Positions 1 through 61,092 of a stretch of DNA of 61,092 nt are shown here, piece by piece. Position 1 is the stretch's first letter. The number at the start of each line of letters is the position of its first letter. The stretch is from positions 1 through 61,092 of the forward strand of contig NZ_JACHVB010000032.1 of the NCBI RefSeq assembly GCF_014230085.1, in the 5' to 3' direction. The notes below the pieces were generated by a model. It was not told the origin of the DNA. It ran no database searches and was given only the letters and a program-made list of their open reading frames with translations. Made by a program: the position numbers and the translations under genes. The DNA is from Ruficoccus amylovorans (GTDB taxonomy: Bacteria > Verrucomicrobiota > Verrucomicrobiia > Opitutales > Cerasicoccaceae).

Positions 1-153
1 GTCGGGGCCGTCGATGAGGCCAGGGAGGTCCTCAGCCCCTTCCTCGTCGTCTCCGTGGCCATCCTCATCGGATCCATCGGCTACGCCGTGGGGGCCGTCA
101 GGCGCTCCCCCTTCGTCCCCGAGTACCCCGAGCGCGAGCACCCCTACCGCTGA
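1..153 (+). CDS. C-terminal fragment of a small single-pass membrane protein
   Basis: An open frame runs from the first base of the window to a TGA at 151-153, so only the last 50 residues are visible and the start lies outside. The fragment has one hydrophobic helix (roughly residues 13-32, core SPFLVVSVAILIG) followed by a basic and proline-rich tail ending EHPYR. I do not recognise the family. The intrinsic terminator 36 bases downstream shows that the transcript ends here. A short protein with one helix next to a DUF932 gene could belong to a phage- or plasmid-derived segment (a coat-like or holin-like protein is conceivable), but nothing visible proves that. Confidence 0.55.
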   Translation, partial: VGAVDEAREVLSPFLVVSVAILIGSIGYAVGAVRRSPFVPEYPEREHPYR

Positions 154-188
154 GGCGGTCAGGGATACGTGTACCCAAAACCCAATAC

Positions 189-223
189 AGCCCCGTCCCG
201 GTCCCTCCGGGGCGGGGCTTTTT
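189..223 (+). terminator. Intrinsic terminator
   Basis: A 13-bp GC-rich stem (one G-T wobble, loop TCCCT) is followed by five T residues. It closes the transcription unit of the small membrane protein and separates it from the DUF932 gene. Confidence 0.85.
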
Positions 224-300
224 GCTTTCCCGAAACCAACCACACAAAACCCACAACCCGAACCCAACAAATAACCACCAACCGAAAGGAAACCCGACTC

Positions 301-1083
301 ATGATCCATACATTACTGGAACCGCCCGCAGCGGCGGCCACCGTCCATCCCCAACCCCGCTGCAACCTCCTGCTGCACTGCGGCTCCCAGGCCGTCAACC
401 GCAGCCGGATCGCGGAGGTCCCCACGCCGCCGTCCACCCGCACCTGGCAACCCGTTGCCCACCTCACCGTCCTCAACACGGTCGAGCGGGCTCTGCTCGG
501 ACGCGGCCTGGCCATCGTCAACAGCGCCTACGCCCTGGACAAGGAGGCCAACCGCTTCTTCGCCCTGCTGGAGATCCGCACCGCCCGCGACGCCGGGGAC
601 TACAGTTGGATCGTCGGCGTCAGAAACTCCCATGACAAGAGCTTCCCCGCCGGCATCGTCGCCGGGACACAGGTGCTGGTGTGCAGCAATCTGGCCTTCT
701 CGGGCGAGATCAAGCTTGCCCGCAAGCACACCCGCTTCATCCTGCGCGACCTCGACGAGTTGGCCGACAACGCCGTCCAACGCCTCGTCGGGCGCTTCGG
801 CGAACAGGCCCGCCGCATCGAAGCCTACAAGCAGGCCCGCCTCCGCGACACCCGCGCCCACGACCTCATTATCCGGGCCGTCGATGCAGGGGTCTGCTCC
901 AACCAACACATCCCCAAGGTCCTCGACCACTGGAGAAACCCCGAGCACCCCTGCTTCCGCGAGCGCACCCTGTGGTCCCTCCAGAACGCATTCACCGAAG
1001 CCCTCAAGGGAAACCTCAACCTCCTGCCCACCAGAACCGAGAAGCTACACTACCTTCTCGATCATCACGCCGGGATCAACTGA
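301..1083 (+). CDS. DUF932 domain protein (phage/plasmid-like)
   Basis: The 260-residue protein carries a DUF932 signature at about residues 110-145 (VGVRNSHDKSFPAGIVAG, then a conserved CSNLAFSGE stretch). The ATG at 301 was chosen because an AAAGGAAA purine tract lies about 7 bases upstream and a terminator separates it from the previous gene; an upstream in-frame extension to 169 would read through that terminator. DUF932 proteins are typically found on plasmids, prophages and integrative elements; their biochemical role is not established. The rest of the protein is helical and basic (HTRFILRDLDELADNAVQR). The gene stands alone between two terminators, suggesting a remnant or edge of an accessory element that continues to the left of the window. 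Confidence 0.8.
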   Translation: MIHTLLEPPAAAATVHPQPRCNLLLHCGSQAVNRSRIAEVPTPPSTRTWQPVAHLTVLNTVERALLGRGLAIVNSAYALDKEANRFFALLEIRTARDAGDYSWIVGVRNSHDKSFPAGIVAGTQVLVCSNLAFSGEIKLARKHTRFILRDLDELADNAVQRLVGRFGEQARRIEAYKQARLRDTRAHDLIIRAVDAGVCSNQHIPKVLDHWRNPEHPCFRERTLWSLQNAFTEALKGNLNLLPTRTEKLHYLLDHHAGIN

Positions 1084-1151
1084 ACGAGCGAACGGCGGAA
1101 GCAGCCTAAGGGCTGCCTCCGCTGTCCCCGAGCAGGCCGGAGGCGAACAAT

Positions 1152-1183
1152 AAAAGAAGCCGCTTGGGGTGCGGCTTCTTTTT
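1152..1183 (+). terminator. Intrinsic terminator after the DUF932 gene
   Basis: A perfect stem AAGAAGCCGC / GCGGCTTCTT with a TTGGGGT loop is followed by T residues. The A-rich left flank means it could also work in the reverse direction. The 220 bases between it and the PEP-CTERM gene show no gene. Confidence 0.85.
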
Positions 1184-1407
1184 AGCTCGAAGCAAGGTTA
1201 GCTCATTGCGTAAGAAACTGTAGGATAAGTATTACTCCTGAAAATTAAGTTATTTTTGCTATTTATTGTGAGTGATGTAATGGAGGGCAAATTAGGTTTG
1301 ACTGCTGTAAGTAGAGCATGGTGGTTTTAGCCTCAGAGCAGGCATGCTCATGCTTAGACGCGAATTGCTGCCATCGTATGGGAATGATGCAGTGGTAGGC
1401 GCTCAAT

Positions 1408-2156
1408 TCATCCGTTCGCAGCGACAGTTTTACGGCGGTAATGAAGCGTGGTCACGCTGGCGGCAAGTCCGAGCACTCCAAGCGTCAGCACGTAGGTTGA
1501 GGCTTCCGGGATGTTGACGCTATACTCAATCTGTAGTTTCGGCGCCATGCTTCCGTTTTCGGAGGAATAAAACCAGGCCAGTTGGCGGGTGCTCTGGGCT
1601 TCCACTGCGTCTGTAGCCCTCAGCAAAAGCAGCAACGGGGAATCCGAGTCATAGGCGGATGCTGTCAGGGCGGTCAACGCGACGGAACTCCAGAAATATT
1701 CCTGGGCGTCGTTGCCCATAGTGACGTCTTGGGAAGCCAAAATCGTGGGTGTGTAAGAACCTCCTGCTGTATCCCATTCATTTTTAACTCCGTCGATGAC
1801 ACTGGAGCTGTTCCAGGTTGCCGTATCTATGTCGAAGTCCTGGGCGAGCTCAAACAGGTTGATGGTCAGAGGTCCGCCCGAGGCCCTTGCGACGGACGTT
1901 AGGCTGAGTTGAACTGAGGTGATCGTGATATTGCTGGGTAAGAAACCCAAGTCGATGGAAAGAATCGACCGGTACTTGCGGTACTCGTTTAAAGTTCCAA
2001 CTGTCAGCGAGTCGTTTCCATTCAGGGCACGTCGGCGCTTCCGCCGCTGAGCAGTCCGGTGTCTTTTAGGACAGGGATTTCGACCGTAACCGCCCCCAGT
2101 GAGGACAGGAACAAGTATACAATGCCTGTTGTCAAAATTGCTTTGGAAAGTCGCAT
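1408..2156 (-). pseudogene. PEP-CTERM/DNRLRE-type secreted protein, frameshifted
   Basis: The C-terminal part (stop at 1408) has a DNRLRE-like beta-rich domain (SLTVGTLNEYRKYRSILSID, later KLQIEYSVNIPEAS) and ends in a PEP-CTERM-like tail: PEAS, a hydrophobic helix and the basic end HYRRK. Such tails are cut and anchored by an exosortase. The matching N-terminus lies in another frame: an ATG at 2154-2156 opens a signal peptide (MRLSKAILTTGIVYLFLSSL) and a DNRLRE-type start (VPVLKDTG-like) that stops at 2022-2024. One extra C in the CCC run at 2025-2027 (minus strand) would join the frames into one protein of about 249 residues (GSADVP-L-NGNDS). The gene is therefore either a recent pseudogene or carries a sequencing error. 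The longer frame up to 2526 overlaps the sugar transferase and is not real. Confidence 0.75.
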
Positions 2157-2365
2157 AGGTGTTGTAATGAAGAGTGAAGAGAACTAATTCCAACCTCAGG
2201 CTAGGTCCGCGTGTATCCGTGTCAATAACGTGAATTTGCTTTGAGTCTGGCTGACAGGTGGTGGGGCGGAGATGGCATTGGCAAAGCCAGGGCCGGGCGA
2301 TACTTCTGCTTGTTGAGGCGGGGAAATCCTGAAAGAGTCGGGCCTGACCGCGAATTTCCTTTCTC

Positions 2366-2995
2366 ATGGCCAAGCGTATCTTCGACCTCGTAGCCTCCGC
2401 CTGTGCGCTGCTCGTGCTCTGGCCACTGCTGGCGGTGTTGTATCTGGTTTCGTGGCGTATGCTGGGGCGTCCGGTCTTTTTCCGCCAGAGGCGGCCCGGC
2501 CTGCACGGGAAGGTCTTTAACCTCATTAAGCTGCGGACGATGAGCGATGCGCGTGGCCCGGACGGCCAGCTCTTGCCCGATGCGCAGCGGCTGGACAGCT
2601 ATGGGCGATTCCTGCGTTCGACCAGCCTGGACGAGTTGCCGGAGTTAATTAACATCCTGCGCGGCGACATGAGCGTGGTCGGCCCTCGCCCGCTGTTGGT
2701 GCGGTATCTGGAGCGTTACTCGCCCGAGCAGGCGCGGCGGCACGAGGTCCGCCCCGGCCTGACCGGCTGGGCGCAGGTCAAGGGCCGCAACGCGCTCTCC
2801 TGGCCCGAGCGTCTGGCGCTGGATGTGTGGTACGTGGACAACCGCAGCTTCTGGCTCGACCTGAAGATCATCCTGCTGACTGTGCGGGCCGTCCTGCTGC
2901 GGGAGGGGATTTCCGCTCAGGGCGAGGCCACGATGGGCGAGTTCATGGGCGAGCCCGCGACGGGCGAACAGGACCGGGGACAGAAGGGCGAGTAA
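2366..2995 (+). CDS. Undecaprenyl-phosphate sugar phosphotransferase (PglC-like bacterial sugar transferase)
   Basis: This 209-residue protein is the short, PglC-type monotopic phosphoglycosyl transferase of the bacterial sugar transferase family (PF02397). It moves a sugar-1-phosphate from a UDP-sugar to undecaprenyl phosphate at the inner membrane, the first step of surface glycan assembly. Visible are a re-entrant hydrophobic segment (8-30), the basic RPVFFRQRRPG region (35-45), the catalytic Asp-Glu pair in SLDE (D89, E90), GDMSVVGPRP (100-109) and RPGLTGWAQV (129-138). The length fits the catalytic core without the extra N-terminal helices of WcaJ-type enzymes. It fits with the aminotransferase at 5824 and the dehydratase at 8401, as in bacillosamine-type pathways, though here the genes are scattered and not one operon. 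The exact sugar cannot be read from sequence. Confidence 0.93.
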   Translation: MAKRIFDLVASACALLVLWPLLAVLYLVSWRMLGRPVFFRQRRPGLHGKVFNLIKLRTMSDARGPDGQLLPDAQRLDSYGRFLRSTSLDELPELINILRGDMSVVGPRPLLVRYLERYSPEQARRHEVRPGLTGWAQVKGRNALSWPERLALDVWYVDNRSFWLDLKIILLTVRAVLLREGISAQGEATMGEFMGEPATGEQDRGQKGE

Positions 2996-3058
2996 TAATC
3001 CCGCTGATTCGTATCCGGTGGATTGCTTCCGGTGGCGGGGGCGTGCATCTTCGCAGCC

Positions 3059-3628
3059 ATGCCAACACAGATCAGCCGGTGCGGGTGGGCCAACCACAGC
3101 GAACTTGAAATCGCCTACCACGACGAGGAGTGGGGAATACCTGTCCACGACGACCTGTACCTGTTCAAGATGCTGATCCTGGAGGGCAAGCAGGCGGGCT
3201 TGAGCTGGTCCACCATCCTCGCCAAACGCGAGACGATGTGCGCCGCTTTTGATAACTTCGACCCGCACGCGCTCATCCGCTACGACGAGCGCAAGATCGA
3301 GGAGCTGTTGAAAAACGACGGCATCATCAAGAGCCGCCAGAAGATTAACGCCGCCATTCATAATGCGGGCGTTTACTTTGAGATCGTGCGCGAATACGGC
3401 TCGCTGGACGCCTTTCTGTGGCGCTACGTCGATCACCAGCCCATCGTCAACGGCTGGGAGCGGCTGGAGCAGATACCGGCCAGCACGCCACTGTCGGAGC
3501 AGATCAGCCGTGACCTGAAGAAGCTCGGCTTCAAGTACGTGGGGCCGACCATTATGTACGCCTTCATGCAGGCGGTGGGGATGGTCAACGACCACCTGAC
3601 CTCGTGCTTCTGCTACCGGCGTGGCTGA
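3059..3628 (+). CDS. tag: DNA-3-methyladenine glycosylase I
   Basis: The 189-residue protein is a full-length Tag glycosylase, which removes 3-methyladenine from alkylated DNA in the cytoplasm as the first step of base excision repair. The start MPTQISRCGW fits the family. The zinc-snap ligands line up with E. coli Tag: C8, H21, H179 and C183, with the same spacing as Cys4/His17/His175/Cys179. The active-site glutamate E42 lies in LEGKQAGLSW, also as in E. coli. The gene begins 63 bases after the sugar transferase stop on the same strand, so the two could be co-transcribed, but there is no functional link. An upstream in-frame non-ATG start at 3023 is unlikely because the added residues are not family-like. 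Confidence 0.97.
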   Translation: MPTQISRCGWANHSELEIAYHDEEWGIPVHDDLYLFKMLILEGKQAGLSWSTILAKRETMCAAFDNFDPHALIRYDERKIEELLKNDGIIKSRQKINAAIHNAGVYFEIVREYGSLDAFLWRYVDHQPIVNGWERLEQIPASTPLSEQISRDLKKLGFKYVGPTIMYAFMQAVGMVNDHLTSCFCYRRG

Positions 3629-3666
3629 TCGAAGGGTCGACTGGGATGTTTATCTGAACAGGCCGT

Positions 3667-3740
3667 AAATGACCAATGGTTGATTGTTGGATGCTGAACG
3701 TAGTAAACAACAATTAGCCATTTAATCATTTAGCCATTCG
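3667..3740. repeat. Dispersed inverted repeat, TAAATGGCT family, copy 1
   Basis: Two facing arms of about 30 bases, built from loosely repeated heptamers such as AATGGTTG and AGCCATTTAATCATTTAGCC, lie between tag and the channel gene. The same sequence type occurs as a facing pair at 16229-16366. It is AT-rich in an otherwise GC-rich region and has no coding potential. Confidence 0.6.
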
Positions 3741-3778
3741 ATTTTTAGCAGACGGCTACGACTTTATTTAAGAGGGCT

Positions 3779-4867
3779 CTAATTGTAAACGAAGTAGCTG
3801 ACGATCAGCCCGATAAAGTACACGATGGGGAAGAACCAGCGGAACACGTGGTCGAGCTTGTCGGCCAGCGGGCGGTGCCCGTTTTTGCACAGCGAGTACA
3901 GCAGCAGGCTCTCGAAGATGGCCAGGCACATCACGACGAACGAGTACAGCAGGACCGCATCAGTGAAGGTGAAGTAGTCGATCCGCGGCATGGAGCCGTC
4001 GATCAGGAACTGGTAGGCCACGATGGTGAGGATGCCGATGAAGGCGACATTGAGCCGGTCGGAGAGGTTGTCGGCCTCCAGCCAGAAGACCGCCCACATC
4101 AGCAGCACGAGGATGATGAGCGGGAGAATCACCTTCCAGATCATGTTGGCGGACTTGCGCTCCATTGTGATTACCAGCGTCAGCTCGGAGAAGGCCTTCT
4201 TGCTCCCGTAGTAGCTGAAGTCGGCTTCGCCCGCCTTGAGGTCGAGGTGGCGCAGCTTCCACTGGGCGATGTTGACCTTTTGCTGGACCTCGGCGTACTC
4301 CTCGCTGGCTCCGAGTACCCGCTCGTCCACCACGAGCTTGACCTCGTCGCTGTAGTCGCCGAACGACACGATACTGGCTTCCAGCTTCTGCACATCGAAG
4401 GGAAAGGCTTGCAGGTCCATCGGCGTTTCCAGCAAGACGCTGCGCTGGTCCAGGTAGCGCACCCGCCCGTCGGGGTAAATGCTGATCTTGATGGCGTTGT
4501 ACTCGCCGCTGCCGATCTGGTTGACGAAGAGCAGTTGCGGCCACCAGGCCGAGTAGATTTCGTTAAACTGGAACGTGCCCTGGAAAAGTTTCACCGGGAC
4601 GCCTGCCTCTGCCGGGTCGAAGGCGAGGCGGGGGTCGTTCCACTCGGCGGTGAGGATCAGCTCGGCCTCGAAGGTCTCGTTCAACTCGTCCAGATTGATG
4701 ATGTCGGCCAAAAAGATGCCTACCTTCACCTCTGTGGGGCTGTTGGGCGGGTTGGGCATACCGGGTTCCACCTCACGTTGGGCTTGCGCGCTTGAGAGCC
4801 CGACCAGGGTGAATACCGCGCACGCGAGACAGGCCAGCTTGAGACGTGTCCGGATAGTCCTCATCAT
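3779..4867 (-). CDS. Pentameric ligand-gated ion channel (Cys-loop receptor family, prokaryotic type)
   Basis: The 362-residue protein has a signal peptide (1-30, ending SSAQAQ), an extracellular beta-rich ligand-binding domain (about 45-240) and four membrane helices: M1 243-264, M2 about 270-290, M3 302-325 and M4 343-361. The loop motif FPFDVQ (155-160) corresponds to the FPFD core of the Cys-loop; as in other bacterial members the flanking cysteines are absent. The pore helix begins RLNVAFIGILTIVAYQF, close in pattern to GLIC/ELIC M2. The M3-M4 loop is short, as in bacterial channels. Known homologues are proton- or amine-gated cation channels; the ligand here is unknown. The gene is read from the minus strand, followed upstream by epsI with a 72-base gap, so the two may share a transcript. 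Confidence 0.92.
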   Translation of the reverse strand: MMRTIRTRLKLACLACAVFTLVGLSSAQAQREVEPGMPNPPNSPTEVKVGIFLADIINLDELNETFEAELILTAEWNDPRLAFDPAEAGVPVKLFQGTFQFNEIYSAWWPQLLFVNQIGSGEYNAIKISIYPDGRVRYLDQRSVLLETPMDLQAFPFDVQKLEASIVSFGDYSDEVKLVVDERVLGASEEYAEVQQKVNIAQWKLRHLDLKAGEADFSYYGSKKAFSELTLVITMERKSANMIWKVILPLIILVLLMWAVFWLEADNLSDRLNVAFIGILTIVAYQFLIDGSMPRIDYFTFTDAVLLYSFVVMCLAIFESLLLYSLCKNGHRPLADKLDHVFRWFFPIVYFIGLIVSYFVYN

Positions 4868-4939
4868 AGGAGAGGACGGTAGGTTCAGGGCCGTCGCTGT
4901 CCAGCGATTTCCCGCAAAATCGGCGGAATCTTTACCTGC

Positions 4940-5671
4940 TCAGGATGCGCCCACTGGGGCGGCCTGGTCGCTGGGAGGAGGCGGGGGCGCGGCCAGAGTG
5001 ATGTCGGCCAGTTCCTTCATCAACTCGCGCATGCCGGGGTCGGTCTGGAAGATTTCACCGAAGGGCTTGTTACTGGAGATGCGGACGAAATACTGCTCCT
5101 GCATCTGGTCCAGTCCATACCTGAAGACGGTCTTGATCGGGTCGAGCCGGTCCCATTCGCCGACGGTGCGGTTGACGTAAATGGTGTCGCCCACCGTGTG
5201 CCAGTAGTAAACGTAGGTCAGGTTGCCGCCCTCCTGGCGGTTGTAGGCGCGGTACTCGGCGGGGTGCAGGGGGGTGCCGTCGGCGCTGAGGGAGACGCCT
5301 TCCTCGGCCTCGCGCTGGTGCCAGCCGTTGCGGACCCAGCAGATGTCGGGGGTGTGGGCCTCCACCTGCCGCACGGGCATTTGTTTGGGCTTCCAGTAGG
5401 CGACATAGACGCCTATTTCACGGTCGCCCTGTTTGTAAACGCGGTACACGGCCTGCTCGAAGTTGAGGATCTGTTCGGTGCGCTCCTGCATCTCGGGCGA
5501 ATCGGCCAGCGGGAGGTCTTCGCTGGTCCAGCCGGGCAGGTCGGGCGAGATGATTTCGGCCAGTTCCCCCTGGAGCGTGCTTACCGGATGATAGAAGTAC
5601 TCCTGGCGGATGATGACGCCAATCAGGGCTACGGCGATGACGGCTCCAAGGCCGAGCAGGATCTTTTTCAT
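4940..5671 (-). CDS. EpsI-type exosortase-associated protein (DUF3485)
   Basis: The ATG at 5669-5671 gives a 243-residue protein with an N-terminal membrane anchor (MKKILLGLGAVIAVALIGV) and a periplasmic domain. The hallmark is HTPDICWVRNGW (residues 106-117) after a YWKPKQ strand, matching the H-x-P-x-x-C-x-x-x-x-GW pattern of EpsI domains, which are found fused to or beside exosortases and polysaccharide genes. The C-terminus is a proline/alanine-rich tail. The role is probably in processing or export of PEP-CTERM proteins or exopolysaccharide; no exosortase gene is in the window. The longer frame to 5731 would add a non-signal-like leader and was rejected. The two PEP-CTERM genes (1408 and 39268) are likely clients of this system. 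Confidence 0.8.
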   Translation of the reverse strand: MKKILLGLGAVIAVALIGVIIRQEYFYHPVSTLQGELAEIISPDLPGWTSEDLPLADSPEMQERTEQILNFEQAVYRVYKQGDREIGVYVAYWKPKQMPVRQVEAHTPDICWVRNGWHQREAEEGVSLSADGTPLHPAEYRAYNRQEGGNLTYVYYWHTVGDTIYVNRTVGEWDRLDPIKTVFRYGLDQMQEQYFVRISSNKPFGEIFQTDPGMRELMKELADITLAAPPPPPSDQAAPVGAS

Positions 5672-5823
5672 GCGGAGACAGAAAGGGTTTGTGTTGGGGG
5701 ACCGGTAAAATACGGTAAAGTTCATCGTCAATTTTGCAAGCGTAACCCCCTTTCCGTCCCCGGCTGGCCTATGCGGATCAAAAACTCCCTGAGGGACGGC
5801 TGAGCGGGAGACTTTTCAGCCCT

Positions 5824-6957
5824 ATGAGCGCCGAGCGTATCTATCTTTCTCCGCCGGATATGTCCGAGGCCGATCTTGCGGCCCTGACCGATGCCTTTCG
5901 CAGCAACTGGATCGCCCCGGTGGGGCCGGCGCTGGCGGCGTTCGAGGCGGAGATGTGCCGCCAACTGGGGGTGGCCCACGCGGTGGCGCTGGCTTCCGGC
6001 ACCGCCGCCCTCCACCTCGCCCTCAAAGAAACCGGAGTCAAGCCCGGCGACCGGGTTTTCTGCTCGACCATGAGCTTCGCCGCCTCGGCCAATGCCGTGG
6101 TTTACTGCGGGGCTGAGCCGGTTTTTATCGACTCGGAGCGGGCGGGCTGGAACATGGACCCGGCTTTGCTGGAAAAAGCCCTGCGCGAAGCCGCCGCGTC
6201 CGGGCAGCTACCCGCCGCCGTCGAGGTGGTACAAGCCTACGGGCAATGCGCGGACATGGATGCCATCTGCGCCCTGTGCGACCGCTACGAAGTCCCGCTG
6301 ATCGAGGATGCCGCCGAGGCCCTCGGCGCGAGTTACCGGGGACGCGCCGCCGGGAGTTTTGGACGGGCGGGTGTTTTGTCTTTTAACGGGAACAAGATCA
6401 TCACCTGCTCGGGCGGGGGGATGCTGGTCACGGACGACGCCGCGCTGGCCGCGCGCGTGCGCTACCTTTCGACGCAGGCACGGGAGCCGGGGCGGGAGTA
6501 TATCCACCGCGAGGTCGGCTACAACTACCGGCTCAGCAACCTGCTGGCCGCGTTGGGCTTGTCGCAGCTCAACGGTCTGCCGCAGCGGGTGGCCCGGCGG
6601 CGGGAGGTTTTTAACCACTATGTGAAGCGCCTGGGCGCACTGCCGGGGGTGACATTTATGCCGGAGGCCGAGGGGGGCACCTGCACGCGCTGGCTCAGCT
6701 CCCTGCTGATCGACCCGCAGGAGGCCGGGTTGACGAGTCACGAACTGATGGACGCTCTGGAGGCTGAAAATATCGAGGCCCGTCCGCTCTGGCGTCCGCT
6801 GCACACGCAGCCGTGTTTCGCCCATTGCCGTAGCTATGGTGGCGAAGTGGCCGAGGAATTGGCCTCACGCGGTCTCAGCCTGCCCAGCCAGTTGACCGAT
6901 GAGCAGCAGGAGCGGGTTTGTCGCTGCGTGGAGCGGGCCTTCGCTCAGAAACGGTAG
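5824..6957 (+). CDS. DegT/DnrJ/EryC1/StrS-family PLP aminotransferase (PglE-like)
   Basis: The 377-residue protein is a sugar aminotransferase that uses pyridoxal phosphate to convert a 4-keto-hexose nucleotide into the 4-amino sugar. Motifs visible are RIYLSPPDMSEADLAALTDA (5-24), the cofactor region ASGTAALHLAL (57-67), the Asp of EDAAEALG (D162) and the Schiff-base lysine K191 in SFNGNKIITCSGGG. The start matches family members closely. The dehydratase gene at 8401 would supply its 4-keto substrate and the PglC-like transferase at 2366 would use a derivative of its product, so the three genes fit a bacillosamine-like pathway; the acetyltransferase step is not in the window. It is convergent with the next gene and overlaps its 3' end by 13 bases. 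Confidence 0.93.
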   Translation: MSAERIYLSPPDMSEADLAALTDAFRSNWIAPVGPALAAFEAEMCRQLGVAHAVALASGTAALHLALKETGVKPGDRVFCSTMSFAASANAVVYCGAEPVFIDSERAGWNMDPALLEKALREAAASGQLPAAVEVVQAYGQCADMDAICALCDRYEVPLIEDAAEALGASYRGRAAGSFGRAGVLSFNGNKIITCSGGGMLVTDDAALAARVRYLSTQAREPGREYIHREVGYNYRLSNLLAALGLSQLNGLPQRVARRREVFNHYVKRLGALPGVTFMPEAEGGTCTRWLSSLLIDPQEAGLTSHELMDALEAENIEARPLWRPLHTQPCFAHCRSYGGEVAEELASRGLSLPSQLTDEQQERVCRCVERAFAQKR

Positions 6958-8081
6958 GGGAAGGCTCCGCCGGTCGAGAGCAGGCCGCGATGCTTGGGCT
7001 TGCGGCGCTTTTTGAGCATCTCGCGAATGTTTAGATACCCCAGTCGCCAGACGACCGCGACGATGTAGAGGGCCGCCAGGAAGAGGATCAGCAGGGCCAT
7101 CCAGTCGTTGGCCAGGCACAGCAGGATCGCCAAGGCGCCCAGTACGAGATTGATGTAGTACAGGCGGGCGACGGCAATGCGTTGCGTGCCGCCGAAGACC
7201 TTGCGCACGCGGTGGTGGATATGGTCCTTGTCCGGGTAGAAGACCGGACGGCCCCTCAGGGCGCGGCGGCTCATCGACAGCAGGGTGTCGAAGACGGGCA
7301 GGCCCACGGCCAGGATCGGCACCATGAACATGAAGTAATTGTCCCCGAGCGTGCTGGTCTTGAGCGAGTAGCAGGCGATCACGTAGCCCAGGAACAGACT
7401 TCCGGTGTCGCCCATGAAGACCTTGGCCGGGTGGGTGTTTAGGGTGAGGAAGCCCAGGACGGCTCCGCTCACGGCAAAGATGAAAACCAGGTCCAGTGTG
7501 CTGCCCATCAGCCAGTAACAGATGGTGAGCGTGAGCAGTGAAATCATGAACGTCCCCCCGGCCAAACCGTCCATCCCGTCGATGAGGTTAACGGCGTTGA
7601 TGACTCCGATGATCCACAGGAATGTCACCGGAATCGAGACCATGTGCGCATAGCCGGGGAAAATGCCGAAATCCAGCTCCAGCCGGTAACCGGCCAGGAT
7701 GATGTAAACCGCGATCAGGCACTGGGCGACGAGCTTTTGCCGGAAAGTGATGCCCTTGAAGTCGTCCACCAGGCCGGTGACGGCAATGACGATGCCCCCC
7801 GTCATGAAGTAAATATTGGGCATGGCCAGCGCTCCGACCTCCAACGGCCAGGCTTGGCGGATAAACGAGAAATACAGCAGGCTGACCATCAACCCGGCAA
7901 AAATGCCCAATCCGCCGATTCGCGGGATGGGCGTGCTGTGAATTTTCCGGTGGTCGGGTTTGTCGATCAGCCCGAGCCGCTCGGCGTACTTGCTGAGGAC
8001 GAGTGTGGTGGCGATGGTTACGACAAAGGCCGTGGCCAAGCCACCCAGAAGCAGCAGTATTCCGAATTGTTCGCTGAACAT
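6945..8081 (-). CDS. Undecaprenyl-phosphate GlcNAc-1-phosphate transferase (WecA/TagO/MraY family)
   Basis: The 378-residue polytopic membrane protein belongs to glycosyltransferase family 4 of the MraY/WecA type, which loads GlcNAc-1-phosphate (or a related sugar) onto undecaprenyl phosphate. Conserved cytoplasmic loops are seen in order: DKPDHRKIHSTPIPRIGG (about 40-57), the DD-containing GLVDDFKG (about 104), NLIDGMDGLAGG (about 162), the FMGDTGSLFLG nucleophile-region motif and the basic HIHHRV loop near residue 290. The number of hydrophobic segments fits the usual ten to eleven helices. The gene overlaps the aminotransferase tail by 13 bases in convergent orientation. It provides a second lipid-linked glycan priming enzyme beside the PglC-like protein at 2366. 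Confidence 0.92.
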   Translation of the reverse strand: MFSEQFGILLLLGGLATAFVVTIATTLVLSKYAERLGLIDKPDHRKIHSTPIPRIGGLGIFAGLMVSLLYFSFIRQAWPLEVGALAMPNIYFMTGGIVIAVTGLVDDFKGITFRQKLVAQCLIAVYIILAGYRLELDFGIFPGYAHMVSIPVTFLWIIGVINAVNLIDGMDGLAGGTFMISLLTLTICYWLMGSTLDLVFIFAVSGAVLGFLTLNTHPAKVFMGDTGSLFLGYVIACYSLKTSTLGDNYFMFMVPILAVGLPVFDTLLSMSRRALRGRPVFYPDKDHIHHRVRKVFGGTQRIAVARLYYINLVLGALAILLCLANDWMALLILFLAALYIVAVVWRLGYLNIREMLKKRRKPKHRGLLSTGGAFPYRF

Positions 8082-8400
8082 GGTGAGTAGAAAGAGAGGG
8101 AGCAGACACTACCGGGCCTGTCCGAACCGGTCAAGCTGGATGCGCGAGAACGGATAGATGCCTTTGGGCTTGTTTCGGCGGGGTAGATAAACTAGATATC
8201 CCGCCCTTTGAGGCATGTCTTCAAATCATGAAACCAGCCAGTAAAAGCTGATTTTGAGAACGTTTTCCGTTTTTCAAGGCGAGCAGTGCCTCGGCCGGCG
8301 AAATCAAAAACGACCCCAAACCCAGCCCCGCGAGAGAATCTGGAATGATTTTTGGACATGGCCAACGCCTGTAACTCTCGACTAAAGCGCTCTCACTCTC
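8082..8400. other. Divergent intergenic region, no gene seen
   Basis: This gap of 319 bases separates two divergently read polysaccharide genes and must hold both promoters. I see a short palindrome-like AACTAGATAT near 8189 but no convincing promoter boxes, RNA fold or repeat, and no reading frame with family resemblance. Confidence 0.5.
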
Positions 8401-10263
8401 ATGGCTAAGAAAATCAACCGGGAAGGTCTCGTTTACGCCGCCTTGATCGCGTTCCTGTGCGTTGCGGGCTTTTACTTCGCCTACGAGATCCGCTGGGAAT
8501 TCCAGGTTCCGAGCGAACCGACCAACCACCAGCGCCTGCGCGTTGAGATCATGCTCTGGCTGATCCCGCTCGAAGTCGTCGTCCTCTACGCCTTTGGCCA
8601 GTTCGAGGTGGCGGCAGCGCGTTTCCGCAGTTACGATTTCTTTCAGTTGGCCATGGCCTTGGGCGTGACCACGTTGTTCCTGCTCTATCTGTGGTATGTC
8701 TTTGGGGGCAAAGACTGCCCCTCGCGCGGAGTGATTATGATTAATTTCATGACCACGCTGTTGGCGTTGACGCTTTTCCGGGGCGTGCTGCAATACGTGC
8801 GCGGAGACGCCCTGGGCATCGACGAGCGTTCGGGTTTCCGCAATAACCGCGTCGCCATCTACGGGGCCGGTTTTGTCTGCGATTCGCTTATTCAGGAGCT
8901 TCAGTCCAAGCGCGGTTTCGGGATGCAGCCGGTCACGATCCTCGACGATAATCCCGCCGTGATCGGACACAAATACCAGGGGCTGCGTGTGTTTGGCGGC
9001 ATCGAGACCCTCAGCCGGGCGGTGGCCCGTTATGACCTCGACCGGTTAATCATTGCCCGACCGGATATTTCCCCTTCGGCCATCCGCGAGGTGCTCCTGC
9101 GCACGCGCCGGGAGCGTCTGGACACGCTGATTGTGCCCTCTCCGCAGGAGCTGCTCTACGGCCAGGTACGGGCCGAGCAACTACGCCCGGTCGAGCTGGA
9201 GGATTTTCTGGGCCGTATCAGCCTCGATACCAACGCCATCGAGATTCATCAGTTAGTCAGCCAGAACGTGGTCATGGTGACCGGGGCCGGGGGCAGCATC
9301 GGGGGCGAGCTTTGCCGTCAGATCGCGGCGAAAAACCCGTCCCGTATCCTGCTGGTCGAGCAATCGGAGGCGGCGCTCTTTGTCATCGAACAGGAACTGC
9401 GTTCGGAGGGCTTCGGGGCTATCTTGTTGCCGTTGCTGGCGGATATCAGCGATCACAAGCGGATGGAGTTTCTGCTGGACCGCTACCGCCCGACGATTAT
9501 TTTCCACTCCGCCGCGCACAAGCATGTGCCGATGATCGAGCTTCAGCCCGGTGAGGCGATCAAGAACAACACGTTGGCCACGGCGCAGTTCGCCCGGCTG
9601 GCCAGCAAGTACCGCTGCAAGCGCTTCGTCTTCATCTCCTCGGACAAGGCGATCAACCCGACCAGCGCGATGGGCGCTTCCAAGCGCCTGGCCGAACTGT
9701 ATTTGCAGGCCTTCCAGACCGACCCGGCCAACGAGACGGTATTCCTGGCCGTACGCTTCGGCAATGTGCTCGGCTCCTCCGGCAGCGTGGTCCCGATCTT
9801 CAAGAAACAGATCCGCGAGGGTGGGCCGGTCACGGTGACGCACCCGGACGTGACCCGTTACTTCATGTCCATCCCCGAGGCGGTGGGTTTGGTCCTGCAA
9901 ACCGCCATCCTCGGGGTCGGCGGCGACATCTTTGTGCTGGACATGGGGCTGCCGATCAAGGTGGTCGATGTGGCCCGTCAGATGATCGAATTGAGCGGCT
10001 TCGAACCCGAGGTGGACATCGAAATCCGCTTTGTCGGGCTGCGCCCCGGTGAAAAGCTCTTCGAGGAGCTCAAGCACAAGGGCGAGGAATACATGCCGAC
10101 CGAGCACCCGCGCGTGCAACGCTACATCTCCAAACCCGGCGATCTGGCCGACCTCGACGCCAAGCTGGCCGAACTGGAAGGTAAGGTGGAGCACTACGAC
10201 CGCAACCAGATCAAGCAGATGCTTCAGCGGCTCGTCCCTGAATATTCCCCGTACCTGGACTGA
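8401..10263 (+). CDS. Membrane-bound nucleotide-sugar 4,6-dehydratase (WbpM/PglF/CapD family)
   Basis: The 620-residue protein combines an N-terminal membrane domain (several helices in residues 10-130), a CoA-binding/Rossmann-like linker (about 150-260) and a short-chain dehydrogenase domain. The NAD-binding motif is TGAGGSIGGE (294-303). The catalytic triad has methionine in place of tyrosine (M424-x3-K428, in SAMGASKRLAE, after ISSDK at 412-416), the signature of UDP-GlcNAc 4,6-dehydratases such as WbpM and PglF. SAAHKHVPMIE is also diagnostic. The product, a UDP-4-keto-6-deoxyhexose, would be the substrate of the aminotransferase at 5824. The length equals that of full-size WbpM-type enzymes. 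The 27 bases after the stop lead into a long inverted repeat. Confidence 0.95.
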   Translation: MAKKINREGLVYAALIAFLCVAGFYFAYEIRWEFQVPSEPTNHQRLRVEIMLWLIPLEVVVLYAFGQFEVAAARFRSYDFFQLAMALGVTTLFLLYLWYVFGGKDCPSRGVIMINFMTTLLALTLFRGVLQYVRGDALGIDERSGFRNNRVAIYGAGFVCDSLIQELQSKRGFGMQPVTILDDNPAVIGHKYQGLRVFGGIETLSRAVARYDLDRLIIARPDISPSAIREVLLRTRRERLDTLIVPSPQELLYGQVRAEQLRPVELEDFLGRISLDTNAIEIHQLVSQNVVMVTGAGGSIGGELCRQIAAKNPSRILLVEQSEAALFVIEQELRSEGFGAILLPLLADISDHKRMEFLLDRYRPTIIFHSAAHKHVPMIELQPGEAIKNNTLATAQFARLASKYRCKRFVFISSDKAINPTSAMGASKRLAELYLQAFQTDPANETVFLAVRFGNVLGSSGSVVPIFKKQIREGGPVTVTHPDVTRYFMSIPEAVGLVLQTAILGVGGDIFVLDMGLPIKVVDVARQMIELSGFEPEVDIEIRFVGLRPGEKLFEELKHKGEEYMPTEHPRVQRYISKPGDLADLDAKLAELEGKVEHYDRNQIKQMLQRLVPEYSPYLD

Positions 10264-10289
10264 TGTTGGGGGCTGTGCCTGAAGATGGA

Positions 10290-10440
10290 TTTAACCACAG
10301 AGGACACAGAGAGCACAGAGGGGGAGTCGAGCGGGTTAAGAAATTTTATAGCTACAAAAGAGCCAATGAATCACGGAAATGGCTCAAAGCTCATCCCTTG
10401 AGAAAAATCCTCTGTGCTCTCTGTGTCCTCTGTGGTTAAA
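10290..10440. repeat. Perfect 32-bp inverted repeat, CACAGAG family
   Basis: Arms at 10290-10321 and 10409-10440 are exact reverse complements over 32 bases; they begin TTTAACCACAGAGGACACAG and consist of about three CACAGAG-type units roughly 10 bases apart. The 87-base centre contains a second small facing pair (GAGCCA / TGGCTC). The element lies between convergent genes and could act as a bidirectional terminator or as a small non-autonomous mobile repeat. Related copies are at 26881, 27334, 28091, 42451 and 43389. Confidence 0.85.
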
Positions 10441-10483
10441 TTCGCTTTTTCGAGCGCCATTACGGGCGGGAACTTGACGCAGG

Positions 10484-11626
10484 TCAGTAGTCTTTTTCGT
10501 AAATGGTGCCGTTGGCGTCGCGGAAGGTGAGCACGTTGAGGTCGGGGTCGTGGCCGGTCCAGATGATGACTGGGTCGGAGTTGACCTGGTCGCCGAGGCG
10601 GTAAGTGGTCCCGTTGATACTCATGCGGGTGCCCATCAGGGCGTTGGGGCGTAGTTCCTCGACCCAGGCGGTGACGCTCGGGCTGGGCTGGCCGGGAGAG
10701 GCATCGGTCAACGCCAGGGTCGGCGTCGCGGGAACAGCCTCGGGTAGGTCCGGTTGGATCTCGATCGCGACCGGCTCCGGCTCGGGGGGCGCAAGGGCGG
10801 CGGCACTTTCATCCTCAATGGGGGAGGCGGAAGAGTCATCACCCGAAGACTGGGTGGGCTTGGTGCTCCATTCCTCCCATGTGTCGTCCTTGTCGCCGAT
10901 CAGGGACAGGATGCCATAGGCGATCCCGCCCAGCGCGCCGAGGATGAGGATAAATATGAGCAGCACGGTGAGGACGTTCCGGCCGGTTCGGTGTCTGACC
11001 GGTTGGACATCCAGATCGCTGTCCATCAGCGTGACCGGGACGGAAACGGGTCGCATGGGCTCATCCGCGATCGGCGGCGGCGGTCCCAGTACGGGCGGTA
11101 AATCGGAAGCGGGGGCCTCGCTTTTACCGGAGGCCGGGGCGGGCTCATCCCGGACGATCTTCACGCCGGGCGGGATTTTCGGGGCTCCCGGTGACGAGGG
11201 CGGAGGGGGTTGCCGGGCGCCGGGCGAAGTTTGGGAGAAGCTGAGTGGAACGCTTGCCGGGGCGGTATTGTTTGTCGCTTCGGGGGAAGACGGCTCTGCC
11301 GGAGCCTCGGAATCATCGGCGGGCGGTGGGGTGAAGTTGGCCGGTGTCGTGCGCAACTTCGGTTTGGGGGCAGCTGATGTTTCCGCAGAAGGCTTGGCCA
11401 GGGGCGTGGACGGAACCAGCGGCTCCACGGGCGGTACTGGCGTTGCAGATGATGACTTGTCCCCGGTGTTCTTCGGACTGAATTTCATCCGGGGGAGCGC
11501 CGCCGGGCCGCTTCCGTCGGCGGCGGGGTGCGGCGGGGTGCTATCGGGGGCGGCGGTTTTGCCACGCTTGAGGGTGAGCTTCCGCTTAGCGTTGGAACCG
11601 TTTTCTGTATTCGAGTCCTGACTCAT
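10484..11626 (-). CDS. Proline-rich membrane protein with GspB-like C-terminus
   Basis: The ATG at 11624-11626 gives about 380 residues: a long low-complexity N-terminal half rich in Pro, Ala and Ser, one membrane helix (VLTVLLIFILILGALGGIAY), a second disordered linker, and a compact C-terminal domain (about the last 75 residues) with WVEELRPNALMGTRMSINGT, resembling the small beta domain at the end of GspB/PilP-type proteins. It is the third gene of an operon after the ExeA-like ATPase and the second GspB-like protein, and overlaps the latter by 41 bases. A role in assembling a type II secretion- or pilus-like machine is inferred from this context. No closer family was recognised. Confidence 0.75.
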   Translation of the reverse strand: MSQDSNTENGSNAKRKLTLKRGKTAAPDSTPPHPAADGSGPAALPRMKFSPKNTGDKSSSATPVPPVEPLVPSTPLAKPSAETSAAPKPKLRTTPANFTPPPADDSEAPAEPSSPEATNNTAPASVPLSFSQTSPGARQPPPPSSPGAPKIPPGVKIVRDEPAPASGKSEAPASDLPPVLGPPPPIADEPMRPVSVPVTLMDSDLDVQPVRHRTGRNVLTVLLIFILILGALGGIAYGILSLIGDKDDTWEEWSTKPTQSSGDDSSASPIEDESAAALAPPEPEPVAIEIQPDLPEAVPATPTLALTDASPGQPSPSVTAWVEELRPNALMGTRMSINGTTYRLGDQVNSDPVIIWTGHDPDLNVLTFRDANGTIYEKDY

Positions 11627-12626
11627 CGACAAATTCGATTTCGCTGTTGGTTATGGCCTTGATGCGCAGTTGGGTGACGGGGTCAACGACCGAACCGACA
11701 AAAAAGACCTGGTTGTTCATGAGTACGCGGCTCTGCTTGCCCGCGATCTTTACCCCCGCGATGTGGGAAGACTTGAGAAAAGCCAGTGCCGCCGGGTCGC
11801 CCCCGGAGGAAGTCACGGCCTCGGGATCGTCAGCCGTTGCGTTGGGCGCAGCAACGGCCACCGTGACCGGCTGTGCCGGCATCGCGAATTTAATGGGCGC
11901 GGGGCCTTCGGCGGTTGGGGTCGAGGAAGCAGACGGAGCCGGGGAAACGGCCGAGCCAGTTGCTCCAACCGGGGCCGGGCTGGCTGCGTCGGCGGTGGTT
12001 GCGGCGGTGTCTGCTTGTGCGCCGGAGACCGGGTTGGCGGTGGACGCATCCGCCGGAGCAGGGGAGGCTGTGGGCGTTGAGGTGTCCGGAGCGGAGCCAG
12101 CGTCAGTTGCGTCGCCGGAGGTAAGGTTGAAAGCGATGGCCGGATTTGTGGAGGGGTCGGCGGCCGGAGTCTGGGGCGTGGCCGAGGGGACAGAGGCGGT
12201 GTTAGAAGGCGCTGGTGAGGTGCCAGGGGTGCTGCCGGGTGAGGCAGGCGTTTCGGGGGCTGCCGGGGTGTTTTCTCCGGTGGTTGAGGCGGGGCTGGCA
12301 ACGGTGGAGCTTCCCGCCTCTGTGGGGGTGGCCTCCCCGGCAGGGCGGGGGAGCTTGATGTGGACGGCGACTTCGCGCGGGGGCTGGAACTCCGGGGCCG
12401 GGTCGGGCCGGATGAGCACGAGCAAAAAGAGCACGGCTGCAGTGGTTCCGGCGGTGACGAGCGTCCCGGCGACGATCCAGCGCGTCCACCGGAACGAGCG
12501 GCTGGCGGCGGGATTGCCCGGTCGCGGCCCGGCGTGAAACACGGGGGCCGGTCCGTCGTTGTCGGGCCGGGCCGGGCTTTCGCGGTCGCGTTGGGCCTTT
12601 TTCAGGGCGTCGTTGATGAGGCTCAT
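11586..12626 (-). CDS. GspB-like general secretion pathway protein
   Basis: The start at 12624-12626 gives MSLINDALKKAQRDR, the typical N-terminus of GspB-like proteins that partner ExeA/GspA ATPases. A membrane helix (TRWIVAGTLVTAGTTAAVLF, about residues 40-60) follows a short cytoplasmic part; then comes a very long Ala/Pro/Thr/Ser-rich periplasmic linker and a C-terminal domain (about the last 75 residues, SHIAGVKIAGKQSRVLMNNQ). GspA-GspB complexes help secretin insertion through peptidoglycan. The start overlaps the stop of the ATPase gene as ATGA, implying translational coupling. The 5' extension to 12674 was rejected because it runs inside the ATPase gene and lacks family resemblance. 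Confidence 0.85.
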   Translation of the reverse strand: MSLINDALKKAQRDRESPARPDNDGPAPVFHAGPRPGNPAASRSFRWTRWIVAGTLVTAGTTAAVLFLLVLIRPDPAPEFQPPREVAVHIKLPRPAGEATPTEAGSSTVASPASTTGENTPAAPETPASPGSTPGTSPAPSNTASVPSATPQTPAADPSTNPAIAFNLTSGDATDAGSAPDTSTPTASPAPADASTANPVSGAQADTAATTADAASPAPVGATGSAVSPAPSASSTPTAEGPAPIKFAMPAQPVTVAVAAPNATADDPEAVTSSGGDPAALAFLKSSHIAGVKIAGKQSRVLMNNQVFFVGSVVDPVTQLRIKAITNSEIEFVDESGLEYRKRFQR

Positions 12627-13441
12627 GCGTGTTCGAGGCGTTTGATTTCCTTGACGGCGCGGCGTACGTCCCACCAGTTGACGTCGTCGGCGCTGCGGAC
12701 GTAGGCCGAGAGCAGGGCCTTGTCGCAGAGGTTGTTGATCAGGCGGGGCGTGCCGCGGCTGGCACGGTAGATTTTACGCAGGGCGCGCGGGGTGAAGCGC
12801 GGGCGTCCGTTGGCTCCGGCCAGGGAAAGACGGTGCTGGATGTAGGCCTCGGTCTGGGGGCGGTCCAGCGGGTGCAGGTCGTAGTAAACCAGGACGCGCT
12901 GGCGGAGCTGGCGCAGGCGCTTTTCGCGCAGTTTCTGTTTCAGCTCGGGCTGGCCCATGAGGATGATCTGGAGGAGCTTCTGCTCGTCGGTTTCTAGGTT
13001 GGACAGCAGCCGGACCTGCTCCATCACCTCGAAGGACAGGTTTTGCGCCTCGTCGATAATCATGACGATCTCCTTGCCCGCGTGGATGCGGCGCAGGAGG
13101 GCTTCGTTCAGCCGCCCGGTGCGGTCGGCGTGGGTGTGCTCGTCCACCGGCTCGCCCAGTTCGCGCAGGATGGCGAGCACGAGCTGTTCCTCGTCCACCC
13201 GGGGGTTGAGAATGAGCACCGACTCGTAGCGCTCGCTGTCCAGCTCGTTGAGCAGGGTCCGGCAGAGGGTGGACTTACCACAGCCGACCTCGCCCGTGAG
13301 CACGATAAAGCCTTTCCGCTCCGAGATGCCGTAGCGCAGATGGGAAAGTGCCTCCTGGTGCGTGGGACTGAGGAAAAGAAACTTCGGGTCCGGCGTCACA
13401 TTGAAAGGCATCGCCTGAAAACCATAGAAGTGCTGGTACAT
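12623..13441 (-). CDS. ExeA-like AAA ATPase
   Basis: The 272-residue AAA protein starts MYQHFYGFQAMPFNVTPDPK, the standard opening of ExeA/GspA and related secretion ATPases. Walker A is GEVGCGKST (50-58) and Walker B is VMIIDEAQNL with D130/E131. The C-terminal lid contains the sensor-like RGTPRLINNLCDKAL. Family members use ATP to help place secretins in the outer membrane. The secretin at 35449 is a possible client but lies 22 kb away; this is inference. The gene lacks the peptidoglycan-binding C-terminal domain found in Aeromonas ExeA, so it corresponds to the short form common outside Proteobacteria. It heads a three-gene operon with tightly overlapping ends. Confidence 0.93.
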   Translation of the reverse strand: MYQHFYGFQAMPFNVTPDPKFLFLSPTHQEALSHLRYGISERKGFIVLTGEVGCGKSTLCRTLLNELDSERYESVLILNPRVDEEQLVLAILRELGEPVDEHTHADRTGRLNEALLRRIHAGKEIVMIIDEAQNLSFEVMEQVRLLSNLETDEQKLLQIILMGQPELKQKLREKRLRQLRQRVLVYYDLHPLDRPQTEAYIQHRLSLAGANGRPRFTPRALRKIYRASRGTPRLINNLCDKALLSAYVRSADDVNWWDVRRAVKEIKRLEHA

Positions 13442-13544
13442 GAATCAGAGGGTGCCGCTCGGGCTGGTGATGAAGCGATTTTGAGCCCCGAAATTAGGTG
13501 CCAGACCCGGATTTGGCCAGTATTTTCGCCATTATGGGCAGTAA

Positions 13545-13609
13545 GGGACTTGTAAAAGTCCCGGCGCTAAGGTTTGCTCTTTACCGGACCCGATAAGTGT
13601 GTTACTTAT
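13545..13609. promoter_or_regulatory. Two small inverted repeats in a divergent promoter region
   Basis: Between the ExeA operon and the DivIC-like gene lie GGGACTT-GTAA-AAGTCCC (13545-13562) and ATAAGT-GTGTT-ACTTAT (about 13593-13609), the latter 15 bases before the start at 13624. They may be operator or hairpin sites; neither has a T tract, so terminator function is unlikely. Confidence 0.35.
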
Positions 13610-13623
13610 TGACTGTTTAAGGA

Positions 13624-13923
13624 ATGCGACTTTCTCCCAAGTTCATGCACCAGTTTTTGACTGGCTTCCTGGCCGTTGGCCTGGTGGCGGTGGTGGCCGT
13701 GTTTTCGCTGCTGCTGTTGAGGACCTGGCGGGAGTATTCGGTGCACCAGACCCGCGAGACCGCCTTGCAGCAGAGTCTCGAACGGGCACAGGCGGAGAGC
13801 GCCTACAAAAAAGCCTATCTCAACAAGCTGTTGACCGATTCCACTTTTTTTGAGCGTGTGGCCCGCGAACGGCTGGGCTATTCGCGTGAAAACGAGATTA
13901 TTATCCGTTTCGAGGACGAATAA
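13624..13923 (+). CDS. DivIC/FtsB-like septum formation initiator
   Basis: The 99-residue bitopic protein has one membrane helix (about 12-32), a short coiled coil (about 38-65, LQQSLERAQAESAYKKAY) and the family-specific end FFERVARERLGYSRENEIII. Members of the DivIC/FtsB/FtsL family join the divisome under the septum and connect the early and late division proteins. The ATG at 13624 has no clear Shine-Dalgarno sequence. The gene is monocistronic here, outside the usual eno or ftsL contexts, with 156 bases before the next gene. Confidence 0.85.
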   Translation: MRLSPKFMHQFLTGFLAVGLVAVVAVFSLLLLRTWREYSVHQTRETALQQSLERAQAESAYKKAYLNKLLTDSTFFERVARERLGYSRENEIIIRFEDE

Positions 13924-14079
13924 ACCGCAAACTACTTTTTTAGATTCCGCGCTGCCGGCGCGGCCCGGAGGAATGGGCACAGGTAAAGACCACCGCTTGA
14001 AAAAAGGCGATTCTGTGTGTAGGTTTACCCCAGCCTGCGAGCCGTTGAGCCTTGCCGGGCCCGTAACCCGACCCTTGCC

Positions 14080-14469
14080 ATGATTACCCACAAGCTAGTG
14101 TTCGGCAATTTCACTTTCCACGAGAACTACATGGTAGGCGAGTTCGCGGAGGGGGTGAACTTCGAGTTGCCGATGCTGGACACGCTTACCTCGCTGGCCC
14201 AGGAGCACTTTACCAAACCCTTCGGCTACGTCGCCAACCGCGTCCACAGCTACTCCATCGACCCGCGCATTTATAAAAAACTCGACCAGGTGCCGCTCCT
14301 GAGCGCCTTTGCCGTGGTCACCTACCGCACGGCGACCTGGCAGGCCCTGCAGGTGGAGCGCGGCTTCATGCCGCAGATGCCGATTGGCTTTTTCTTCGAC
14401 CTGACCGCCGCGCTCAACTGGGTGGAGTCGGTCCTCGAACGCGCGACCAGCGCGAACCGCCAGCCGTAG
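14080..14469 (+). CDS. Conserved hypothetical protein, STAS/SpoIIAA-like fold suspected
   Basis: The 129-residue soluble protein resembles a family I recall mainly from Bacteroidota: an N-terminal strand pair (LVFGNFTFHENYMVGEFAEG), a central helix and the sequence FGYVANRVHSYSIDPRIYKK (about 46-65), then an end motif WVESVLER. The alternating strands and helices suggest a STAS/SpoIIAA-like fold, but no catalytic residue or partner can be named. It may have been acquired from or shared with Bacteroidota. No operon partner is visible; the following 325 bases hold a possible structured RNA. Confidence 0.65.
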   Translation: MITHKLVFGNFTFHENYMVGEFAEGVNFELPMLDTLTSLAQEHFTKPFGYVANRVHSYSIDPRIYKKLDQVPLLSAFAVVTYRTATWQALQVERGFMPQMPIGFFFDLTAALNWVESVLERATSANRQP

Positions 14470-14589
14470 AACGAAGCGGAGGGAAGGCCGAATAACGGCC
14501 CTAATACGACTCTGCGCCGCTTCGTGATTTTAAAGGCACGATCAAGGGTACCGGTAGTTAAATCCTTAATGTAAGTCTTTGGGGTGCAA

Positions 14590-14730
14590 ACCAGTCGGAT
14601 ACTGGACGCGATGAGCCAGTATCGAAAGTGCAGGGTCCGGCTGGACCAGCAATCAGGTCTGGCGGCCTACAGGTCTCGCGCCTCACGCCGGTGGTGCTTG
14701 GCGAAGTTCGTTTGAGTCGGCGTCCATCAC
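14590..14730 (+). ncRNA. Candidate structured RNA, divergent relative of the hisG/rpsA 3' element
   Basis: This GC-rich stretch shares an exact 22-base block (14633-14654, core GGTCCGGCTGGACCAGCAAT) with the element after hisG. It also contains GATGAG upstream of that block and GGTGGTGCTTGGCGAAG downstream, like the tails of the hisG and rpsA copies. Hairpins include GATACTGG/CCAGTATC (14599-14624) and a helix GG-CGCGA/TCGCGCC. A terminator follows at 14735. It lies 120 bases after the previous stop, unlike the other copies, and may be a leader for the downstream pyrophosphorylase gene. Confidence 0.4.
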
Positions 14731-14734
14731 CGCT

Positions 14735-14756
14735 GCAGGACTCTGTCCTGCTTTTT
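14735..14756 (+). terminator. Intrinsic terminator
   Basis: GCAGGAC-TCT-GTCCTGC is followed by five T residues. It lies 39 bases before the start of the pyrophosphorylase gene, so it could be an attenuator for that gene or the end of the RNA element. Confidence 0.8.
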
Positions 14757-14794
14757 CGTTGCCCTGCGGGCGGGGTGGCCTTACACACGGCGGC

Positions 14795-16222
14795 ATGTCT
14801 GATCATGCTGCGTTACGGGAAAAGTTTAAAGCTGCCGGGCAGGAGCAGGTGTTCCGTTTTTGGGACCAGCTCTCGGGGGAGGAGCGCGAAAGTCTTTGCG
14901 CTCAGGCCGGGCAGATTGATTTGAAGGAGATCGACCGTCTGGTCGAGGATCTTGTCTTTGGCCAGGGGGCACAGGGCATTGACCTGAGCGACCTCGAACC
15001 GGCCCCTTACACGCCGCTTCCGTCCCAGGGCGGAGACGCCGCCGAGTGGGCCGAGGCCAAGGCTTTGGGCGAAAAGGCGCTCAAAGCCGGGCGCGTGGCC
15101 GCCTTTGTGGTGGCCGGCGGGCAGGGCACGCGCCTGGGCTTCGACGGCCCCAAGGGCACCTACCCGGTGACACCGGTGCGCAAGCACTCGCTCTTCCAGG
15201 TTTTCGCCGAGAAAATCCTCGCCGCCAGCCGCCGCTACGGCAAGCCGGTCCCGTGGTTCATCATGACGAGCCACATCAACCACGCCGCCACGGTGAAGTT
15301 CTTCGAGCAGCACGCCTATTTCGGCCTCGACGAGGAGCATGTGCACTTTTTCCAGCAGGGGCTGATGCCTGCCGTTGACTACGACGGCAAGGTGCTGCTC
15401 GAAGAGCCCGGCAAGATCGCCATGAGCCCGGACGGGCATGGCGGCTCCCTGCGCGCGCTGGTGCGCAGCGGCGCGGTTGCCACGATGGAAAAACTGGGCA
15501 TCGACATCGTCAGCTACTTCCAGGTGGATAACCCGCTGATCAAGATCATCGACCCGGCCTTCATCGGCTTCCACCTCAAGGGGCAGTCGGAGATGTCCTC
15601 GAAAATGCTCCCCAAGGCCCACGCCAGGGAAAAGGTCGGGCACTTCTGCGTCCAGCGTGGCAAGACCGTGGTGGTCGAGTACAGCGACATGCCCGACGAG
15701 CTGGCCGAGGCCCGCGACGACAAGGGCCAACTGCGCTTCCTCGGGGGCAGCATCGCCATCCACATCCTCAGCCGCGAGTTCATCGGGCGCATGGGCGGGA
15801 ACAACCCCGACGCCAGCCTGCCCTTCCATCGGGCGGACAAGAAGATCGCCGTCGTGACCGCCGAGGGGCATCAGATGAAGCCCGACGCGCCCAACGGCGT
15901 GAAGTTCGAGATGTTTGTCTTCGACGCGCTGCCTTTCGCGCAGAACCCGGTCATCATCGAGACGTCGCGAGCCGACGACTTCAGCCCGGTCAAGAACGCC
16001 GAAGGCGACGACTCCCCCAAGACCAGCCGTGAGGACCAACTCCGCGAATACGCCCGCTGGCTTGCCGCCGCCGGAGTCAAGGTCGAGCAGGACGGCAGAG
16101 GTCTGCCTGCGATCAGTTTCGAGATCAGCCCGCTTTTTGCCGACAGCCAGGACGCCTTTGTCGAGGCTTGGAAAAAGCTGGAAAATCCGCCCGCCATCGT
16201 CGAGGGCCTTGTGATTGAGTAA
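14795..16222 (+). CDS. UDP-sugar pyrophosphorylase (UDP-GlcNAc/UDP-glucose type, UDPGP family)
   Basis: From the ATG at 14795 the protein has 475 residues, the size of eukaryotic-type UDP-N-acetylglucosamine pyrophosphorylase rather than the short bacterial GalU. The nucleotide-binding loop is GGQGTRLGF (108-116) followed by the lysine of GPKG (K120); LMPAVDYDGKVLLEEPGKIAMSPDGHGG is typical of the AGX/UAP1 branch. It makes UDP-GlcNAc or UDP-glucose from UTP and the sugar-1-phosphate in the cytoplasm. The neighbouring phosphohexomutase would supply the sugar-1-phosphate, so the pair forms a nucleotide-sugar supply line for the polysaccharide genes. A longer frame from 14759 starts inside the terminator tract and was rejected. 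Confidence 0.93.
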   Translation: MSDHAALREKFKAAGQEQVFRFWDQLSGEERESLCAQAGQIDLKEIDRLVEDLVFGQGAQGIDLSDLEPAPYTPLPSQGGDAAEWAEAKALGEKALKAGRVAAFVVAGGQGTRLGFDGPKGTYPVTPVRKHSLFQVFAEKILAASRRYGKPVPWFIMTSHINHAATVKFFEQHAYFGLDEEHVHFFQQGLMPAVDYDGKVLLEEPGKIAMSPDGHGGSLRALVRSGAVATMEKLGIDIVSYFQVDNPLIKIIDPAFIGFHLKGQSEMSSKMLPKAHAREKVGHFCVQRGKTVVVEYSDMPDELAEARDDKGQLRFLGGSIAIHILSREFIGRMGGNNPDASLPFHRADKKIAVVTAEGHQMKPDAPNGVKFEMFVFDALPFAQNPVIIETSRADDFSPVKNAEGDDSPKTSREDQLREYARWLAAAGVKVEQDGRGLPAISFEISPLFADSQDAFVEAWKKLENPPAIVEGLVIE

Positions 16223-16228
16223 GAAAGA

Positions 16229-16366
16229 GCTAAACGGCTGAAGGGTTAAATGGTTATTGGGACAGGCTCCCGATCGGACTGATTCCTCCGGCCACGTCCC
16301 GTTAGCCATCCAGCTTCCAGCCATTTAACAATCAACCATTCAGCCATTTTAACCATTTAACTATTT
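16229..16366. repeat. Dispersed inverted repeat, TAAATGGCT family, copy 2
   Basis: A left arm (16229-16262, GGCTGAAGGGTTAAATGG type) faces a right arm (about 16318-16366) made of AACCATTCAGCCATTTTAACC-like heptamers. The centre is ordinary GC-rich sequence. It resembles 3667-3740 in sequence and arrangement and sits between two sugar-metabolism genes on the same strand. Confidence 0.6.
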
Positions 16367-16375
16367 CCACCACTC

Positions 16376-18340
16376 ATGAGCACATTGGACACCGTCAAAC
16401 AGGCCGGAGCAGCGGGTAAGCTGCTGCCTTCGAGCGTCGAAAACATCACCGCCTGGCTCGAAGCCGGTTTTCTGCCGCAATGGGCCGTTGCGGCCATCGA
16501 CGAGTTGGTCGCCCAGGAAGCCTGGGACGAGCTTAACAACCGGTTTTACCAGTTGATCAAGTTCGGCACCGGTGGCATGCGCACGCGCACCATCGGCGAG
16601 ATCACCGCCCCGAGCGAAGTCGGCACGCCCAGCCCGCTGGGCGCGCCCGAACACCCTGCCGTGGGCACGAACATGCTCAACGACTTTAACCTCATCCGCG
16701 CCACCATCGGTCTGTTCCGGCACTGCCAGGAGTACCTGCAGGAGGTGGAGCAGTTCGAGACCCCGAAGCTGGTCATCGGCCACGACGTGCGCCACTACTC
16801 GCGGCACTTCTGCGAGCTGGCCGCCTCGACCTGGACCAAGCTCGGCGGCCTGGCCATGATCTTCGAGGGTCCTCGGGCTACTCCGCACCTGAGCTTTGCC
16901 GTGCGCCATCTCAAGGCCACCGCCGGGGTCGTCATTACCGCCAGCCACAACCCCCCGCACGACAACGGCTTTAAGGCCTACTTCTGCGACGGGGCACAGG
17001 TCGTCAGCCCGCATGCCGAGGCCATCATCGAGCAGTTCAAGGCGGTCGAACTGGGCGAACTGCCCGCCTTCCTTGATGTTGATTTGGGCAAGGTCGTCAC
17101 CCTGCCGGTTTCGGTGGACGAGGCTTACTACGAGGCGCTGGAGGACAATGTGCTCGACCCGGAAGTGTTCGAGACGGCCACGCCGAAGTTCGTTTTCACG
17201 CCCAACCACGGGACCGGGGCGATCAGTGCCATGCCGATGATGGAAGTTTTTGGCGTGGAAGTGCATCCGGTCGAGGAGCAGATGGTGCAGGACGGGCGTT
17301 TTCCGACCGTCAAATCGCCCAACCCCGAAATCAAAACGGCCTTCGATCACGCCCTCAAACTGGCTGAAGAGGTGCAGGCCGATGCCGTTATCGCGACCGA
17401 TCCCGACGCCGACCGTCTCGGCGTGGGCGCGCGCAACCCGGCGGGCGAAATGATCCTTTACACCGGCAACCAGCTCGGTTCCTGCCTGGCCGAGTACCGC
17501 GTGGCCAAGCTCAAGGAAATGGGCATCATCCCGCTGGAGGGCAGCGAAAACGCCGCCCTGATCAAGACCTTTGTCACCACGCCGATGCAGGAAGCCATCG
17601 CGCAGGCGCACGGGGTCAAGTGCATTGACACCCTGACCGGCTTCAAGTGGATCGGCGAAAAGCTCAAGCACTACGAGGAAGACCTCCAGGACCGGCTCTT
17701 TGAAGAAGAGGGCCTGGCCCTCGACTACGACGAGACCGACCTCTCGACCCGCGTCAGCCTGCTGCTGGACTACAGCACGTACTATATCTTTGGAGGCGAG
17801 GAGAGCTACGGCTACCTGGCCTCGGACCGCGTGCGCGACAAGGACGCCACCGGCGCGATCCTCATGTTCAGCGAGCTGATGGCCTACCTCAAGGGGCAGG
17901 GGCTGACCCTGGCCGAGTACCTCGACGGGCTTTACCTCAAGTACGGCTACTACGCCGAGACCCTGCTCAACCTCTACTTTGAGGGCGCGGCCGGTTCGCA
18001 GAAGATCCGCAACATCATCGACAGCTACCGCACCAACCCGCCCAAGGAAATCGCCGGGGCCAAGGTGGTCAAGCTGATCGACTTCGGCCGCGACGACATC
18101 GAGGACGCCGACGCCAAGCCCATCCCGAAGGAAGACTTCTACTTCGTCGAGCTGGACAACGGCTACCGCTACGCCGTGCGCGGCTCCGGCACCGAGCCGA
18201 AGATCAAGTTCTACTGCTTCGCCCGCGAAGACGTGGACTCGGACGAATCGCTGGAAGCGGTCAAGGCCGCCACGATGGAAAAGGTCGAGGCCATGAAAGC
18301 GGCCCTCGAAGCCGACGCCCGCGCCCGCGCCGGGGAGTAG
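16376..18340 (+). CDS. Phospho-sugar mutase (phosphoglucomutase/phosphomannomutase, PGM2-like)
   Basis: The 654-residue enzyme belongs to the alpha-D-phosphohexomutase superfamily and interconverts hexose-6-phosphate and hexose-1-phosphate. All four active-site regions are present in order: the phosphoserine loop TASHNP (S190), the metal loop DPDADR (342-347), the sugar-binding loop GGEESYGY (473-480) and the phosphate loop RGSGTEPK (602-609). The length and the spaced layout point to the PGM2/phosphoribomutase-like branch rather than to GlmM. It follows the UDP-sugar pyrophosphorylase by 153 bases on the same strand and likely feeds it with glucose-1-phosphate. Substrate preference cannot be settled from the sequence. 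Confidence 0.94.
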   Translation: MSTLDTVKQAGAAGKLLPSSVENITAWLEAGFLPQWAVAAIDELVAQEAWDELNNRFYQLIKFGTGGMRTRTIGEITAPSEVGTPSPLGAPEHPAVGTNMLNDFNLIRATIGLFRHCQEYLQEVEQFETPKLVIGHDVRHYSRHFCELAASTWTKLGGLAMIFEGPRATPHLSFAVRHLKATAGVVITASHNPPHDNGFKAYFCDGAQVVSPHAEAIIEQFKAVELGELPAFLDVDLGKVVTLPVSVDEAYYEALEDNVLDPEVFETATPKFVFTPNHGTGAISAMPMMEVFGVEVHPVEEQMVQDGRFPTVKSPNPEIKTAFDHALKLAEEVQADAVIATDPDADRLGVGARNPAGEMILYTGNQLGSCLAEYRVAKLKEMGIIPLEGSENAALIKTFVTTPMQEAIAQAHGVKCIDTLTGFKWIGEKLKHYEEDLQDRLFEEEGLALDYDETDLSTRVSLLLDYSTYYIFGGEESYGYLASDRVRDKDATGAILMFSELMAYLKGQGLTLAEYLDGLYLKYGYYAETLLNLYFEGAAGSQKIRNIIDSYRTNPPKEIAGAKVVKLIDFGRDDIEDADAKPIPKEDFYFVELDNGYRYAVRGSGTEPKIKFYCFAREDVDSDESLEAVKAATMEKVEAMKAALEADARARAGE

Positions 18341-18368
18341 TAGCGGTTCAGAATCGCTTTAGGGTTAT

Positions 18369-18404
18369 GCGAGAGGGTGTTTTTTGAAAAAAACACCCTC
18401 TCGC
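18369..18404. terminator. Perfect 17-bp hairpin, bidirectional terminator
   Basis: GCGAGAGGGTG plus six T faces its exact reverse complement with a 2-base GA centre. T and A runs lie inside the stem, so it can terminate the mutase transcript from the left and the ppnP transcript from the right. Confidence 0.75.
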
Positions 18405-18498
18405 GCTTTCCCCAAAAAACTTTTGAGACGGAACTTCGTTCCTTTGTGCTTGCTGGGGTTCATCTTCCACTCCACCCGTATGAGGGAGCGGAAAACCG

Positions 18499-18819
18499 TT
18501 ACGCCTGCGCGTAGGAGCAGCAGTAATCGGCGCCGGGGGCGGCGATTTTCAGGGAGAAGCTGGAGTTGGCGGGGACATCGTAGGACTGGCCCACGGTGAA
18601 GGTCTGCCACTCGGACTGACCGGGGAGGAGGACGGTCATCTCGCCGCCGATCACTTCCATGATTTCGGCCACGCCGGTGTCAAAGGTGTATTCCCCGGCC
18701 TGCATGTAGCCGAGCGTCTTGCGGGTGCCGTCGGCGAAGTGCACGGTGCGGCTGACGACCTTGCCGTCGAAATAGACATTGGCCTCGCGGACGAGGGTGA
18801 CGTTTGAGAATTCGGACAT
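18499..18819 (-). CDS. ppnP: Pyrimidine/purine nucleoside phosphorylase
   Basis: The 106-residue protein is a compact cupin of the PpnP (DUF1255, YaiE) family, which splits purine and pyrimidine nucleosides with phosphate. The start MSEFSNVTLVREANVYFDGK (ATG at 18817-18819) matches the family N-terminus, and conserved TLGYMQAGEYTFDT and FTVGQSYDVPANSSF blocks follow. The upstream extension in the same frame to 18939 has no homology and was rejected. E. coli YaiE is similar in size. The gene is monocistronic and convergent with the mutase gene across the hairpin at 18369. Confidence 0.93.
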   Translation of the reverse strand: MSEFSNVTLVREANVYFDGKVVSRTVHFADGTRKTLGYMQAGEYTFDTGVAEIMEVIGGEMTVLLPGQSEWQTFTVGQSYDVPANSSFSLKIAAPGADYCCSYAQA

Positions 18820-19027
18820 AAGCCCGTCGATATGACGCTTTCGCCGCAGCGGGTCAAGTGCGCCGACGGAAGAAAATGCGCCGACGGTCTCCGCCTGGAG
18901 TGGTCGAAACACCTGCTTGGTCATGCCGCAGGCGCACATTGGCGTACGCGTTCGTGCGTAGACTAAAAAGGAGCTTAGTTATTCACCTGCTTGACTTTGG
19001 GGGAAAGCCCCGGCTTACTTGCCCGTA

Positions 19028-19297
19028 ATGAAACCGGTTATTCTCCTCAGCTTATTGGCGGCCTGCCTGCTCGGAACGGCCGGTTGCGAGTCCTATCAGG
19101 ACGATGTCGGCATGGACCCGATCCGCTCGACGATCACGGGACACCCCGATGACGCCTCGACCTACGCCGATCGCGTCAAGGCGGCCAATGAAAAGCGCAC
19201 CTCCGAAGCGGCGGAAAACCCGATGCTGAAAGAAGGGCACTCCTCGGGCTCGAACTTCAGTGCCCCCACCTACGATCCTTCGCAGCGTTACCAGTAG
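19028..19297 (+). CDS. Small lipoprotein
   Basis: The ATG at 19028 gives an 89-residue protein with a lipoprotein signal peptide (MKPVILLSLLAACLLGTAGC) whose lipobox GTAGC places the modified cysteine at about residue 20. The mature part is short, hydrophilic and repetitive in charge (ADRVKAANEKRTSEAAENPM) and ends in SQRYQ. No domain is recognised. It is probably exported and anchored in the inner or outer membrane. A TTG start nine bases upstream is possible but would not change the signal peptide. No operon partner is visible. Confidence 0.75.
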   Translation: MKPVILLSLLAACLLGTAGCESYQDDVGMDPIRSTITGHPDDASTYADRVKAANEKRTSEAAENPMLKEGHSSGSNFSAPTYDPSQRYQ

Positions 19298-19413
19298 GTC
19301 GCGTTTTCCTTTTTTGGGGAGGGGTCGGAGGCGTACGCCTTTGGCCTTCCTTTGCGTCCTTCCCGGGCTTCCTGTTAAAGCTCCTGCTTTAGTCGGGCTG
19401 TTTAAAGGCGGAC

Positions 19414-22400
19414 TCAGCTTTCGAGCAGGGCGCGGATGGTCTTGGTCAGGTCGGTCAAGGAGTAGGGCTTCATGATGAGGCTGGCCCGGCCGAGGGCTTC
19501 GATGCGTTCGGGGGAGACGGTACGGCTGAAGCCGGTCATAATGACGGCGGGCATGTCCTTTTTTACGCGGCGAATGCGCTCGACCAGTTCGAGCCCGGTG
19601 ACGTTGGGCATGACCTGGTCGGTCACGACGATGTCGAAGCTGGTCGGCTGCCGCATGACGGCTTCGGCGGCCTCGGTACTGTCGGAGAAGATGGTGACGT
19701 CGTACCCCAGAAAAGTCAGGTGCCGCTGCATGACGTTGATAATCTCCTTCTCATCATCGACCAGCAGGATGCGCTCGGAGCCGCTGCGCGGCTTTTCCTC
19801 GACCTCCGGAGCGGCGGTCTCGGCGGTATTGTCCTGGATGCAGGGGAAGTTCAGCAGGAAAGTGGCTCCCTTGCCGGAGGTGCTTTCCACCGTGACCTGG
19901 CCGCTGTGGGAAGTGACGATACCGTGCACGACGGACAGCCCCAGTCCGGTGCCTTCGCCGACTGGTTTGGTGGTGAAGAAAGGCTCGAAAATACGTGAAA
20001 GATGCTCCTTTGGGATGCCGGGTCCGGTGTCCGAGACCTTGAGGCAGAGACAATTACCTCCGGGGAAGCCGGTGGGGGCATCAGGGGCAGTTTTGGGCAG
20101 GATACACTTGCTCAGAGTCACTTCAAGCTCGCCGCCGGCGTCGCCCATGGCCTGGGCGGCATTGGTGCAGAGGTTGAAAATGACCTGATGGAACTGGCTG
20201 GGATCGGCCTTGATCATCCCGAGACCCTCAGGGATGTTCTTCTTGATAATGATGGTCGAGGGGATGATGGAGCGGAGCATGTTCATCGCCTCGTTGGCGA
20301 CGAGCGCCGGATCGATCGGGATCATATTGCCGATGCTCTCGCGGGAGAAGGTGAGGATCTGCTCGACCAGCGCGCGGGCGCGCTTGGTGGCGACGAGCAC
20401 GTGTCGGAGGTCCTCCAGGGCGTCGTCGTTGCCGTTGGCGTGGCGCTGGGCCAGCTCGGTCCATCCGCGGATCGCGCCCAGCAGGTTGTTGAAGTCGTGG
20501 GCGATGCCACCGGCGAGAGTACCGATGGTCTCCATGCGCTGGAGTTGGAGCACCTGTTTGTTAAGCTCCTCGCGCTTGGCCTCGTTTTCCTTGAGCTCGG
20601 TGATGTCCTCCTTGGCCGCGGCGAAGTGGGTGATGGTGCCGTTGCGCCCCTTGATGGGGAAGATGGTGGCGCGCTCCCAGTAGTATTCGCCGTTCTTTTT
20701 CTTGTTGAGAAATTCGCCCTGCCACTCGCGGCCGTGGGAGATGGTGTCCCAGAGCTTGCGGTAGTGGTCCTTGCTCATGCGGTCGGACTTGAGGATGCGG
20801 GGGTTGTGGCCGAGGGCTTCTTCACGCGTATAGCCGGTAATCCGGCAGAAGGTGTCGTTGACGTATTCGATATTGCCCTTGGGGTCGGTGACGACGACGC
20901 AGCTCGGGCTCTGGTTATTGAGTCGCTGGAAGAGGCGCAGGCGTTCTTCGGCCCGCCAGCGTTCATCGATGTCCCAGACGTTGCCGACGATCTGGGAGAG
21001 GTGGCCCTCGTTGTCGCGGAGGGCCTGTGCGCGCACCAGCGCGCGCCGGAAGCTGCCGTCCTGGCAACGGATGAAGCACTCCTCGGTCAGGTTCTCGTCC
21101 TGGCCGTTGAGCAGGCGGCGGAAAACGAACTTCAAGTGCCCGCGCTCGTCTTCCGGAATGAGGTCGAGCATGTTGTCGAGCTGGTCGAAGGGGTCGTTGC
21201 GGCTGTAGCCGAAGAGCTTGTACCAACTATCTTCGAGGATGAGGCGCTTTTCCTTGATGTCGTAGTCCCAGACGCCGAGGTTGCCCAACTCGATCGCCAT
21301 GGCCAGCCGCTGGCGGCTTTGCTCAACCGCATGCTCAATGGCCTTGCGTTCGGTGATGTCCTGAATGGCTCCTTGCAGGCGGACGCACCGGCCTTCCTCA
21401 AAGATGCTTTTACCGATGGCGCGGACCCAGATCAGAGTGCCTTGGGCGGTGATGAGAGGGGCTTCAAAGTCGTAGGATGAGTCGCTTTTGGCGGCATTCT
21501 CGACATGTTTTGCCACCTGGGAACGGTAGGGCTGAGGAAAGAACGAAAGCGCCGTTTCGAGCGTGGGTTGGAAATCCTCATCGACCCCGTGGATCTGGCG
21601 GGTGATGTCGGTCCAGGATATCTTGTTATTGACCAGGTCGATCTCCCAGCCGCCGATGCGGGCGATCTCCCCGGCGGCGTGCATGACGGCCTCGCTACGC
21701 CGGACCATTTCCTCGGCCTGGACCTGCTCGGTGATGTCGCGCTGGATGACAATGTAATGCGTGAGGTTGCCGTTCTCACTGTAAACCGGGTCGAATCTCA
21801 GCTCGTTCCAGAAGACATGGCCGCTCTTACGGTGGCTTTTCAGGGTGGTGGTGGTGCTGCGTCCGCGGGCCATGGTCTCGTGGATTTCGCGGATATCCTT
21901 TTCGCTGGCGTCCTCGATCTGGAGAAAGAGGCTGTCCTGCCCGAGAATCTCCTCCATCGTGTAGCCAGACATGCGCAAAAAGGCCGCATTGGCCCAGGTG
22001 ATGGGGTTGGCCTTGCCGTCGTAGCGGCAGATGACGACGCCGTTGTTGGTGCACTGGAGGGCGCGGTCCTGGAGGGCCAGGGTCTCTTGCGTGGCGACCT
22101 GCTCGCTGATGTCGAGCAGTCCGCCGACGACGAGCCAGCGCTCGCCGAGGCGGAGGCGGTTGAGCGTGACCGAGTAGTGAATGGGGGTGCCGTCCCGATG
22201 CTGGTGGACCCAGCGGAAAGTAGGCTGGCTGGCGGCGGCAGCATCGTCGTAGAGGCGTCGGGCCTGCTCAAGGGAAGATTTTGAATTGGGCTGGAGCGAC
22301 GGCGAGAACTCACCGGGGGTTTTCCCGACAATTTCTTCTTTGGCATAGCCCCATTGGTCGCAAAGGGTCTGGTTGCAGTCCACGATTATGCCCTTGCTGG

Positions 22401-22872
22401 TGAGCATGTATCCGGTGGTCGAATTTTCCCACAGGGTCTGGTAGCGCAGTTGACTTTCGCGTAAAGATTTCTGGGCGACGCGGATTTCCTGCCGGATGTC
22501 TGCTTCGCGCATGTTGCGCAGGATGACGCTGGGGAGGCGCTTGAGGTTTTCCTTCAGGACGATGTCGTTGACGCCCAGGCGCATGATGTCGGCCGTGGCC
22601 TCGTCTCCGATCGCGCCGGTGACAAGGATGAAGGGGCGCATCGGGTTGTTTTCGAGGGCCAGGGCGAAGGCGTCCTCCATCCGCAGGCCGGGGATGTGGT
22701 GGTCGCACAGGATGAGGTCCCAGTCCCGCTCGGCTAGCGCCTGCTTGAGCGCGATGAAGGAATCCACCCGTTTGGCTTCCACCTCGAACTCCAACTCGCG
22801 CAGTGCCCGGCGGACGAGAAGGAAATCGTCCTCGGAGTCCTCAATGTGTAATATGTCGAGCGCCTTGCTCAT
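19414..22872 (-). CDS. Hybrid sensor histidine kinase with N- and C-terminal receiver domains
   Basis: The 1152-residue cytoplasmic protein starts with a receiver domain (about 5-120; DWDLILCDHHIPG around residue 55), continues with about five PAS/PAC sensor domains (130-770), then the kinase core with phosphoacceptor H792 in GGIAHDFNNLLG, an ATPase domain (about 890-1015; DTGPGIPKEHL and GTGLGLSVVHG) and a second receiver (1034-1152, acceptor D1085 in VVTDQVMP). There is no membrane segment, so input comes from the receiver and PAS domains. It is the last gene of a three-gene cascade with the sensor kinase at 23338 and the regulator at 22905, which probably pass phosphate to it. The output target is unknown; no DNA-binding domain is present. 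Confidence 0.93.
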   Translation of the reverse strand: MSKALDILHIEDSEDDFLLVRRALRELEFEVEAKRVDSFIALKQALAERDWDLILCDHHIPGLRMEDAFALALENNPMRPFILVTGAIGDEATADIMRLGVNDIVLKENLKRLPSVILRNMREADIRQEIRVAQKSLRESQLRYQTLWENSTTGYMLTSKGIIVDCNQTLCDQWGYAKEEIVGKTPGEFSPSLQPNSKSSLEQARRLYDDAAAASQPTFRWVHQHRDGTPIHYSVTLNRLRLGERWLVVGGLLDISEQVATQETLALQDRALQCTNNGVVICRYDGKANPITWANAAFLRMSGYTMEEILGQDSLFLQIEDASEKDIREIHETMARGRSTTTTLKSHRKSGHVFWNELRFDPVYSENGNLTHYIVIQRDITEQVQAEEMVRRSEAVMHAAGEIARIGGWEIDLVNNKISWTDITRQIHGVDEDFQPTLETALSFFPQPYRSQVAKHVENAAKSDSSYDFEAPLITAQGTLIWVRAIGKSIFEEGRCVRLQGAIQDITERKAIEHAVEQSRQRLAMAIELGNLGVWDYDIKEKRLILEDSWYKLFGYSRNDPFDQLDNMLDLIPEDERGHLKFVFRRLLNGQDENLTEECFIRCQDGSFRRALVRAQALRDNEGHLSQIVGNVWDIDERWRAEERLRLFQRLNNQSPSCVVVTDPKGNIEYVNDTFCRITGYTREEALGHNPRILKSDRMSKDHYRKLWDTISHGREWQGEFLNKKKNGEYYWERATIFPIKGRNGTITHFAAAKEDITELKENEAKREELNKQVLQLQRMETIGTLAGGIAHDFNNLLGAIRGWTELAQRHANGNDDALEDLRHVLVATKRARALVEQILTFSRESIGNMIPIDPALVANEAMNMLRSIIPSTIIIKKNIPEGLGMIKADPSQFHQVIFNLCTNAAQAMGDAGGELEVTLSKCILPKTAPDAPTGFPGGNCLCLKVSDTGPGIPKEHLSRIFEPFFTTKPVGEGTGLGLSVVHGIVTSHSGQVTVESTSGKGATFLLNFPCIQDNTAETAAPEVEEKPRSGSERILLVDDEKEIINVMQRHLTFLGYDVTIFSDSTEAAEAVMRQPTSFDIVVTDQVMPNVTGLELVERIRRVKKDMPAVIMTGFSRTVSPERIEALGRASLIMKPYSLTDLTKTIRALLES

Positions 22873-22904
22873 GGGATGGGGTCAAGTTGCCTTGAAGGGG
22901 AGGG

Positions 22905-23357
22905 TCAGGAAAGCTTGGGAGGCGGTTCGTTGACCAGCAGCCAGTAAAGCCCGAGCTGCCGGATCGATTCGCTGAACTCTGCAAAATTTATCGGCTTACA
23001 CACGAAGCTGTTAACCCCAAGTTGGTAGCCTTTGGTCAGATCGGATTTTTCCTTGGAAGAGGTGAAAATGACAACGGGAAGGGTGCGGGTCGCCTCGTCG
23101 CTGCGGATGATTTCAAGCACTTCAAGTCCGTCGAGCATGGGGAGCTTGAGGTCGAGCAGAACGAGTTGGGGGAGGTCGTCGGGGTCGCGATCACGGAACT
23201 TCCCCTGCGCCCGCAGGTAATTGACGGCATCCTGGCCATTGTGGACGACATCGACCTCGTTGGCGACGCCGCATTTGCTCAGGGCGCGCAAGGTCAGGGC
23301 CTCGTCATCGGGATTATCTTCGACCAGCAGGATTTTTCTAACTTTCGTGATCGGCAT
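22905..23357 (-). CDS. Single-domain response regulator (Rcp1-like)
   Basis: The ATG at 23355-23357 yields a 150-residue receiver domain with no output domain. The pattern ILLVEDNPDDEALTLRAL and a long loop before the acceptor aspartate (PQLVLLDLKLPMLDG) is typical for the Rcp1 class that works with phytochrome-like or PAS kinases. The conserved lysine is in FVCKPINF. The start overlaps the 3' end of the upstream kinase gene by 20 bases, which implies coupled translation and a cognate pair. The frame could be extended to 23570, but that part is inside the kinase gene and shows no homology. Confidence 0.92.
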   Translation of the reverse strand: MPITKVRKILLVEDNPDDEALTLRALSKCGVANEVDVVHNGQDAVNYLRAQGKFRDRDPDDLPQLVLLDLKLPMLDGLEVLEIIRSDEATRTLPVVIFTSSKEKSDLTKGYQLGVNSFVCKPINFAEFSESIRQLGLYWLLVNEPPPKLS

Positions 23358-25212
23358 GAGAGAGGTGATCCAGAGTGAAGAAAAAGGTCGCGCCTCGTTC
23401 CGGAGCGCTGTCGGCCCAGATTTGACCGTTGTGACGATGGATGATTCTCTCCACGGTGGCCAGCCCGATTCCTGAGCCCTGGTATTCTTTTTGGGTATGA
23501 ATGCGCTGGAAGGGCCGGAAAAGCTTGTTAACGTAAGCCATGTCAAAGCCCGACCCATTGTCGCGGACATAGAAAACCTCCTGCTCGGTCGAACCTTCGC
23601 CGGGCGGGGTTGCCCGTGTTGAGCCGATCTCGATACGGGCTGAGGGTGTTTTGGAGGTGTATTTCCAGGCGTTGCCGATCAGGTTTTCCAGCACGTTGCG
23701 AATCAGCCAGTTGTCCCCCTCCGCGCTCAGGTCAGGGGCGATGACCACCTCGGGACAGTGGCCGGGATCGGCCTGCCGCAGATCGTCAACGACCTGCTGG
23801 GAGAGGCTGGAAATGTCCAGCGGGGCAATTTTCAGCTCGCCCGTTGTGGAGCGGGAGAGGCTCAACAGGCTGTCAATGAGCTCAGCCATGTTATGGGTAG
23901 CCCGCAGGATACGGCTGATGTAGTCAGCCGCCGTCTGGTCGAACTTCTCGCCGTACTCCTCCTTGAGCGCCTCGCTGAAGCCGGCCATGGCGCGCAGTGG
24001 GGCGCGCAGGTCATGCGACACCGAGTAGGCGAAGCTCTCCAGCTCGCGGTTGGCCACTTCGTACTGCGCGGTGCGCAGGCGCACCTGGGATTCGAGTTGG
24101 GCGTTGAGCTTGCGGAGGGCTTCCGAGTTGCGGCGGTCCTGGGTGACATCCTGGTGGATGCCGATGATGCCGAGGGTGTCGCCATCGTTATTTTTCAGCG
24201 GACATTTGAGGTAGCGGATGATGCGCTCATCGCCGTTGAGGAACTGTGTCTCGTAGCCGGTGAGGGTGATGCCCTCGTTGAGTACCCGCTGGTCATCGGC
24301 GAGGTGCTGACTGGCGGTTTCGGGGGGAAAGATGGCCTGGTCGGTCATGCGTGGAATGGTCTTCTTGTTCACGCCGTAACGCAGGTAGAAGTAGCGGTTG
24401 GCGGTGAGGTAGTTGCCATTGCCGTCCTTGAGAAAGACACATAATGGGACGTTGTCCATCAGCGTGCGGTAGCGGTCTTCGGTGAAGGCGAGCTTGGAAA
24501 TAATGCGGCGTCCCTCGCGCCAGAAAATCAGGCTATAGATGATGATCCATACGGTGCCAAGGAGCAAGGTCACGATAATTGCGCGCCGGTAGGGGGCGCT
24601 GAACTCCGACATATCCATCTTGACCACGACGGCGGCATCCAGTTTCGGCAGCGGGACCAATGCGGCGATGACCTTTTTATCACGGTAATCCTTGGCAATG
24701 ATTGTCCCGCTGTCGCCAGCGAGGGCGCGCCGAAGTGGTTCCGGAAGAGGGTCGGCCCGCTTCAGGATATAGGGGCCTGCCCCTTCCGGCTCCCGGCTGC
24801 TGAAAATATAAAGGTCGTCCCCTTCGTAGTAGCCGAGCACGTTCTCTCCGGTCTGGCGAAAGCTGCCGCTATGGGTGATCGCATTGGCGAGGTGGGAGAG
24901 GATTTTGGAGGGGTCCTGATTGTCGGGTTCGCGGCCGGTGTTGAAATCCTCGTCGATGGCGTGGGGGGAGGCCGGGCTATGGTCATCGAAGATGTGGGAG
25001 TGGGTAATGTGCTCCAGCAAGGAAATCTTGTTCTGCGCGGAGGCGAGGAGATTCGCGCGGTACTGTTCGAGTCGGGCATTGTAAATGATCCAGATGGCCA
25101 GCCCGGCGACACCGTAAACCATCAGCGCCATGAGCACGATGACCGTGGCAATTCGGCGGGAGTCGAGGTAACGTTCCGAATCTATGCTGCCTCCGTCCGA
25201 AGTCTGCTGCAT
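23338..25212 (-). CDS. Membrane sensor histidine kinase with PAS domain
   Basis: The 624-residue kinase has two membrane helices (about 20-44 and 208-230) that enclose an extracytoplasmic sensor domain, then a PAS domain (about 245-365; YRTLMDNVPLCVFLKDGNGN), a HisKA domain with H400 in SVSHDLRAPL and an ATPase domain (VLENLIGNAWKYTS; VRDNGSGFDM; GSGIGLATV). The HisKA type resembles phytochrome-like kinases, which matches the Rcp1-like regulator encoded immediately downstream with a 20-base overlap. The signal is not evident. The gene heads the three-gene operon; the terminator at 25320 isolates it from the E2 gene. Confidence 0.94.
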   Translation of the reverse strand: MQQTSDGGSIDSERYLDSRRIATVIVLMALMVYGVAGLAIWIIYNARLEQYRANLLASAQNKISLLEHITHSHIFDDHSPASPHAIDEDFNTGREPDNQDPSKILSHLANAITHSGSFRQTGENVLGYYEGDDLYIFSSREPEGAGPYILKRADPLPEPLRRALAGDSGTIIAKDYRDKKVIAALVPLPKLDAAVVVKMDMSEFSAPYRRAIIVTLLLGTVWIIIYSLIFWREGRRIISKLAFTEDRYRTLMDNVPLCVFLKDGNGNYLTANRYFYLRYGVNKKTIPRMTDQAIFPPETASQHLADDQRVLNEGITLTGYETQFLNGDERIIRYLKCPLKNNDGDTLGIIGIHQDVTQDRRNSEALRKLNAQLESQVRLRTAQYEVANRELESFAYSVSHDLRAPLRAMAGFSEALKEEYGEKFDQTAADYISRILRATHNMAELIDSLLSLSRSTTGELKIAPLDISSLSQQVVDDLRQADPGHCPEVVIAPDLSAEGDNWLIRNVLENLIGNAWKYTSKTPSARIEIGSTRATPPGEGSTEQEVFYVRDNGSGFDMAYVNKLFRPFQRIHTQKEYQGSGIGLATVERIIHRHNGQIWADSAPERGATFFFTLDHLSHADHES

Positions 25213-25319
25213 AGGCTACCGTCATCTGCTTGCCTCATAAGTCAAACGCTTTGACAGGATTAGGGATCTTCTAATGCGTGGGAAATGCTCACTGGGTGCG
25301 CGTCCGCTTGGGGGAAAAC

Positions 25320-25358
25320 AAAAAGACCTCTCCGTCAGTTCGCGGAGAGGTCTTTTTT
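25320..25358. terminator. Bidirectional intrinsic terminator
   Basis: A long stem AAAAAGACCTCTCCG faces CGGAGAGGTCTTTTTT with a central TCAGTTCG. It ends the pdh operon (minus strand) 35 bases after the E2 stop. Confidence 0.9.
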
Positions 25359-25393
25359 AAAGAAAACGGGGAGCACCCCCCGCGCTATGCGGG

Positions 25394-26785
25394 CTAGACG
25401 AGCATCAGGGCCGGGGTCTCCAGTACGGCCTGGAGAGCCTGGAGGAACTCCGCTCCGGTGGCCCCGTCGATCACACGGTGGTCGCAGGAGAGGCCGATCA
25501 TCATGCGCTGGCCAGCGGTGATGTTGCCGCTCTTGTCCACGACCGGCTTGTTCAGGGTGGCGCCGACCGAGAGGATGGCGGCGTTGGGCGGGTTGATGAT
25601 GCCCAGGAAGCTGTTGATTCCGTACATGCCAAGGTTGGTCACGGTGAAGGTCGAGCCGCTCATTTCGTTCGGCGTGAGCTTCTTGTTACGGGCCTTCTGG
25701 ATCAGCTCCTTGGTCTCGATGCTGTACTGGCGCAGGGTCTTGGCGTGAGCGTCGCGGATGACCGGGGTGACGAGCCCGTCCGGCACAGCCACACCGAAGG
25801 CCATATGGACGGCCCCGTGCTGCTGGATATGGTCGCCCATCCACGAGGCGTTGACGCCCGGCACGCGACGCAGGGCCTCGGTCGAAGCCTTGAGGATGAA
25901 GTCGTTGACCGTCAGCTTGAGGCCGCCTTCCTCCGGTGCGCGGTTGGACAGGCTGTGGTTAATCTCGGCGCGGAGTTGGAGCAGCGGAGCGGCGTCCACC
26001 TCGATCTCCAGATAAAAGTGCGGGATGGTGGTCTTGGACTCGACTAGGCGCGAGGCAATGGCTTTGCGCATGTTGGTGACCTTGATCGGGCCTTCTTCGG
26101 CGATGCGAGCGCCCGCGGGCACGTACTGGGCCGGAGCAGCGGAGGAGGCGGACGGCTTGGACGACTGGGCGGCCGGGGCCTTGACGCCTTCTTCGATCGC
26201 CTTGAGCACGTCCTTTTTCACGATACGGCCGCCGGGACCGGTGCCGGAAATGGCCGTGAGCGGGATGTTCTTCTGCTCGGCCAGCTTGCGGGCGAGGGGA
26301 GAGACCTTGATGCGACCGCCTTCGGTCGGCTCGGGGGCGTCGGAGGATTCCTCATCCTCGGGGATGAACTCCTGCTTGCGGCCCTCGGGCTGGGGCTTCG
26401 AGCTGCCGGAAGGTTGGGCGGGAGCCGGTTCGGTCGGGGCCTCCTCGGGCTTTTCGGCCGGTTTTTCCCCGGAATCGTCCTCTTCCTTTTTCAGCGCTTC
26501 GGCCTTGTCGGCAATGGCCTCGGTATCGACAGCGGGGGGCTCTTCGCCCTTTTGGCCCACGGCGCACATGGGCGCGCCGACGGGGATTTCGCCGCCCTCG
26601 GGGACGTAGTGCTTGAGAATGACGCCGTCAACGAAGCACTCGACTTCCATGGTGGCCTTGTCGGTCTCCACTTCGCAGATCATGTCACCGGAAGCGACCT
26701 CGTCGCCCTCCTTCTTCAACCAGTTCACGAGCGTACCCACCGTCATGGTGTCGCTCAGTTTGGGCATTTCGATAATCTCGGCCAT
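25394..26785 (-). CDS. pdhC: Pyruvate dehydrogenase E2, dihydrolipoamide acetyltransferase
   Basis: The 463-residue protein has one lipoyl domain (1-80; lipoylated K43 in VETDKATMEVE), an acidic/proline linker, a peripheral-subunit binding domain (SPLARKLAEQKNIPLTAISG, about 175-210) and the acetyltransferase domain with catalytic H436 and D440 in HRVIDG near the end. It transfers the acetyl group to CoA in the pyruvate dehydrogenase complex. The start MAEIIEMPKLSDTM (ATG at 26783-26785) is the family start; the in-frame extension to 26863 is non-homologous. E1alpha and E1beta are encoded upstream in the same direction, but two unrelated genes and three repeat copies separate them from E2. 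No E3 gene is in the window. Confidence 0.96.
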   Translation of the reverse strand: MAEIIEMPKLSDTMTVGTLVNWLKKEGDEVASGDMICEVETDKATMEVECFVDGVILKHYVPEGGEIPVGAPMCAVGQKGEEPPAVDTEAIADKAEALKKEEDDSGEKPAEKPEEAPTEPAPAQPSGSSKPQPEGRKQEFIPEDEESSDAPEPTEGGRIKVSPLARKLAEQKNIPLTAISGTGPGGRIVKKDVLKAIEEGVKAPAAQSSKPSASSAAPAQYVPAGARIAEEGPIKVTNMRKAIASRLVESKTTIPHFYLEIEVDAAPLLQLRAEINHSLSNRAPEEGGLKLTVNDFILKASTEALRRVPGVNASWMGDHIQQHGAVHMAFGVAVPDGLVTPVIRDAHAKTLRQYSIETKELIQKARNKKLTPNEMSGSTFTVTNLGMYGINSFLGIINPPNAAILSVGATLNKPVVDKSGNITAGQRMMIGLSCDHRVIDGATGAEFLQALQAVLETPALMLV

Positions 26786-26880
26786 GGTGTGTTGTAAAGT
26801 AGTGTGCAGATCGGCGGCGTCAACGCCAGGGTGGAAGAAAGAATTTAGCCCCAAAAAGAGCAAAAGCGTCTAAATGAACA

Positions 26881-26913
26881 ATTTTTGTGTTTTATGTGCC
26901 TTTTTGCTGCAAT
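26881..26913. repeat. CACAGAG-family repeat copy left of the GxxExxY gene
   Basis: The sequence reads TTTTTGTGTTTTATGTGCC and then TTTTTGCTGCAA, a T-rich version of the repeat. It lies just before the 3' end of the GxxExxY gene and faces the copy at 27334-27366 on the other side. Confidence 0.65.
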
Positions 26914-26919
26914 GAAAAA

Positions 26920-27309
26920 TTAAGCTGATGATTGGGATAATATGTATTTTTTGATCTCCAATTTCGGGCCCCCAAAGTTGATCAGTAATCCATGTTCAAT
27001 TCGAGCCGCGCGTAAATACCCCAAAAGTTGTGCTGTGTGTTCATCGGCGAGTGCTTTGCCGGCTTTGAGTTCAATGAAAAGAAGATTTTCAACGTAAAGG
27101 TCCGCAAAATATTCGCCTAGCACGGTGCCGTCTTCGTCATAGACGGTAAGCGGGTGTTGCTGGGCGACTTTCAGTCCCTGCTTGGTGAGGCGGTGGGTGA
27201 GGGCGTTCTCGTAAACTTTTTCGAGGTGGCCGTTGCGCAGGTAGCGGTGGATGGCAAATGCAGTCTCGCGAACGATGTCGCAGAGTTCATTGATGTTTTG
27301 CCAAGACAT
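26920..27309 (-). CDS. GxxExxY family protein
   Basis: The 129-residue protein carries the family signature GHLEKVYENAL (G27 to L37) that gives GxxExxY proteins their name, with downstream LLFIELKAGKAL and a conserved HGLLINFG strand. The ELK/LxINF pattern recalls PD-(D/E)XK nuclease folds, and a nucleic-acid role has been suggested for the family, but function is not established. The gene stands between two facing copies of the CACAGAG-family repeat inside the pdh operon. It appears to be mobile cargo rather than part of pyruvate metabolism. The base composition is lower in GC than the pdh genes. Confidence 0.88.
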   Translation of the reverse strand: MSWQNINELCDIVRETAFAIHRYLRNGHLEKVYENALTHRLTKQGLKVAQQHPLTVYDEDGTVLGEYFADLYVENLLFIELKAGKALADEHTAQLLGYLRAARIEHGLLINFGGPKLEIKKYILSQSSA

Positions 27310-27333
27310 AGTCGAATGGAAGGAGAATATTTA

Positions 27334-27366
27334 TTGGCCGCAAAAAGGCGCAAAAGACACAAAAAG
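27334..27366. repeat. CACAGAG-family repeat copy between two cargo genes
   Basis: The sequence TTGGCCGCAAAAAGGCGCAA followed by AAGACACAAAAAGG is, reversed, close to the copies at 26881 and 28091. It faces both of them, so each cargo gene is enclosed by an inverted pair. Confidence 0.7.
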
Positions 27367-27379
27367 GAAATGACATAGA

Positions 27380-28092
27380 CTACATGAACTTTCGTTTCTT
27401 GAACGCGGTGACGTCGGAGCGGCTGAGACGAAACCATTCTCCATTCAATCGTTTGTTCTCAAAACGGTTGTGCCAATATTTTTCGATTCCAACGCAATCG
27501 TCGGTCTCAATTACGTGAATTTCTTCAGTTTCGAGCGGCATTTGAACCCTGATTTGTTTATATCGCTGAGTGGCGTCGAAGCTATGGCCGATTTTATAAT
27601 CTCTGTCATGCTTGAGCAGATAGACGTGTCCTTTTTTCAGGTTATTCTGCTCGTCACGCTCAGATGAGTTGCTTGCAAGCGGACGGCACATCTCAACGAC
27701 ATCCGAAAATTCGGGGTTGTCGTCACAGAACTCCATAACCCGAGAGGCCATAGTGTTCTTATTGTCAAAGCGTTTACGGATACACTCTTCTGAAGGGAAA
27801 GCTGAATCATTGCGTCTCTTCAGCCTCATTTCTCGCTGGGTGGGGAAATGCCCAAGTTCTCGTGTTAACTGTGCTACGGCTAAAAGAAGGTCATGAATAG
27901 GAATGGCTTGATTCTTCTGGTTTGGGGCAAAGCCCGCTTCTATGACGGCATCGCTCCATCGGCTCCAGTATTTACCTGCCCAATCCGACTCCTTGATCCT
28001 GTCTCTTTTTCGAAACGCGCCGTTCCCAAAGACACTTCATTGTTTTCCAGAGCGGTTCGCCTGATTTCGGCCAGAATGCGCTCCTTCTCCAT
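27380..28092 (-). pseudogene. Mug113-type GIY-YIG nuclease with HNH-associated repeats, frameshifted
   Basis: The intact 3' part (from 27829, start MRLKRRNDSAFP) ends in a Mug113/T5orf172-type GIY-YIG-like domain (GHVYLLKHDRDYKIGHS, then IEKYWHNRFENKRLNGEWF). The N-terminal part begins at an ATG at 28090-28092 (MEKERILAEIRRTALENNEV) but runs into a stop at 27940-27942. Reading on in the other frame from about 27998 restores the expected homing-endonuclease-associated repeat (ESDWAGKYWSRWSDAVIEAG) and continues without stops to 27380. A single missing base within 27991-28002 explains the break. Related proteins are probably DNA-binding nucleases of mobile or cargo genes. The repeat at 28091 touches the start codon. 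Confidence 0.8.
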
Positions 28093-28124
28093 TTTTGTGC
28101 CTTCTGTGCCTTTTTGTGGCTAAA
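28091..28124. repeat. CACAGAG-family repeat copy at the start of the Mug113 gene
   Basis: The sequence TTTTTGTGCCTTCTGTGCC then TTTTTGTGGCTAAAAT has the same three-unit build as the perfect inverted repeat at 10290. It overlaps the putative start codon of the frameshifted Mug113 gene and lies 20 bases from the E1beta stop. Confidence 0.75.
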
Positions 28125-28143
28125 ATAAATCCCATCTTGCCCC

Positions 28144-29118
28144 TTACGCCATTTCGAGGACCTTGTTGACGACGCGCTCGACGCTGGGGATCTGGATGTC
28201 TTCGAGCTTTTTGCAGTAAATCTGCGGGGCGTCGATGGAACTGATCCGGCGGATGGGGGCGTCGAGGTAGTCGAAGGCCTTCTCCTGGATGATGAAGCTG
28301 AGTTGGGCGCCGACGCCGCAGAAGGGCTTGTTTTCCTCGACCAGCAGGACGTTGTTGGTCTTCTTGACGGTTTCGAGGATGGCCTCCTCGTCGAGCGGGC
28401 GGATGGAGCGCAGGTCGAGCACTTCCACGTCGATGTCGTGCTTGGCTTTGAGCTCTTCGGCGGCCTTGAGCGAAGTGATGGCGGCCCGCCCGTGGGCGAT
28501 GATGGAGAGGTCCTTGCCTTCGCGCAGGATGTTGGCCTTGCCGAGCGGGACGAGGTATTCCTCCTCGGGCACTTCCCACTTCTCATTATAGAGGATGGTG
28601 TTCTCCATCACAAAGACCGGGTCGTTGTCGCGGATGGCGGTCTTCATCAGCCCTTTGGCGTCGTAGGCGTTGGAGGGGCACACGATCTTGATGCCGGGGT
28701 GGTTGGCGATGATGTTCTCCGGTGTGTGCGAGTGGGTGGCCCCGACGTTGGTGCCGCCGTTGGCCGGCCCGCGCATGACGATGGGGCAGTTAATAAGCCC
28801 GCCGGACATGTAGCGGATGGCCGCCGCGTTGTTGCAGAGCTGGTCAAAGGCCACGTAGGAGAAGCTCCAGAACATCAGCTCCATGACGGGGCGGATGCCG
28901 AGCATGGAGGCGCCGATGCCCATGCCGATGAACCCGGCCTCGGAAATGGGCGTGTCCACGATGCGTTTCGGGCCGAAACGCTTGAGCAGGCCTTCGGTGA
29001 CTTTGTATGCGCCGTCGAACTGGGCGACTTCCTCACCCATGATGACGACGTTTTCATCGCGTTCGACCTCTTCACTGAGGGCGTCGTTAATGGCTTGGCG
29101 GTAAGTGATCTGTGCCAT
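28144..29118 (-). CDS. pdhB: Pyruvate dehydrogenase E1 component, beta subunit
   Basis: The 324-residue protein is full length for the E1beta family and opens MAQITYRQAINDALSEEVER, followed by VVIMGEEVAQFDGAYKVTEG, whose glutamate contacts thiamine diphosphate. The FDTPISE-like VDTPISEAGFIGMGIGAS block and the C-terminal transketolase domain (LRSIRPLDEEAI; VEENKPFCGVGAQLS) are intact. Together with E1alpha it decarboxylates pyruvate and reductively acetylates the lipoyl group of E2. It follows pdhA by 106 bases on the same strand. Downstream, cargo genes separate it from E2. Confidence 0.96.
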   Translation of the reverse strand: MAQITYRQAINDALSEEVERDENVVIMGEEVAQFDGAYKVTEGLLKRFGPKRIVDTPISEAGFIGMGIGASMLGIRPVMELMFWSFSYVAFDQLCNNAAAIRYMSGGLINCPIVMRGPANGGTNVGATHSHTPENIIANHPGIKIVCPSNAYDAKGLMKTAIRDNDPVFVMENTILYNEKWEVPEEEYLVPLGKANILREGKDLSIIAHGRAAITSLKAAEELKAKHDIDVEVLDLRSIRPLDEEAILETVKKTNNVLLVEENKPFCGVGAQLSFIIQEKAFDYLDAPIRRISSIDAPQIYCKKLEDIQIPSVERVVNKVLEMA

Positions 29119-29224
29119 GGCGAAACTTGGACGTTAAATAAATAGAGAATTTAGAAGGGGGGACGGGTCCGCGTTCAAAATAAGCGCGGGGCCGGAGCCT
29201 CGCGTTGTCCGCGGGGACGGCCCG

Positions 29225-30331
29225 CTATTCAAAGATGATGGTTCCCTGCGAGGTGGTTTCGTCGGTGCGGTTGTCTTCCTCCCAGTAGATGTCCTCGGTG
29301 ATGGACTCGACGGGCGGGAAGGGGCTCTGGTCGGCGAAGTTGGCGGCGTCGTCGGCCTCCTTCTTGGCCTCCTTGTCGATGGACTGGATGAGCTCGTCGT
29401 TGAGCACGCCCTCTTCGAGCAGGATGTTTTGGAAAACGGTAATCGGGTCCTTCTTTTCCTTGTACTCCTGAATCTCCTTCTTCTCGCGGTAGGTCTTGTC
29501 CGGGTCGGACATGGAGTGGCCGCGGTAGCGGTAGGTGATGATCTCCAGCAGGGTCGGCATGGACTCCTCGTGGGCCCGCTTGATCGCCTCGGCGGTGGCG
29601 GCGCGCACGCTGTAGAGGTTGTTGCCGTTGACGACGTCCCAGGCCATGGCGTAGCCCTCGGCGCGCTTGGCCAGATACTCGTTGAAGGCGGAGGAGCGCA
29701 CCTGGCTCGTACCCATGGAGTAGCCGTTGTTCTCGATCACGTAAACGACCGGCAGCTCCATCAGCTGGGCGAGATTGAACGCCTCGTGCACGGCTCCCTG
29801 GTTGACGGCCCCGTCGCCCATGAAGCACAGGCAGCAGCCCTTCAGGCCGCGGTACTTGAGGGCGTAGGCTATCCCGGCCCCGAGCGGGGTCTGCCCGCCG
29901 ACGATGCCGTGGCCGCCCCAGTAGTTCTTGTCCGGGGCGAAGAAGTGCATGGACCCGCCCTTGCCTTTGGAGCAGCCGGTGTGCTTGCCGGTGAGTTCGG
30001 CCATGCATTCGTTCATGTTCATGCCCACGGCCAGGGCGTGCCCGTGGTCGCGGTAGGCGGTGATGACGTGGTCGTCCGCCCCCAGCAGGGAAACCGTGCC
30101 CACGGCGATGGCTTCCTGGCCGATGTAAAGGTGAAGAAAGCCTCCAATCTTGCCCTGTTGGTAGACCCGGATGCTGCGCTCCTCGAAGCGGCGGATGCGG
30201 ACCATATCCCGGTAGAGCTGGATTTTCTGTTCCGGCGTGAGGACTTTGTTTACCTCGGCGTCGGAGTAATCCTTATCGGGCATTACGCTGATATATTCAG
30301 GCTTTTTGTAGATATCTGTTTCGCTGCTCAC
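29225..30331 (-). CDS. pdhA: Pyruvate dehydrogenase E1 component, alpha subunit
   Basis: The 368-residue subunit binds thiamine diphosphate through GDGAVNQGAVHEAFNLAQ and the paired asparagines in VIENNGYSMGTS. HGIVGGQTPLGAGIAYA and the phosphorylation-loop region YRYRGHSMSDPDKTYR are also typical. The first 30 residues (MSSETDIYKKPEYISVMPDK) are a short variable extension. It heads the pdh operon; the NUDIX gene begins upstream on the same strand with a gap of 39 bases between its stop (30371) and this start, so that gene might be co-transcribed. No regulator of the complex is seen nearby. Confidence 0.96.
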   Translation of the reverse strand: MSSETDIYKKPEYISVMPDKDYSDAEVNKVLTPEQKIQLYRDMVRIRRFEERSIRVYQQGKIGGFLHLYIGQEAIAVGTVSLLGADDHVITAYRDHGHALAVGMNMNECMAELTGKHTGCSKGKGGSMHFFAPDKNYWGGHGIVGGQTPLGAGIAYALKYRGLKGCCLCFMGDGAVNQGAVHEAFNLAQLMELPVVYVIENNGYSMGTSQVRSSAFNEYLAKRAEGYAMAWDVVNGNNLYSVRAATAEAIKRAHEESMPTLLEIITYRYRGHSMSDPDKTYREKKEIQEYKEKKDPITVFQNILLEEGVLNDELIQSIDKEAKKEADDAANFADQSPFPPVESITEDIYWEEDNRTDETTSQGTIIFE

Positions 30332-30370
30332 GGCATAGAAGAGTTGGGCCAGGGAGTGGAGACCCGGCGT

Positions 30371-30892
30371 TCAGGGCTGACGAATGTGACTTAGCTGGTG
30401 CGTTTCTTCAACAACAATCTGTAAATCGCTTTCAGGGAGGCAATCGGCCCGCAGGGCGATGAAGCCGCTTCTGTGCCGATCGTAGTTGGGCCAGATCAGG
30501 TGGCGGTCGGAGGGGGGCACCTTGAGGCCGTCCACTTCCTCGCGGGTGAAGAAGCCCATCGGCCCCTCGTCGATCTCCGGGGGCAGGGCGGTAAGCGGCT
30601 TGGCGCAGTCGAAAAGGAACATCAGCCAGTGGCCGCTGCCTTCGTAGCCTTTTTCGGAGATCATGGAAAACAGGTGCAGGTCTTTTTCGGTGATTTTGAG
30701 CCCGGTCTCCTCGTGCGTTTCGCGGATGGCGCATTCGAACGGGGACTCGCCCTGGGCCATCTCCAGTTTGCCGCCGATCGGGCTCCAGCATCCCAGATTG
30801 GGTGCCTTGCGGCGCTCAATGAGCAGCAGCCGCCCGGATTCGTCCCGGATAAAAAGAAGCACGCTGATGCGAAAAGGAAGGACAGAACTCAT
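30371..30892 (-). CDS. NUDIX hydrolase
   Basis: The 173-residue protein contains a NUDIX box at residues 41-65 (GGKLEMAQGES, then AIRETHEETGL with R57, E58, E61, E62). The loop before the first box glutamate (E49) is two residues longer than the canonical G-x5-E spacing. The opening LPFRISVLLFIRDESGRLLL and the later phrase SGHWLMFLFDC are typical for MutT-like pyrophosphohydrolases acting on nucleotide derivatives; the substrate is unknown. The gene is upstream of pdhA on the same strand with only 39 bases between them, so a shared promoter before 30892 is possible. Confidence 0.92.
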   Translation of the reverse strand: MSSVLPFRISVLLFIRDESGRLLLIERRKAPNLGCWSPIGGKLEMAQGESPFECAIRETHEETGLKITEKDLHLFSMISEKGYEGSGHWLMFLFDCAKPLTALPPEIDEGPMGFFTREEVDGLKVPPSDRHLIWPNYDRHRSGFIALRADCLPESDLQIVVEETHQLSHIRQP

Positions 30893-31020
30893 GGCGGAAG
30901 TGATAGGGATACTGCGGAGCGGGTCAACCGTGGGTTATGCACGATTGCGGTTCCGCTTATTTTTTACGCACCCGAGATTTTAGATTGAACTGACCTGCCC
31001 GAGTCCTTTTTACTCCTCCG

Positions 31021-31617
31021 ATGACCATGTTCCGTTGCTGCCTCCCCCTCGTACTCCTTTTCGCAACCCTGCTTCCCCTTCATGCCCAGAACGACCCGGT
31101 CGTCGTGCAGAATGTGAATTTCAACAGCAGTGTCAGCCCCTTTGACTGGAATAACATCATCGTCAAAGTCCGCGGTCAGGAAAATCCGAACAAGGAAGCC
31201 CTCAACGACAAATACGTCGATAATGTCGGGGTTCGCATGACCCTCGGCTACCGCGTCGGCAATCCGCGCGACAATAAATTTTATTTTCTGCAAAGCGAAG
31301 TTACCATCGCCACCCTCGAAATCGGCAAGGACAAATCCTTCGCCTTCTGGGTGCCCTACGACATCATCAAGCGTGGTAATTTCAACAAGGAACCCGACTA
31401 CTGGGTGATCGAATTGACCGTTGATGGTCAGGCGCTTCCGATGCGCCCCTCCAACACCTCCAGGAATGTGACCGACGCCGCGGGACTGACCAGTTTCATG
31501 AACGCCGCCAACGCGCAGGTGGGCCAGACAGAGGGCATCATGATGCCCGGTTATCTGTCTCCCTATCCGCCGATTGACCGTTCTCCGGCTGCTTTTATTC
31601 GCAAACAGCCGAAGTAA
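31021..31617 (+). CDS. Amuc_1102-like secreted pilus-operon protein
   Basis: The 198-residue protein has a signal peptide (MTMFRCCLPLVLLFATLLPLHAQ) and a beta-rich mature domain beginning NDPVVVQNVNFNSSVSPFDWN. Its size, predicted secretion and position as first gene before pilM match Amuc_1102 of the Akkermansia pilus locus; the assignment rests on gene order plus general resemblance. Conserved-looking features are NNIIVKVRGQENP and KSFAFWVPYDIIKRG. It may be a periplasmic or surface subunit of the pilus-like structure. The next gene starts 86 bases downstream on the same strand. A terminator is not seen in that gap, so the operon is probably continuous. Confidence 0.72.
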   Translation: MTMFRCCLPLVLLFATLLPLHAQNDPVVVQNVNFNSSVSPFDWNNIIVKVRGQENPNKEALNDKYVDNVGVRMTLGYRVGNPRDNKFYFLQSEVTIATLEIGKDKSFAFWVPYDIIKRGNFNKEPDYWVIELTVDGQALPMRPSNTSRNVTDAAGLTSFMNAANAQVGQTEGIMMPGYLSPYPPIDRSPAAFIRKQPK

Positions 31618-31703
31618 TCAAAAACAAGGTGATATAACCGTATCGCCGTGAATATTTTACTTGCCCTGCTGCCCGAACGCCTGGAAAACCCCTGTCTCCC
31701 CGC

Positions 31704-33344
31704 ATGAGTGCTTCCAAGACCCTGATTATTAATTGTGGCGCCAGCCACGTGTCCGTATCCACCTTCTCCGCCAACGGCGCAGATCTGCTGCTGGAGGACT
31801 TCGTCATCGAGGAGCTTGATTACGACTACTCGATTGATGAGGAGTGGTTGGGTGCGTTGAGCCTTAAATTAGGCGACATTCTGCGCCGAAAGAAGTTCCA
31901 TGGGCCGGCCACGCTGATCTCCCCCGGGTATCAGTTGCTGACCAAGACCATCAAGGTCCCCCATGTCGAAGCTGCCAAGCAGGCTCAGATCATCGCCTTT
32001 GAAGCCCAGCAGAACATTCCTTATCCGCTCTCGGATGTGGTCTGGGACTACCAGGTGATCGCCGATGACGGCGTGGAAACCGAGGTCATCCTCATCGCGA
32101 TCAAGTCCGACGCGATCAACAGCTTCTGCCAGCAGGTCAGCGGTTTCGGGATTAGCCCGGAGCGCATCTCCGCCGCCTCGATCCTCGACTACAACGCCTA
32201 CAAGCTCAGCTATCAGGACAACGAAGAGGACACCCTGCTGGTCAACATCGGCGCCCGCTCCTCGAACCTGATCTTCATTAACGAAGACGGCTTCTTTATC
32301 CGCAACATCGCCCTGGGCGGCAACTCCCTGACCCAGAATCTGGCCGACAATCTCGGCAAGGGCTTCACCGAAGCCGAAAAGGTCAAGATCGCTTTCTTCT
32401 CCGGCCAGACCAGCTACGAACCGGATCACCCCTCCGTCCAGATTCTCCAGAACAACGCGCAGATCTTCCAGCGCCGCATGGGGCAGGAGATCACGCGCTC
32501 GATTGTCAATTTCCGCCGCCAGCGCGGCGCCAAGGCTCCCGCCCGCATCCTGCTGACAGGGCGCGGCTCGCTCCTTCCGGGCCTGCCGGAGTTTCTCGCC
32601 GAGCAGCAGAAGATGCCCGTCGAGTACTTTGACCCCGCTCAGGGCATCAGCGTGGGCGGCTCGCTCGACAAGGACAGCCTGGGCGAAGACCTTTATTCCC
32701 TCGGAGAAGTCATCGGTGAGGCGTCCCGCCTGGTCCTGCCCGAGCCTGTCGCCATCGACCTGCTGCCCTCGGGCCTGGCCGAGGAAATGCGCTTCTCGAA
32801 GCAGCGCCCCTTCATTGCCCTGGCGGCGATCCTCTTGGCTCTGGCCACGGTCCCGCCGATCCTCGCCTTCAAGGGCACCTCTTCCAAATACGAGGAGGCC
32901 ACCCGTCAGGTGCAGAGCAAGGTCGCTCCGCTCAACACTCTGCACTCGGAGATCGTCTCCAACCGTGAAAGTGCCACCGCGCTGCGCAAGGATGTCGGCG
33001 ACCTCGAAGAGCTTGTCAATGCCCGTTCGAACTGGATCATCTTCTTCACTGATTTGCAGCAGCGCCTGCAGGATGTGCAGGACGTCTGGTTGGAAAACCT
33101 TCAGCTCGACCGGGCTTCGGGCGACCGCCTGAAAATGACGGGCCGTATCCTGATCACCAACTACGATCCGAATAACCCGACCGCCAGCAACCAGGAGGCC
33201 GCCGACCGGATCAACCGCCTGCTTGAGAGCTTTAAGGAGTCTGAATTCATCAAGGATGTCGCCAACCTGCGGATCGACACCTCCATGCAGCGGATTCTCA
33301 AGTTCGAATTCACCCTCATTACCAATCCGGAGAAACCCCTTTAA
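31704..33344 (+). CDS. pilM: PilM-PilN fusion, type IV pilus assembly protein (Amuc_1101-like)
   Basis: The 546-residue protein joins an N-terminal actin-like PilM domain (about 1-345; LIINCGASHVSVSTFSANGA, IPYPLSDVVWDYQVI, TLLVNIGARSSNLIF, LTGRGSLLPGLPEFL) to a membrane helix (370-389, FIALAAILLALATVPPILAF), a coiled coil and a PilN-like periplasmic domain (about 440-546; VWLENLQLDRASGDRLKMTG). In Proteobacteria PilM and PilN are separate proteins whose N-terminal contact links the cytoplasmic and periplasmic parts of the pilus machine; here they are one chain. It starts the core operon followed by the Amuc_1100-like gene after 9 bases. Confidence 0.88.
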   Translation: MSASKTLIINCGASHVSVSTFSANGADLLLEDFVIEELDYDYSIDEEWLGALSLKLGDILRRKKFHGPATLISPGYQLLTKTIKVPHVEAAKQAQIIAFEAQQNIPYPLSDVVWDYQVIADDGVETEVILIAIKSDAINSFCQQVSGFGISPERISAASILDYNAYKLSYQDNEEDTLLVNIGARSSNLIFINEDGFFIRNIALGGNSLTQNLADNLGKGFTEAEKVKIAFFSGQTSYEPDHPSVQILQNNAQIFQRRMGQEITRSIVNFRRQRGAKAPARILLTGRGSLLPGLPEFLAEQQKMPVEYFDPAQGISVGGSLDKDSLGEDLYSLGEVIGEASRLVLPEPVAIDLLPSGLAEEMRFSKQRPFIALAAILLALATVPPILAFKGTSSKYEEATRQVQSKVAPLNTLHSEIVSNRESATALRKDVGDLEELVNARSNWIIFFTDLQQRLQDVQDVWLENLQLDRASGDRLKMTGRILITNYDPNNPTASNQEAADRINRLLESFKESEFIKDVANLRIDTSMQRILKFEFTLITNPEKPL

Positions 33345-33353
33345 TTTCCGAAC

Positions 33354-34442
33354 ATGGGCTTCTTTAAAAAATACCCTGTTTTTGCCAGTCTCGTCACCGT
33401 CTTCGTTCTGTTGTTCGTGGCGGGGCTCGTATTCATTTACCTGTCCTTCGCCGGACTGGGGAAGGCCAAGAAGGACTTCTCCCGCGCCGAGAGCAGCTAC
33501 CAGTCCGCCCTGAGGTTGAGCCCCGCGCCGACCCAGCAGAATGTCGCCAGCTCGGAGCAAAACGTCGAGCAGCTCGCTTCGGCCTTGCAGACCCAGATCG
33601 ACGCCACCAAGGGCCGGGTGCCGACCTTCATTTCCAAGGATGTCCCCAAGACCGAGGCCGATATGCTGTTCCAGCTCGAAGCCTTCAAGGATCAGTTCAC
33701 CCGTGATGCGGCCCAGATTAAGCCCTGGGGCGTGGATAGCGACGATGATTCGGGCATCAAGCTGCCCGAGGGGTTCGACTTCGGCTTCGCCCGCTTCCTG
33801 TCCACCGGTACTCCGCCACCCGAAAAGTACATCCCCGTCGTTTTCGAGCAGAAAGAGATTCTCGCCTATGTGCTGCGTAAGCTCTACGACAGCGAGCCGG
33901 TCTCCATCGAGTCGATCCAGCGCGAAACCAAGGTCGTCGAAATCGCCGCCAATCAGGACGAGCAGAGCAACACGACTTCGCGTCGCTCCACCCGCACCAA
34001 CCAGCGGGACGCCGGCAACTCCGGCTTCAAGGACGAATTTGAAATCGGCGGCATCTCCGCCCGCGTCCCCGACGCGGTTGAGACCGTTGCCTTCCGCCTG
34101 GTCTTTACCGGCTATACGCCCAGCCTGCGCAGCTTCCTCAAGAGCCTTGAGGAGTTCGAGTTGCCGCTCGTGGTCCGCAGCGTCGAGGTCCAGCCCTTCC
34201 AGCAAAAGCAGCAGAGGAGCAGCAGTTCGAGCAGCCGGGCCGACAATCCCTTTAGCCTGTTCGATACCGGCTCTGCCGCCGCGGGCACCGAAGAGACCAA
34301 ATCCGAATACTCGCCCGTCCCGGTTGTGGAGGAAAATCTTTCGCAGTTCACCGTTGTGGTCGAGTACATCAAGGTCCTCATCAAAGCCCCCACGGATGTA
34401 GCCGCGCTGGAAGACGCTACCTCTTCGCAAAACCCCATGTAA
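33354..34442 (+). CDS. Amuc_1100-like inner-membrane pilus protein (PilO-like)
   Basis: The 362-residue protein has a short cytoplasmic start (MGFFKKYPVFAS), one membrane helix (about 12-34), a coiled coil (about 40-85) and a periplasmic domain ending VVVEYIKVLIKAPTDVAALE. The architecture and the position between pilM-pilN and the next operon gene match Amuc_1100 of Akkermansia muciniphila, the protein reported to act on host TLR2. The middle has a Ser-rich, Arg/Gln-rich insertion (QQRSSSSSSRADN) not expected in the globular core. It is probably a PilO-like alignment-complex subunit. Start choice: ATG at 33354, nine bases after the upstream stop. Confidence 0.78.
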   Translation: MGFFKKYPVFASLVTVFVLLFVAGLVFIYLSFAGLGKAKKDFSRAESSYQSALRLSPAPTQQNVASSEQNVEQLASALQTQIDATKGRVPTFISKDVPKTEADMLFQLEAFKDQFTRDAAQIKPWGVDSDDDSGIKLPEGFDFGFARFLSTGTPPPEKYIPVVFEQKEILAYVLRKLYDSEPVSIESIQRETKVVEIAANQDEQSNTTSRRSTRTNQRDAGNSGFKDEFEIGGISARVPDAVETVAFRLVFTGYTPSLRSFLKSLEEFELPLVVRSVEVQPFQQKQQRSSSSSSRADNPFSLFDTGSAAAGTEETKSEYSPVPVVEENLSQFTVVVEYIKVLIKAPTDVAALEDATSSQNPM

Positions 34443-34458
34443 TTCATCGGACTGCCGC

Positions 34459-35403
34459 ATGAACAAGTTTTACGACAAGATTCTTTTCGCCGTTGCCCTG
34501 TTGCTCCTCGCCGGGTCTTTGGCCTTCTACTTCACGGGCTCCGATACGGGGCCTGAAGCCAAGTCCCTGAGTGGTACTCCCTCGGGCGCAGCCTATGATG
34601 TGGTCGCGGTTCCCCAACCGCAGTTGCAGGGCAGTACTGACTGGCCTGAGGTTCAACCCGTTGGCGACAACGAGAACCGTCTCTACCGTGTTTTCACCCC
34701 GCCGAAGATCTACTGGGATCCGGTTGAAAAGGCCCTGACCTGGGACGCCCCTGGCGAAAAGGCTCCGCCGCCTCCCTTCGGCCTGGTCCTCGAAAGCGTC
34801 AAGCGCGAGCTCTTCCGCATCCAGTTCGAAGCCTACTTCGAATCCGATGACGGCAATTACGACCACTCCATCGTGCAGTTCTACAACCACGAGAATAGCG
34901 AAACGGTTCGCGGCAGTGTCGGTGATGCTTTCCCTGAGAGCGGTTTTGAGATCGTGTCCTTCAATGTCGAACGCAAGGTGGTCGAGACCGAGGGCTCTAC
35001 GGAAATCTTCCGTTACCCGACCGCTGTTATCAAAGATACGCGCAGTGGCGAAACGCTGACTCTGACCACAGCCGAGCGCCTTTACGTGCCCGACCAATTC
35101 GAAATTCATATGGCCACGACTGCTCCTTATCCGGCTGAAAAGTTCACTTGGACAAAAATCGGGGATAAGAAAACCTTTGACGATGCTGAGTTTACTTTAG
35201 AAGAGTTTAACTTTGACAACCAGTCCGCAACCGTCGAAAAAACTCCACTTACTTTGGTCGACGGCGTTCCGGCGGAGCCCGTTATCAAGACGTTGTACCC
35301 CATAAAAGTTAACCCTGAAACAAAACCTGAAGAAAAAACCCAGCCAAACGCTCCGAAAAGTGATAGTGATTTGGCTGAAGGATTCGAAAGCTTTTTTAAT
35401 TAA
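34459..35403 (+). CDS. Amuc_1099-like periplasmic pilus-operon protein
   Basis: The 314-residue protein starts with a signal-anchor helix (MNKFYDKILFAVALLLLAGSLAFYF) and continues with a periplasmic beta-rich region: repeated strand-like blocks such as PFGLVLESVKRELFRIQFEA and SNGETLTL-type segments (GETLTLTTAERLYV). It ends in an acidic tail before the secretin gene. The gene is fourth in the operon, where Akkermansia has Amuc_1099, and could be a PilP-like linker to the secretin. The last third of the gene is noticeably more AT-rich than the rest of the operon. Sequence recognition is weak; context carries the call. Confidence 0.7.
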   Translation: MNKFYDKILFAVALLLLAGSLAFYFTGSDTGPEAKSLSGTPSGAAYDVVAVPQPQLQGSTDWPEVQPVGDNENRLYRVFTPPKIYWDPVEKALTWDAPGEKAPPPPFGLVLESVKRELFRIQFEAYFESDDGNYDHSIVQFYNHENSETVRGSVGDAFPESGFEIVSFNVERKVVETEGSTEIFRYPTAVIKDTRSGETLTLTTAERLYVPDQFEIHMATTAPYPAEKFTWTKIGDKKTFDDAEFTLEEFNFDNQSATVEKTPLTLVDGVPAEPVIKTLYPIKVNPETKPEEKTQPNAPKSDSDLAEGFESFFN

Positions 35404-35448
35404 TCAGTCACCTCAGCGTTAGTATTGCTGATCTACGTTGCCTCACAC

Positions 35449-38244
35449 ATGACAAACATCCTAAAACTCCCTCGCCTGACGACTCTTGCCTGCTTGGTGC
35501 TTGTGCTGACGGGACAGGTTTTCCTTGCCTCCTCCTCGATGGGCCAAAGCAGCGACACGCAGGACAAAATCCGCCTGATGTCTTCCGCCATCCGTGCGCG
35601 TGACGCTGGTGACCTGCAGCAGGCCAAGACCGATTTGGAAGAACTGCTCCGCCTGGCCCCGAACGACGTTAATGTTCAGCGCCTCCTGATGTCCGTCAAC
35701 AAGGACATCGAGCGCCAGAGCCAGGGCCAGCAGACCGTTTACGGCCAGGCCGCTTCGGTCAGGGAGTTCAGCCCCTCGTCCACCAGTTCCACCGGCGTGC
35801 AGTCCACCAGTGTGGTCGCCGTGGCTGGAAACCCGAATGGCGAGCTGATTACGGATGCCCAGCCTTACACTCCGCCCTCCGCTTCTGCTGAACTCGACGC
35901 TGTCCTTGAAGCCGAAGCCGCTTCTCAGGAAATGGCTCTCGATATGGCCAAGGCCGCCATGGCCGATGCCAAGAAGCTGATCAAGGCCGAGCGCTACGCC
36001 GATGCCGACGCCCTTCTCGCCGACGCCCAGAGCGCTCTTACGCTCAACACCGCCACCGCCCCGACGATCGAAAAGATCCGCGAAATGCGTGGCGACATCA
36101 TCCTCGATCAGGGCAATGCTGCGCTCAAGGACCACAATGCCGCCGAAGCCGCCACTTATCTGGCCCAGTATCGCGAAAAGCTCGGCGATGACCAGCGCGC
36201 CCGCGAATTTGAAACCAAGGTGACCGCGCTCGAGAACAATCCCTGGTACCAGAACCCGGAGGAACTGAGCCCCGACTTCATGCAGAACCAGAGCGTGGTT
36301 GACCAGCTGATGGTTAAAGCCCGCGCCCAGATGCTCTACGGTGACCTCGAAGGCTCTGCCGCCACCCTGCGCGAGGTTGAAGCCCGCGACCCGAACAATT
36401 CCGCCGCCAAGGGCCTGCAGATTGAAATCATGCAGCAACTCAAGGACTCCAACTACCTTGACCACTCCAAGACCCGCGACGCCATGCTGCAGGAAGTCGC
36501 CCGTTCCTGGCAGCGCCCGCAGATTTTCCAGCTGACCCCGACTGACACCGGTCCCAAGACCACTGGTACGCTTTTGGAAAAGCTCGCCCGCATCGAGATT
36601 CCCCGCGTGAGCTTCGCGCAGGTTCCGCTCTCCCGCGTGGTCGAGACCCTCTCGGAACTGTCGGTCGAGTATGATAAGGTCAGCGAAGACTCCAAGGATA
36701 AGGGCGTGAACATCGTCCCGGCCAACTGGGGCGGTAACGACCCGATGGTCAGCATCACCCTGCGTAACCTGAGCCTCGACAAGATTCTCGATTTCGTGAC
36801 CCAGTCCGTGGATTACACTTGGGACGTGCAGAACGACGCCGTTGTCGTCCGTCCCGGTGACGAAGGTAACTACCTCGAAACCGACTTCTTCCCGATCTCC
36901 CGCGGCGTGGTTATCCGCCTGACGGGTGTGGGGGAATCCTCCTCCGGCGGCGGTTCCAATGATCCGTTTGCCCCGGCTGCCCCCAGTGGCGGCGGTAACA
37001 GCACTTCCGATACCGAGCAGTCCCTGCTCCGTTTCTTCCAGAAGGCCGGCGTTCCCTTCGAAAGCACCAGCGGTTCCAGCCTCGCTTTCGACGGCACCCA
37101 GCTGATCGTGACCCAGACCCCGAAGAACCTCGAAAAGATGCGCAACATCCTGCGCCGCTACGACCAGCCCAAGCAGGTCGAAATCGAAGCGAAGTTCCTC
37201 GAAGTCAATCAGGGCGTCCTCGACGAAATGGCCATCAACTGGAACATCAATACGCCGCTCTCTGCCGTGGTCGGACCCGGCACTCAAGTCCAGACCGGTA
37301 ACCGCTCGCTTTCGAGTGCCTTCAGTATCAACTCCGCAACGAGTAATTTGGTTATTGACCAAGGGCCGGTTGACGTTGGCGGCATTGTCGTTGATCCTAA
37401 CCCTCTTGAGTATCCGCAGACTCCGCCCTCCCTGCCGAATACGATTGACCTCGGTCAGGCTGGTGGCCTGCAGGCCAATGTTGGCTTCAGCATCATGGGG
37501 ACGAATGTCCAAGCCGTCATCAGTGCCCTCTCCCGCAAGCAGGGCAGCGACCTCCTGAGTTCGCCGCGCCTGACGGTTCTCTCCGGTCGTACCGCGCAGA
37601 TTGTTGTCGCTCAGGAACTCCGTTACCCGGAAAACTACAGCGACATCGAATCTGAAGTGGGCAGCACCAGCAGCTCGACCGGTTCCTCCGGTTCCGCCGG
37701 TGTGACCATTACCGCCGGTACGCCGCAGGACTTCACCGTCCGCAACGTCGGTGTGGAAATGGAAGTGACCCCGACGGTGGAAGAAAACCAGAACATCTCG
37801 CTCAAGCTTGAGCCGCGGGTGACTGAGTTCGAAGGCTTCGTCGAGTACGGCGGCACCAGCGTCGCTATCTCCTCGGGCACCACGGTTTCGGTCCCCTCCG
37901 GTTTCTACCAGCCGATCTTCAGCACCCGCGAGGTGCGCACCGAAGTCACCGTCTTTGACGGCGCCACGGTGGTCATCGGTGGTCTGACCCGCGAAGAAAT
38001 TAAGACGGTCAACGACAAGGTTCCGCTTCTGGGTGACATCCCCCTCCTAGGCCGTCTCTTCCAATCCAAGGGTGAAACCTCGACCAAGAAGAACCTGCTG
38101 ATCTTCGTCACCGCCAACCTGATCTCCCCCGGAGGTTCGCCGAGCGGCCAGCGCCTGCGCAATGTCGAAGCCAACTCGCTCTTCCAGAACCCGATCCTCG
38201 TGACCCCGGGTGGTGGCATCAGCCGCGAAATCAGCGAGCAGTAA
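35449..38244 (+). CDS. Secretin of the pilus operon (PilQ/GspD family, Amuc_1098-like)
   Basis: The ATG at 35449 gives about 931 residues: signal peptide (LACLVLVLTGQVFLASSSMG), an N-terminal helical TPR-like part (about 40-300, RARDAGDLQQAKTDLEELLR and RYADADALLADAQSAL), N-domains (ARIEIPRVSFAQVPLSRVVETL; VEIEAKFLEVNQG) and the C-terminal beta-barrel secretin domain (SRKQGSDLLSSPRLTVLSGR; KVPLLGDIPLLGRLFQS; NLLIFVTANLISPGG). It forms the outer-membrane gate. A TTG start eight codons upstream was rejected because the signal peptide then begins late. The gene closes the operon, followed by a strong terminator. An ExeA-like ATPase at 12623 could assist its insertion. Confidence 0.93.
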   Translation: MTNILKLPRLTTLACLVLVLTGQVFLASSSMGQSSDTQDKIRLMSSAIRARDAGDLQQAKTDLEELLRLAPNDVNVQRLLMSVNKDIERQSQGQQTVYGQAASVREFSPSSTSSTGVQSTSVVAVAGNPNGELITDAQPYTPPSASAELDAVLEAEAASQEMALDMAKAAMADAKKLIKAERYADADALLADAQSALTLNTATAPTIEKIREMRGDIILDQGNAALKDHNAAEAATYLAQYREKLGDDQRAREFETKVTALENNPWYQNPEELSPDFMQNQSVVDQLMVKARAQMLYGDLEGSAATLREVEARDPNNSAAKGLQIEIMQQLKDSNYLDHSKTRDAMLQEVARSWQRPQIFQLTPTDTGPKTTGTLLEKLARIEIPRVSFAQVPLSRVVETLSELSVEYDKVSEDSKDKGVNIVPANWGGNDPMVSITLRNLSLDKILDFVTQSVDYTWDVQNDAVVVRPGDEGNYLETDFFPISRGVVIRLTGVGESSSGGGSNDPFAPAAPSGGGNSTSDTEQSLLRFFQKAGVPFESTSGSSLAFDGTQLIVTQTPKNLEKMRNILRRYDQPKQVEIEAKFLEVNQGVLDEMAINWNINTPLSAVVGPGTQVQTGNRSLSSAFSINSATSNLVIDQGPVDVGGIVVDPNPLEYPQTPPSLPNTIDLGQAGGLQANVGFSIMGTNVQAVISALSRKQGSDLLSSPRLTVLSGRTAQIVVAQELRYPENYSDIESEVGSTSSSTGSSGSAGVTITAGTPQDFTVRNVGVEMEVTPTVEENQNISLKLEPRVTEFEGFVEYGGTSVAISSGTTVSVPSGFYQPIFSTREVRTEVTVFDGATVVIGGLTREEIKTVNDKVPLLGDIPLLGRLFQSKGETSTKKNLLIFVTANLISPGGSPSGQRLRNVEANSLFQNPILVTPGGGISREISEQ

Positions 38245-38267
38245 TTCCCAAGGGAATTGATCTTTAC

Positions 38268-38306
38268 AGGCGGCAGGACCGGATTGGTCTTGCCGCCTTT
38301 TTTTTA
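38268..38306 (+). terminator. Intrinsic terminator of the pilus operon
   Basis: A 12-bp GC-rich stem (GGCGGCAGGACC, with one G-T wobble) with a short loop is followed by eight T residues, 24 bases after the secretin stop. Confidence 0.92.
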
Positions 38307-38324
38307 TTCGGGGTTACTGTCAGC

Positions 38325-39203
38325 ATGGCGAAAGTTCTCCTTCTGGACGGGTTCAATCTGGCGTTCCGCAGCTACTACGCGCTGCCCGAGCTGACCCGCA
38401 GCGACGGCGTGCCCACGGGGGCGCTGCACGGCTGGGTCAAGACGCTCTGGAAGCTGGAGGACATGGAGCGGCCGGACCGGTTAGCCGTCTTTTTCGACGA
38501 GGGCGGGTCCGACCGCCATCTGGAGCTGTTGCCCGAGTACAAGGCGAACCGCGACGAAATGCCCGAGGCTCTGCGTGCACAGATGGCGTCGATCCGTGAA
38601 ATCACCCGTCTGATGGGCTACCCGGTCATTTCCCGGTGTGGGGTCGAAGCGGACGATTTAATCGCCTCAGCGGCCCGCAAATGGGCCTCACCGCAGGAGC
38701 GCGTCGTCGTGGTCAGTGCGGACAAGGACCTTGCGCAGCTCGTTAATGGCGAGATCCACCAGTTGCTCCCGGCCCCGACGGCGAATCCCCGGCTTGGTTG
38801 GCGGCGGCTCGATGGCGACGGAGTGGTGAAAAAGTTCGGAGTCACCGCGGCTCAAATCCCTGACTACCTGGCACTGGTGGGGGATGCGGCGGATAACATT
38901 GCCGGTATCGCCGGGGTCGGCCCGAAGACCGCCGCGAACTGGATTGGGGCCTACGGCGACATTGCGGGCGTGCTGGCCGCCGCTACAGAGATTAAGCCCC
39001 CACGCTTCCGCGAAATCCTTCCAGCCTCGGCTGAGCTGCTCCGGCGAAACCTGGAGCTGGTCCGTCTGTGTGATGATTTTGAGATTCCCGAAGTCCAGAT
39101 CGAAGCCCCGCATACGGCTGAGCTGTCCGACTTTCTCGCCTCGATGGAGATGAAGACCGCCGCCATGCAGGCGCACGAGCGCTACGGACTGGGGCTGCGT
39201 TAG
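38325..39203 (+). CDS. 5'-3' exonuclease (PolI N-terminal type)
   Basis: The 292-residue protein is a stand-alone FEN/5'-3' exonuclease, equal to the N-terminal domain of DNA polymerase I. It begins KVLLLDGFNLAFRSYYALP with the first acidic metal ligand, has GVEADDLIASAA with two aspartates, VSADKDLAQLV, and a helix-hairpin-helix block PDYLALVGDAADNIAGIAGVGPKTA. Such enzymes remove RNA primers and flap structures during replication and repair. It is a separate gene without polymerase fusion, as in several phyla. It lies between two terminators, indicating its own short transcription unit. Confidence 0.94.
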   Translation: MAKVLLLDGFNLAFRSYYALPELTRSDGVPTGALHGWVKTLWKLEDMERPDRLAVFFDEGGSDRHLELLPEYKANRDEMPEALRAQMASIREITRLMGYPVISRCGVEADDLIASAARKWASPQERVVVVSADKDLAQLVNGEIHQLLPAPTANPRLGWRRLDGDGVVKKFGVTAAQIPDYLALVGDAADNIAGIAGVGPKTAANWIGAYGDIAGVLAAATEIKPPRFREILPASAELLRRNLELVRLCDDFEIPEVQIEAPHTAELSDFLASMEMKTAAMQAHERYGLGLR

Positions 39204-39216
39204 TTTCGATAGCGAT

Positions 39217-39250
39217 AAAAAAAAACGGCACTGAATGCGCCGGTTTTTTT
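39217..39250. terminator. Bidirectional terminator between exonuclease and PEP-CTERM genes
   Basis: A run of A residues, a short CGGC...GCCG stem, and seven T residues lie between convergent genes; the hairpin is weak but symmetrical A/T tracts suit termination both ways. Confidence 0.7.
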
Positions 39251-39267
39251 GCCATGTTTGAAAGGTC

Positions 39268-40017
39268 TTACTTGCGTCGCCGGCGAATGACAGCGACGGC
39301 AAAGGTTGCTGCCGCGAAGAGGGCGGCATAGGTCGCCGGTTCGGGGACGAGGGCAGCAGAGGTACCGGTGATTTCACCGTATTTGCTGGAGATGCCGCTG
39401 GTTGAGCCCTGCTGGAAGGTCATTTCCAGGCTGGAGCTGGTATAGGGGGCGGTGGTATTATAGGCGTCCCAATCGGACAGGGTAAGGGTTTCAGGGAAGA
39501 GGGGCCATTCACCGCCAGCGTCCATAGTGAGGGTGTCCAAGGGGCCTTTCAGAGTGAGTCCGATGGAGGTCAGATAGTAAGAGCTGGCCGTGGGCGTTCC
39601 CTGGTCGATGTAGGTGTTCTCCGGGAGACTGGAGGAGAAGACGAAGCTATCGTAAGGTTCGCCAAAACCGGGGTTGTAGACATGGCTTAGGAGCAGGGTG
39701 CCCGTCGGGGAGGTCAGATCGACGGTTACGATCGAGCTGCTGGCACTCGTGATCGTCAGGGTGGAGGAGAGGATATTGACACCGTTCACATAGGTCGTGC
39801 CGTACTGCGGGCCGCGGGAAGTCGGCGTGGCGTTGGTGTCGATGGAGAAGGCGAGCTCAAACGTGTCGCCGGTCTTGACATTCGCCTTGCTACTGCCATT
39901 GGGCGAGGTGCCCTTCATCACGCCAGTGAACGTGTAGTTGATAATCTCGGCCTGGGCATTCCAGGCGATCAGACATGCGATAAGAGGAAGAATGCGCTTA
40001 AGGCTTATGGGTAGCAT
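39268..40017 (-). CDS. PEP-CTERM sorting-domain protein
   Basis: The ATG at 40015-40017 gives a 249-residue secreted protein with a signal peptide (LKRILPLIACLIAWNAQAE) and a beta-rich body (IINYTFTGVMKGTSPNGSS; TGDTFELAFSIDTNA). The C-terminus is a textbook PEP-CTERM: VPEPATYAALFAAATFAVAV followed by IRRRRK. An exosortase would cut near PEP and release it, usually to a glycan-rich surface. The mature domain shows no known catalytic motif and may be structural. A longer frame to 40080 precedes the signal peptide with non-signal residues and was rejected. It is monocistronic. Confidence 0.92.
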   Translation of the reverse strand: MLPISLKRILPLIACLIAWNAQAEIINYTFTGVMKGTSPNGSSKANVKTGDTFELAFSIDTNATPTSRGPQYGTTYVNGVNILSSTLTITSASSSIVTVDLTSPTGTLLLSHVYNPGFGEPYDSFVFSSSLPENTYIDQGTPTASSYYLTSIGLTLKGPLDTLTMDAGGEWPLFPETLTLSDWDAYNTTAPYTSSSLEMTFQQGSTSGISSKYGEITGTSAALVPEPATYAALFAAATFAVAVIRRRRK

Positions 40018-40293
40018 GAAATAAGCTAATGCCTCTGACCTTTGAAGGGTCAATACATTTACTGCGTCAAAATAGGCCAAACCATCTAGTTTTTGGCCTT
40101 GGAGGACAATGAATCCGAGGAGTTATCGGGCCTGAGATGCGTCATGCCCTGTATTTTTAGCATGAACAGAGTTAGGAGTTTGACGTTTTTTTGACGAGGG
40201 AATCGCGGAAGCCGTCAAGGCATACTGGCAGGGAGCATTACCGATTGCTTTGGCTTTTTAGAGCGTCCCGGCTCACGTCAGTGAGAATGACGG

Positions 40294-41031
40294 CTACTTC
40301 GACTCGCCGGATTCGTCGTAGATGTAGCCGACTCCGTGGATGGTGCGGAAGTGCTCGATCGGGCACTGGTGGCGGGCCAGGAGGTCACGGATTTTAACGA
40401 TGTACTGGTCCAGCGAGCGGCTTTTTACGTCGGCGTGGACGCCCCAGACCGCGTGGATGAGGCTGCGGCGGGTCAGCACCGTGCCGGGGTTGGACACCAT
40501 GTAGATCATGATACCCAGCTCCTTGCGGCCGATTTTTTCGGTCTCACCGTCGGTGAAGGCAGCTTCGAGGCGCAGGGGGTTGATCTCCGCCCCGCAGAAG
40601 GCGAAGGGCTCCTCGGTCAGCTTGGCATTCTGGGTGATCTGGAAATCCTTGGCCGTCTCGGCGCGGCGGAGCACGGCGTTGATGCGCGCGATCAGCTCGG
40701 GGAAGCTGAAGGGCTTGGTGATGTAGTCGTCCCCACCCATGTCGAGGCCGCGCACCTTGAGCAGTTCCTCGTTGGCGGCGGTGAAGAAGATGACGGGGAT
40801 GTTAATGTTGCGCTTCTTGAGGTTCTCGAACAGGTCGAAGCCGTTGCCATCGGGCAGATCGACATCGAGCAGCATCAGGTTGGCGAAATTGCGGCTCAGA
40901 TAGCGCTCGGCGTTGGCCACGGTGTGGAAGACCTGCGTCATCATGCCCGACTCCTCAAGCTGCTCGGCGACCATGCCGGCGAGCTCTTTCTCGTCTTCGA
41001 GGATCAGGATTAGAGGTTTGGTAGTGGCCAC
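40294..41031 (-). CDS. OmpR/PhoB-type response regulator
   Basis: The 245-residue regulator has a receiver domain (1-120; LILILEDEKELAGMVAEQLE, acceptor aspartate in LMLLDVDLPDG, conserved lysine in ITKPFSFPEL) and a C-terminal winged helix (about 145-240; RKELGIMIYMVSNPGTVLTR, SLDQYIVKIRDLL, FRTIHGVGYIY). It binds DNA as a phosphorylated dimer. No kinase gene is adjacent, so it is an orphan regulator here. The region before it (40018-40293, between divergent starts and ends) is about 275 bases with no gene recognised. Target genes are unknown. Confidence 0.94.
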   Translation of the reverse strand: MATTKPLILILEDEKELAGMVAEQLEESGMMTQVFHTVANAERYLSRNFANLMLLDVDLPDGNGFDLFENLKKRNINIPVIFFTAANEELLKVRGLDMGGDDYITKPFSFPELIARINAVLRRAETAKDFQITQNAKLTEEPFAFCGAEINPLRLEAAFTDGETEKIGRKELGIMIYMVSNPGTVLTRRSLIHAVWGVHADVKSRSLDQYIVKIRDLLARHQCPIEHFRTIHGVGYIYDESGESK

Positions 41032-41186
41032 GGTGGGGAGATTTTCGATCTCGTTGCAGGTGAACTTGAAAAGGTTTTTTTACATTTGTGGGAAGTAATA
41101 TCAAATCATTTTTTTACAAGTGATGACCCTAGATGTCCCGGTTTTAGCTTGCCCTCACGGGCACCTGACGTTGTCACTGGAGGGCT

Positions 41187-42071
41187 GTGAACCAGAATAA
41201 ACCTATGCTCATGCTCGGCCTTCCGAAGGGTAGCCTCGAAGAGGCGACTCTCAAGCTGTTTGCCAAGGCCGGCTTCAAGATCACCAAGAGCTCACGGTCG
41301 TACCGCCCCGGTTTCGACGATCCGGAGCTCGACGGGCGCTTCATCCGCGCCCAGGAAATGAGCCGTTACGTCGAACACGGCTTCTTTGATTGCGGGCTCA
41401 CCGGGCATGACTGGGTGGTGGAAAACGGTTCCGACGTGGTCGAGGTCTGTGACCTGATCTACAGCCGCGCCTCCAATGTCAAAAGCAAGTGGGTGCTTGT
41501 CGTGCCCGAGGCTTCCTCTGTCCAGACCGTCAAGGACCTGGAGGGCAAGCGTATCGCGACCGAAGTTGTCAGCCTGACCCGCAAGTACCTGGAATCCAAC
41601 GGCGTCACCGCCGACGTGGAGTTCTCCTGGGGCGCGACCGAGGTCAAGGTGCCCGACATGGTGGACGCCATCGTGGACCTGACCGAGACCGGCAACTCCC
41701 TGCGCGCGAACAAGCTGCGCATCGTTGACGTGCTGCTGGAAACCAACACCAAGCTCATCGCCAATAAGCAGGCTTGGGAAGACCCGGCCAAGCGCGCCAA
41801 GATCGAGACCATCGCCCTGCTGCTGACCGCCGCCCTGACCGCCGAGGCCAAGGTCGGCATGAAGCTGAACATCCACAAGGACAAGGTCGCCGAGGTGCTC
41901 AAGGAGCTGCCCGCCCTGCGTAACCCGACCATCTCTCCCCTGACCAACGGCGACTTCGTCGCGCTGGAAGTCATCGTGGACGAGAAGGTCGTGCGCGAGA
42001 TGATCCCGACCCTCAAGGCCCACGGTGCCGAAGGCATCATCGAGTACCCGCTCAACAAAGTCGTCCCCTGA
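41187..42071 (+). CDS. hisG: ATP phosphoribosyltransferase, long form
   Basis: HisG joins ATP and PRPP in the first, feedback-regulated step of histidine synthesis. The 294-residue length shows the long form with a C-terminal histidine-binding domain (about 215-290; [20 protein letters not shown]), which needs no HisZ. The opening [16 protein letters not shown], the PRPP region ([14 protein letters not shown]) and [14 protein letters not shown] are conserved. The start is uncertain: GTG at 41187 has GGAGGG only two bases upstream, and ATGs at 41202 and 41208 also fit family starts. No other his gene is nearby, so the pathway is dispersed. A structured element begins on the base after the stop. 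Confidence 0.95.
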
Positions 42072-42170
42072 GCAGGTTGCACCTGCGGGCAATGAGGGGT
42101 CCGGCTGGACCAGCAATCGCCCCTGCGGAGCCAGAAAGGCTCCTGCCCCGTGGGAGTGTCTGTGGAAGAT
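42072..42170 (+). ncRNA. Candidate structured RNA element directly after the hisG stop codon
   Basis: The base after TGA starts a hairpin GCAGG-TTGCA-CCTGC (42072-42086). Next, GGGCA (42087-42091) can pair with TGCCC (42144-42148), enclosing two hairpins: one from GGGG (42096-42099) to CCCC (42120-42123) with an inner GGTCC/GGACC, and GGAGCC-AGAAA-GGCTCC (42127-42143). A tail CGTGGGAGTG...GAAGAT leads to the terminator at 42182. The rpsA 3' region (46496) has the same plan, with compensatory base changes. Structures were paired by eye, not computed. Confidence 0.55.
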
Positions 42171-42181
42171 AATTTTATCAG

Positions 42182-42209
42182 CGCCCGGTTTTGCGACCGG
42201 GCGTTTTTT
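42182..42209 (+). terminator. Intrinsic terminator after hisG and its RNA element
   Basis: CGCCCGGT-TTTGCG-ACCGGGCG is followed by six T residues. Confidence 0.93.
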
Positions 42210-42258
42210 GTGTCCGGGGGCAGGGAGGGCGTTGCCTTGTGGTTCGGATGTTACTGCG

Positions 42259-42481
42259 AATCTGTGTTATCCGTGGCATCCGTGTTTGACTGCTCGCTAC
42301 GCGAAATCGATGGGTCGGAGGGGTATGTGGAGGGTGAGGAGTTGGCCACCCGGTAAAACTTCGCTTTCGACAAAGTCCGTCGGGTTCTTTTAATGCGTGG
42401 TTTTCGAGAACGGGCGATCAGGGAAGAGCAGGCGGGAGTTTTTATTTCGCGCTCTGTGTCCTCTGTGCCCTCTGTGGTTAA
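42259..42481. repeat. Repeat-bearing gap before aguB, includes a CACAGAG-family copy
   Basis: The gap between the hisG terminator and aguB holds no convincing gene. Near 42259-42292 lies a GTG-periodic stretch (TCTGTGTTATCCGTGGCATC). At 42451-42481 is a single CACAGAG-family copy in reverse orientation (CTCTGTGTCCTCTGTGCCC then TCTGTGGTTAAT), ending 25 bases before the aguB start. Confidence 0.65.
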
Positions 42482-42505
42482 TCTTATCCTACTTCTTTCT
42501 GTCCT

Positions 42506-43363
42506 ATGAACGTCACCCTCGGACTTGTCCAGATGGGCATGGTGTCTGCGCCTGCCGACAACCTCGCCACTGCGGAGCGTCTCATTCGCGAGATAGCCGC
42601 GAAGGGGGCGCAGATCGTCTGCCTGCCGGAGATGTTTACCACCCTGTACTTCTGCCGCACGCAGGACCCGGACGCCTTCGACCTGGCCGAGCCGATCCCC
42701 GGCCCGACCACGGACGCGCTTTGCACGCTGGCAAAGGAGCTGGCCGTGGTCATCGTGGCCCCGTATTTTGAGAAGCGCATGGGCGGCCTCTACCACAACA
42801 CCGCCTCCATCATCGACGCCGACGGCACGCTGCTGGGCAAGTACCGCAAGATGCACATCCCGCAGGACCCCGGCTTTGAGGAGAAGTTTTACTTCACGCC
42901 GGGCGACCTCGGTTTCCGCGTCTGGGATACGCGCTACGGGCGCATCGGGGTGCTTATCTGCTGGGACCAGTGGTTCCCGGAGGGGGCGCGGCTGGCGGCG
43001 CTGGCCGGGGCGCAGATCCTTTTTTACCCGACGGCCATCGGCTGGCTCCCATCGGAAAAAGCCGAGCTTGGCGTGGCCCAGCTCAATGCCTGGCAGACGG
43101 TCCAGTGCGCCCACGCCGTGGCCAACGGCTGCACCGTCGCCGCCGTCAACCGCGTCGGTACCGAGGGCGAGACGGAGTTCTGGGGCCACTCCTTTGTCGC
43201 CGACACCTACGGGCGTCGCGTGGTCGAGGGAGGCGAGGGCGCGGAACTGCTGTTGCACACGGTCGATCTCGACGCGCAAGAGGAGTTCCGGCGCTGGTGG
43301 CCGTTCCTGCGCGACCGCCGCATCGACGCTTACGGCGACATCACCAAACGCGCCATCGACTAG
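42506..43363 (+). CDS. aguB: N-carbamoylputrescine amidase
   Basis: The 285-residue carbon-nitrogen hydrolase has the nitrilase-family triad E42 (LPEMF), K115 (KYRKMHIPQ) and C152 (ICWDQWFPE). The sequence, and the presence of the agmatine deiminase gene 115 bases downstream, identify the substrate as N-carbamoylputrescine, which is hydrolysed to putrescine, CO2 and ammonia. The length is that of the AguB family; MNVTLGLVQMGMV is the natural start. The two genes together turn agmatine into putrescine without ornithine. Each is preceded by a CACAGAG-family repeat rather than a recognisable promoter, and no agmatine-responsive regulator is adjacent. Confidence 0.95.
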   Translation: MNVTLGLVQMGMVSAPADNLATAERLIREIAAKGAQIVCLPEMFTTLYFCRTQDPDAFDLAEPIPGPTTDALCTLAKELAVVIVAPYFEKRMGGLYHNTASIIDADGTLLGKYRKMHIPQDPGFEEKFYFTPGDLGFRVWDTRYGRIGVLICWDQWFPEGARLAALAGAQILFYPTAIGWLPSEKAELGVAQLNAWQTVQCAHAVANGCTVAAVNRVGTEGETEFWGHSFVADTYGRRVVEGGEGAELLLHTVDLDAQEEFRRWWPFLRDRRIDAYGDITKRAID

Positions 43364-43388
43364 ATGAATTTGAGTGACTTTTTGAGGT

Positions 43389-43467
43389 CACAAAGCACAC
43401 AAAGAAGCCACGAAGCGCACGAAGGGACTTTTTTAGGAAAAACTCCGTGTCTCTGTGCCTCTGTGTG
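43389..43467. repeat. CACAGAG-family inverted pair between aguB and aguA
   Basis: A left arm (43389-43425, CACAAAGCACACAAAGAAGC type) faces a right arm (43444-43467, CCGTGTCTCTGTGCCTCTGT). The arms are imperfect, unlike the pair at 10290. The right arm ends 12 bases before the aguA start codon. Confidence 0.7.
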
Positions 43468-43478
43468 AGAATAAAACC

Positions 43479-44510
43479 ATGTCAGCCGAACCGACTTTCA
43501 TCCTCCCCGCCGAGTGGGAACCCCAGGACGCGATCTGGCTCTCGTGGCCGGTCAGCACGCACATCTGGAGCGATTTCCGCGAAGAGATCGAGCCCGCCTT
43601 TGCGCAACTCGCCGCGCAGTTCAGCTACTTTGAGCCGGTCAGGATCAACGCCGATGGTCGCGCCCACGGGAAAATCCGTGAGCACCTCAACCGCGCGCGG
43701 GCCGACCTCTCGGTGATCGAGCTGTACGACCACCCGACGGACGACGTGTGGTGCCGCGACCACGGGGCGGTCTTCGTCCGCGACGCCGCCACGGGCAAGC
43801 TTGCCGCGACCGATTGGCAGTTCAACGCCTGGGGCGGGAAGTTCACGCCTTACGACCGCGACAACACAGCTGCCGCCCGCATGGCCGACGCGCTCGGCAT
43901 ACCCTGCCACCGCTCGGAGCTGATTCTGGAAGGCGGCGCGATCGAATCCAACGGCGCGGGCGTGCTCCTGACCACGGAGGAGGTCTTGCTCAACCCGAAC
44001 CGCAACCCCGAGTGGTCCCGCTCCCAAGTCGAGGCCGAGTTGCGACGGCTCTTTGGGGTGCGGGAAATTTTCTGGCTTCCGCGCGGGCTCGACCACGACG
44101 ACACCGACGGCCACATCGACAACATGACCCGCTTCATCGGCGAGAACGCCATATTGACGGCAGTGGAACCCAAAACAATGCCAGCAGGTGCAACCTGTCA
44201 GCCGTGGCTGGAAGAGGCCCGCCTGCGGCTGAAGGAGCGATTCGAGACCGTGCTGGAACTACCGCTTCCCGAGCCGGACGCGACCTGGCCCGAACCCCGC
44301 CCGGCCAGTTACCTGAACTACGCCCTCGTCAACGACGCCGTCATCGTGCCGAGCTTTGGCCAGCCCAAGAACGACGACTTCGCCCGGGGCCTGCTCGCGG
44401 ACTGCTTCCCAGGCCGCAAGGCCGTCAGCTTCGACTGCCGCCTGTTCCTCGAAGAAGGTGGTGCCGTCCACTGCCTCAGCCAGCACCAGCCGCAAATGCT
44501 CGGCGTTTGA
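43479..44510 (+). CDS. aguA: Agmatine deiminase
   Basis: The ATG at 43479 yields 343 residues of the peptidyl-arginine-deiminase-like superfamily. The opening FILPAEWEPQDAIWLSWP, the substrate-binding DVWCRDHGAVFV and FNAWGGKF, the catalytic histidine and aspartates in DDTDGHIDNMTRF, and the nucleophile C332 in GGAVHCLSQHQP are all present. It deiminates agmatine to N-carbamoylputrescine and ammonia; AguB upstream finishes the conversion to putrescine. An in-frame upstream start at 43455 would begin inside the repeat and was rejected. The region after the stop contains several hairpins up to the rpsA gene. Confidence 0.96.
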   Translation: MSAEPTFILPAEWEPQDAIWLSWPVSTHIWSDFREEIEPAFAQLAAQFSYFEPVRINADGRAHGKIREHLNRARADLSVIELYDHPTDDVWCRDHGAVFVRDAATGKLAATDWQFNAWGGKFTPYDRDNTAAARMADALGIPCHRSELILEGGAIESNGAGVLLTTEEVLLNPNRNPEWSRSQVEAELRRLFGVREIFWLPRGLDHDDTDGHIDNMTRFIGENAILTAVEPKTMPAGATCQPWLEEARLRLKERFETVLELPLPEPDATWPEPRPASYLNYALVNDAVIVPSFGQPKNDDFARGLLADCFPGRKAVSFDCRLFLEEGGAVHCLSQHQPQMLGV

Positions 44511-44575
44511 TCCGAATGAGGGGTGCTGCCCCCGCGCGGCACTGCGTGCCTACTCATTTCGCGACGGGAGGAGTA
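44511..44575 (+). ncRNA. Possible third copy of the post-stop structured element, after aguA
   Basis: Directly after the aguA stop, CGAATGAG (44513-44520) can pair with CTCATTTCG (44553-44561), enclosing GGGG-TGCTG-CCCC and GGCAC-TGC-GTGCC (44538-44550). The ATGAGGGG block and three-way layout resemble the hisG and rpsA elements, and a purine-rich tail GACGGGAGGAG follows, but the leading hairpin is missing and the closing helix differs. Confidence 0.35.
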
Positions 44576-44589
44576 AACAAAGCGACCTC

Positions 44590-44717
44590 GGGGCAGCGGC
44601 CTTTTTGGCCGCGATGGGGCAGAGCCCCATCAGGATGCGGAAGCATCCAGAGTGCAGGGCATGCCCTGCTTTTGGGCTTGTCAGGGTGGGGGAAAAGGTG
44701 CATTTTCTTCCCCCTTT
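44590..44717 (+). terminator. Hairpin cluster and terminators between aguA and rpsA
   Basis: Hairpins in order are CGGCC-TTTTT-GGCCG, GGGGC-AGA-GCCCC, GGATGC/GCATCC, the palindrome GCAGGGCATGCCCTGC with a TTTT run (44654-44673), and GGGGGAA...TTCCCCC with TTT (44688-44717). The last two probably end the aguA transcript. The remaining 115 bases before rpsA should hold its promoter and leader; no boxes are assigned. Confidence 0.6.
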
Positions 44718-44833
44718 CGCCGCTCTAACCAGCGGGCCCCAGTCAAAACCGATTAACCAAACAACCTAACCTTAACCCCGGAGCGCCACCGAATATTTGG
44801 GGGGTGTGCTATCCGGCTAACAGTCAAAGACCT

Positions 44834-46495
<1,662 letters not shown>

Positions 46496-46577
46496 GCGGG
46501 TCGCACCCCGCGGGCTATGAGGGGCTTCCGTCCCTATGCTGCCGACAGGCGGCTACCCCGTGGAGTGCTTCACGAAG
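46496..46577 (+). ncRNA. Candidate structured RNA element directly after the rpsA stop codon
   Basis: The base after TAA starts GCGGG-TCGCA-CCCGC (46496-46511). GGGCTA (46512-46517) can pair with TACCCC (46554-46559, one C-C mismatch), enclosing GGGG-CTTCCG-TCCC (46521-46534) and GCTGCC-GACA-GGCGGC (46538-46553). The tail CGTGGAGTGCTTCACGAAGAT contains a small CGTG/CACG hairpin. Compared with the hisG copy, stems keep pairing although bases differ, while GAGGGG, GTGGAGTG-type and GAAGAT segments are conserved. Structure inferred by eye. Confidence 0.55.
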
Positions 46578-46597
46578 ATTCCGACAGTCATTTACAC

Positions 46598-46628
46598 AAA
46601 GCCCCGGCAATATGCCGGGGCTTTTTTT
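46598..46628 (+). terminator. Intrinsic terminator after rpsA and its RNA element
   Basis: AAAGCCCCGGCA-ATA-TGCCGGGGCTTT is followed by further T residues; a very stable stem. Confidence 0.94.
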
Positions 46629-46758
46629 GTGCCTGCGGCAAAGGGGGCCAGGGATCATCATTCCAGTTGCTTGGATCGGTTATCAGCGGGATTTATTGGG
46701 ATGTGTGGAGTGTGATTGATATTGCGAAAAGAGGGGGTCTCTGGGTACGGTGACTGAC

Positions 46759-49683
46759 ATGCGCCGTCTCCCCCTTGCGTTGCTTCTGTTTGCGGCTGTG
46801 CGTTTGGTCGCCCTCGATACCCTCGACCCGGATTTTGCGCCGGAATTTCGAACGTTTGGAGGAGTTTCTGGACTGGCAGTGCAGCCATCCACGGGGAGCG
46901 TTTACGCACTCGTCTCAGCCGAGTTTATTGGGGAGCAGGAGTTGGCTACGCCCCTTGTCCGGCTTAGCGCGGCGGGGGAGTGGGACGAGAGCTTTCAGTT
47001 GAGCGCCGACGGGGGTATTGGCGGACTAGCGATGCAGCCGGACGGCACGCTGTTGCTATGGGGGGATTTTACGCGGGTCAACGGTCACGAAACCAGGAAC
47101 GTGGCTCGCCTTCTGGCTGACGGAACGGTGGACACCGCGTTTCGGCTGGTGGATGACCTGCTGAGTTCCGACATTGCCTCTTTGGGAATACTGACGGTAG
47201 TCCCGACTTCTTCGGGCGACATCTACGTCGGTCTGTATGCGATGTTAGGCGGTGTGCCTGAAACCGAACAGGACTGGCCGAGGCTTGTGTACCGACTGAC
47301 TCCCAGTGGAAGCGTGGATACCGCTTTCTCCCCCGCGACCAACGCGGTACTGGAAGGGGAAGTCGGCTTTGGCGAATACCGGATCGACAGCATTTGCCCG
47401 GATTCGGCGGGTCGAGTGCTGATCGGCGGGAGCTTTTATGCGGTTAACGGCGTGGTGCAGCCCTGCCTGGCCCGTCTAAATGCGGAGGGGAGTCTGGATG
47501 AGACCTTCGCTCCCGTGCTGGATGGCACCGTGAAGGCCATACTGGAAGCTCCGACCGGTGGTTACTACGTGGGCGGGGAGTTCACAACGGTTGGCGGAGA
47601 GGATCAACTGTACCTTGCGCGGCTGACGGATACGGGGGCACTGAATCCTTCCCTGAGCGTGCCGTTTGCTGACGACTATCATATTTATCCTTATGGCCCA
47701 GGCGTTTCCCTGCTACACCTCGACCATGAGGGGCGTCTGTGTGCGTGGGGAGAATTCTGGGTGGATGAGCAAGCTTCCAGGCTGTTGCGTTGCGCGCGTT
47801 TTGATGTATCCGATCAGTGGGAGACGGAATTTCGCCCTCGTGTGCGATGGTCGCAATGGGTTGCACTCCTGCCGGGGGGAGACCTGCTGACTGGCAGCGT
47901 TGGCAGTAGCATATTGAATGGCGTGCTGATGGCCCCGCTGTGCCGTGTGGAGCCGGAGAGTGGTGCCGTGACCGGCTTCGGTCCGGAATTGCTCAGCAGA
48001 CATTACCCGGAATTCATTCGGCAGCGGCGAGACGGTAGTTTGCTGGTTGGCACGCGGTGGATCAAGAGGGTCGATGGGCGAGATATGTCGGGGTTGATCG
48101 TGCTGAAACCCGACGGCACGCTGGACCTCGCTTTTAATCTGGAATGGAGCCGTCATATTTCGGATGCGCTTGCTTTGCCGGATGGGCGCATTCTCGTGGC
48201 AGGGACGTTTTCCACCATCGGTGATGTGGAGCGGAGGTCTCTTGCGTTGCTGGATGAAAACGGTGAGCTGATCCCGGCTTTCGACTTGGGAAGCGGTCCT
48301 GACATTTCAGCGGATGGCTTGTATCTGCTGCCGGATGGAAAGGTGCTTATCACGGGCAGTTTCAGCCGAATTGATGGCGAAGATTTTGATCGAATGGCGT
48401 TGCTCGATTTGAGTGTGCTGGATGATCCGGAGTGGAGTGGTGACTGGCGAGACGGGCTGGTCGCGATGGACTTTCGCCCGCAATTTGATTATCATCTATG
48501 GATTGATGACGTGGCGGGGATGAGTAATGGCGACATTCTCATCGTATCAAGATCCTCTGTCGAAGTAGGAGGACTTAGCATCAAAGGGCTGGCCCGGATG
48601 CGGCGCGATGGGACGCTTGATCCGGACTTTAATCCTGCGGCGCAGTTTTCCTATTTCTATCCGAATAAAGTCTGTGTCGATTCGGTCCGCGGGTGTATTT
48701 ACGTTGGAGGGCAGATGTCAGCGGTAGAGTCGCGGTATGTCTACCGCCTGTTGGCGGATGGGACGGTCGATCCGACTTTCGTTTGTGATAGCAGGCTTCG
48801 GTCTTTATATGCAATGCGTCTGGACGGAGAAGGCAGGCTGATGTGCATAGGCTCCCATCGTTTGTCTGCGGGAACTTGGTTGTCTAGTACACTGGTTCGT
48901 CTCCAGTCGGATGGTTCGCTCGATCCGGGGTTTGACCTTGGAGGCGAAGACCTGGGCTACTACAATCTCGACCTCCTTCTCCAGCCGCCGGATACGCTCT
49001 ATCTGATCGGCTCGTTTGCTAGCCTTCAGGGCCAGCCGAGGAGCGGGCTGGCGAAAATCAACCTGACTGATCCGATCCGGTCGCTGGCGCAGGTGATGCC
49101 GATGGCCGCGAAGGAAGGCGAGCCAGCGACGCTGCGCTTGAGGCAGACCGCTCCCGGTGAGAGCTATGCCTGGTACTATGACGGTGAGCGTATCGAAAAT
49201 TCCGATACGGCGGAGTTCACGCTGGCGGGATTGGACTTTATGGATGCGGGCAAATTCTCCGTGCGCATCACCAACGCGGCCGGAACCACCACCTCGCAAG
49301 CCGCGCTGGACATAACAGAGTACACCCTGCGCGAGTGGATGAATGCCTATGCTCTCGGTGGAGCGGTTTCGCCGGATGAAGATTCTGACGGTGACGGTTA
49401 CTCCAACCGGGCCGAGTACCTGGCCCGAACCGATCCGACCGACCCGGTGCTACGGCCCGGCACGCGACTGGAGGCGGTGGTTGGCGGGAAGGCGATCAAG
49501 TGGCCGGTCATCCCCGGACGCGAGTACCTGGTGGAGACGTCCGTTGATTTGAAAAGCTGGGGCTCCGCAGCGGACGCGGCGTTAGCGGGGGAAGGACAGT
49601 TTGTGCTTCCCGATTCGACGGAGGACGCTACGCGTTTCTGGCGGGTGCGTATCAGCAAAACGGATACAGTCTCCACGGACTGA
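46759..49683 (+). CDS. Secreted delta-60-repeat protein with Ig-like and calcium-binding C-terminus
   Basis: The ATG at 46759 gives a 974-residue protein with a signal peptide (MRRLPLALLLFAAVRLVALD). The body is a long array of delta-60 (TIGR02608-type) repeats, each with a phrase like RLNAEGSLDETFAP, VARLLADGTVDTAF or ALLDENGELIPAF plus an aromatic GDFT/GEFT turn, likely forming a beta-propeller. Near residue 800 an Ig-like domain follows (SYAWYYDGERIENSDTAEFT), then an acidic thrombospondin-3-like loop (DEDSDGDGYSNRAEYLARTD) and a terminal beta domain (GREYLVETSVDLKSWG). These are common in Verrucomicrobiota surface proteins. A GTG nine bases upstream is an alternative start. Function: probably extracellular binding or adhesion. 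Confidence 0.9.
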   Translation: MRRLPLALLLFAAVRLVALDTLDPDFAPEFRTFGGVSGLAVQPSTGSVYALVSAEFIGEQELATPLVRLSAAGEWDESFQLSADGGIGGLAMQPDGTLLLWGDFTRVNGHETRNVARLLADGTVDTAFRLVDDLLSSDIASLGILTVVPTSSGDIYVGLYAMLGGVPETEQDWPRLVYRLTPSGSVDTAFSPATNAVLEGEVGFGEYRIDSICPDSAGRVLIGGSFYAVNGVVQPCLARLNAEGSLDETFAPVLDGTVKAILEAPTGGYYVGGEFTTVGGEDQLYLARLTDTGALNPSLSVPFADDYHIYPYGPGVSLLHLDHEGRLCAWGEFWVDEQASRLLRCARFDVSDQWETEFRPRVRWSQWVALLPGGDLLTGSVGSSILNGVLMAPLCRVEPESGAVTGFGPELLSRHYPEFIRQRRDGSLLVGTRWIKRVDGRDMSGLIVLKPDGTLDLAFNLEWSRHISDALALPDGRILVAGTFSTIGDVERRSLALLDENGELIPAFDLGSGPDISADGLYLLPDGKVLITGSFSRIDGEDFDRMALLDLSVLDDPEWSGDWRDGLVAMDFRPQFDYHLWIDDVAGMSNGDILIVSRSSVEVGGLSIKGLARMRRDGTLDPDFNPAAQFSYFYPNKVCVDSVRGCIYVGGQMSAVESRYVYRLLADGTVDPTFVCDSRLRSLYAMRLDGEGRLMCIGSHRLSAGTWLSSTLVRLQSDGSLDPGFDLGGEDLGYYNLDLLLQPPDTLYLIGSFASLQGQPRSGLAKINLTDPIRSLAQVMPMAAKEGEPATLRLRQTAPGESYAWYYDGERIENSDTAEFTLAGLDFMDAGKFSVRITNAAGTTTSQAALDITEYTLREWMNAYALGGAVSPDEDSDGDGYSNRAEYLARTDPTDPVLRPGTRLEAVVGGKAIKWPVIPGREYLVETSVDLKSWGSAADAALAGEGQFVLPDSTEDATRFWRVRISKTDTVSTD

Positions 49684-49735
49684 TCCTTTGGGGATCGTTT
49701 CCCATGCTTATCGCAAGAACCAGGCGAAAGTTGCT

Positions 49736-50888
<1,153 letters not shown>

Positions 50889-50896
<8 letters not shown>

Positions 50897-52400
50897 AGGT
50901 TATCTTAGCTATTTGCCGAGATAATGCAACCGCTTTGAGCATTCCTTTCGCCTTGTTGACAGTTTCCAGATACTCATGTTCCGGTACTGAGTCGGCGACG
51001 AGGCCCGCACCTGACTGAATAAATAAAGTTTTTTCCTTTAAAAGGGCCGTGCGGATGGCGATGCACGAGTCGAGGTTGCCGTTGTAGCTGAAATACCCCA
51101 GTGCGCCGCCGTAAATACCCCGGCATTGCTTCTCCAGTTCGGCAATGATCTGCATGGCGCGGATTTTGGGCGCGCCGCTGAGGGTTCCGGCCGGGAAAGT
51201 CGCCCGCATCAGGTCGAACGAGCTTTGCCCGTCGGCGAGCTGGCCCTCGACCTGAGAAACGATGTGCATAACATGGGAATAACGCTCAATAATGGCGTAA
51301 TCCTTGACCCGGACAGAGCCGATTTGGCAGACCCGGCCGATGTCGTTGCGGGCGAGGTCCACCAGCATGAGGTGCTCGGCCCGTTCCTTGGGGTCGGCCA
51401 GGAGGTCTTTTTCCAGTTCGGCGTCCTCGGCGGTGGTGGCCCCGCGCGGACGCGTCCCGGCGATGGGACGGATCTCCACCCGGCCCTCCGTGCTGCGGAC
51501 ATGAACCTCGGGCGAGGCCCCGATGACGGAAAAATCCTCCGTCTCGAACATGAACATGTACGGGGACGGGTTGACGATGCGCAGCGCCCGGTAAAGGGCC
51601 AGCCCGTCCTCCTCGTAGGGGATTTCAAAGCGCTGGCTGCCAACGATTTGGACGGTGTCGCCGGCGCGGACGTATTCCTTGGCCTGCTCGACGATGGCCA
51701 TGAAGCCCTCTTGCGTAAAATTCCCCTGCGGGACGGTGATTTCGGGCACCTCGCCCAGTGGGATCGGGTCGAGCTGGTGTTGCCCGGCATGAAGCTCCTT
51801 GAGCGTCTCCTCAATGGCGGCAGTGGCGTGGGCGTAGGCGGCTTTGGGGTCGCCCGGATAGTCGTCGAGCCGCGCGTTCGAGCAGATGCGCAGGGTCTGC
51901 CGCACGCGGTCGAAAACCACCACCGTGTCCACGATGGCGTAGCACATCACGGGCATGCCGAGGGTGTCCTCGGCGGCGCGGGGGACGGTCGGCTCGATAT
52001 TGTGAATATATTCGTGCCCGAGGAAGCCCACAGCCCCCCCGGTGAAGGGCGGCTCGTCCTGCGCGCGGACGGGGTTGAGGCCCTCCATCTCAGCCTCGAC
52101 CAGCTTGAGCGGGTCGGCGGGGGTGGGAAGCTCCTCGCGGGTGCCGTCGGCATGGGTAACGAGGGTTTTGTCGGCCCAGGACGTGATGACCTTGCGCGGG
52201 GCCGAGCCGAGAATGCTGTAGCGGCTGATGTGCTCGCCACCCACAATCGACTCGAACAAAAAGGCGGGCTTGCGCCCGCGCAGCCGCGCAAAGGCCGAGA
52301 CGGGCGTCTCGAAGTCCGCCGTCACCTCGGCGTACACCGGGATGAGGTTGCCCTGCTCGGCCAGTTGGCAGAATGCGTCCTGTGTCGGGTAAAATTTCAT
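50889..52400 (-). CDS. trpE: Anthranilate synthase component I
   Basis: The 503-residue enzyme uses chorismate and ammonia or glutamine-derived nitrogen to make anthranilate, the first tryptophan step. Features are the tryptophan-site motif with FLFESIVGG in place of [17 protein letters not shown], and the catalytic domain with [49 protein letters not shown] and [15 protein letters not shown]. The length is typical. TrpG and the other trp genes are not in the window. Its stop is inside the start region of the downstream sigma factor, an 8-base overlap. Confidence 0.96.
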
Positions 52401-52415
52401 GGTTCGCGCTAAAGC

Positions 52416-52679
52416 CTAGTAGTGAAACCGAACCTGCGCGATGAGTAAATCCCCGTTTTCGACCGTGTACACCAGCCGGTGCTCGCCGGTGATGCGCCGC
52501 GACCAGAAGCCCTGGAATTGGTGCTTGAGCGGTTCGGGCTTGCCGAGGCCGCCGAAGGGCTCACGCAGGCAGTCGCGGATGAGCTGGTTGACGCGCTTGA
52601 GGACTTTTTTGTCCGTCGCGACCCAGTACTGGTAATCCTCCCACGCCTGTTCGGAGAAAACGATCCGCATGGGCGTCAT
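52416..52679 (-). CDS. yoeB: YoeB-family toxin
   Basis: The 87-residue basic protein is a Txe/YoeB ribosome-dependent mRNA endonuclease toxin: RIVFSEQAWEDYQYWVATDK, INxLIRD-type LIRDCLREPF, GLGKPEPLKHQFQGFWSRRI, then EHRLVYTVENGDLLIAQVRF and the C-terminal HY end. The conserved glutamate, arginine, histidine and terminal tyrosine are present, so it appears active. The start codon overlaps the antitoxin stop as ATGA; a second ATG three codons later is possible. The toxin follows the antitoxin gene, the standard order. Confidence 0.95.
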   Translation of the reverse strand: MTPMRIVFSEQAWEDYQYWVATDKKVLKRVNQLIRDCLREPFGGLGKPEPLKHQFQGFWSRRITGEHRLVYTVENGDLLIAQVRFHY

Positions 52680-52927
52680 TCGCTGAGTTCGCGCTCGGTG
52701 CCTTTCCCGCCGCGCAGGGCCGCGATGGAGTCGAGCAGGCGGCGGGCATTGGCCGGGGAACTGGCCAGATGAGCCGTCTCCAGCAGCGATTCGTACTCCT
52801 CCTGCGCCAGCATGACCACGGCTTGGCTGCGGTTGCGGGTGATGATGACCGCATCCCTGCTGTCGCAGACATCCTGCATGGTTGCCGCCAAATTCTCGCG
52901 AGCTGCCGTGTACGTGATGGCTTTCAT
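52676..52927 (-). CDS. yefM: YefM-family antitoxin
   Basis: The ATG at 52925-52927 gives 83 residues starting MKAITYTAARENLAATMQDV, the Phd/YefM DNA-binding fold. The pattern VIITRNRSQAVVMLAQEEYE and the ALLETAHL-type helix are canonical, and the acidic C-terminus (KGTERELSE) would wrap the YoeB toxin. The complex normally represses its own promoter. The in-frame extension to 52966 is non-homologous. Coupled by a 4-base overlap to yoeB. Confidence 0.95.
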   Translation of the reverse strand: MKAITYTAARENLAATMQDVCDSRDAVIITRNRSQAVVMLAQEEYESLLETAHLASSPANARRLLDSIAALRGGKGTERELSE

Positions 52928-52962
52928 GTGTACAGGATCATGTACGGGCTTGAGCGGGCTTG

Positions 52963-53532
52963 TCAAACTTTCAATGCGCCTTCCTCAATCGGTTGACTTT
53001 GGGAGGCTTGCTGAATCCTGGCTATGAACTGCTGCTTGTCGGCCTCGGTGGCGAAGACGCGCTTGGGTACGGTGCAAAGCCCGTGAGGCATGAAGTCCAG
53101 CTCGATGAAGGAATCGTCCTCGCGGATGTTTGCCAACAGATTGAGTCGAAAGACCAAAGCCGTTGTCCCGCTGTCGCAGGTCAGCCAGCCGGGATAGAGG
53201 AAGTATGTCGTCGTGGTGGTTTTACACGCATCCCGGTTTGATTTTATGCAGGCTGTGATGTTCGCGATAGCCCTGGGCACATGGGAAAACCAATCGGCGA
53301 GCCCCGCAAATATAACGGCTGAAATAATAATAAAAAGCTTCAGACTGAAGTTAAAGCTGTCGGGGAGCTGAGGGGCAATGGCTATCCCAATGGCAGCGAC
53401 AAGCAAGCACGACCCGTAGGTAGTCTTGGCGCGCACTTTCATACTTCTTGGGGTGCGTTTGTAGAGACGTATCTGCGGCTCCGCAGACTCTTCCAGCGTC
53501 GGTTCGTAAGTCAGTAGAATATTGTCGGGCAT
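52963..53532 (-). CDS. YcxB-like membrane protein
   Basis: The 189-residue protein has a short N-terminus (LLTYEPTLEESAEPQIRLYK), two neighbouring membrane helices (about 40-56 and 65-82) and a soluble C-terminal domain ending in GLCTVPKRVFATEADKQQFI, which matches the YcxB-type C-terminal pattern (a PKR-aF-s-e-F phrase). The family is of unknown function. The gene is located just before the AT-rich island, in normal base composition, so its 5' side (53533-53608) may contain the island boundary. Confidence 0.75.
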   Translation of the reverse strand: MPDNILLTYEPTLEESAEPQIRLYKRTPRSMKVRAKTTYGSCLLVAAIGIAIAPQLPDSFNFSLKLFIIISAVIFAGLADWFSHVPRAIANITACIKSNRDACKTTTTTYFLYPGWLTCDSGTTALVFRLNLLANIREDDSFIELDFMPHGLCTVPKRVFATEADKQQFIARIQQASQSQPIEEGALKV

Positions 53533-53608
53533 GAAGATGGCATTGATAAAAGAGCCCGGCCGGTCGGTAGATTACTCCACCGTGGTAATGTAGATTTCCT
53601 ATAACAGT

Positions 53609-55243
53609 TTATTTCGGCTGAAGTGTTTTGTTTGTGGGCTTTTTTTTAGTCTCAACAGTCAGGGTTTTAACATATGGTCCCTCTGGGGTTTGGCCTGTTT
53701 CGTCGGCCCGATCGGGGTTTAAATATCCGTTAACGTACGGTAAGTGGAATTTGATTTTAAGTTGGTGTGTCCTCTTATCGATCGTGCGCACTGAAATATA
53801 CTCGATAATGCCTTTAAGAAAGTTTTGGCATTCTTTCTCAGTCATGTCATCCAACTCATTGAGTTTTTCTGAATATTTTGTAAACCAATCACTTAACTGC
53901 TCTTGGTGGTCGAAATTATACAAAGTCTCTTCGAGCTTTTCCTTTTCCGCTTGGGCAACCAGCATCCGGCGTTGGATCTCGGATATGACTTTCATGAAGC
54001 TGAGGCGAGTGTTGCTTGTCTTCTCAAGTAGATGATCTGCCTCCAGTATGGTTATTTTGGACCGGATATCATTGATGTCTTTGGTAAGTGTCCTAATCCG
54101 GGCTTTGATTTTTCGTCTATCGTCCTTGCTGGGTAGCTGCTCTTGATTCTGCTGTAGGTAATGATCTCGTATCTCCTGCTTGAATAGGCCCGAGTTGGCC
54201 AAGACTTCCTTTACTGTGCTTACGATGAGGGCATCGGTTTCTTCGATTTTCAGGTATCTACTGTTATCGCATCGCTCTGGGGCATTGGCGTAATTTCTTT
54301 CCTTTCTGGGGCAATAGTAGCTAGAGCGCTTTTGGACTGCGTACCGTCTAGCGGAGAAGTGTGCCCCGCAATGATCGCACCGAAGTAAGCCTCGCAGGAG
54401 GTAGAAATGTTTCTGGTTGCTTTCTTTTGCCCTGAATTTTGACCGCCGCTTCTTCTCTTTCTGTGCCTCAATAATCAGCGTGGCAGGCAGTAGGCTAGGG
54501 CAGACGCTCGTGTGTACATTATCGTCTCTATTGTCTTTGTAGGTGTAGCTTCCGCCGTAATGCGTATTGGTTAGCAATTTTTCTATGGACCCAAGGCTCC
54601 AGATAGGCTTTTTCCGCCGTGTCATCACCTTGTTTTCAAGAAGCTTATTTCGTATCCATCTGACGGTCTGCCCCTTGCTGAACTGCTCGAAGATGAATCT
54701 CACCCATTTAGCTTCATCTGGGTCGATTTCTAGCTTCTTGCTTATGAGCTTGTACCCATATGGAGGGGGGCCGCCCATCCAGTAGCCTTCTTTGATCCTC
54801 TGGACTTTGCCTGTTCTTGTTCTTTCTGTTCTAAGTGTATTATCATAGGCACTTATTAGCGAAAGGAACCCGAGGGTTAATTTATCGGTTTCATTTGATA
54901 GCTGGTAGAGGCCGGAGTTCGTGTAGAGAGTGACTGCGTTCTTGACCAAGCTTAGGCGTATCATGCTCCAGGTGTTCTCGTTCCGTGAGAGCCTGTCGGT
55001 GTTGTAAACCCAAAGGTGCTTTACTCCCTTGGCTTCAACGTGATCCAGAAGAGATGCTAGGATTGGCCGGTTGCTCAAGTCATCATGGCTACTTGATCGC
55101 CCGCCTTCATTCCAAATACGATATTCAAACCCCAGCCCTTTTGCCTTTTTGATTCCTTGCTCTTTCTGCGAGTCGAGAGAGGTTCCGTCTTCCTTTTGAG
55201 CTTGGGTACTGACCCGAGTGTAGATGTGGAGTATTTCAGACAA
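53609..55243 (-). CDS. Large serine recombinase
   Basis: The 544-residue enzyme has an N-terminal resolvase domain with catalytic S12 in YTRVSTQAQ and the arginine-rich DRLSRNENTW region, a recombinase domain (about 170-260; GYWMGGPPPYGYKL, TNTHYGGSYTY), a zinc ribbon (LRCDHCGAHFSARRY, then YYCPRK and ERCDN) and a long coiled coil (about 370-460) that guides synapsis in integrases of this class. It is AT-rich compared with flanking genes. Its start overlaps the tyrosine recombinase gene by 8 bases, so both are made from one transcript. It probably mobilises this island or maintains its boundary. Confidence 0.93.
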   Translation of the reverse strand: MSEILHIYTRVSTQAQKEDGTSLDSQKEQGIKKAKGLGFEYRIWNEGGRSSSHDDLSNRPILASLLDHVEAKGVKHLWVYNTDRLSRNENTWSMIRLSLVKNAVTLYTNSGLYQLSNETDKLTLGFLSLISAYDNTLRTERTRTGKVQRIKEGYWMGGPPPYGYKLISKKLEIDPDEAKWVRFIFEQFSKGQTVRWIRNKLLENKVMTRRKKPIWSLGSIEKLLTNTHYGGSYTYKDNRDDNVHTSVCPSLLPATLIIEAQKEKKRRSKFRAKESNQKHFYLLRGLLRCDHCGAHFSARRYAVQKRSSYYCPRKERNYANAPERCDNSRYLKIEETDALIVSTVKEVLANSGLFKQEIRDHYLQQNQEQLPSKDDRRKIKARIRTLTKDINDIRSKITILEADHLLEKTSNTRLSFMKVISEIQRRMLVAQAEKEKLEETLYNFDHQEQLSDWFTKYSEKLNELDDMTEKECQNFLKGIIEYISVRTIDKRTHQLKIKFHLPYVNGYLNPDRADETGQTPEGPYVKTLTVETKKKPTNKTLQPK

Positions 55244-55835
55244 GGTCTACTACCTTTCTTTGAGACTCAGAGTCGCATTCTATGTAACGTTGGGTGGTTT
55301 GGAGGTGCTTATGCCCAGCGATGGCCTGTACATCACGTATAGAGCCCCCAACTAGGCTTATTTTTCGTGCAGCGTTGGTGATAAAGGTTCGTCTCCCAGA
55401 ATGAGAGGAACAGCCAATGAAGCCAAGCTCTCGATACCAGCGTTGGAACATATTGACGATGACCTGCGGGCTTGTTCTGTCCGAACGTTCAGACCGTACG
55501 ACGTATGAAGCCTGTATCGTAAAGCCATCTATAGGCTGTTCGATGTGGAGTAGCTCATCTAGGGCAGTATAGACGGTCTTATTCATGGGGATAGTCCGTC
55601 CAGAGCTACCTTTGGCTGCGCTATCGGTGAGGCTGATGGTATGGGTTAGGCGGCCATCAGAGTCTACGACCATTGACCATCTTAAATTGGCTATCTCTTT
55701 GGCACGGAGTCCGGCTTTGGCCGAGAGAAGGAAGATCGCATTGTTTCGTATCCCATTTCTGCCGTTCCGCAGGTAGGTACTTATCGCATCGATCTGCTTG
55801 CTTGAAAGTGTCTTTGATTGCTTACCAAGGGCCAT
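55236..55835 (-). CDS. Tyrosine recombinase/integrase, catalytic domain only
   Basis: The 199-residue protein has the full catalytic set of tyrosine recombinases: R44 (GLRAKEIANLRW), H145 and R148 (SHSGRRTF), H175 (GHKHLQT) and the nucleophile Y184 (TQRYIE). It lacks the N-terminal core-binding (SAM-like) domain of XerC/D and phage integrases, so the protein is minimal; a similar short form is found in some mobile elements. The start is 2 bases from an inverted repeat (55838-55879) that might be its binding site. It is translationally coupled to a large serine recombinase, an unusual pairing. Confidence 0.92.
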   Translation of the reverse strand: MALGKQSKTLSSKQIDAISTYLRNGRNGIRNNAIFLLSAKAGLRAKEIANLRWSMVVDSDGRLTHTISLTDSAAKGSSGRTIPMNKTVYTALDELLHIEQPIDGFTIQASYVVRSERSDRTSPQVIVNMFQRWYRELGFIGCSSHSGRRTFITNAARKISLVGGSIRDVQAIAGHKHLQTTQRYIECDSESQRKVVDLV

Positions 55836-55837
55836 TT

Positions 55838-55879
55838 ACTGATTATTTTATATAATAAAATTAGTATAATATAATCAGT
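55838..55879. repeat. Inverted repeat upstream of the integrase, candidate att or operator site
   Basis: Arms ACTGATTATTTTATA (55838-55852) and TATAATATAATCAGT (55865-55879) pair in 14 of 15 positions around a 12-base centre. A further ACTGATTAT is at 55938-55946. The geometry recalls a tyrosine-recombinase core site but the spacer is longer than usual, and an autoregulatory operator is equally possible. The AT-rich gap 55836-56037 has no gene. Confidence 0.45.
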
Positions 55880-56037
55880 GCTGAGCGTAAAATAAAAAGT
55901 CCCAAAATAAGTGAATGGTGGCCAACGACTTGTGTAACTGATTATGGAATTTATATTCTATAATATACTGATCGCAATATCGTGAGGAAGTGTCGTGGAG
56001 ATTGTAAAAAAGTCTTGATGCTTATGGTTATAATTCA

Positions 56038-57558
56038 ATGCTGGCACTTATGAGTGGCGAAAAAAAATGGTCGGTAGAAGACTTGGATACGATCAAAATC
56101 TTGCTTGATGCAGAAAATCCTCGGATCGATGTCAGGCAAAATGCGACCCAAGACCTGATACGTAAGCGATTATTGGAAACGGCTCAAGTTGATGAATTGG
56201 CCAAGAAGATCATCAAGTTCGGCGGATTATTTCCTGGCGAGAGAATTATTGTTACAAAAGAATTCGGTAAGTACGTTGTTTTGGAGGGGAATCGCAGAGT
56301 ATGTGCCTGCCAACTGCTGCTAGACCCTGACCTGATTCCATCTGGGTATAAAAGCTCATTTCCGGCCGCTGATTCAGTGCTTCGAGAGACTATATCCAGT
56401 AGTGCGGTGGAGATTGCCCCAAGCCGTGAAGCTGCTGAGGTAACTATTACGCAAAAGCACTCAGGATCAGGTGTCCTTGAGTGGACACCTGCGGCAAACC
56501 ATCGACGGATGAAGCGGTTGCTCGATCGAGGTCACTCGATTGATGAGGTTGCAAATAGCTTTGGAATCAGAAAGTCAGATTTCAATAGGTATTTAAGGGA
56601 GGGAGAGATATTGCAATATACCGTAAATATGAAGTGCTGGAGTGCAGATGAGCTAGATCAGCTTAATAGTCCTTTTATCAAGACGAACCCCTTCACACGA
56701 TTTTTTACGTTGAGTGGTGTTAAGGATGCCGTTGGCATTAAATATGACAATGGCTATAAATTAAAATGGACAAAGAAGAGGGCTGTCCATGATTTATGGA
56801 TAGAGAGTATCGCTCGTGGATTTTTGCTTAAAGGGGCGGCTGGAAAGCCAATATTTAACACTCGTTCTAAGCCAGATGATGTCTTTAGTAAAATTACTTC
56901 AACCTCATCGTTATTAAAAAGGGATTATTTAAAGCAAGCCTCAGATATGTCTTTGGGCACAGTCCCTGACGGACAAGCTAAAGCGTCTGGAGGGAATGCT
57001 CTCGATGCTGAGCCTAGTGATGACGGAAATACAATACCATTCCCGCAGAAATCGAGCTCAGATGATGCTTCTGATCCTAGTTTGGTGAATAAGGATACCC
57101 CAAGTAAGCCTCATTCTGTTGGTAAGTTCTTTGAGAAGCTTGAATGTAATGTATCTGATGATCGTTTAAACGCACTGGCCAAGGAGATTAGGCAAATTCG
57201 ATACCAAAATTATCCAATATCAGCTACTTTTTTATCACGTGCCTTACTTGAGTCATCATTGATCTACTGTATCAAGGCAAAAAAAGTTTATGGAGATATG
57301 ATGAAATCTGTTCCGTCCAATTATAAAAAGGACCCGGGCTTGAAGCATATTATTAAATTCTCAATAGAAAGAGCTGATGATATATTTGCCAATCCTGAAC
57401 GTGTAAGATCGTTGCTAAATCGGTGGCTAACGAACCATAAAGACTACTGCGATTTGGTTGTGCATGGAGAGTGGATTAAGGCAAACAATACGACCCTAGA
57501 GCAGCTTGCCTCAGAGACATTCTTTTTTGTGCAAAAGGTGCTAAATGGTGATATTTAG
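56038..57558 (+). CDS. ParB/sulfiredoxin-fold protein with HTH and helical C-terminus
   Basis: The 506-residue protein begins with a ParB/Srx-like domain (about 12-100): DAENPRIDVRQ, FGGLFPGERIIVT and the hallmark VLEGNRRVCACQLL (EGNRR at 83-87). A helix-turn-helix-like region follows (about 155-195; LLDRGHSIDEVANSFGIRKS), then a variable, Ser/Asp-rich linker, and a helical C-terminal domain (about 375-500) with LSRALLESSLIYCIK and LVVHGEW. Such ParB-fold proteins can be NTPases or nucleases; the pair of Arg residues suggests nucleotide binding. The methyltransferase starts 11 bases downstream, so they form one operon. The alternative start is ATG 56050. Not a plasmid ParB: no ParA is present. 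Function unknown; a DNA-defence role is inferred. Confidence 0.72.
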   Translation: MLALMSGEKKWSVEDLDTIKILLDAENPRIDVRQNATQDLIRKRLLETAQVDELAKKIIKFGGLFPGERIIVTKEFGKYVVLEGNRRVCACQLLLDPDLIPSGYKSSFPAADSVLRETISSSAVEIAPSREAAEVTITQKHSGSGVLEWTPAANHRRMKRLLDRGHSIDEVANSFGIRKSDFNRYLREGEILQYTVNMKCWSADELDQLNSPFIKTNPFTRFFTLSGVKDAVGIKYDNGYKLKWTKKRAVHDLWIESIARGFLLKGAAGKPIFNTRSKPDDVFSKITSTSSLLKRDYLKQASDMSLGTVPDGQAKASGGNALDAEPSDDGNTIPFPQKSSSDDASDPSLVNKDTPSKPHSVGKFFEKLECNVSDDRLNALAKEIRQIRYQNYPISATFLSRALLESSLIYCIKAKKVYGDMMKSVPSNYKKDPGLKHIIKFSIERADDIFANPERVRSLLNRWLTNHKDYCDLVVHGEWIKANNTTLEQLASETFFFVQKVLNGDI

Positions 57559-57569
57559 CTTCATATGTT

Positions 57570-58460
57570 ATGTTGGTAAGTCCCTTAAGGTATCCGGGTG
57601 GCAAGCAAAGTCTAGCTATCCACGTTGAAACAATAATTAGGCAAAATTTGCTGAACGGTTGTGTGTTTTACGAGCCATATGCTGGCGGTTCTGCGATAAC
57701 TTTGTCTTTGTTGTCAAATGAGCTAATAAGCTCTGCTGTGCTAGTAGAGAAAGACCCGCTTATATACGCATTTTGGAAATGTGTTTTTGAGCAGCCAGAT
57801 GGTCTGTGTTCGTTGATCAAGCGAACTGACGTGTCTGTAGATACATGGCGGTCTATGCAGAGATATATGCAACCTCATGCAATTCAGAATTATGATCTTC
57901 TTTCCCTAGGATTTGCGGGTCTATTTCTTAATCGAACTAACTTCTCCGGGATAATTAGTGCAAACCCAATAGGTGGTATAGATCAACAGTCAAGGTATAA
58001 GATTGATTGCCGTTTTAATAAGGATAGAATTATTGATACAATACTTAAAATATCACGATATAGAAAATTGGTAGAGGTTGTATATGGTGATGCTATTCAA
58101 GTTCTGAGTCGAAGAAAACGAAGACTGGCTAAAGAAAACGTTTTAGTATATATAGACCCGCCGTATTATGTCCAAGGTGAGCGGCTATATCGCTATTCTT
58201 ATGATGGGTTAGGACATCGAAGGCTGGCCGAGTTTATAGATAATCAAAACTATCCGTGGATCGTTAGTATTGACAGTCATCCAGACATTTTAGATTTTTA
58301 TAAAAACCAAGTAATTGTTCCGATTCAGTTTAACTATGTCGTAAGAAAATGCAAAAAGGTTGATGAACTGCTTATCTCGAATATTCCTCTCGATGAAATT
58401 TCTAGGTGCGTCATCAAGTCGCAGGATATAGATTTAGGAGTTCAAAGAGAAATACTATAG
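57570..58460 (+). CDS. DNA adenine methyltransferase, D12 class
   Basis: The 296-residue enzyme belongs to the Dam/DpnM-like D12 class of N6-adenine methyltransferases. Motif X is RYPGGK (7-12), the S-adenosylmethionine motif I is FYEPYAGGSA (33-42), and catalytic motif IV is DPPYY (196-200). LGFAGLFLNRTNFSGII is also typical of the class. Target sequence is unknown; many relatives methylate GATC. No restriction endonuclease gene is next to it; the partner is the ParB-fold protein. The gene is AT-rich like its neighbours. It converges with the small secreted protein gene at 58480. Confidence 0.93.
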   Translation: MLVSPLRYPGGKQSLAIHVETIIRQNLLNGCVFYEPYAGGSAITLSLLSNELISSAVLVEKDPLIYAFWKCVFEQPDGLCSLIKRTDVSVDTWRSMQRYMQPHAIQNYDLLSLGFAGLFLNRTNFSGIISANPIGGIDQQSRYKIDCRFNKDRIIDTILKISRYRKLVEVVYGDAIQVLSRRKRRLAKENVLVYIDPPYYVQGERLYRYSYDGLGHRRLAEFIDNQNYPWIVSIDSHPDILDFYKNQVIVPIQFNYVVRKCKKVDELLISNIPLDEISRCVIKSQDIDLGVQREIL

Positions 58461-58479
58461 TCGATTGATGGCTATGGTG

Positions 58480-58893
58480 TTACTCTTTTTTTGCTTTTTT
58501 AATCTCTATGGTTCTGTTGCCTTTTTGGAGATACATCAGATATATAGGGTCCGGTAGATAGGTGGTGCCGAATTGGCCAGGCTTGATATAAAAGAATCCG
58601 ATATTGGGTATTGCTTGGTCTTGAAGGACTAGGGCATGCCCCACCCGGATGGCGGTATCACCAAACAATACTTTCAGTTCTTCCCGTCGTGGATATCTTA
58701 GGTCACATGCCTTTTCCCAGTCACCGTCTTTGCTCTGCTTTAGATACAGTTCATATTTGCCAAGGGGTGTTCTATCGATGCGAATGTTGACGTTATCGTC
58801 TCCATTACTGAAGTATCCTATCAGTGGATTTTCCTCAGCCAATAGATACGAGCTAAGGGATAAAAATGTAATAAATAATGCGAATTTTCTCAT
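58480..58893 (-). CDS. Small secreted protein of unknown function
   Basis: The 137-residue protein has a signal peptide (MRKFALFITFLSLSSYLLAE) and a beta-rich mature domain containing NIRIDRTPLGKYELYLKQSK and IPNIGFFYIKPGQFG, ending in a lysine-rich tail (IEIKKAKKE). I see no known domain. It is the second gene after the DUF4352-like protein on the minus strand, with 30 bases between them, so the two are probably co-transcribed from the regulated promoter region near 59580. AT-rich, part of the island. Confidence 0.7.
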   Translation of the reverse strand: MRKFALFITFLSLSSYLLAEENPLIGYFSNGDDNVNIRIDRTPLGKYELYLKQSKDGDWEKACDLRYPRREELKVLFGDTAIRVGHALVLQDQAIPNIGFFYIKPGQFGTTYLPDPIYLMYLQKGNRTIEIKKAKKE

Positions 58894-58923
58894 GGGAATG
58901 GCTGGGGACTGGGATGTAGTGTG

Positions 58924-59529
58924 TTAATTGAGCTTCATTCTTACTTTCTCGTCGGCCTTGATCAAAAGAGTCCAGCCTGGTTGCAGGAGTAGCTCTTGGC
59001 TGACCTCAAATACGTCTACTGTCTTGACGCTTATGCCAGGATTGATGTCACTCAGCGCCTTTTGGTTCAGGCCATCAATCGTCGAGGCAAGAGCACTACT
59101 AGCTCCCACGGCTGGTTCATAACGAGCTAGGTCGGGTGAGAGTAGCTCTATGCGTGGGGCATCAAAAGCACTGATTGGGGTGCCTGTAGTGTTTTTATAG
59201 CCCCAAAGTACGGCTACAAAAGTGGCACCCTCGGAGGCTTGTTCTGAGTAGAATTCATTGCCGACTGACGCAAATTCCTGGATGTCATAGACCGTAATCT
59301 CGTATTCTCCGGTTTGTGTTGATCCATCGAGGGGCAAGATTTCTTCTGGAATACGGTTTTCCTCTTTAATGGCTTGATCGACAGCTACTGCGGCTCCGGT
59401 CACGAACAAACCGCCTACTAGCAAGAATCCGCCAATTCCTAGAATGGCGATTACAGCAAAAGCGATGATGGCGATCATGCAGCCATTTTTCTTTTTCTTC
59501 GGTTGTTGAGGGACGTCTGTCTCGGGCAT
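58924..59529 (-). CDS. DUF4352-like membrane-anchored protein
   Basis: The 201-residue protein has a basic cytoplasmic start (PQQPKKKKNGCM), one membrane helix (about 19-42; IAIIAFAVIAILGIGGFLLV) and an extracytoplasmic beta-sandwich (about 75-200; GEYEITVYDIQEFASVGNEF, TFVAVLWGYKNTTGTPISAF, QPGWTLLIKADEKVRMKLN) that fits the DUF4352/telokin-like Ig fold. Function is unknown; such domains are often in surface lipoproteins of Gram-positive and some other bacteria. The gene reads away from the 24-bp palindrome at 59580 and may be controlled by the XRE regulator on the other side. Confidence 0.75.
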   Translation of the reverse strand: MPETDVPQQPKKKKNGCMIAIIAFAVIAILGIGGFLLVGGLFVTGAAVAVDQAIKEENRIPEEILPLDGSTQTGEYEITVYDIQEFASVGNEFYSEQASEGATFVAVLWGYKNTTGTPISAFDAPRIELLSPDLARYEPAVGASSALASTIDGLNQKALSDINPGISVKTVDVFEVSQELLLQPGWTLLIKADEKVRMKLN

Positions 59530-59579
59530 GTTTTAGTAATGGGTTAAGTGACTAGAGTGCGTTACAGCATCGGGTTATT

Positions 59580-59603
59580 ATCTGTAGGATATATCCTACA
59601 GAT
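59580..59603. promoter_or_regulatory. Perfect 24-bp palindromic operator
   Basis: ATCTGTAGGATA is followed by its exact reverse complement. It lies 30 bases before the XRE gene start and 50 bases before the divergent DUF4352-like gene, well placed for a dimeric XRE repressor. A half-site-like TAGGATATTATA recurs near 59980. Confidence 0.8.
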
Positions 59604-59633
59604 TGGCCAATGTAAATCTTTTATAATCATGGC

Positions 59634-59870
59634 TTGGATATTAAGCATGCATTTGGCCGTGTAATCGCTCGCAGAAGGAGTCAGTTGAAGCTTTCACAGG
59701 ATAGCCTGTGCGAACGGGCAGGGATAGACCGGAGTTTCCTGTCTGAAATCGAGAACGGTAAATTTCAGCCGACGTTGACTACGATTTTCTTGATTGCTCG
59801 GGCTCTTGACTGTTTCCCGTCAGAGATAATCAAGGAACTGGAGGACTTGGATCCAGTAGTGGAACCTTGA
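59634..59870 (+). CDS. Small XRE-family transcriptional regulator
   Basis: The 78-residue protein is a single helix-turn-helix domain: FGRVIARRRSQLKLSQDSLC, ERAGIDRSFLSEIENGKFQP, then TLTTIFLIARALDCFPSEII. It is similar in size and pattern to controller (C) proteins of restriction-modification systems and to SinR-like repressors. The first codon is TTG at 59634; no ATG or GTG is available in frame, so a TTG start is likely. The 24-bp palindrome just upstream suggests autoregulation and control of the divergent genes. A hairpin closes the unit at 59872. Confidence 0.85.
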   Translation: MDIKHAFGRVIARRRSQLKLSQDSLCERAGIDRSFLSEIENGKFQPTLTTIFLIARALDCFPSEIIKELEDLDPVVEP

Positions 59871-59871
59871 G

Positions 59872-59896
59872 AAGGCATCAAGATGCCTGATGCCTT
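59872..59896 (+). terminator. Hairpin after the XRE gene
   Basis: AAGGCATCA-AGATGCC-TGATGCCTT directly follows the stop codon. There is no long T tract, so it is a weak terminator or mRNA-stabilising hairpin. The following gap to the IS element has only an AT-rich TTTGTTAT/ATAACAAA pair near 60003-60025. Confidence 0.5.
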
Positions 59897-60075
59897 GCGG
59901 CATACCTTTGTAGATATGAATCAGAATTATCTTAGGAGAACTCTGTGTACTGTCTGAATGACTTTATTCTTTGATATATAGGATATTATATACTCTAGGA
60001 ATTTGTTATTTCTGTATATAACAAAGTATCAAGGGGCTATTTTGCTCCGCGGATTCCAACTTCTAAGGAATCATT

Positions 60076-61088
60076 TTTGTGCTGGGTTGAGGTGGTCAAG
60101 CGGCGAAGTGTAGTTTGAGGTTGTTGGGAGAAAGGAAGTGTAGGGTTTTGCGTGGGCGTTGGTTGAGTTGGGCTTCGATGTGGGCGAGCCTAGGCTCGCC
60201 CACATCGAGGAAGTTTGTGCCCTTGGGGAAGTATTGTCGGACGAGTCCGTTGAAGTTCTCGACGCCGCCTTTTTCCCATGAGTGGTAGGGCTTGCAAAAG
60301 AATCCGGCTGCGCCGAGGGCCTCACTGACGCGCCGGTGTCCGGCGAACTCCAGCCCGTTGTCATAGGTGATGGTGTGCACGCGGTAGCCTTGCAGGACGC
60401 CGATAATGGCCTCAGCGGTCTCGTTGGCATCTTTGCTTTGCAGCAGCGCCAGCCGCCCATAGCGGCTCTTGCGCTCGTAAAGACTCAGCAGGTAGCCTCC
60501 ACCCCGGCAACCGGCGATGAGGTCCGCCTCCCAGTCGCCGTAACGCTCGCGCCGCTGCACGATCGCAGGCCGCAGCTCAATGTCCACGCGGGCCGGGAGC
60601 TTGTGGCGGCTGGCTTTGTTCTTGTGCCGGTAGCGGCGTTTGCCGTTGATGCGCAGGTGCCGGTAAAGCGTGCCCCCGCGATCACGGTCAGCCTGGATAA
60701 ACGTGTAGATGCTCGTACGCGAAGGCGCCGGACGCCCCTGCCGCCGCAGAGCTCCGCTGATCTGCTCGGGGCTGTGCTTGCACTCAATCCGCTCCCGCAC
60801 GAGGGCCTCCAACTCTCCCTCGATCACGCGGTGACGACGACGCTTGCACTGCTGACGCCCAAGCGCCTTGGCATGCGCTTGTCCAGGACGATACCCGCGC
60901 AGCCCCCGATTACGACTCAGCTCCTTGCTGATGCTCGATTGAGAAAACCCCAGAAAATGGGCGATCTCGCGCTGACTCTTTCCGGCTTTACGCATGCGAT
61001 AAATAATGGGACGATCCTCCACGCGGAGGCGACGGTAGCTTCTTGTTGACATGTTGGTTCTCGCAAACCGCCATGCTTAAGCACCCTC
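60076..61088 (-). mobile_element. IS30-family insertion sequence
   Basis: An IS of about 1 kb contains one transposase gene. The likely ends are near 60077 (inward TGTGCTGGGTTGAGGTGG) and 61086 (inward GGTGCTTAAGCATGGCGG), which match in 11 of 18 positions; IS30-family ends are imperfect repeats of this kind. No target-site duplication could be fixed because the right flank leaves the window six bases later. It marks the right edge of the AT-rich island. Confidence 0.75.
60096..61052 (-). CDS. IS30-family transposase
   Basis: The 318-residue protein has an N-terminal HTH (RVEDRPIIYRMRKAGKSQRE; FLGFSQSSISKELSRNRG) and an RNase H-like DDE core with D177 (GDWEADLIAG), D231 (ITYDNGLEFAGH) and E265 (KGGVENFNGLVRQYFPKGTN). 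These are the IS30 hallmarks, and the full length fits the family, so the element looks intact and could be active. The gene is GC-rich, unlike the island genes beside it, which means that it arrived separately. The start is ATG at 61050-61052. Confidence 0.96.
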   Translation of the reverse strand: MSTRSYRRLRVEDRPIIYRMRKAGKSQREIAHFLGFSQSSISKELSRNRGLRGYRPGQAHAKALGRQQCKRRRHRVIEGELEALVRERIECKHSPEQISGALRRQGRPAPSRTSIYTFIQADRDRGGTLYRHLRINGKRRYRHKNKASRHKLPARVDIELRPAIVQRRERYGDWEADLIAGCRGGGYLLSLYERKSRYGRLALLQSKDANETAEAIIGVLQGYRVHTITYDNGLEFAGHRRVSEALGAAGFFCKPYHSWEKGGVENFNGLVRQYFPKGTNFLDVGEPRLAHIEAQLNQRPRKTLHFLSPNNLKLHFAA

Positions 61089-61092
61089 TCGC

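What the first reader, a model, noticed from the sequence alone, without database searches (positions are those of the whole stretch)
42072..42209. Structured RNA-like element begins on the first base after the hisG stop codon and shares its fold with one after rpsA
Seen: after hisG (TGA, 42069-42071) and after rpsA (TAA, 46493-46495), the next base opens a 5-bp hairpin with loops TTGCA and TCGCA. Both then allow a closing helix (GGGCA/TGCCC; GGGCTA/TACCCC with one C-C mismatch), a GGGG hairpin after a common TGAGGGG, a 6-bp hairpin (GGAGCC/GGCTCC; GCTGCC/GGCGGC) with no spacer to the closing helix, and a tail GTGG(G)AGTG...GAAGAT before a strong terminator. Stem bases differ in paired ways (A-T versus G-C; C-G versus T-A), which suggests selection for structure. 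Inference: a family of 3'-UTR RNAs, perhaps sRNAs released from mRNA ends or transcript stabilisers, in two unrelated housekeeping genes. I know no named family with this layout, but cannot search.
Basis: partly seen in the sequence, partly recalled or inferred. Interest (0 to 1): 0.85.

Follow-up and report, generated by a model that had tools for sequence, protein, structure and literature searches.

The report
Repeat hairpins anchored at gene ends
The hairpin element after hisG and rpsA is not a gene-specific regulatory RNA but two of about eighty copies of a mosaic, REP-like palindromic DNA repeat in this bacterium, unusual because many copies begin exactly at the end of a stop codon or of a tRNA.

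Summary
The two structures are real, and a covariance model trained on five other copies finds both (5e-12, 1e-9) plus a third in the window. They belong to a mosaic, REP/BIME-like palindromic repeat: 82 matches in the resident genome (a lower bound) and 15 to 61 in each of the three other genomes of the genus; of 15 genomes outside the genus one has any (4). No Rfam match.

What stands out is position. In 27 of 60 arrays near a same-strand gene end (resident genome), and 23 of 45 sampled in relatives, the first hairpin starts within -2..+1 nt of the stop codon; at other gene ends this occurs in 2 of 268, one of them itself a repeat. Of seven arrays recognised in 111 tRNA trailers, six start at the CCA. 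At orthologous genes the stop is kept while the first module differs between species (8 of 12 clear cases).

Kind: known (REP). Variant: exact anchoring to gene 3' boundaries with module turnover. A regulatory-RNA role is untested. How copies are placed is unexplained: no Y1 transposase in three of four carriers, no reverse transcriptase in one, no shared motif before non-anchored copies.

The parts
42072..42149 (+). repeat copy 1, directly after the hisG stop: H1 42072-42086, H2 stem 42096-42099/42120-42123, H3 42127-42132/42138-42143, end TGCCCC 42144-42149
   Evidence: sequence; R1 hit 64 bits, model trained without it
42100..42118 (+). TCCGGCTGGACCAGCAATC inside the H2 loop, the reverse complement of the tail module GATTGCTGGTCCAGCCGGA that follows CTACCCC in some other copies
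   Evidence: sequence; tails listed
42182..42209 (+). hisG terminator-like hairpin and T run, native 3' UTR, not part of the repeat
   Evidence: a similar terminator stem follows different elements in JB024 and G001
46496..46559 (+). repeat copy 2, directly after the rpsA stop
   Evidence: R1 hit 53 bits
46598..46628 (+). rpsA terminator-like hairpin and T run, not part of the repeat
44493..44555 (+). fourth array, module CAAATGC-TCG-GCGTTTG..TGAGGGG.., which encodes the last residues (QMLGV) and the stop (TGA 44508-44510) of the PAD_porph gene
   Evidence: only a fragment scores with R1 (44515-44532, 11 bits), so it rests on module letters; gene label

Best explanation
A genus-specific, mosaic, REP/BIME-like family of dispersed palindromic repeats. 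Units of three hairpins (an exchangeable first hairpin, a GGGG/CCCC hairpin after TGA(T)GGGG, and a third hairpin ending CTACCCC) have multiplied as DNA. Shown: copy number, modular make-up, covarying stems, a sharp 5' boundary, anchoring in sense orientation, and a start at the gene's 3' boundary (stop codon or tRNA CCA) in about half of the arrays near a gene end, with different modules at the same site in related species. Inferred: copies are mobilised in trans by an enzyme not identified here, new copies are joined by their H1 end to gene 3' boundaries, and transcribed copies are at most mild 3'-UTR hairpins, close to neutral for hisG and rpsA. The joining step is unexplained.
For: 82 matches at E<=0.0013 in the resident genome (150 of 1460 candidates scored, so a lower bound). 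All four genomes of the genus searched carry it (75, 31, 61, 15 at E<=1e-4), the sister-genus genome G005 has 4, and 14 others have none. Pairwise identity jumps at the array start from about 0.25 in the flank. Array starts at -2..+1 of a stop: 27 of 60 (resident), 23 of 45 (relatives); gene ends away from R1 copies: 2 of 268. tRNA trailers: 3 of 42 resident carry an array at the CCA, 3 of 15 in G002 likewise. The native stop is kept with and without the element at most orthologues read. Copies also lie in frame inside genes and after T runs, as described for REPs of other bacteria as regards genes (PMC3733652, section 15).
Against: No Y1/RAYT transposase (PF01797) in G000, G001 or G003, and in the two of three G002 contigs with such a match that I read there is no R1 match (L275, L276). 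In G001 44 tRNA trailers were read and none carries an array; nor do 10 in G003. One array near a tRNA, a degenerate one after tRNA-Arg in L370, lies about 40 nt away, not at the CCA. Exact anchoring is not what plain neutral insertion in 3' UTRs predicts. First hairpins of type M2, sampled by a 14-mer, are less anchored: 4 of 23 at -1..0, 5 with the stop inside the element.
Confidence: 0.85

Rival explanations
1. Functional 3'-UTR element under selection: a hairpin at the stop codon tunes ribosome release, blocks exonucleases or yields an sRNA; any module will do, so sequences turn over while position is kept.
For: Sense orientation and position kept while modules change; compensatory stem changes; REPs within 15 nt of a stop reduce translation in E. 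coli (passages of PMC12306157, citing earlier work).
Against: Few genes carry it (81 arrays in a 4.5-Mb genome; perhaps 2% of genes, my estimate). 16 of 30 orthologous ends read are empty and 2 more hold only remnants. R1 finds nothing in the 78 other hisG loci, Cerasicoccus included. Copies also sit inside genes, after T runs and at tRNA ends. Nothing in a stalling model demands 0 nt rather than 1-15.
Confidence: 0.2
2. Ordinary REP family moved by a RAYT-type single-strand transposase, since lost in most carriers; nearness to stop codons follows from tolerated insertion sites and a tag-like TAG target.
For: The complementary strand of many copies reads GGGTAG-hairpin-GTAG-hairpin, like GTAG-tagged REPs, which often provide the TAG stop of flanking ORFs (PMC3733652, section 15); first modules other than M1 sit at TAG stops in 19 of 21 anchored cases against 216 of 656 genes.
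Against: Of 55 non-anchored array starts of types M1 to M4 none is directly preceded by TAG and one by TAA; type M1 uses all three stops (14 TAG, 8 TAA, 7 TGA); no PF01797 in three of four carriers; tRNA CCA ends are no TAG site.
Confidence: 0.3
3. RNA-level joining: the 5' end of element RNA is copied and switched, or ligated, onto free 3' ends of other RNAs (mature tRNA CCA; mRNA cut at the stop codon in the ribosomal A site), and the chimaeric cDNA replaces the locus.
For: Would explain sense-only anchoring, exact joints at both tRNA CCA and stop codons, and lack of a DNA target motif. A-site cleavage at UAG between nucleotides 2 and 3 is known for RelE (passages of PMC2680264).
Against: G001, with 31 copies, has no RVT_1 match; the resident genome's two RVT_1 matches are neighbouring fragments, one with a stop inside. 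A second crossover downstream of the gene would be needed. Type M3 starts with C both after TAG and after CCA, so a simple 'TA plus G of the element' joint does not hold for it.
Confidence: 0.07

Closest known systems
REP / BIME (repetitive extragenic palindromes, GTAG super-family, incl. Opitutus terrae GTAG-17/19/20; PMC3733652)
   Same: short GC-rich palindromes, dozens to hundreds of copies, arrays, mostly intergenic near gene 3' ends, also in frame inside genes, can supply stop codons, known in Verrucomicrobiota
   Different: fixed three-hairpin order with exchangeable first hairpin; first hairpin joined exactly to stop codons and tRNA CCA ends, in sense only; no RAYT found in three of four carriers; consensus not compared with the published GTAG-17/19/20 figures, which are not held
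REPs within 15 nt of the stop that stall ribosomes in E. coli (passages of PMC12306157; original paper not read)
   Same: hairpin just downstream of the stop
   Different: here the distance is 0 in the main class, and no effect on translation has been measured
Rickettsia palindromic elements (RPE) and other intragenic REPs (PMC3733652, section 15)
   Same: in-frame copies inside proteins
   Different: here a minority; main class is at gene ends
Intrinsic terminators
   Same: GC-rich hairpins after the stop
   Different: no T run after the element in the window copies; separate terminators follow after hisG and rpsA

Membership tests
REP/BIME repeats | short palindromic units in dozens to hundreds of dispersed copies | tested here: met
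   82 matches; stems
REP/BIME repeats | mosaic arrays of units and inter-unit segments | tested here: met
   module combinations
REP/BIME repeats | mostly extragenic, near gene 3' ends | tested here: met
   same-strand gene end within 200 nt for 60 of 81 resident arrays and 45 of 60 in relatives; a few intragenic
GTAG-tagged REPs | unpaired GTAG at one end of the hairpin | tested here: inconclusive
   complement of CTACCCC/CCCCTACG gives GTAG beside H3 and H2 in many copies, but its last G can pair and other copies read CTGCCCC (by eye)
RAYT-mobilised REP/REPIN | RAYT (PF01797) in carrier genomes, flanked by the repeat | tested here: not met
   0 in G000, G001, G003; 4 matches in G002, 5 in G005; L275 and L276, two of the three G002 contigs with a match, give no R1 hit; G005 RAYT loci not read
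REPIN | two REPs in inverted orientation as the mobile unit | not tested
   no systematic test
Rfam RNA families | match at the gathering score | tested here: not met
   0 in the window, 0 in 20 loci
Intrinsic terminator | hairpin followed by a T run | tested here: not met
   window copies end CCCCG without T run; terminators lie downstream
3'-UTR-derived sRNA | discrete transcript released from the mRNA | not testable with these tools
   needs RNA-seq or Northern
Integron attC | R/L core sites with GTTRRRY and an IntI integrase (recalled) | not tested
   considered only because attC sites also follow stop codons (recalled)

The most novel reading that the evidence does not exclude
A class of mobile palindromic repeats whose copies are joined by their 5' end to the 3' ends of genes as defined by mature RNAs (tRNA CCA, mRNA cut at the stop codon), giving 'sockets' at fixed genes into which different hairpin modules are plugged again and again in related species; the joining would be RNA-guided rather than DNA-target-guided.
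Probability: 0.07. Interest if true: 0.85.

Novelty: new variant of a known kind. Interest (0 to 1): 0.5.

Why it matters
REPs are known to lie near stop codons; here many sit at the exact boundary, also at tRNA ends, with empty and differently occupied orthologous sites in close relatives. That makes the open question of how REP-like repeats choose their sites directly testable: any mobilisation model must explain a joint at the last base of a stop codon and of a CCA without a shared DNA motif. It also warns that a covarying hairpin at a stop codon need not be a riboregulator.

Tried and rejected
Rfam at gathering score in the window and in 20 loci: nothing; with E up to 5 over 41900-46900 only sub-threshold matches, many over the terminators, best Leu_leader 29.9 bits against a gathering score of 50. 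Gene-specific hisG or rpsA regulator: rejected, since R1 finds nothing in 78 further hisG loci (3' ends listed) and the unit follows many unrelated genes. Simple TAG target: rejected as sole cause, because non-anchored copies lack TAG, though TAG is enriched for first modules other than M1. Resident RAYT: none. Reverse transcriptase: none in G001 by PF00078. General tendency of hairpins to start at stops: not seen in the genus, although Opitutae outgroups show a small excess (9 of 192), unexplained. 'TA plus G of the element' as the joint: fits some M2 and M4 copies but not M3. Pattern GCAGGGCRYRGCCCTGC was my mistake for the 16-mer searched.

Limits: genes were called by a home-made hexamer caller; array starts by a perfect-stem rule; module types, and occupied or empty, were judged by regular expression or by eye. 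In relatives I read 61 of the 64 R1 matches (I dropped the two of L142 and the one of L143), from 20 regions of G001, 18 of G002, 12 of G003 and 3 of G005, chosen from the listed best matches, not all copies. Of the 44 resident tRNA hits one was not fetched and one (L382) was not called by ARAGORN. Five of the 15 G002 tRNA trailers were chosen by me (tRNA-Ser and tRNA-Gln), one of them beside a known R1 hit. In two of the six tRNA cases (L373, L459) the first stem is too short or weak for my stem rule and was recognised by its letters; R1 scores L366 and L456 strongly, L458, L459 and L373 weakly, and L375 not at all. In the relatives' control the orthologue loci L310-L339 were not masked for R1 copies, and five of its eight anchored hairpins come from them.

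Full report
What is there. After hisG (stop 42069-42071) and rpsA (stop 46493-46495) the next base opens a hairpin, followed by TGAGGGG with a GGGG/CCC(C) hairpin and a third hairpin, then separate terminators. Neither matches Rfam. A pattern search of the resident genome (G000, 4.5 Mb, 64 contigs) showed at once that other places carry the same three-hairpin unit.

Family. I aligned five copies from elsewhere in the genome, leaving the window copies out, and built model R1. A fourth array, at 44493-44555, recognised by its letters, supplies the last codons and the stop of the PAD_porph gene. In the whole genome R1 gives 100 matches at E<=1, of which I used the 82 at E<=0.0013; only 150 of 1460 candidates were scored, so this is a lower bound. 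With E<=1e-4 the four genomes of the genus that were searched carry it (75, 31, 61, 15), one sister-genus genome has 4, and 14 further genomes have none. In 78 further hisG loci of named Opitutae and relatives R1 finds nothing at E<=0.01. Stems covary: in 81 distinct rows 168 cells are changed on both sides against 60 in shuffles; relatives alike (97 against 30). H2 and H3 hold in 93 to 99.7% of cells; H1 in 55 and 66%, because several first-hairpin types exist. These alignments were fitted to the model, which leans towards the structure.

Anatomy. The first hairpin is exchangeable: GCGGGTTGCACCCGC (M1), GTGCGTGNCCGCAC (M2), CAAACGCTCGGCGTTTG (M3), GCAGGGCATGCCCTGC (M4), CTCCGGCTGGAGCAGC (M6) and others. 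The second is TGAGGGG..CCCCTACG or TGATGGGG..CCCCATCG; the third is often GNNGCC-AGAAA-GGCNNC, then TACCCC. A tail TGATTGCTGGTCCAGCCGGACC occurs after some copies and inverted inside the H2 loop of others, the hisG copy included. Homology starts sharply at the first hairpin: pairwise identity in the flank is about 0.25 for M1, M2 and M4, apart from the very last base (M2 0.50, M4 0.38); M3, with five rows, is too few to judge.

Position. Using a home-made hexamer gene caller and a stem rule that does not know the gene end, 60 of 81 resident arrays have a same-strand gene end within 200 nt; their starts relative to it are: inside the gene 8, -2..+1 nt 27, 2-12 nt 3, 13-60 nt 18, beyond 60 nt 4. 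In the relatives sampled, 45 of 60 arrays: 8, 23, 5, 3, 6. Gene ends away from R1 copies have a 6-bp hairpin at -2..+1 in 2 of 268 (one of them an M2 element) and, in relatives, 8 of 272, all eight repeat modules, five of them in loci fetched as orthologues of anchored genes. The mirror test, the element's 3' end against the stop of an opposite-strand gene, gives 0 of 22 within 1 nt in the resident genome and 1 of 23 in relatives. M2 hairpins sampled by sequence alone are less anchored: 4 of 23 at -1..0 and 5 with the stop inside the element.

Not only stops. In the resident genome 3 of 42 tRNA trailers read carry an array starting at the CCA, at tRNA-Gln and two tRNA-Ser (in tRNA-Gln the module CCAGGGC..GCCCTGG shares the CCA). 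In G002 3 of 15 do, again tRNA-Ser, tRNA-Ser and tRNA-Gln, each at 0 nt after the CCA (five of the 15 were chosen by me); in G001 0 of 44 and in G003 0 of 10. A scan of all 111 trailers for module letters adds one array elsewhere: a degenerate M1-type copy about 40 nt after tRNA-Arg in L370. So six of seven are at the CCA.

Orthologous sites. For 13 anchored genes I read 30 orthologous ends in G001-G003: 12 carry a clear module at the stop (11 at 0-1 nt, one at 2), 2 carry remnants, 16 are empty. In most rows the last codons and the stop position are the same with and without the element, so the native stop is kept; the two L081 rows are too diverged to say. Among the 12, the first module is of another type than in the resident genome in 8. 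SUI1 (label) is occupied in all four species, with stops TGA, TAA, TAA, TAG; 6-phosphogluconate dehydrogenase has M4, M1, M3 and none. hisG carries M1 in the window and in G001, M2 in MAG JB024, and no complete module in 5_bin.45, where TGA is followed by GCAGGGCTGAATTTT, possibly a remnant.

Stops. Where the first module is not M1, 19 of 21 anchored stops are TAG; M1 has 14 TAG, 8 TAA, 7 TGA; all called genes 216 of 656 TAG. Of 55 array starts of types M1 to M4 not at a gene end none is directly preceded by TAG and one by TAA. I have no explanation that covers both facts.

What moves it. PF01797 is absent from G000, G001 and G003, present in G002 (4) and G005 (5); no R1 match lies in the two G002 RAYT loci read, of three contigs with such a match. 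RVT_1 is absent from G001 and fragmentary in the resident genome.

Literature. PMC3733652 (abstract, sections 5, 15 and part 1 of 17, and passages read) describes GTAG- and CGTC-tagged REPs, including Opitutus terrae of the Verrucomicrobia, their place near gene 3' ends, in-frame insertions, and that their termini often provide a TAG stop. Passages of PMC12306157 report that REPs within 15 nt of a stop stall ribosomes. Passages of PMC2817692 and PMC1590033 were read too; the first notes REPs immediately after RAYT stop codons, the second stem-loops preferentially within 50 bp after stops. I found no report of REPs anchored exactly at stops and tRNA CCA ends in the listings of searches, which cover only open-licence papers.

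Verdict. A known kind of thing, a REP/BIME-like mosaic repeat, with an unusual and well-supported property, exact anchoring to gene 3' boundaries with module turnover. The regulatory-RNA reading is not excluded but has no direct support. Mechanism of placement: unexplained.

Noticed in passing
L114 about 3001-3064 (-) and L249 3001-3063 (+): Copies lie in frame inside genes (by my reading a HisF-like and a ValS-like protein, labels not tested), adding about 20 residues.
   Followed up: partly
L079/L366, L127/L373, L375 (resident); L456, L458, L459 (G002): Arrays start exactly at the CCA of tRNA-Gln and tRNA-Ser genes, partly with different modules in the two species.
   Followed up: yes
L081, L085, L086, L088: Four arrays share about 50 further bases (GTAAGCGTACTGACCGCCCC... 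and near variants) after the third hairpin, suggesting a larger, recently copied unit.
   Followed up: no
hisG 3' ends of Opitutaceae MAGs, e.g. L160, L161, L166, L167: Other, unrelated hairpins also begin directly after the hisG stop in several Opitutaceae; outgroup gene ends show a small excess at -2..+1 (9 of 192).
   Followed up: partly
G000:C21:179955-180600: Two neighbouring RVT_1 fragments, one with a stop inside: apparently a broken reverse-transcriptase gene in the resident genome.
   Followed up: no
gene ends of the genus: TAG is used about as often as TAA and TGA in this GC-rich genus (216 of 656), and in 16 of 17 anchored stops in front of M2, M3 and M4 modules.
   Followed up: partly
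L077, L118, L088: A few copies start directly or shortly after the T run of a terminator or another T run instead of a stop codon.
   Followed up: no
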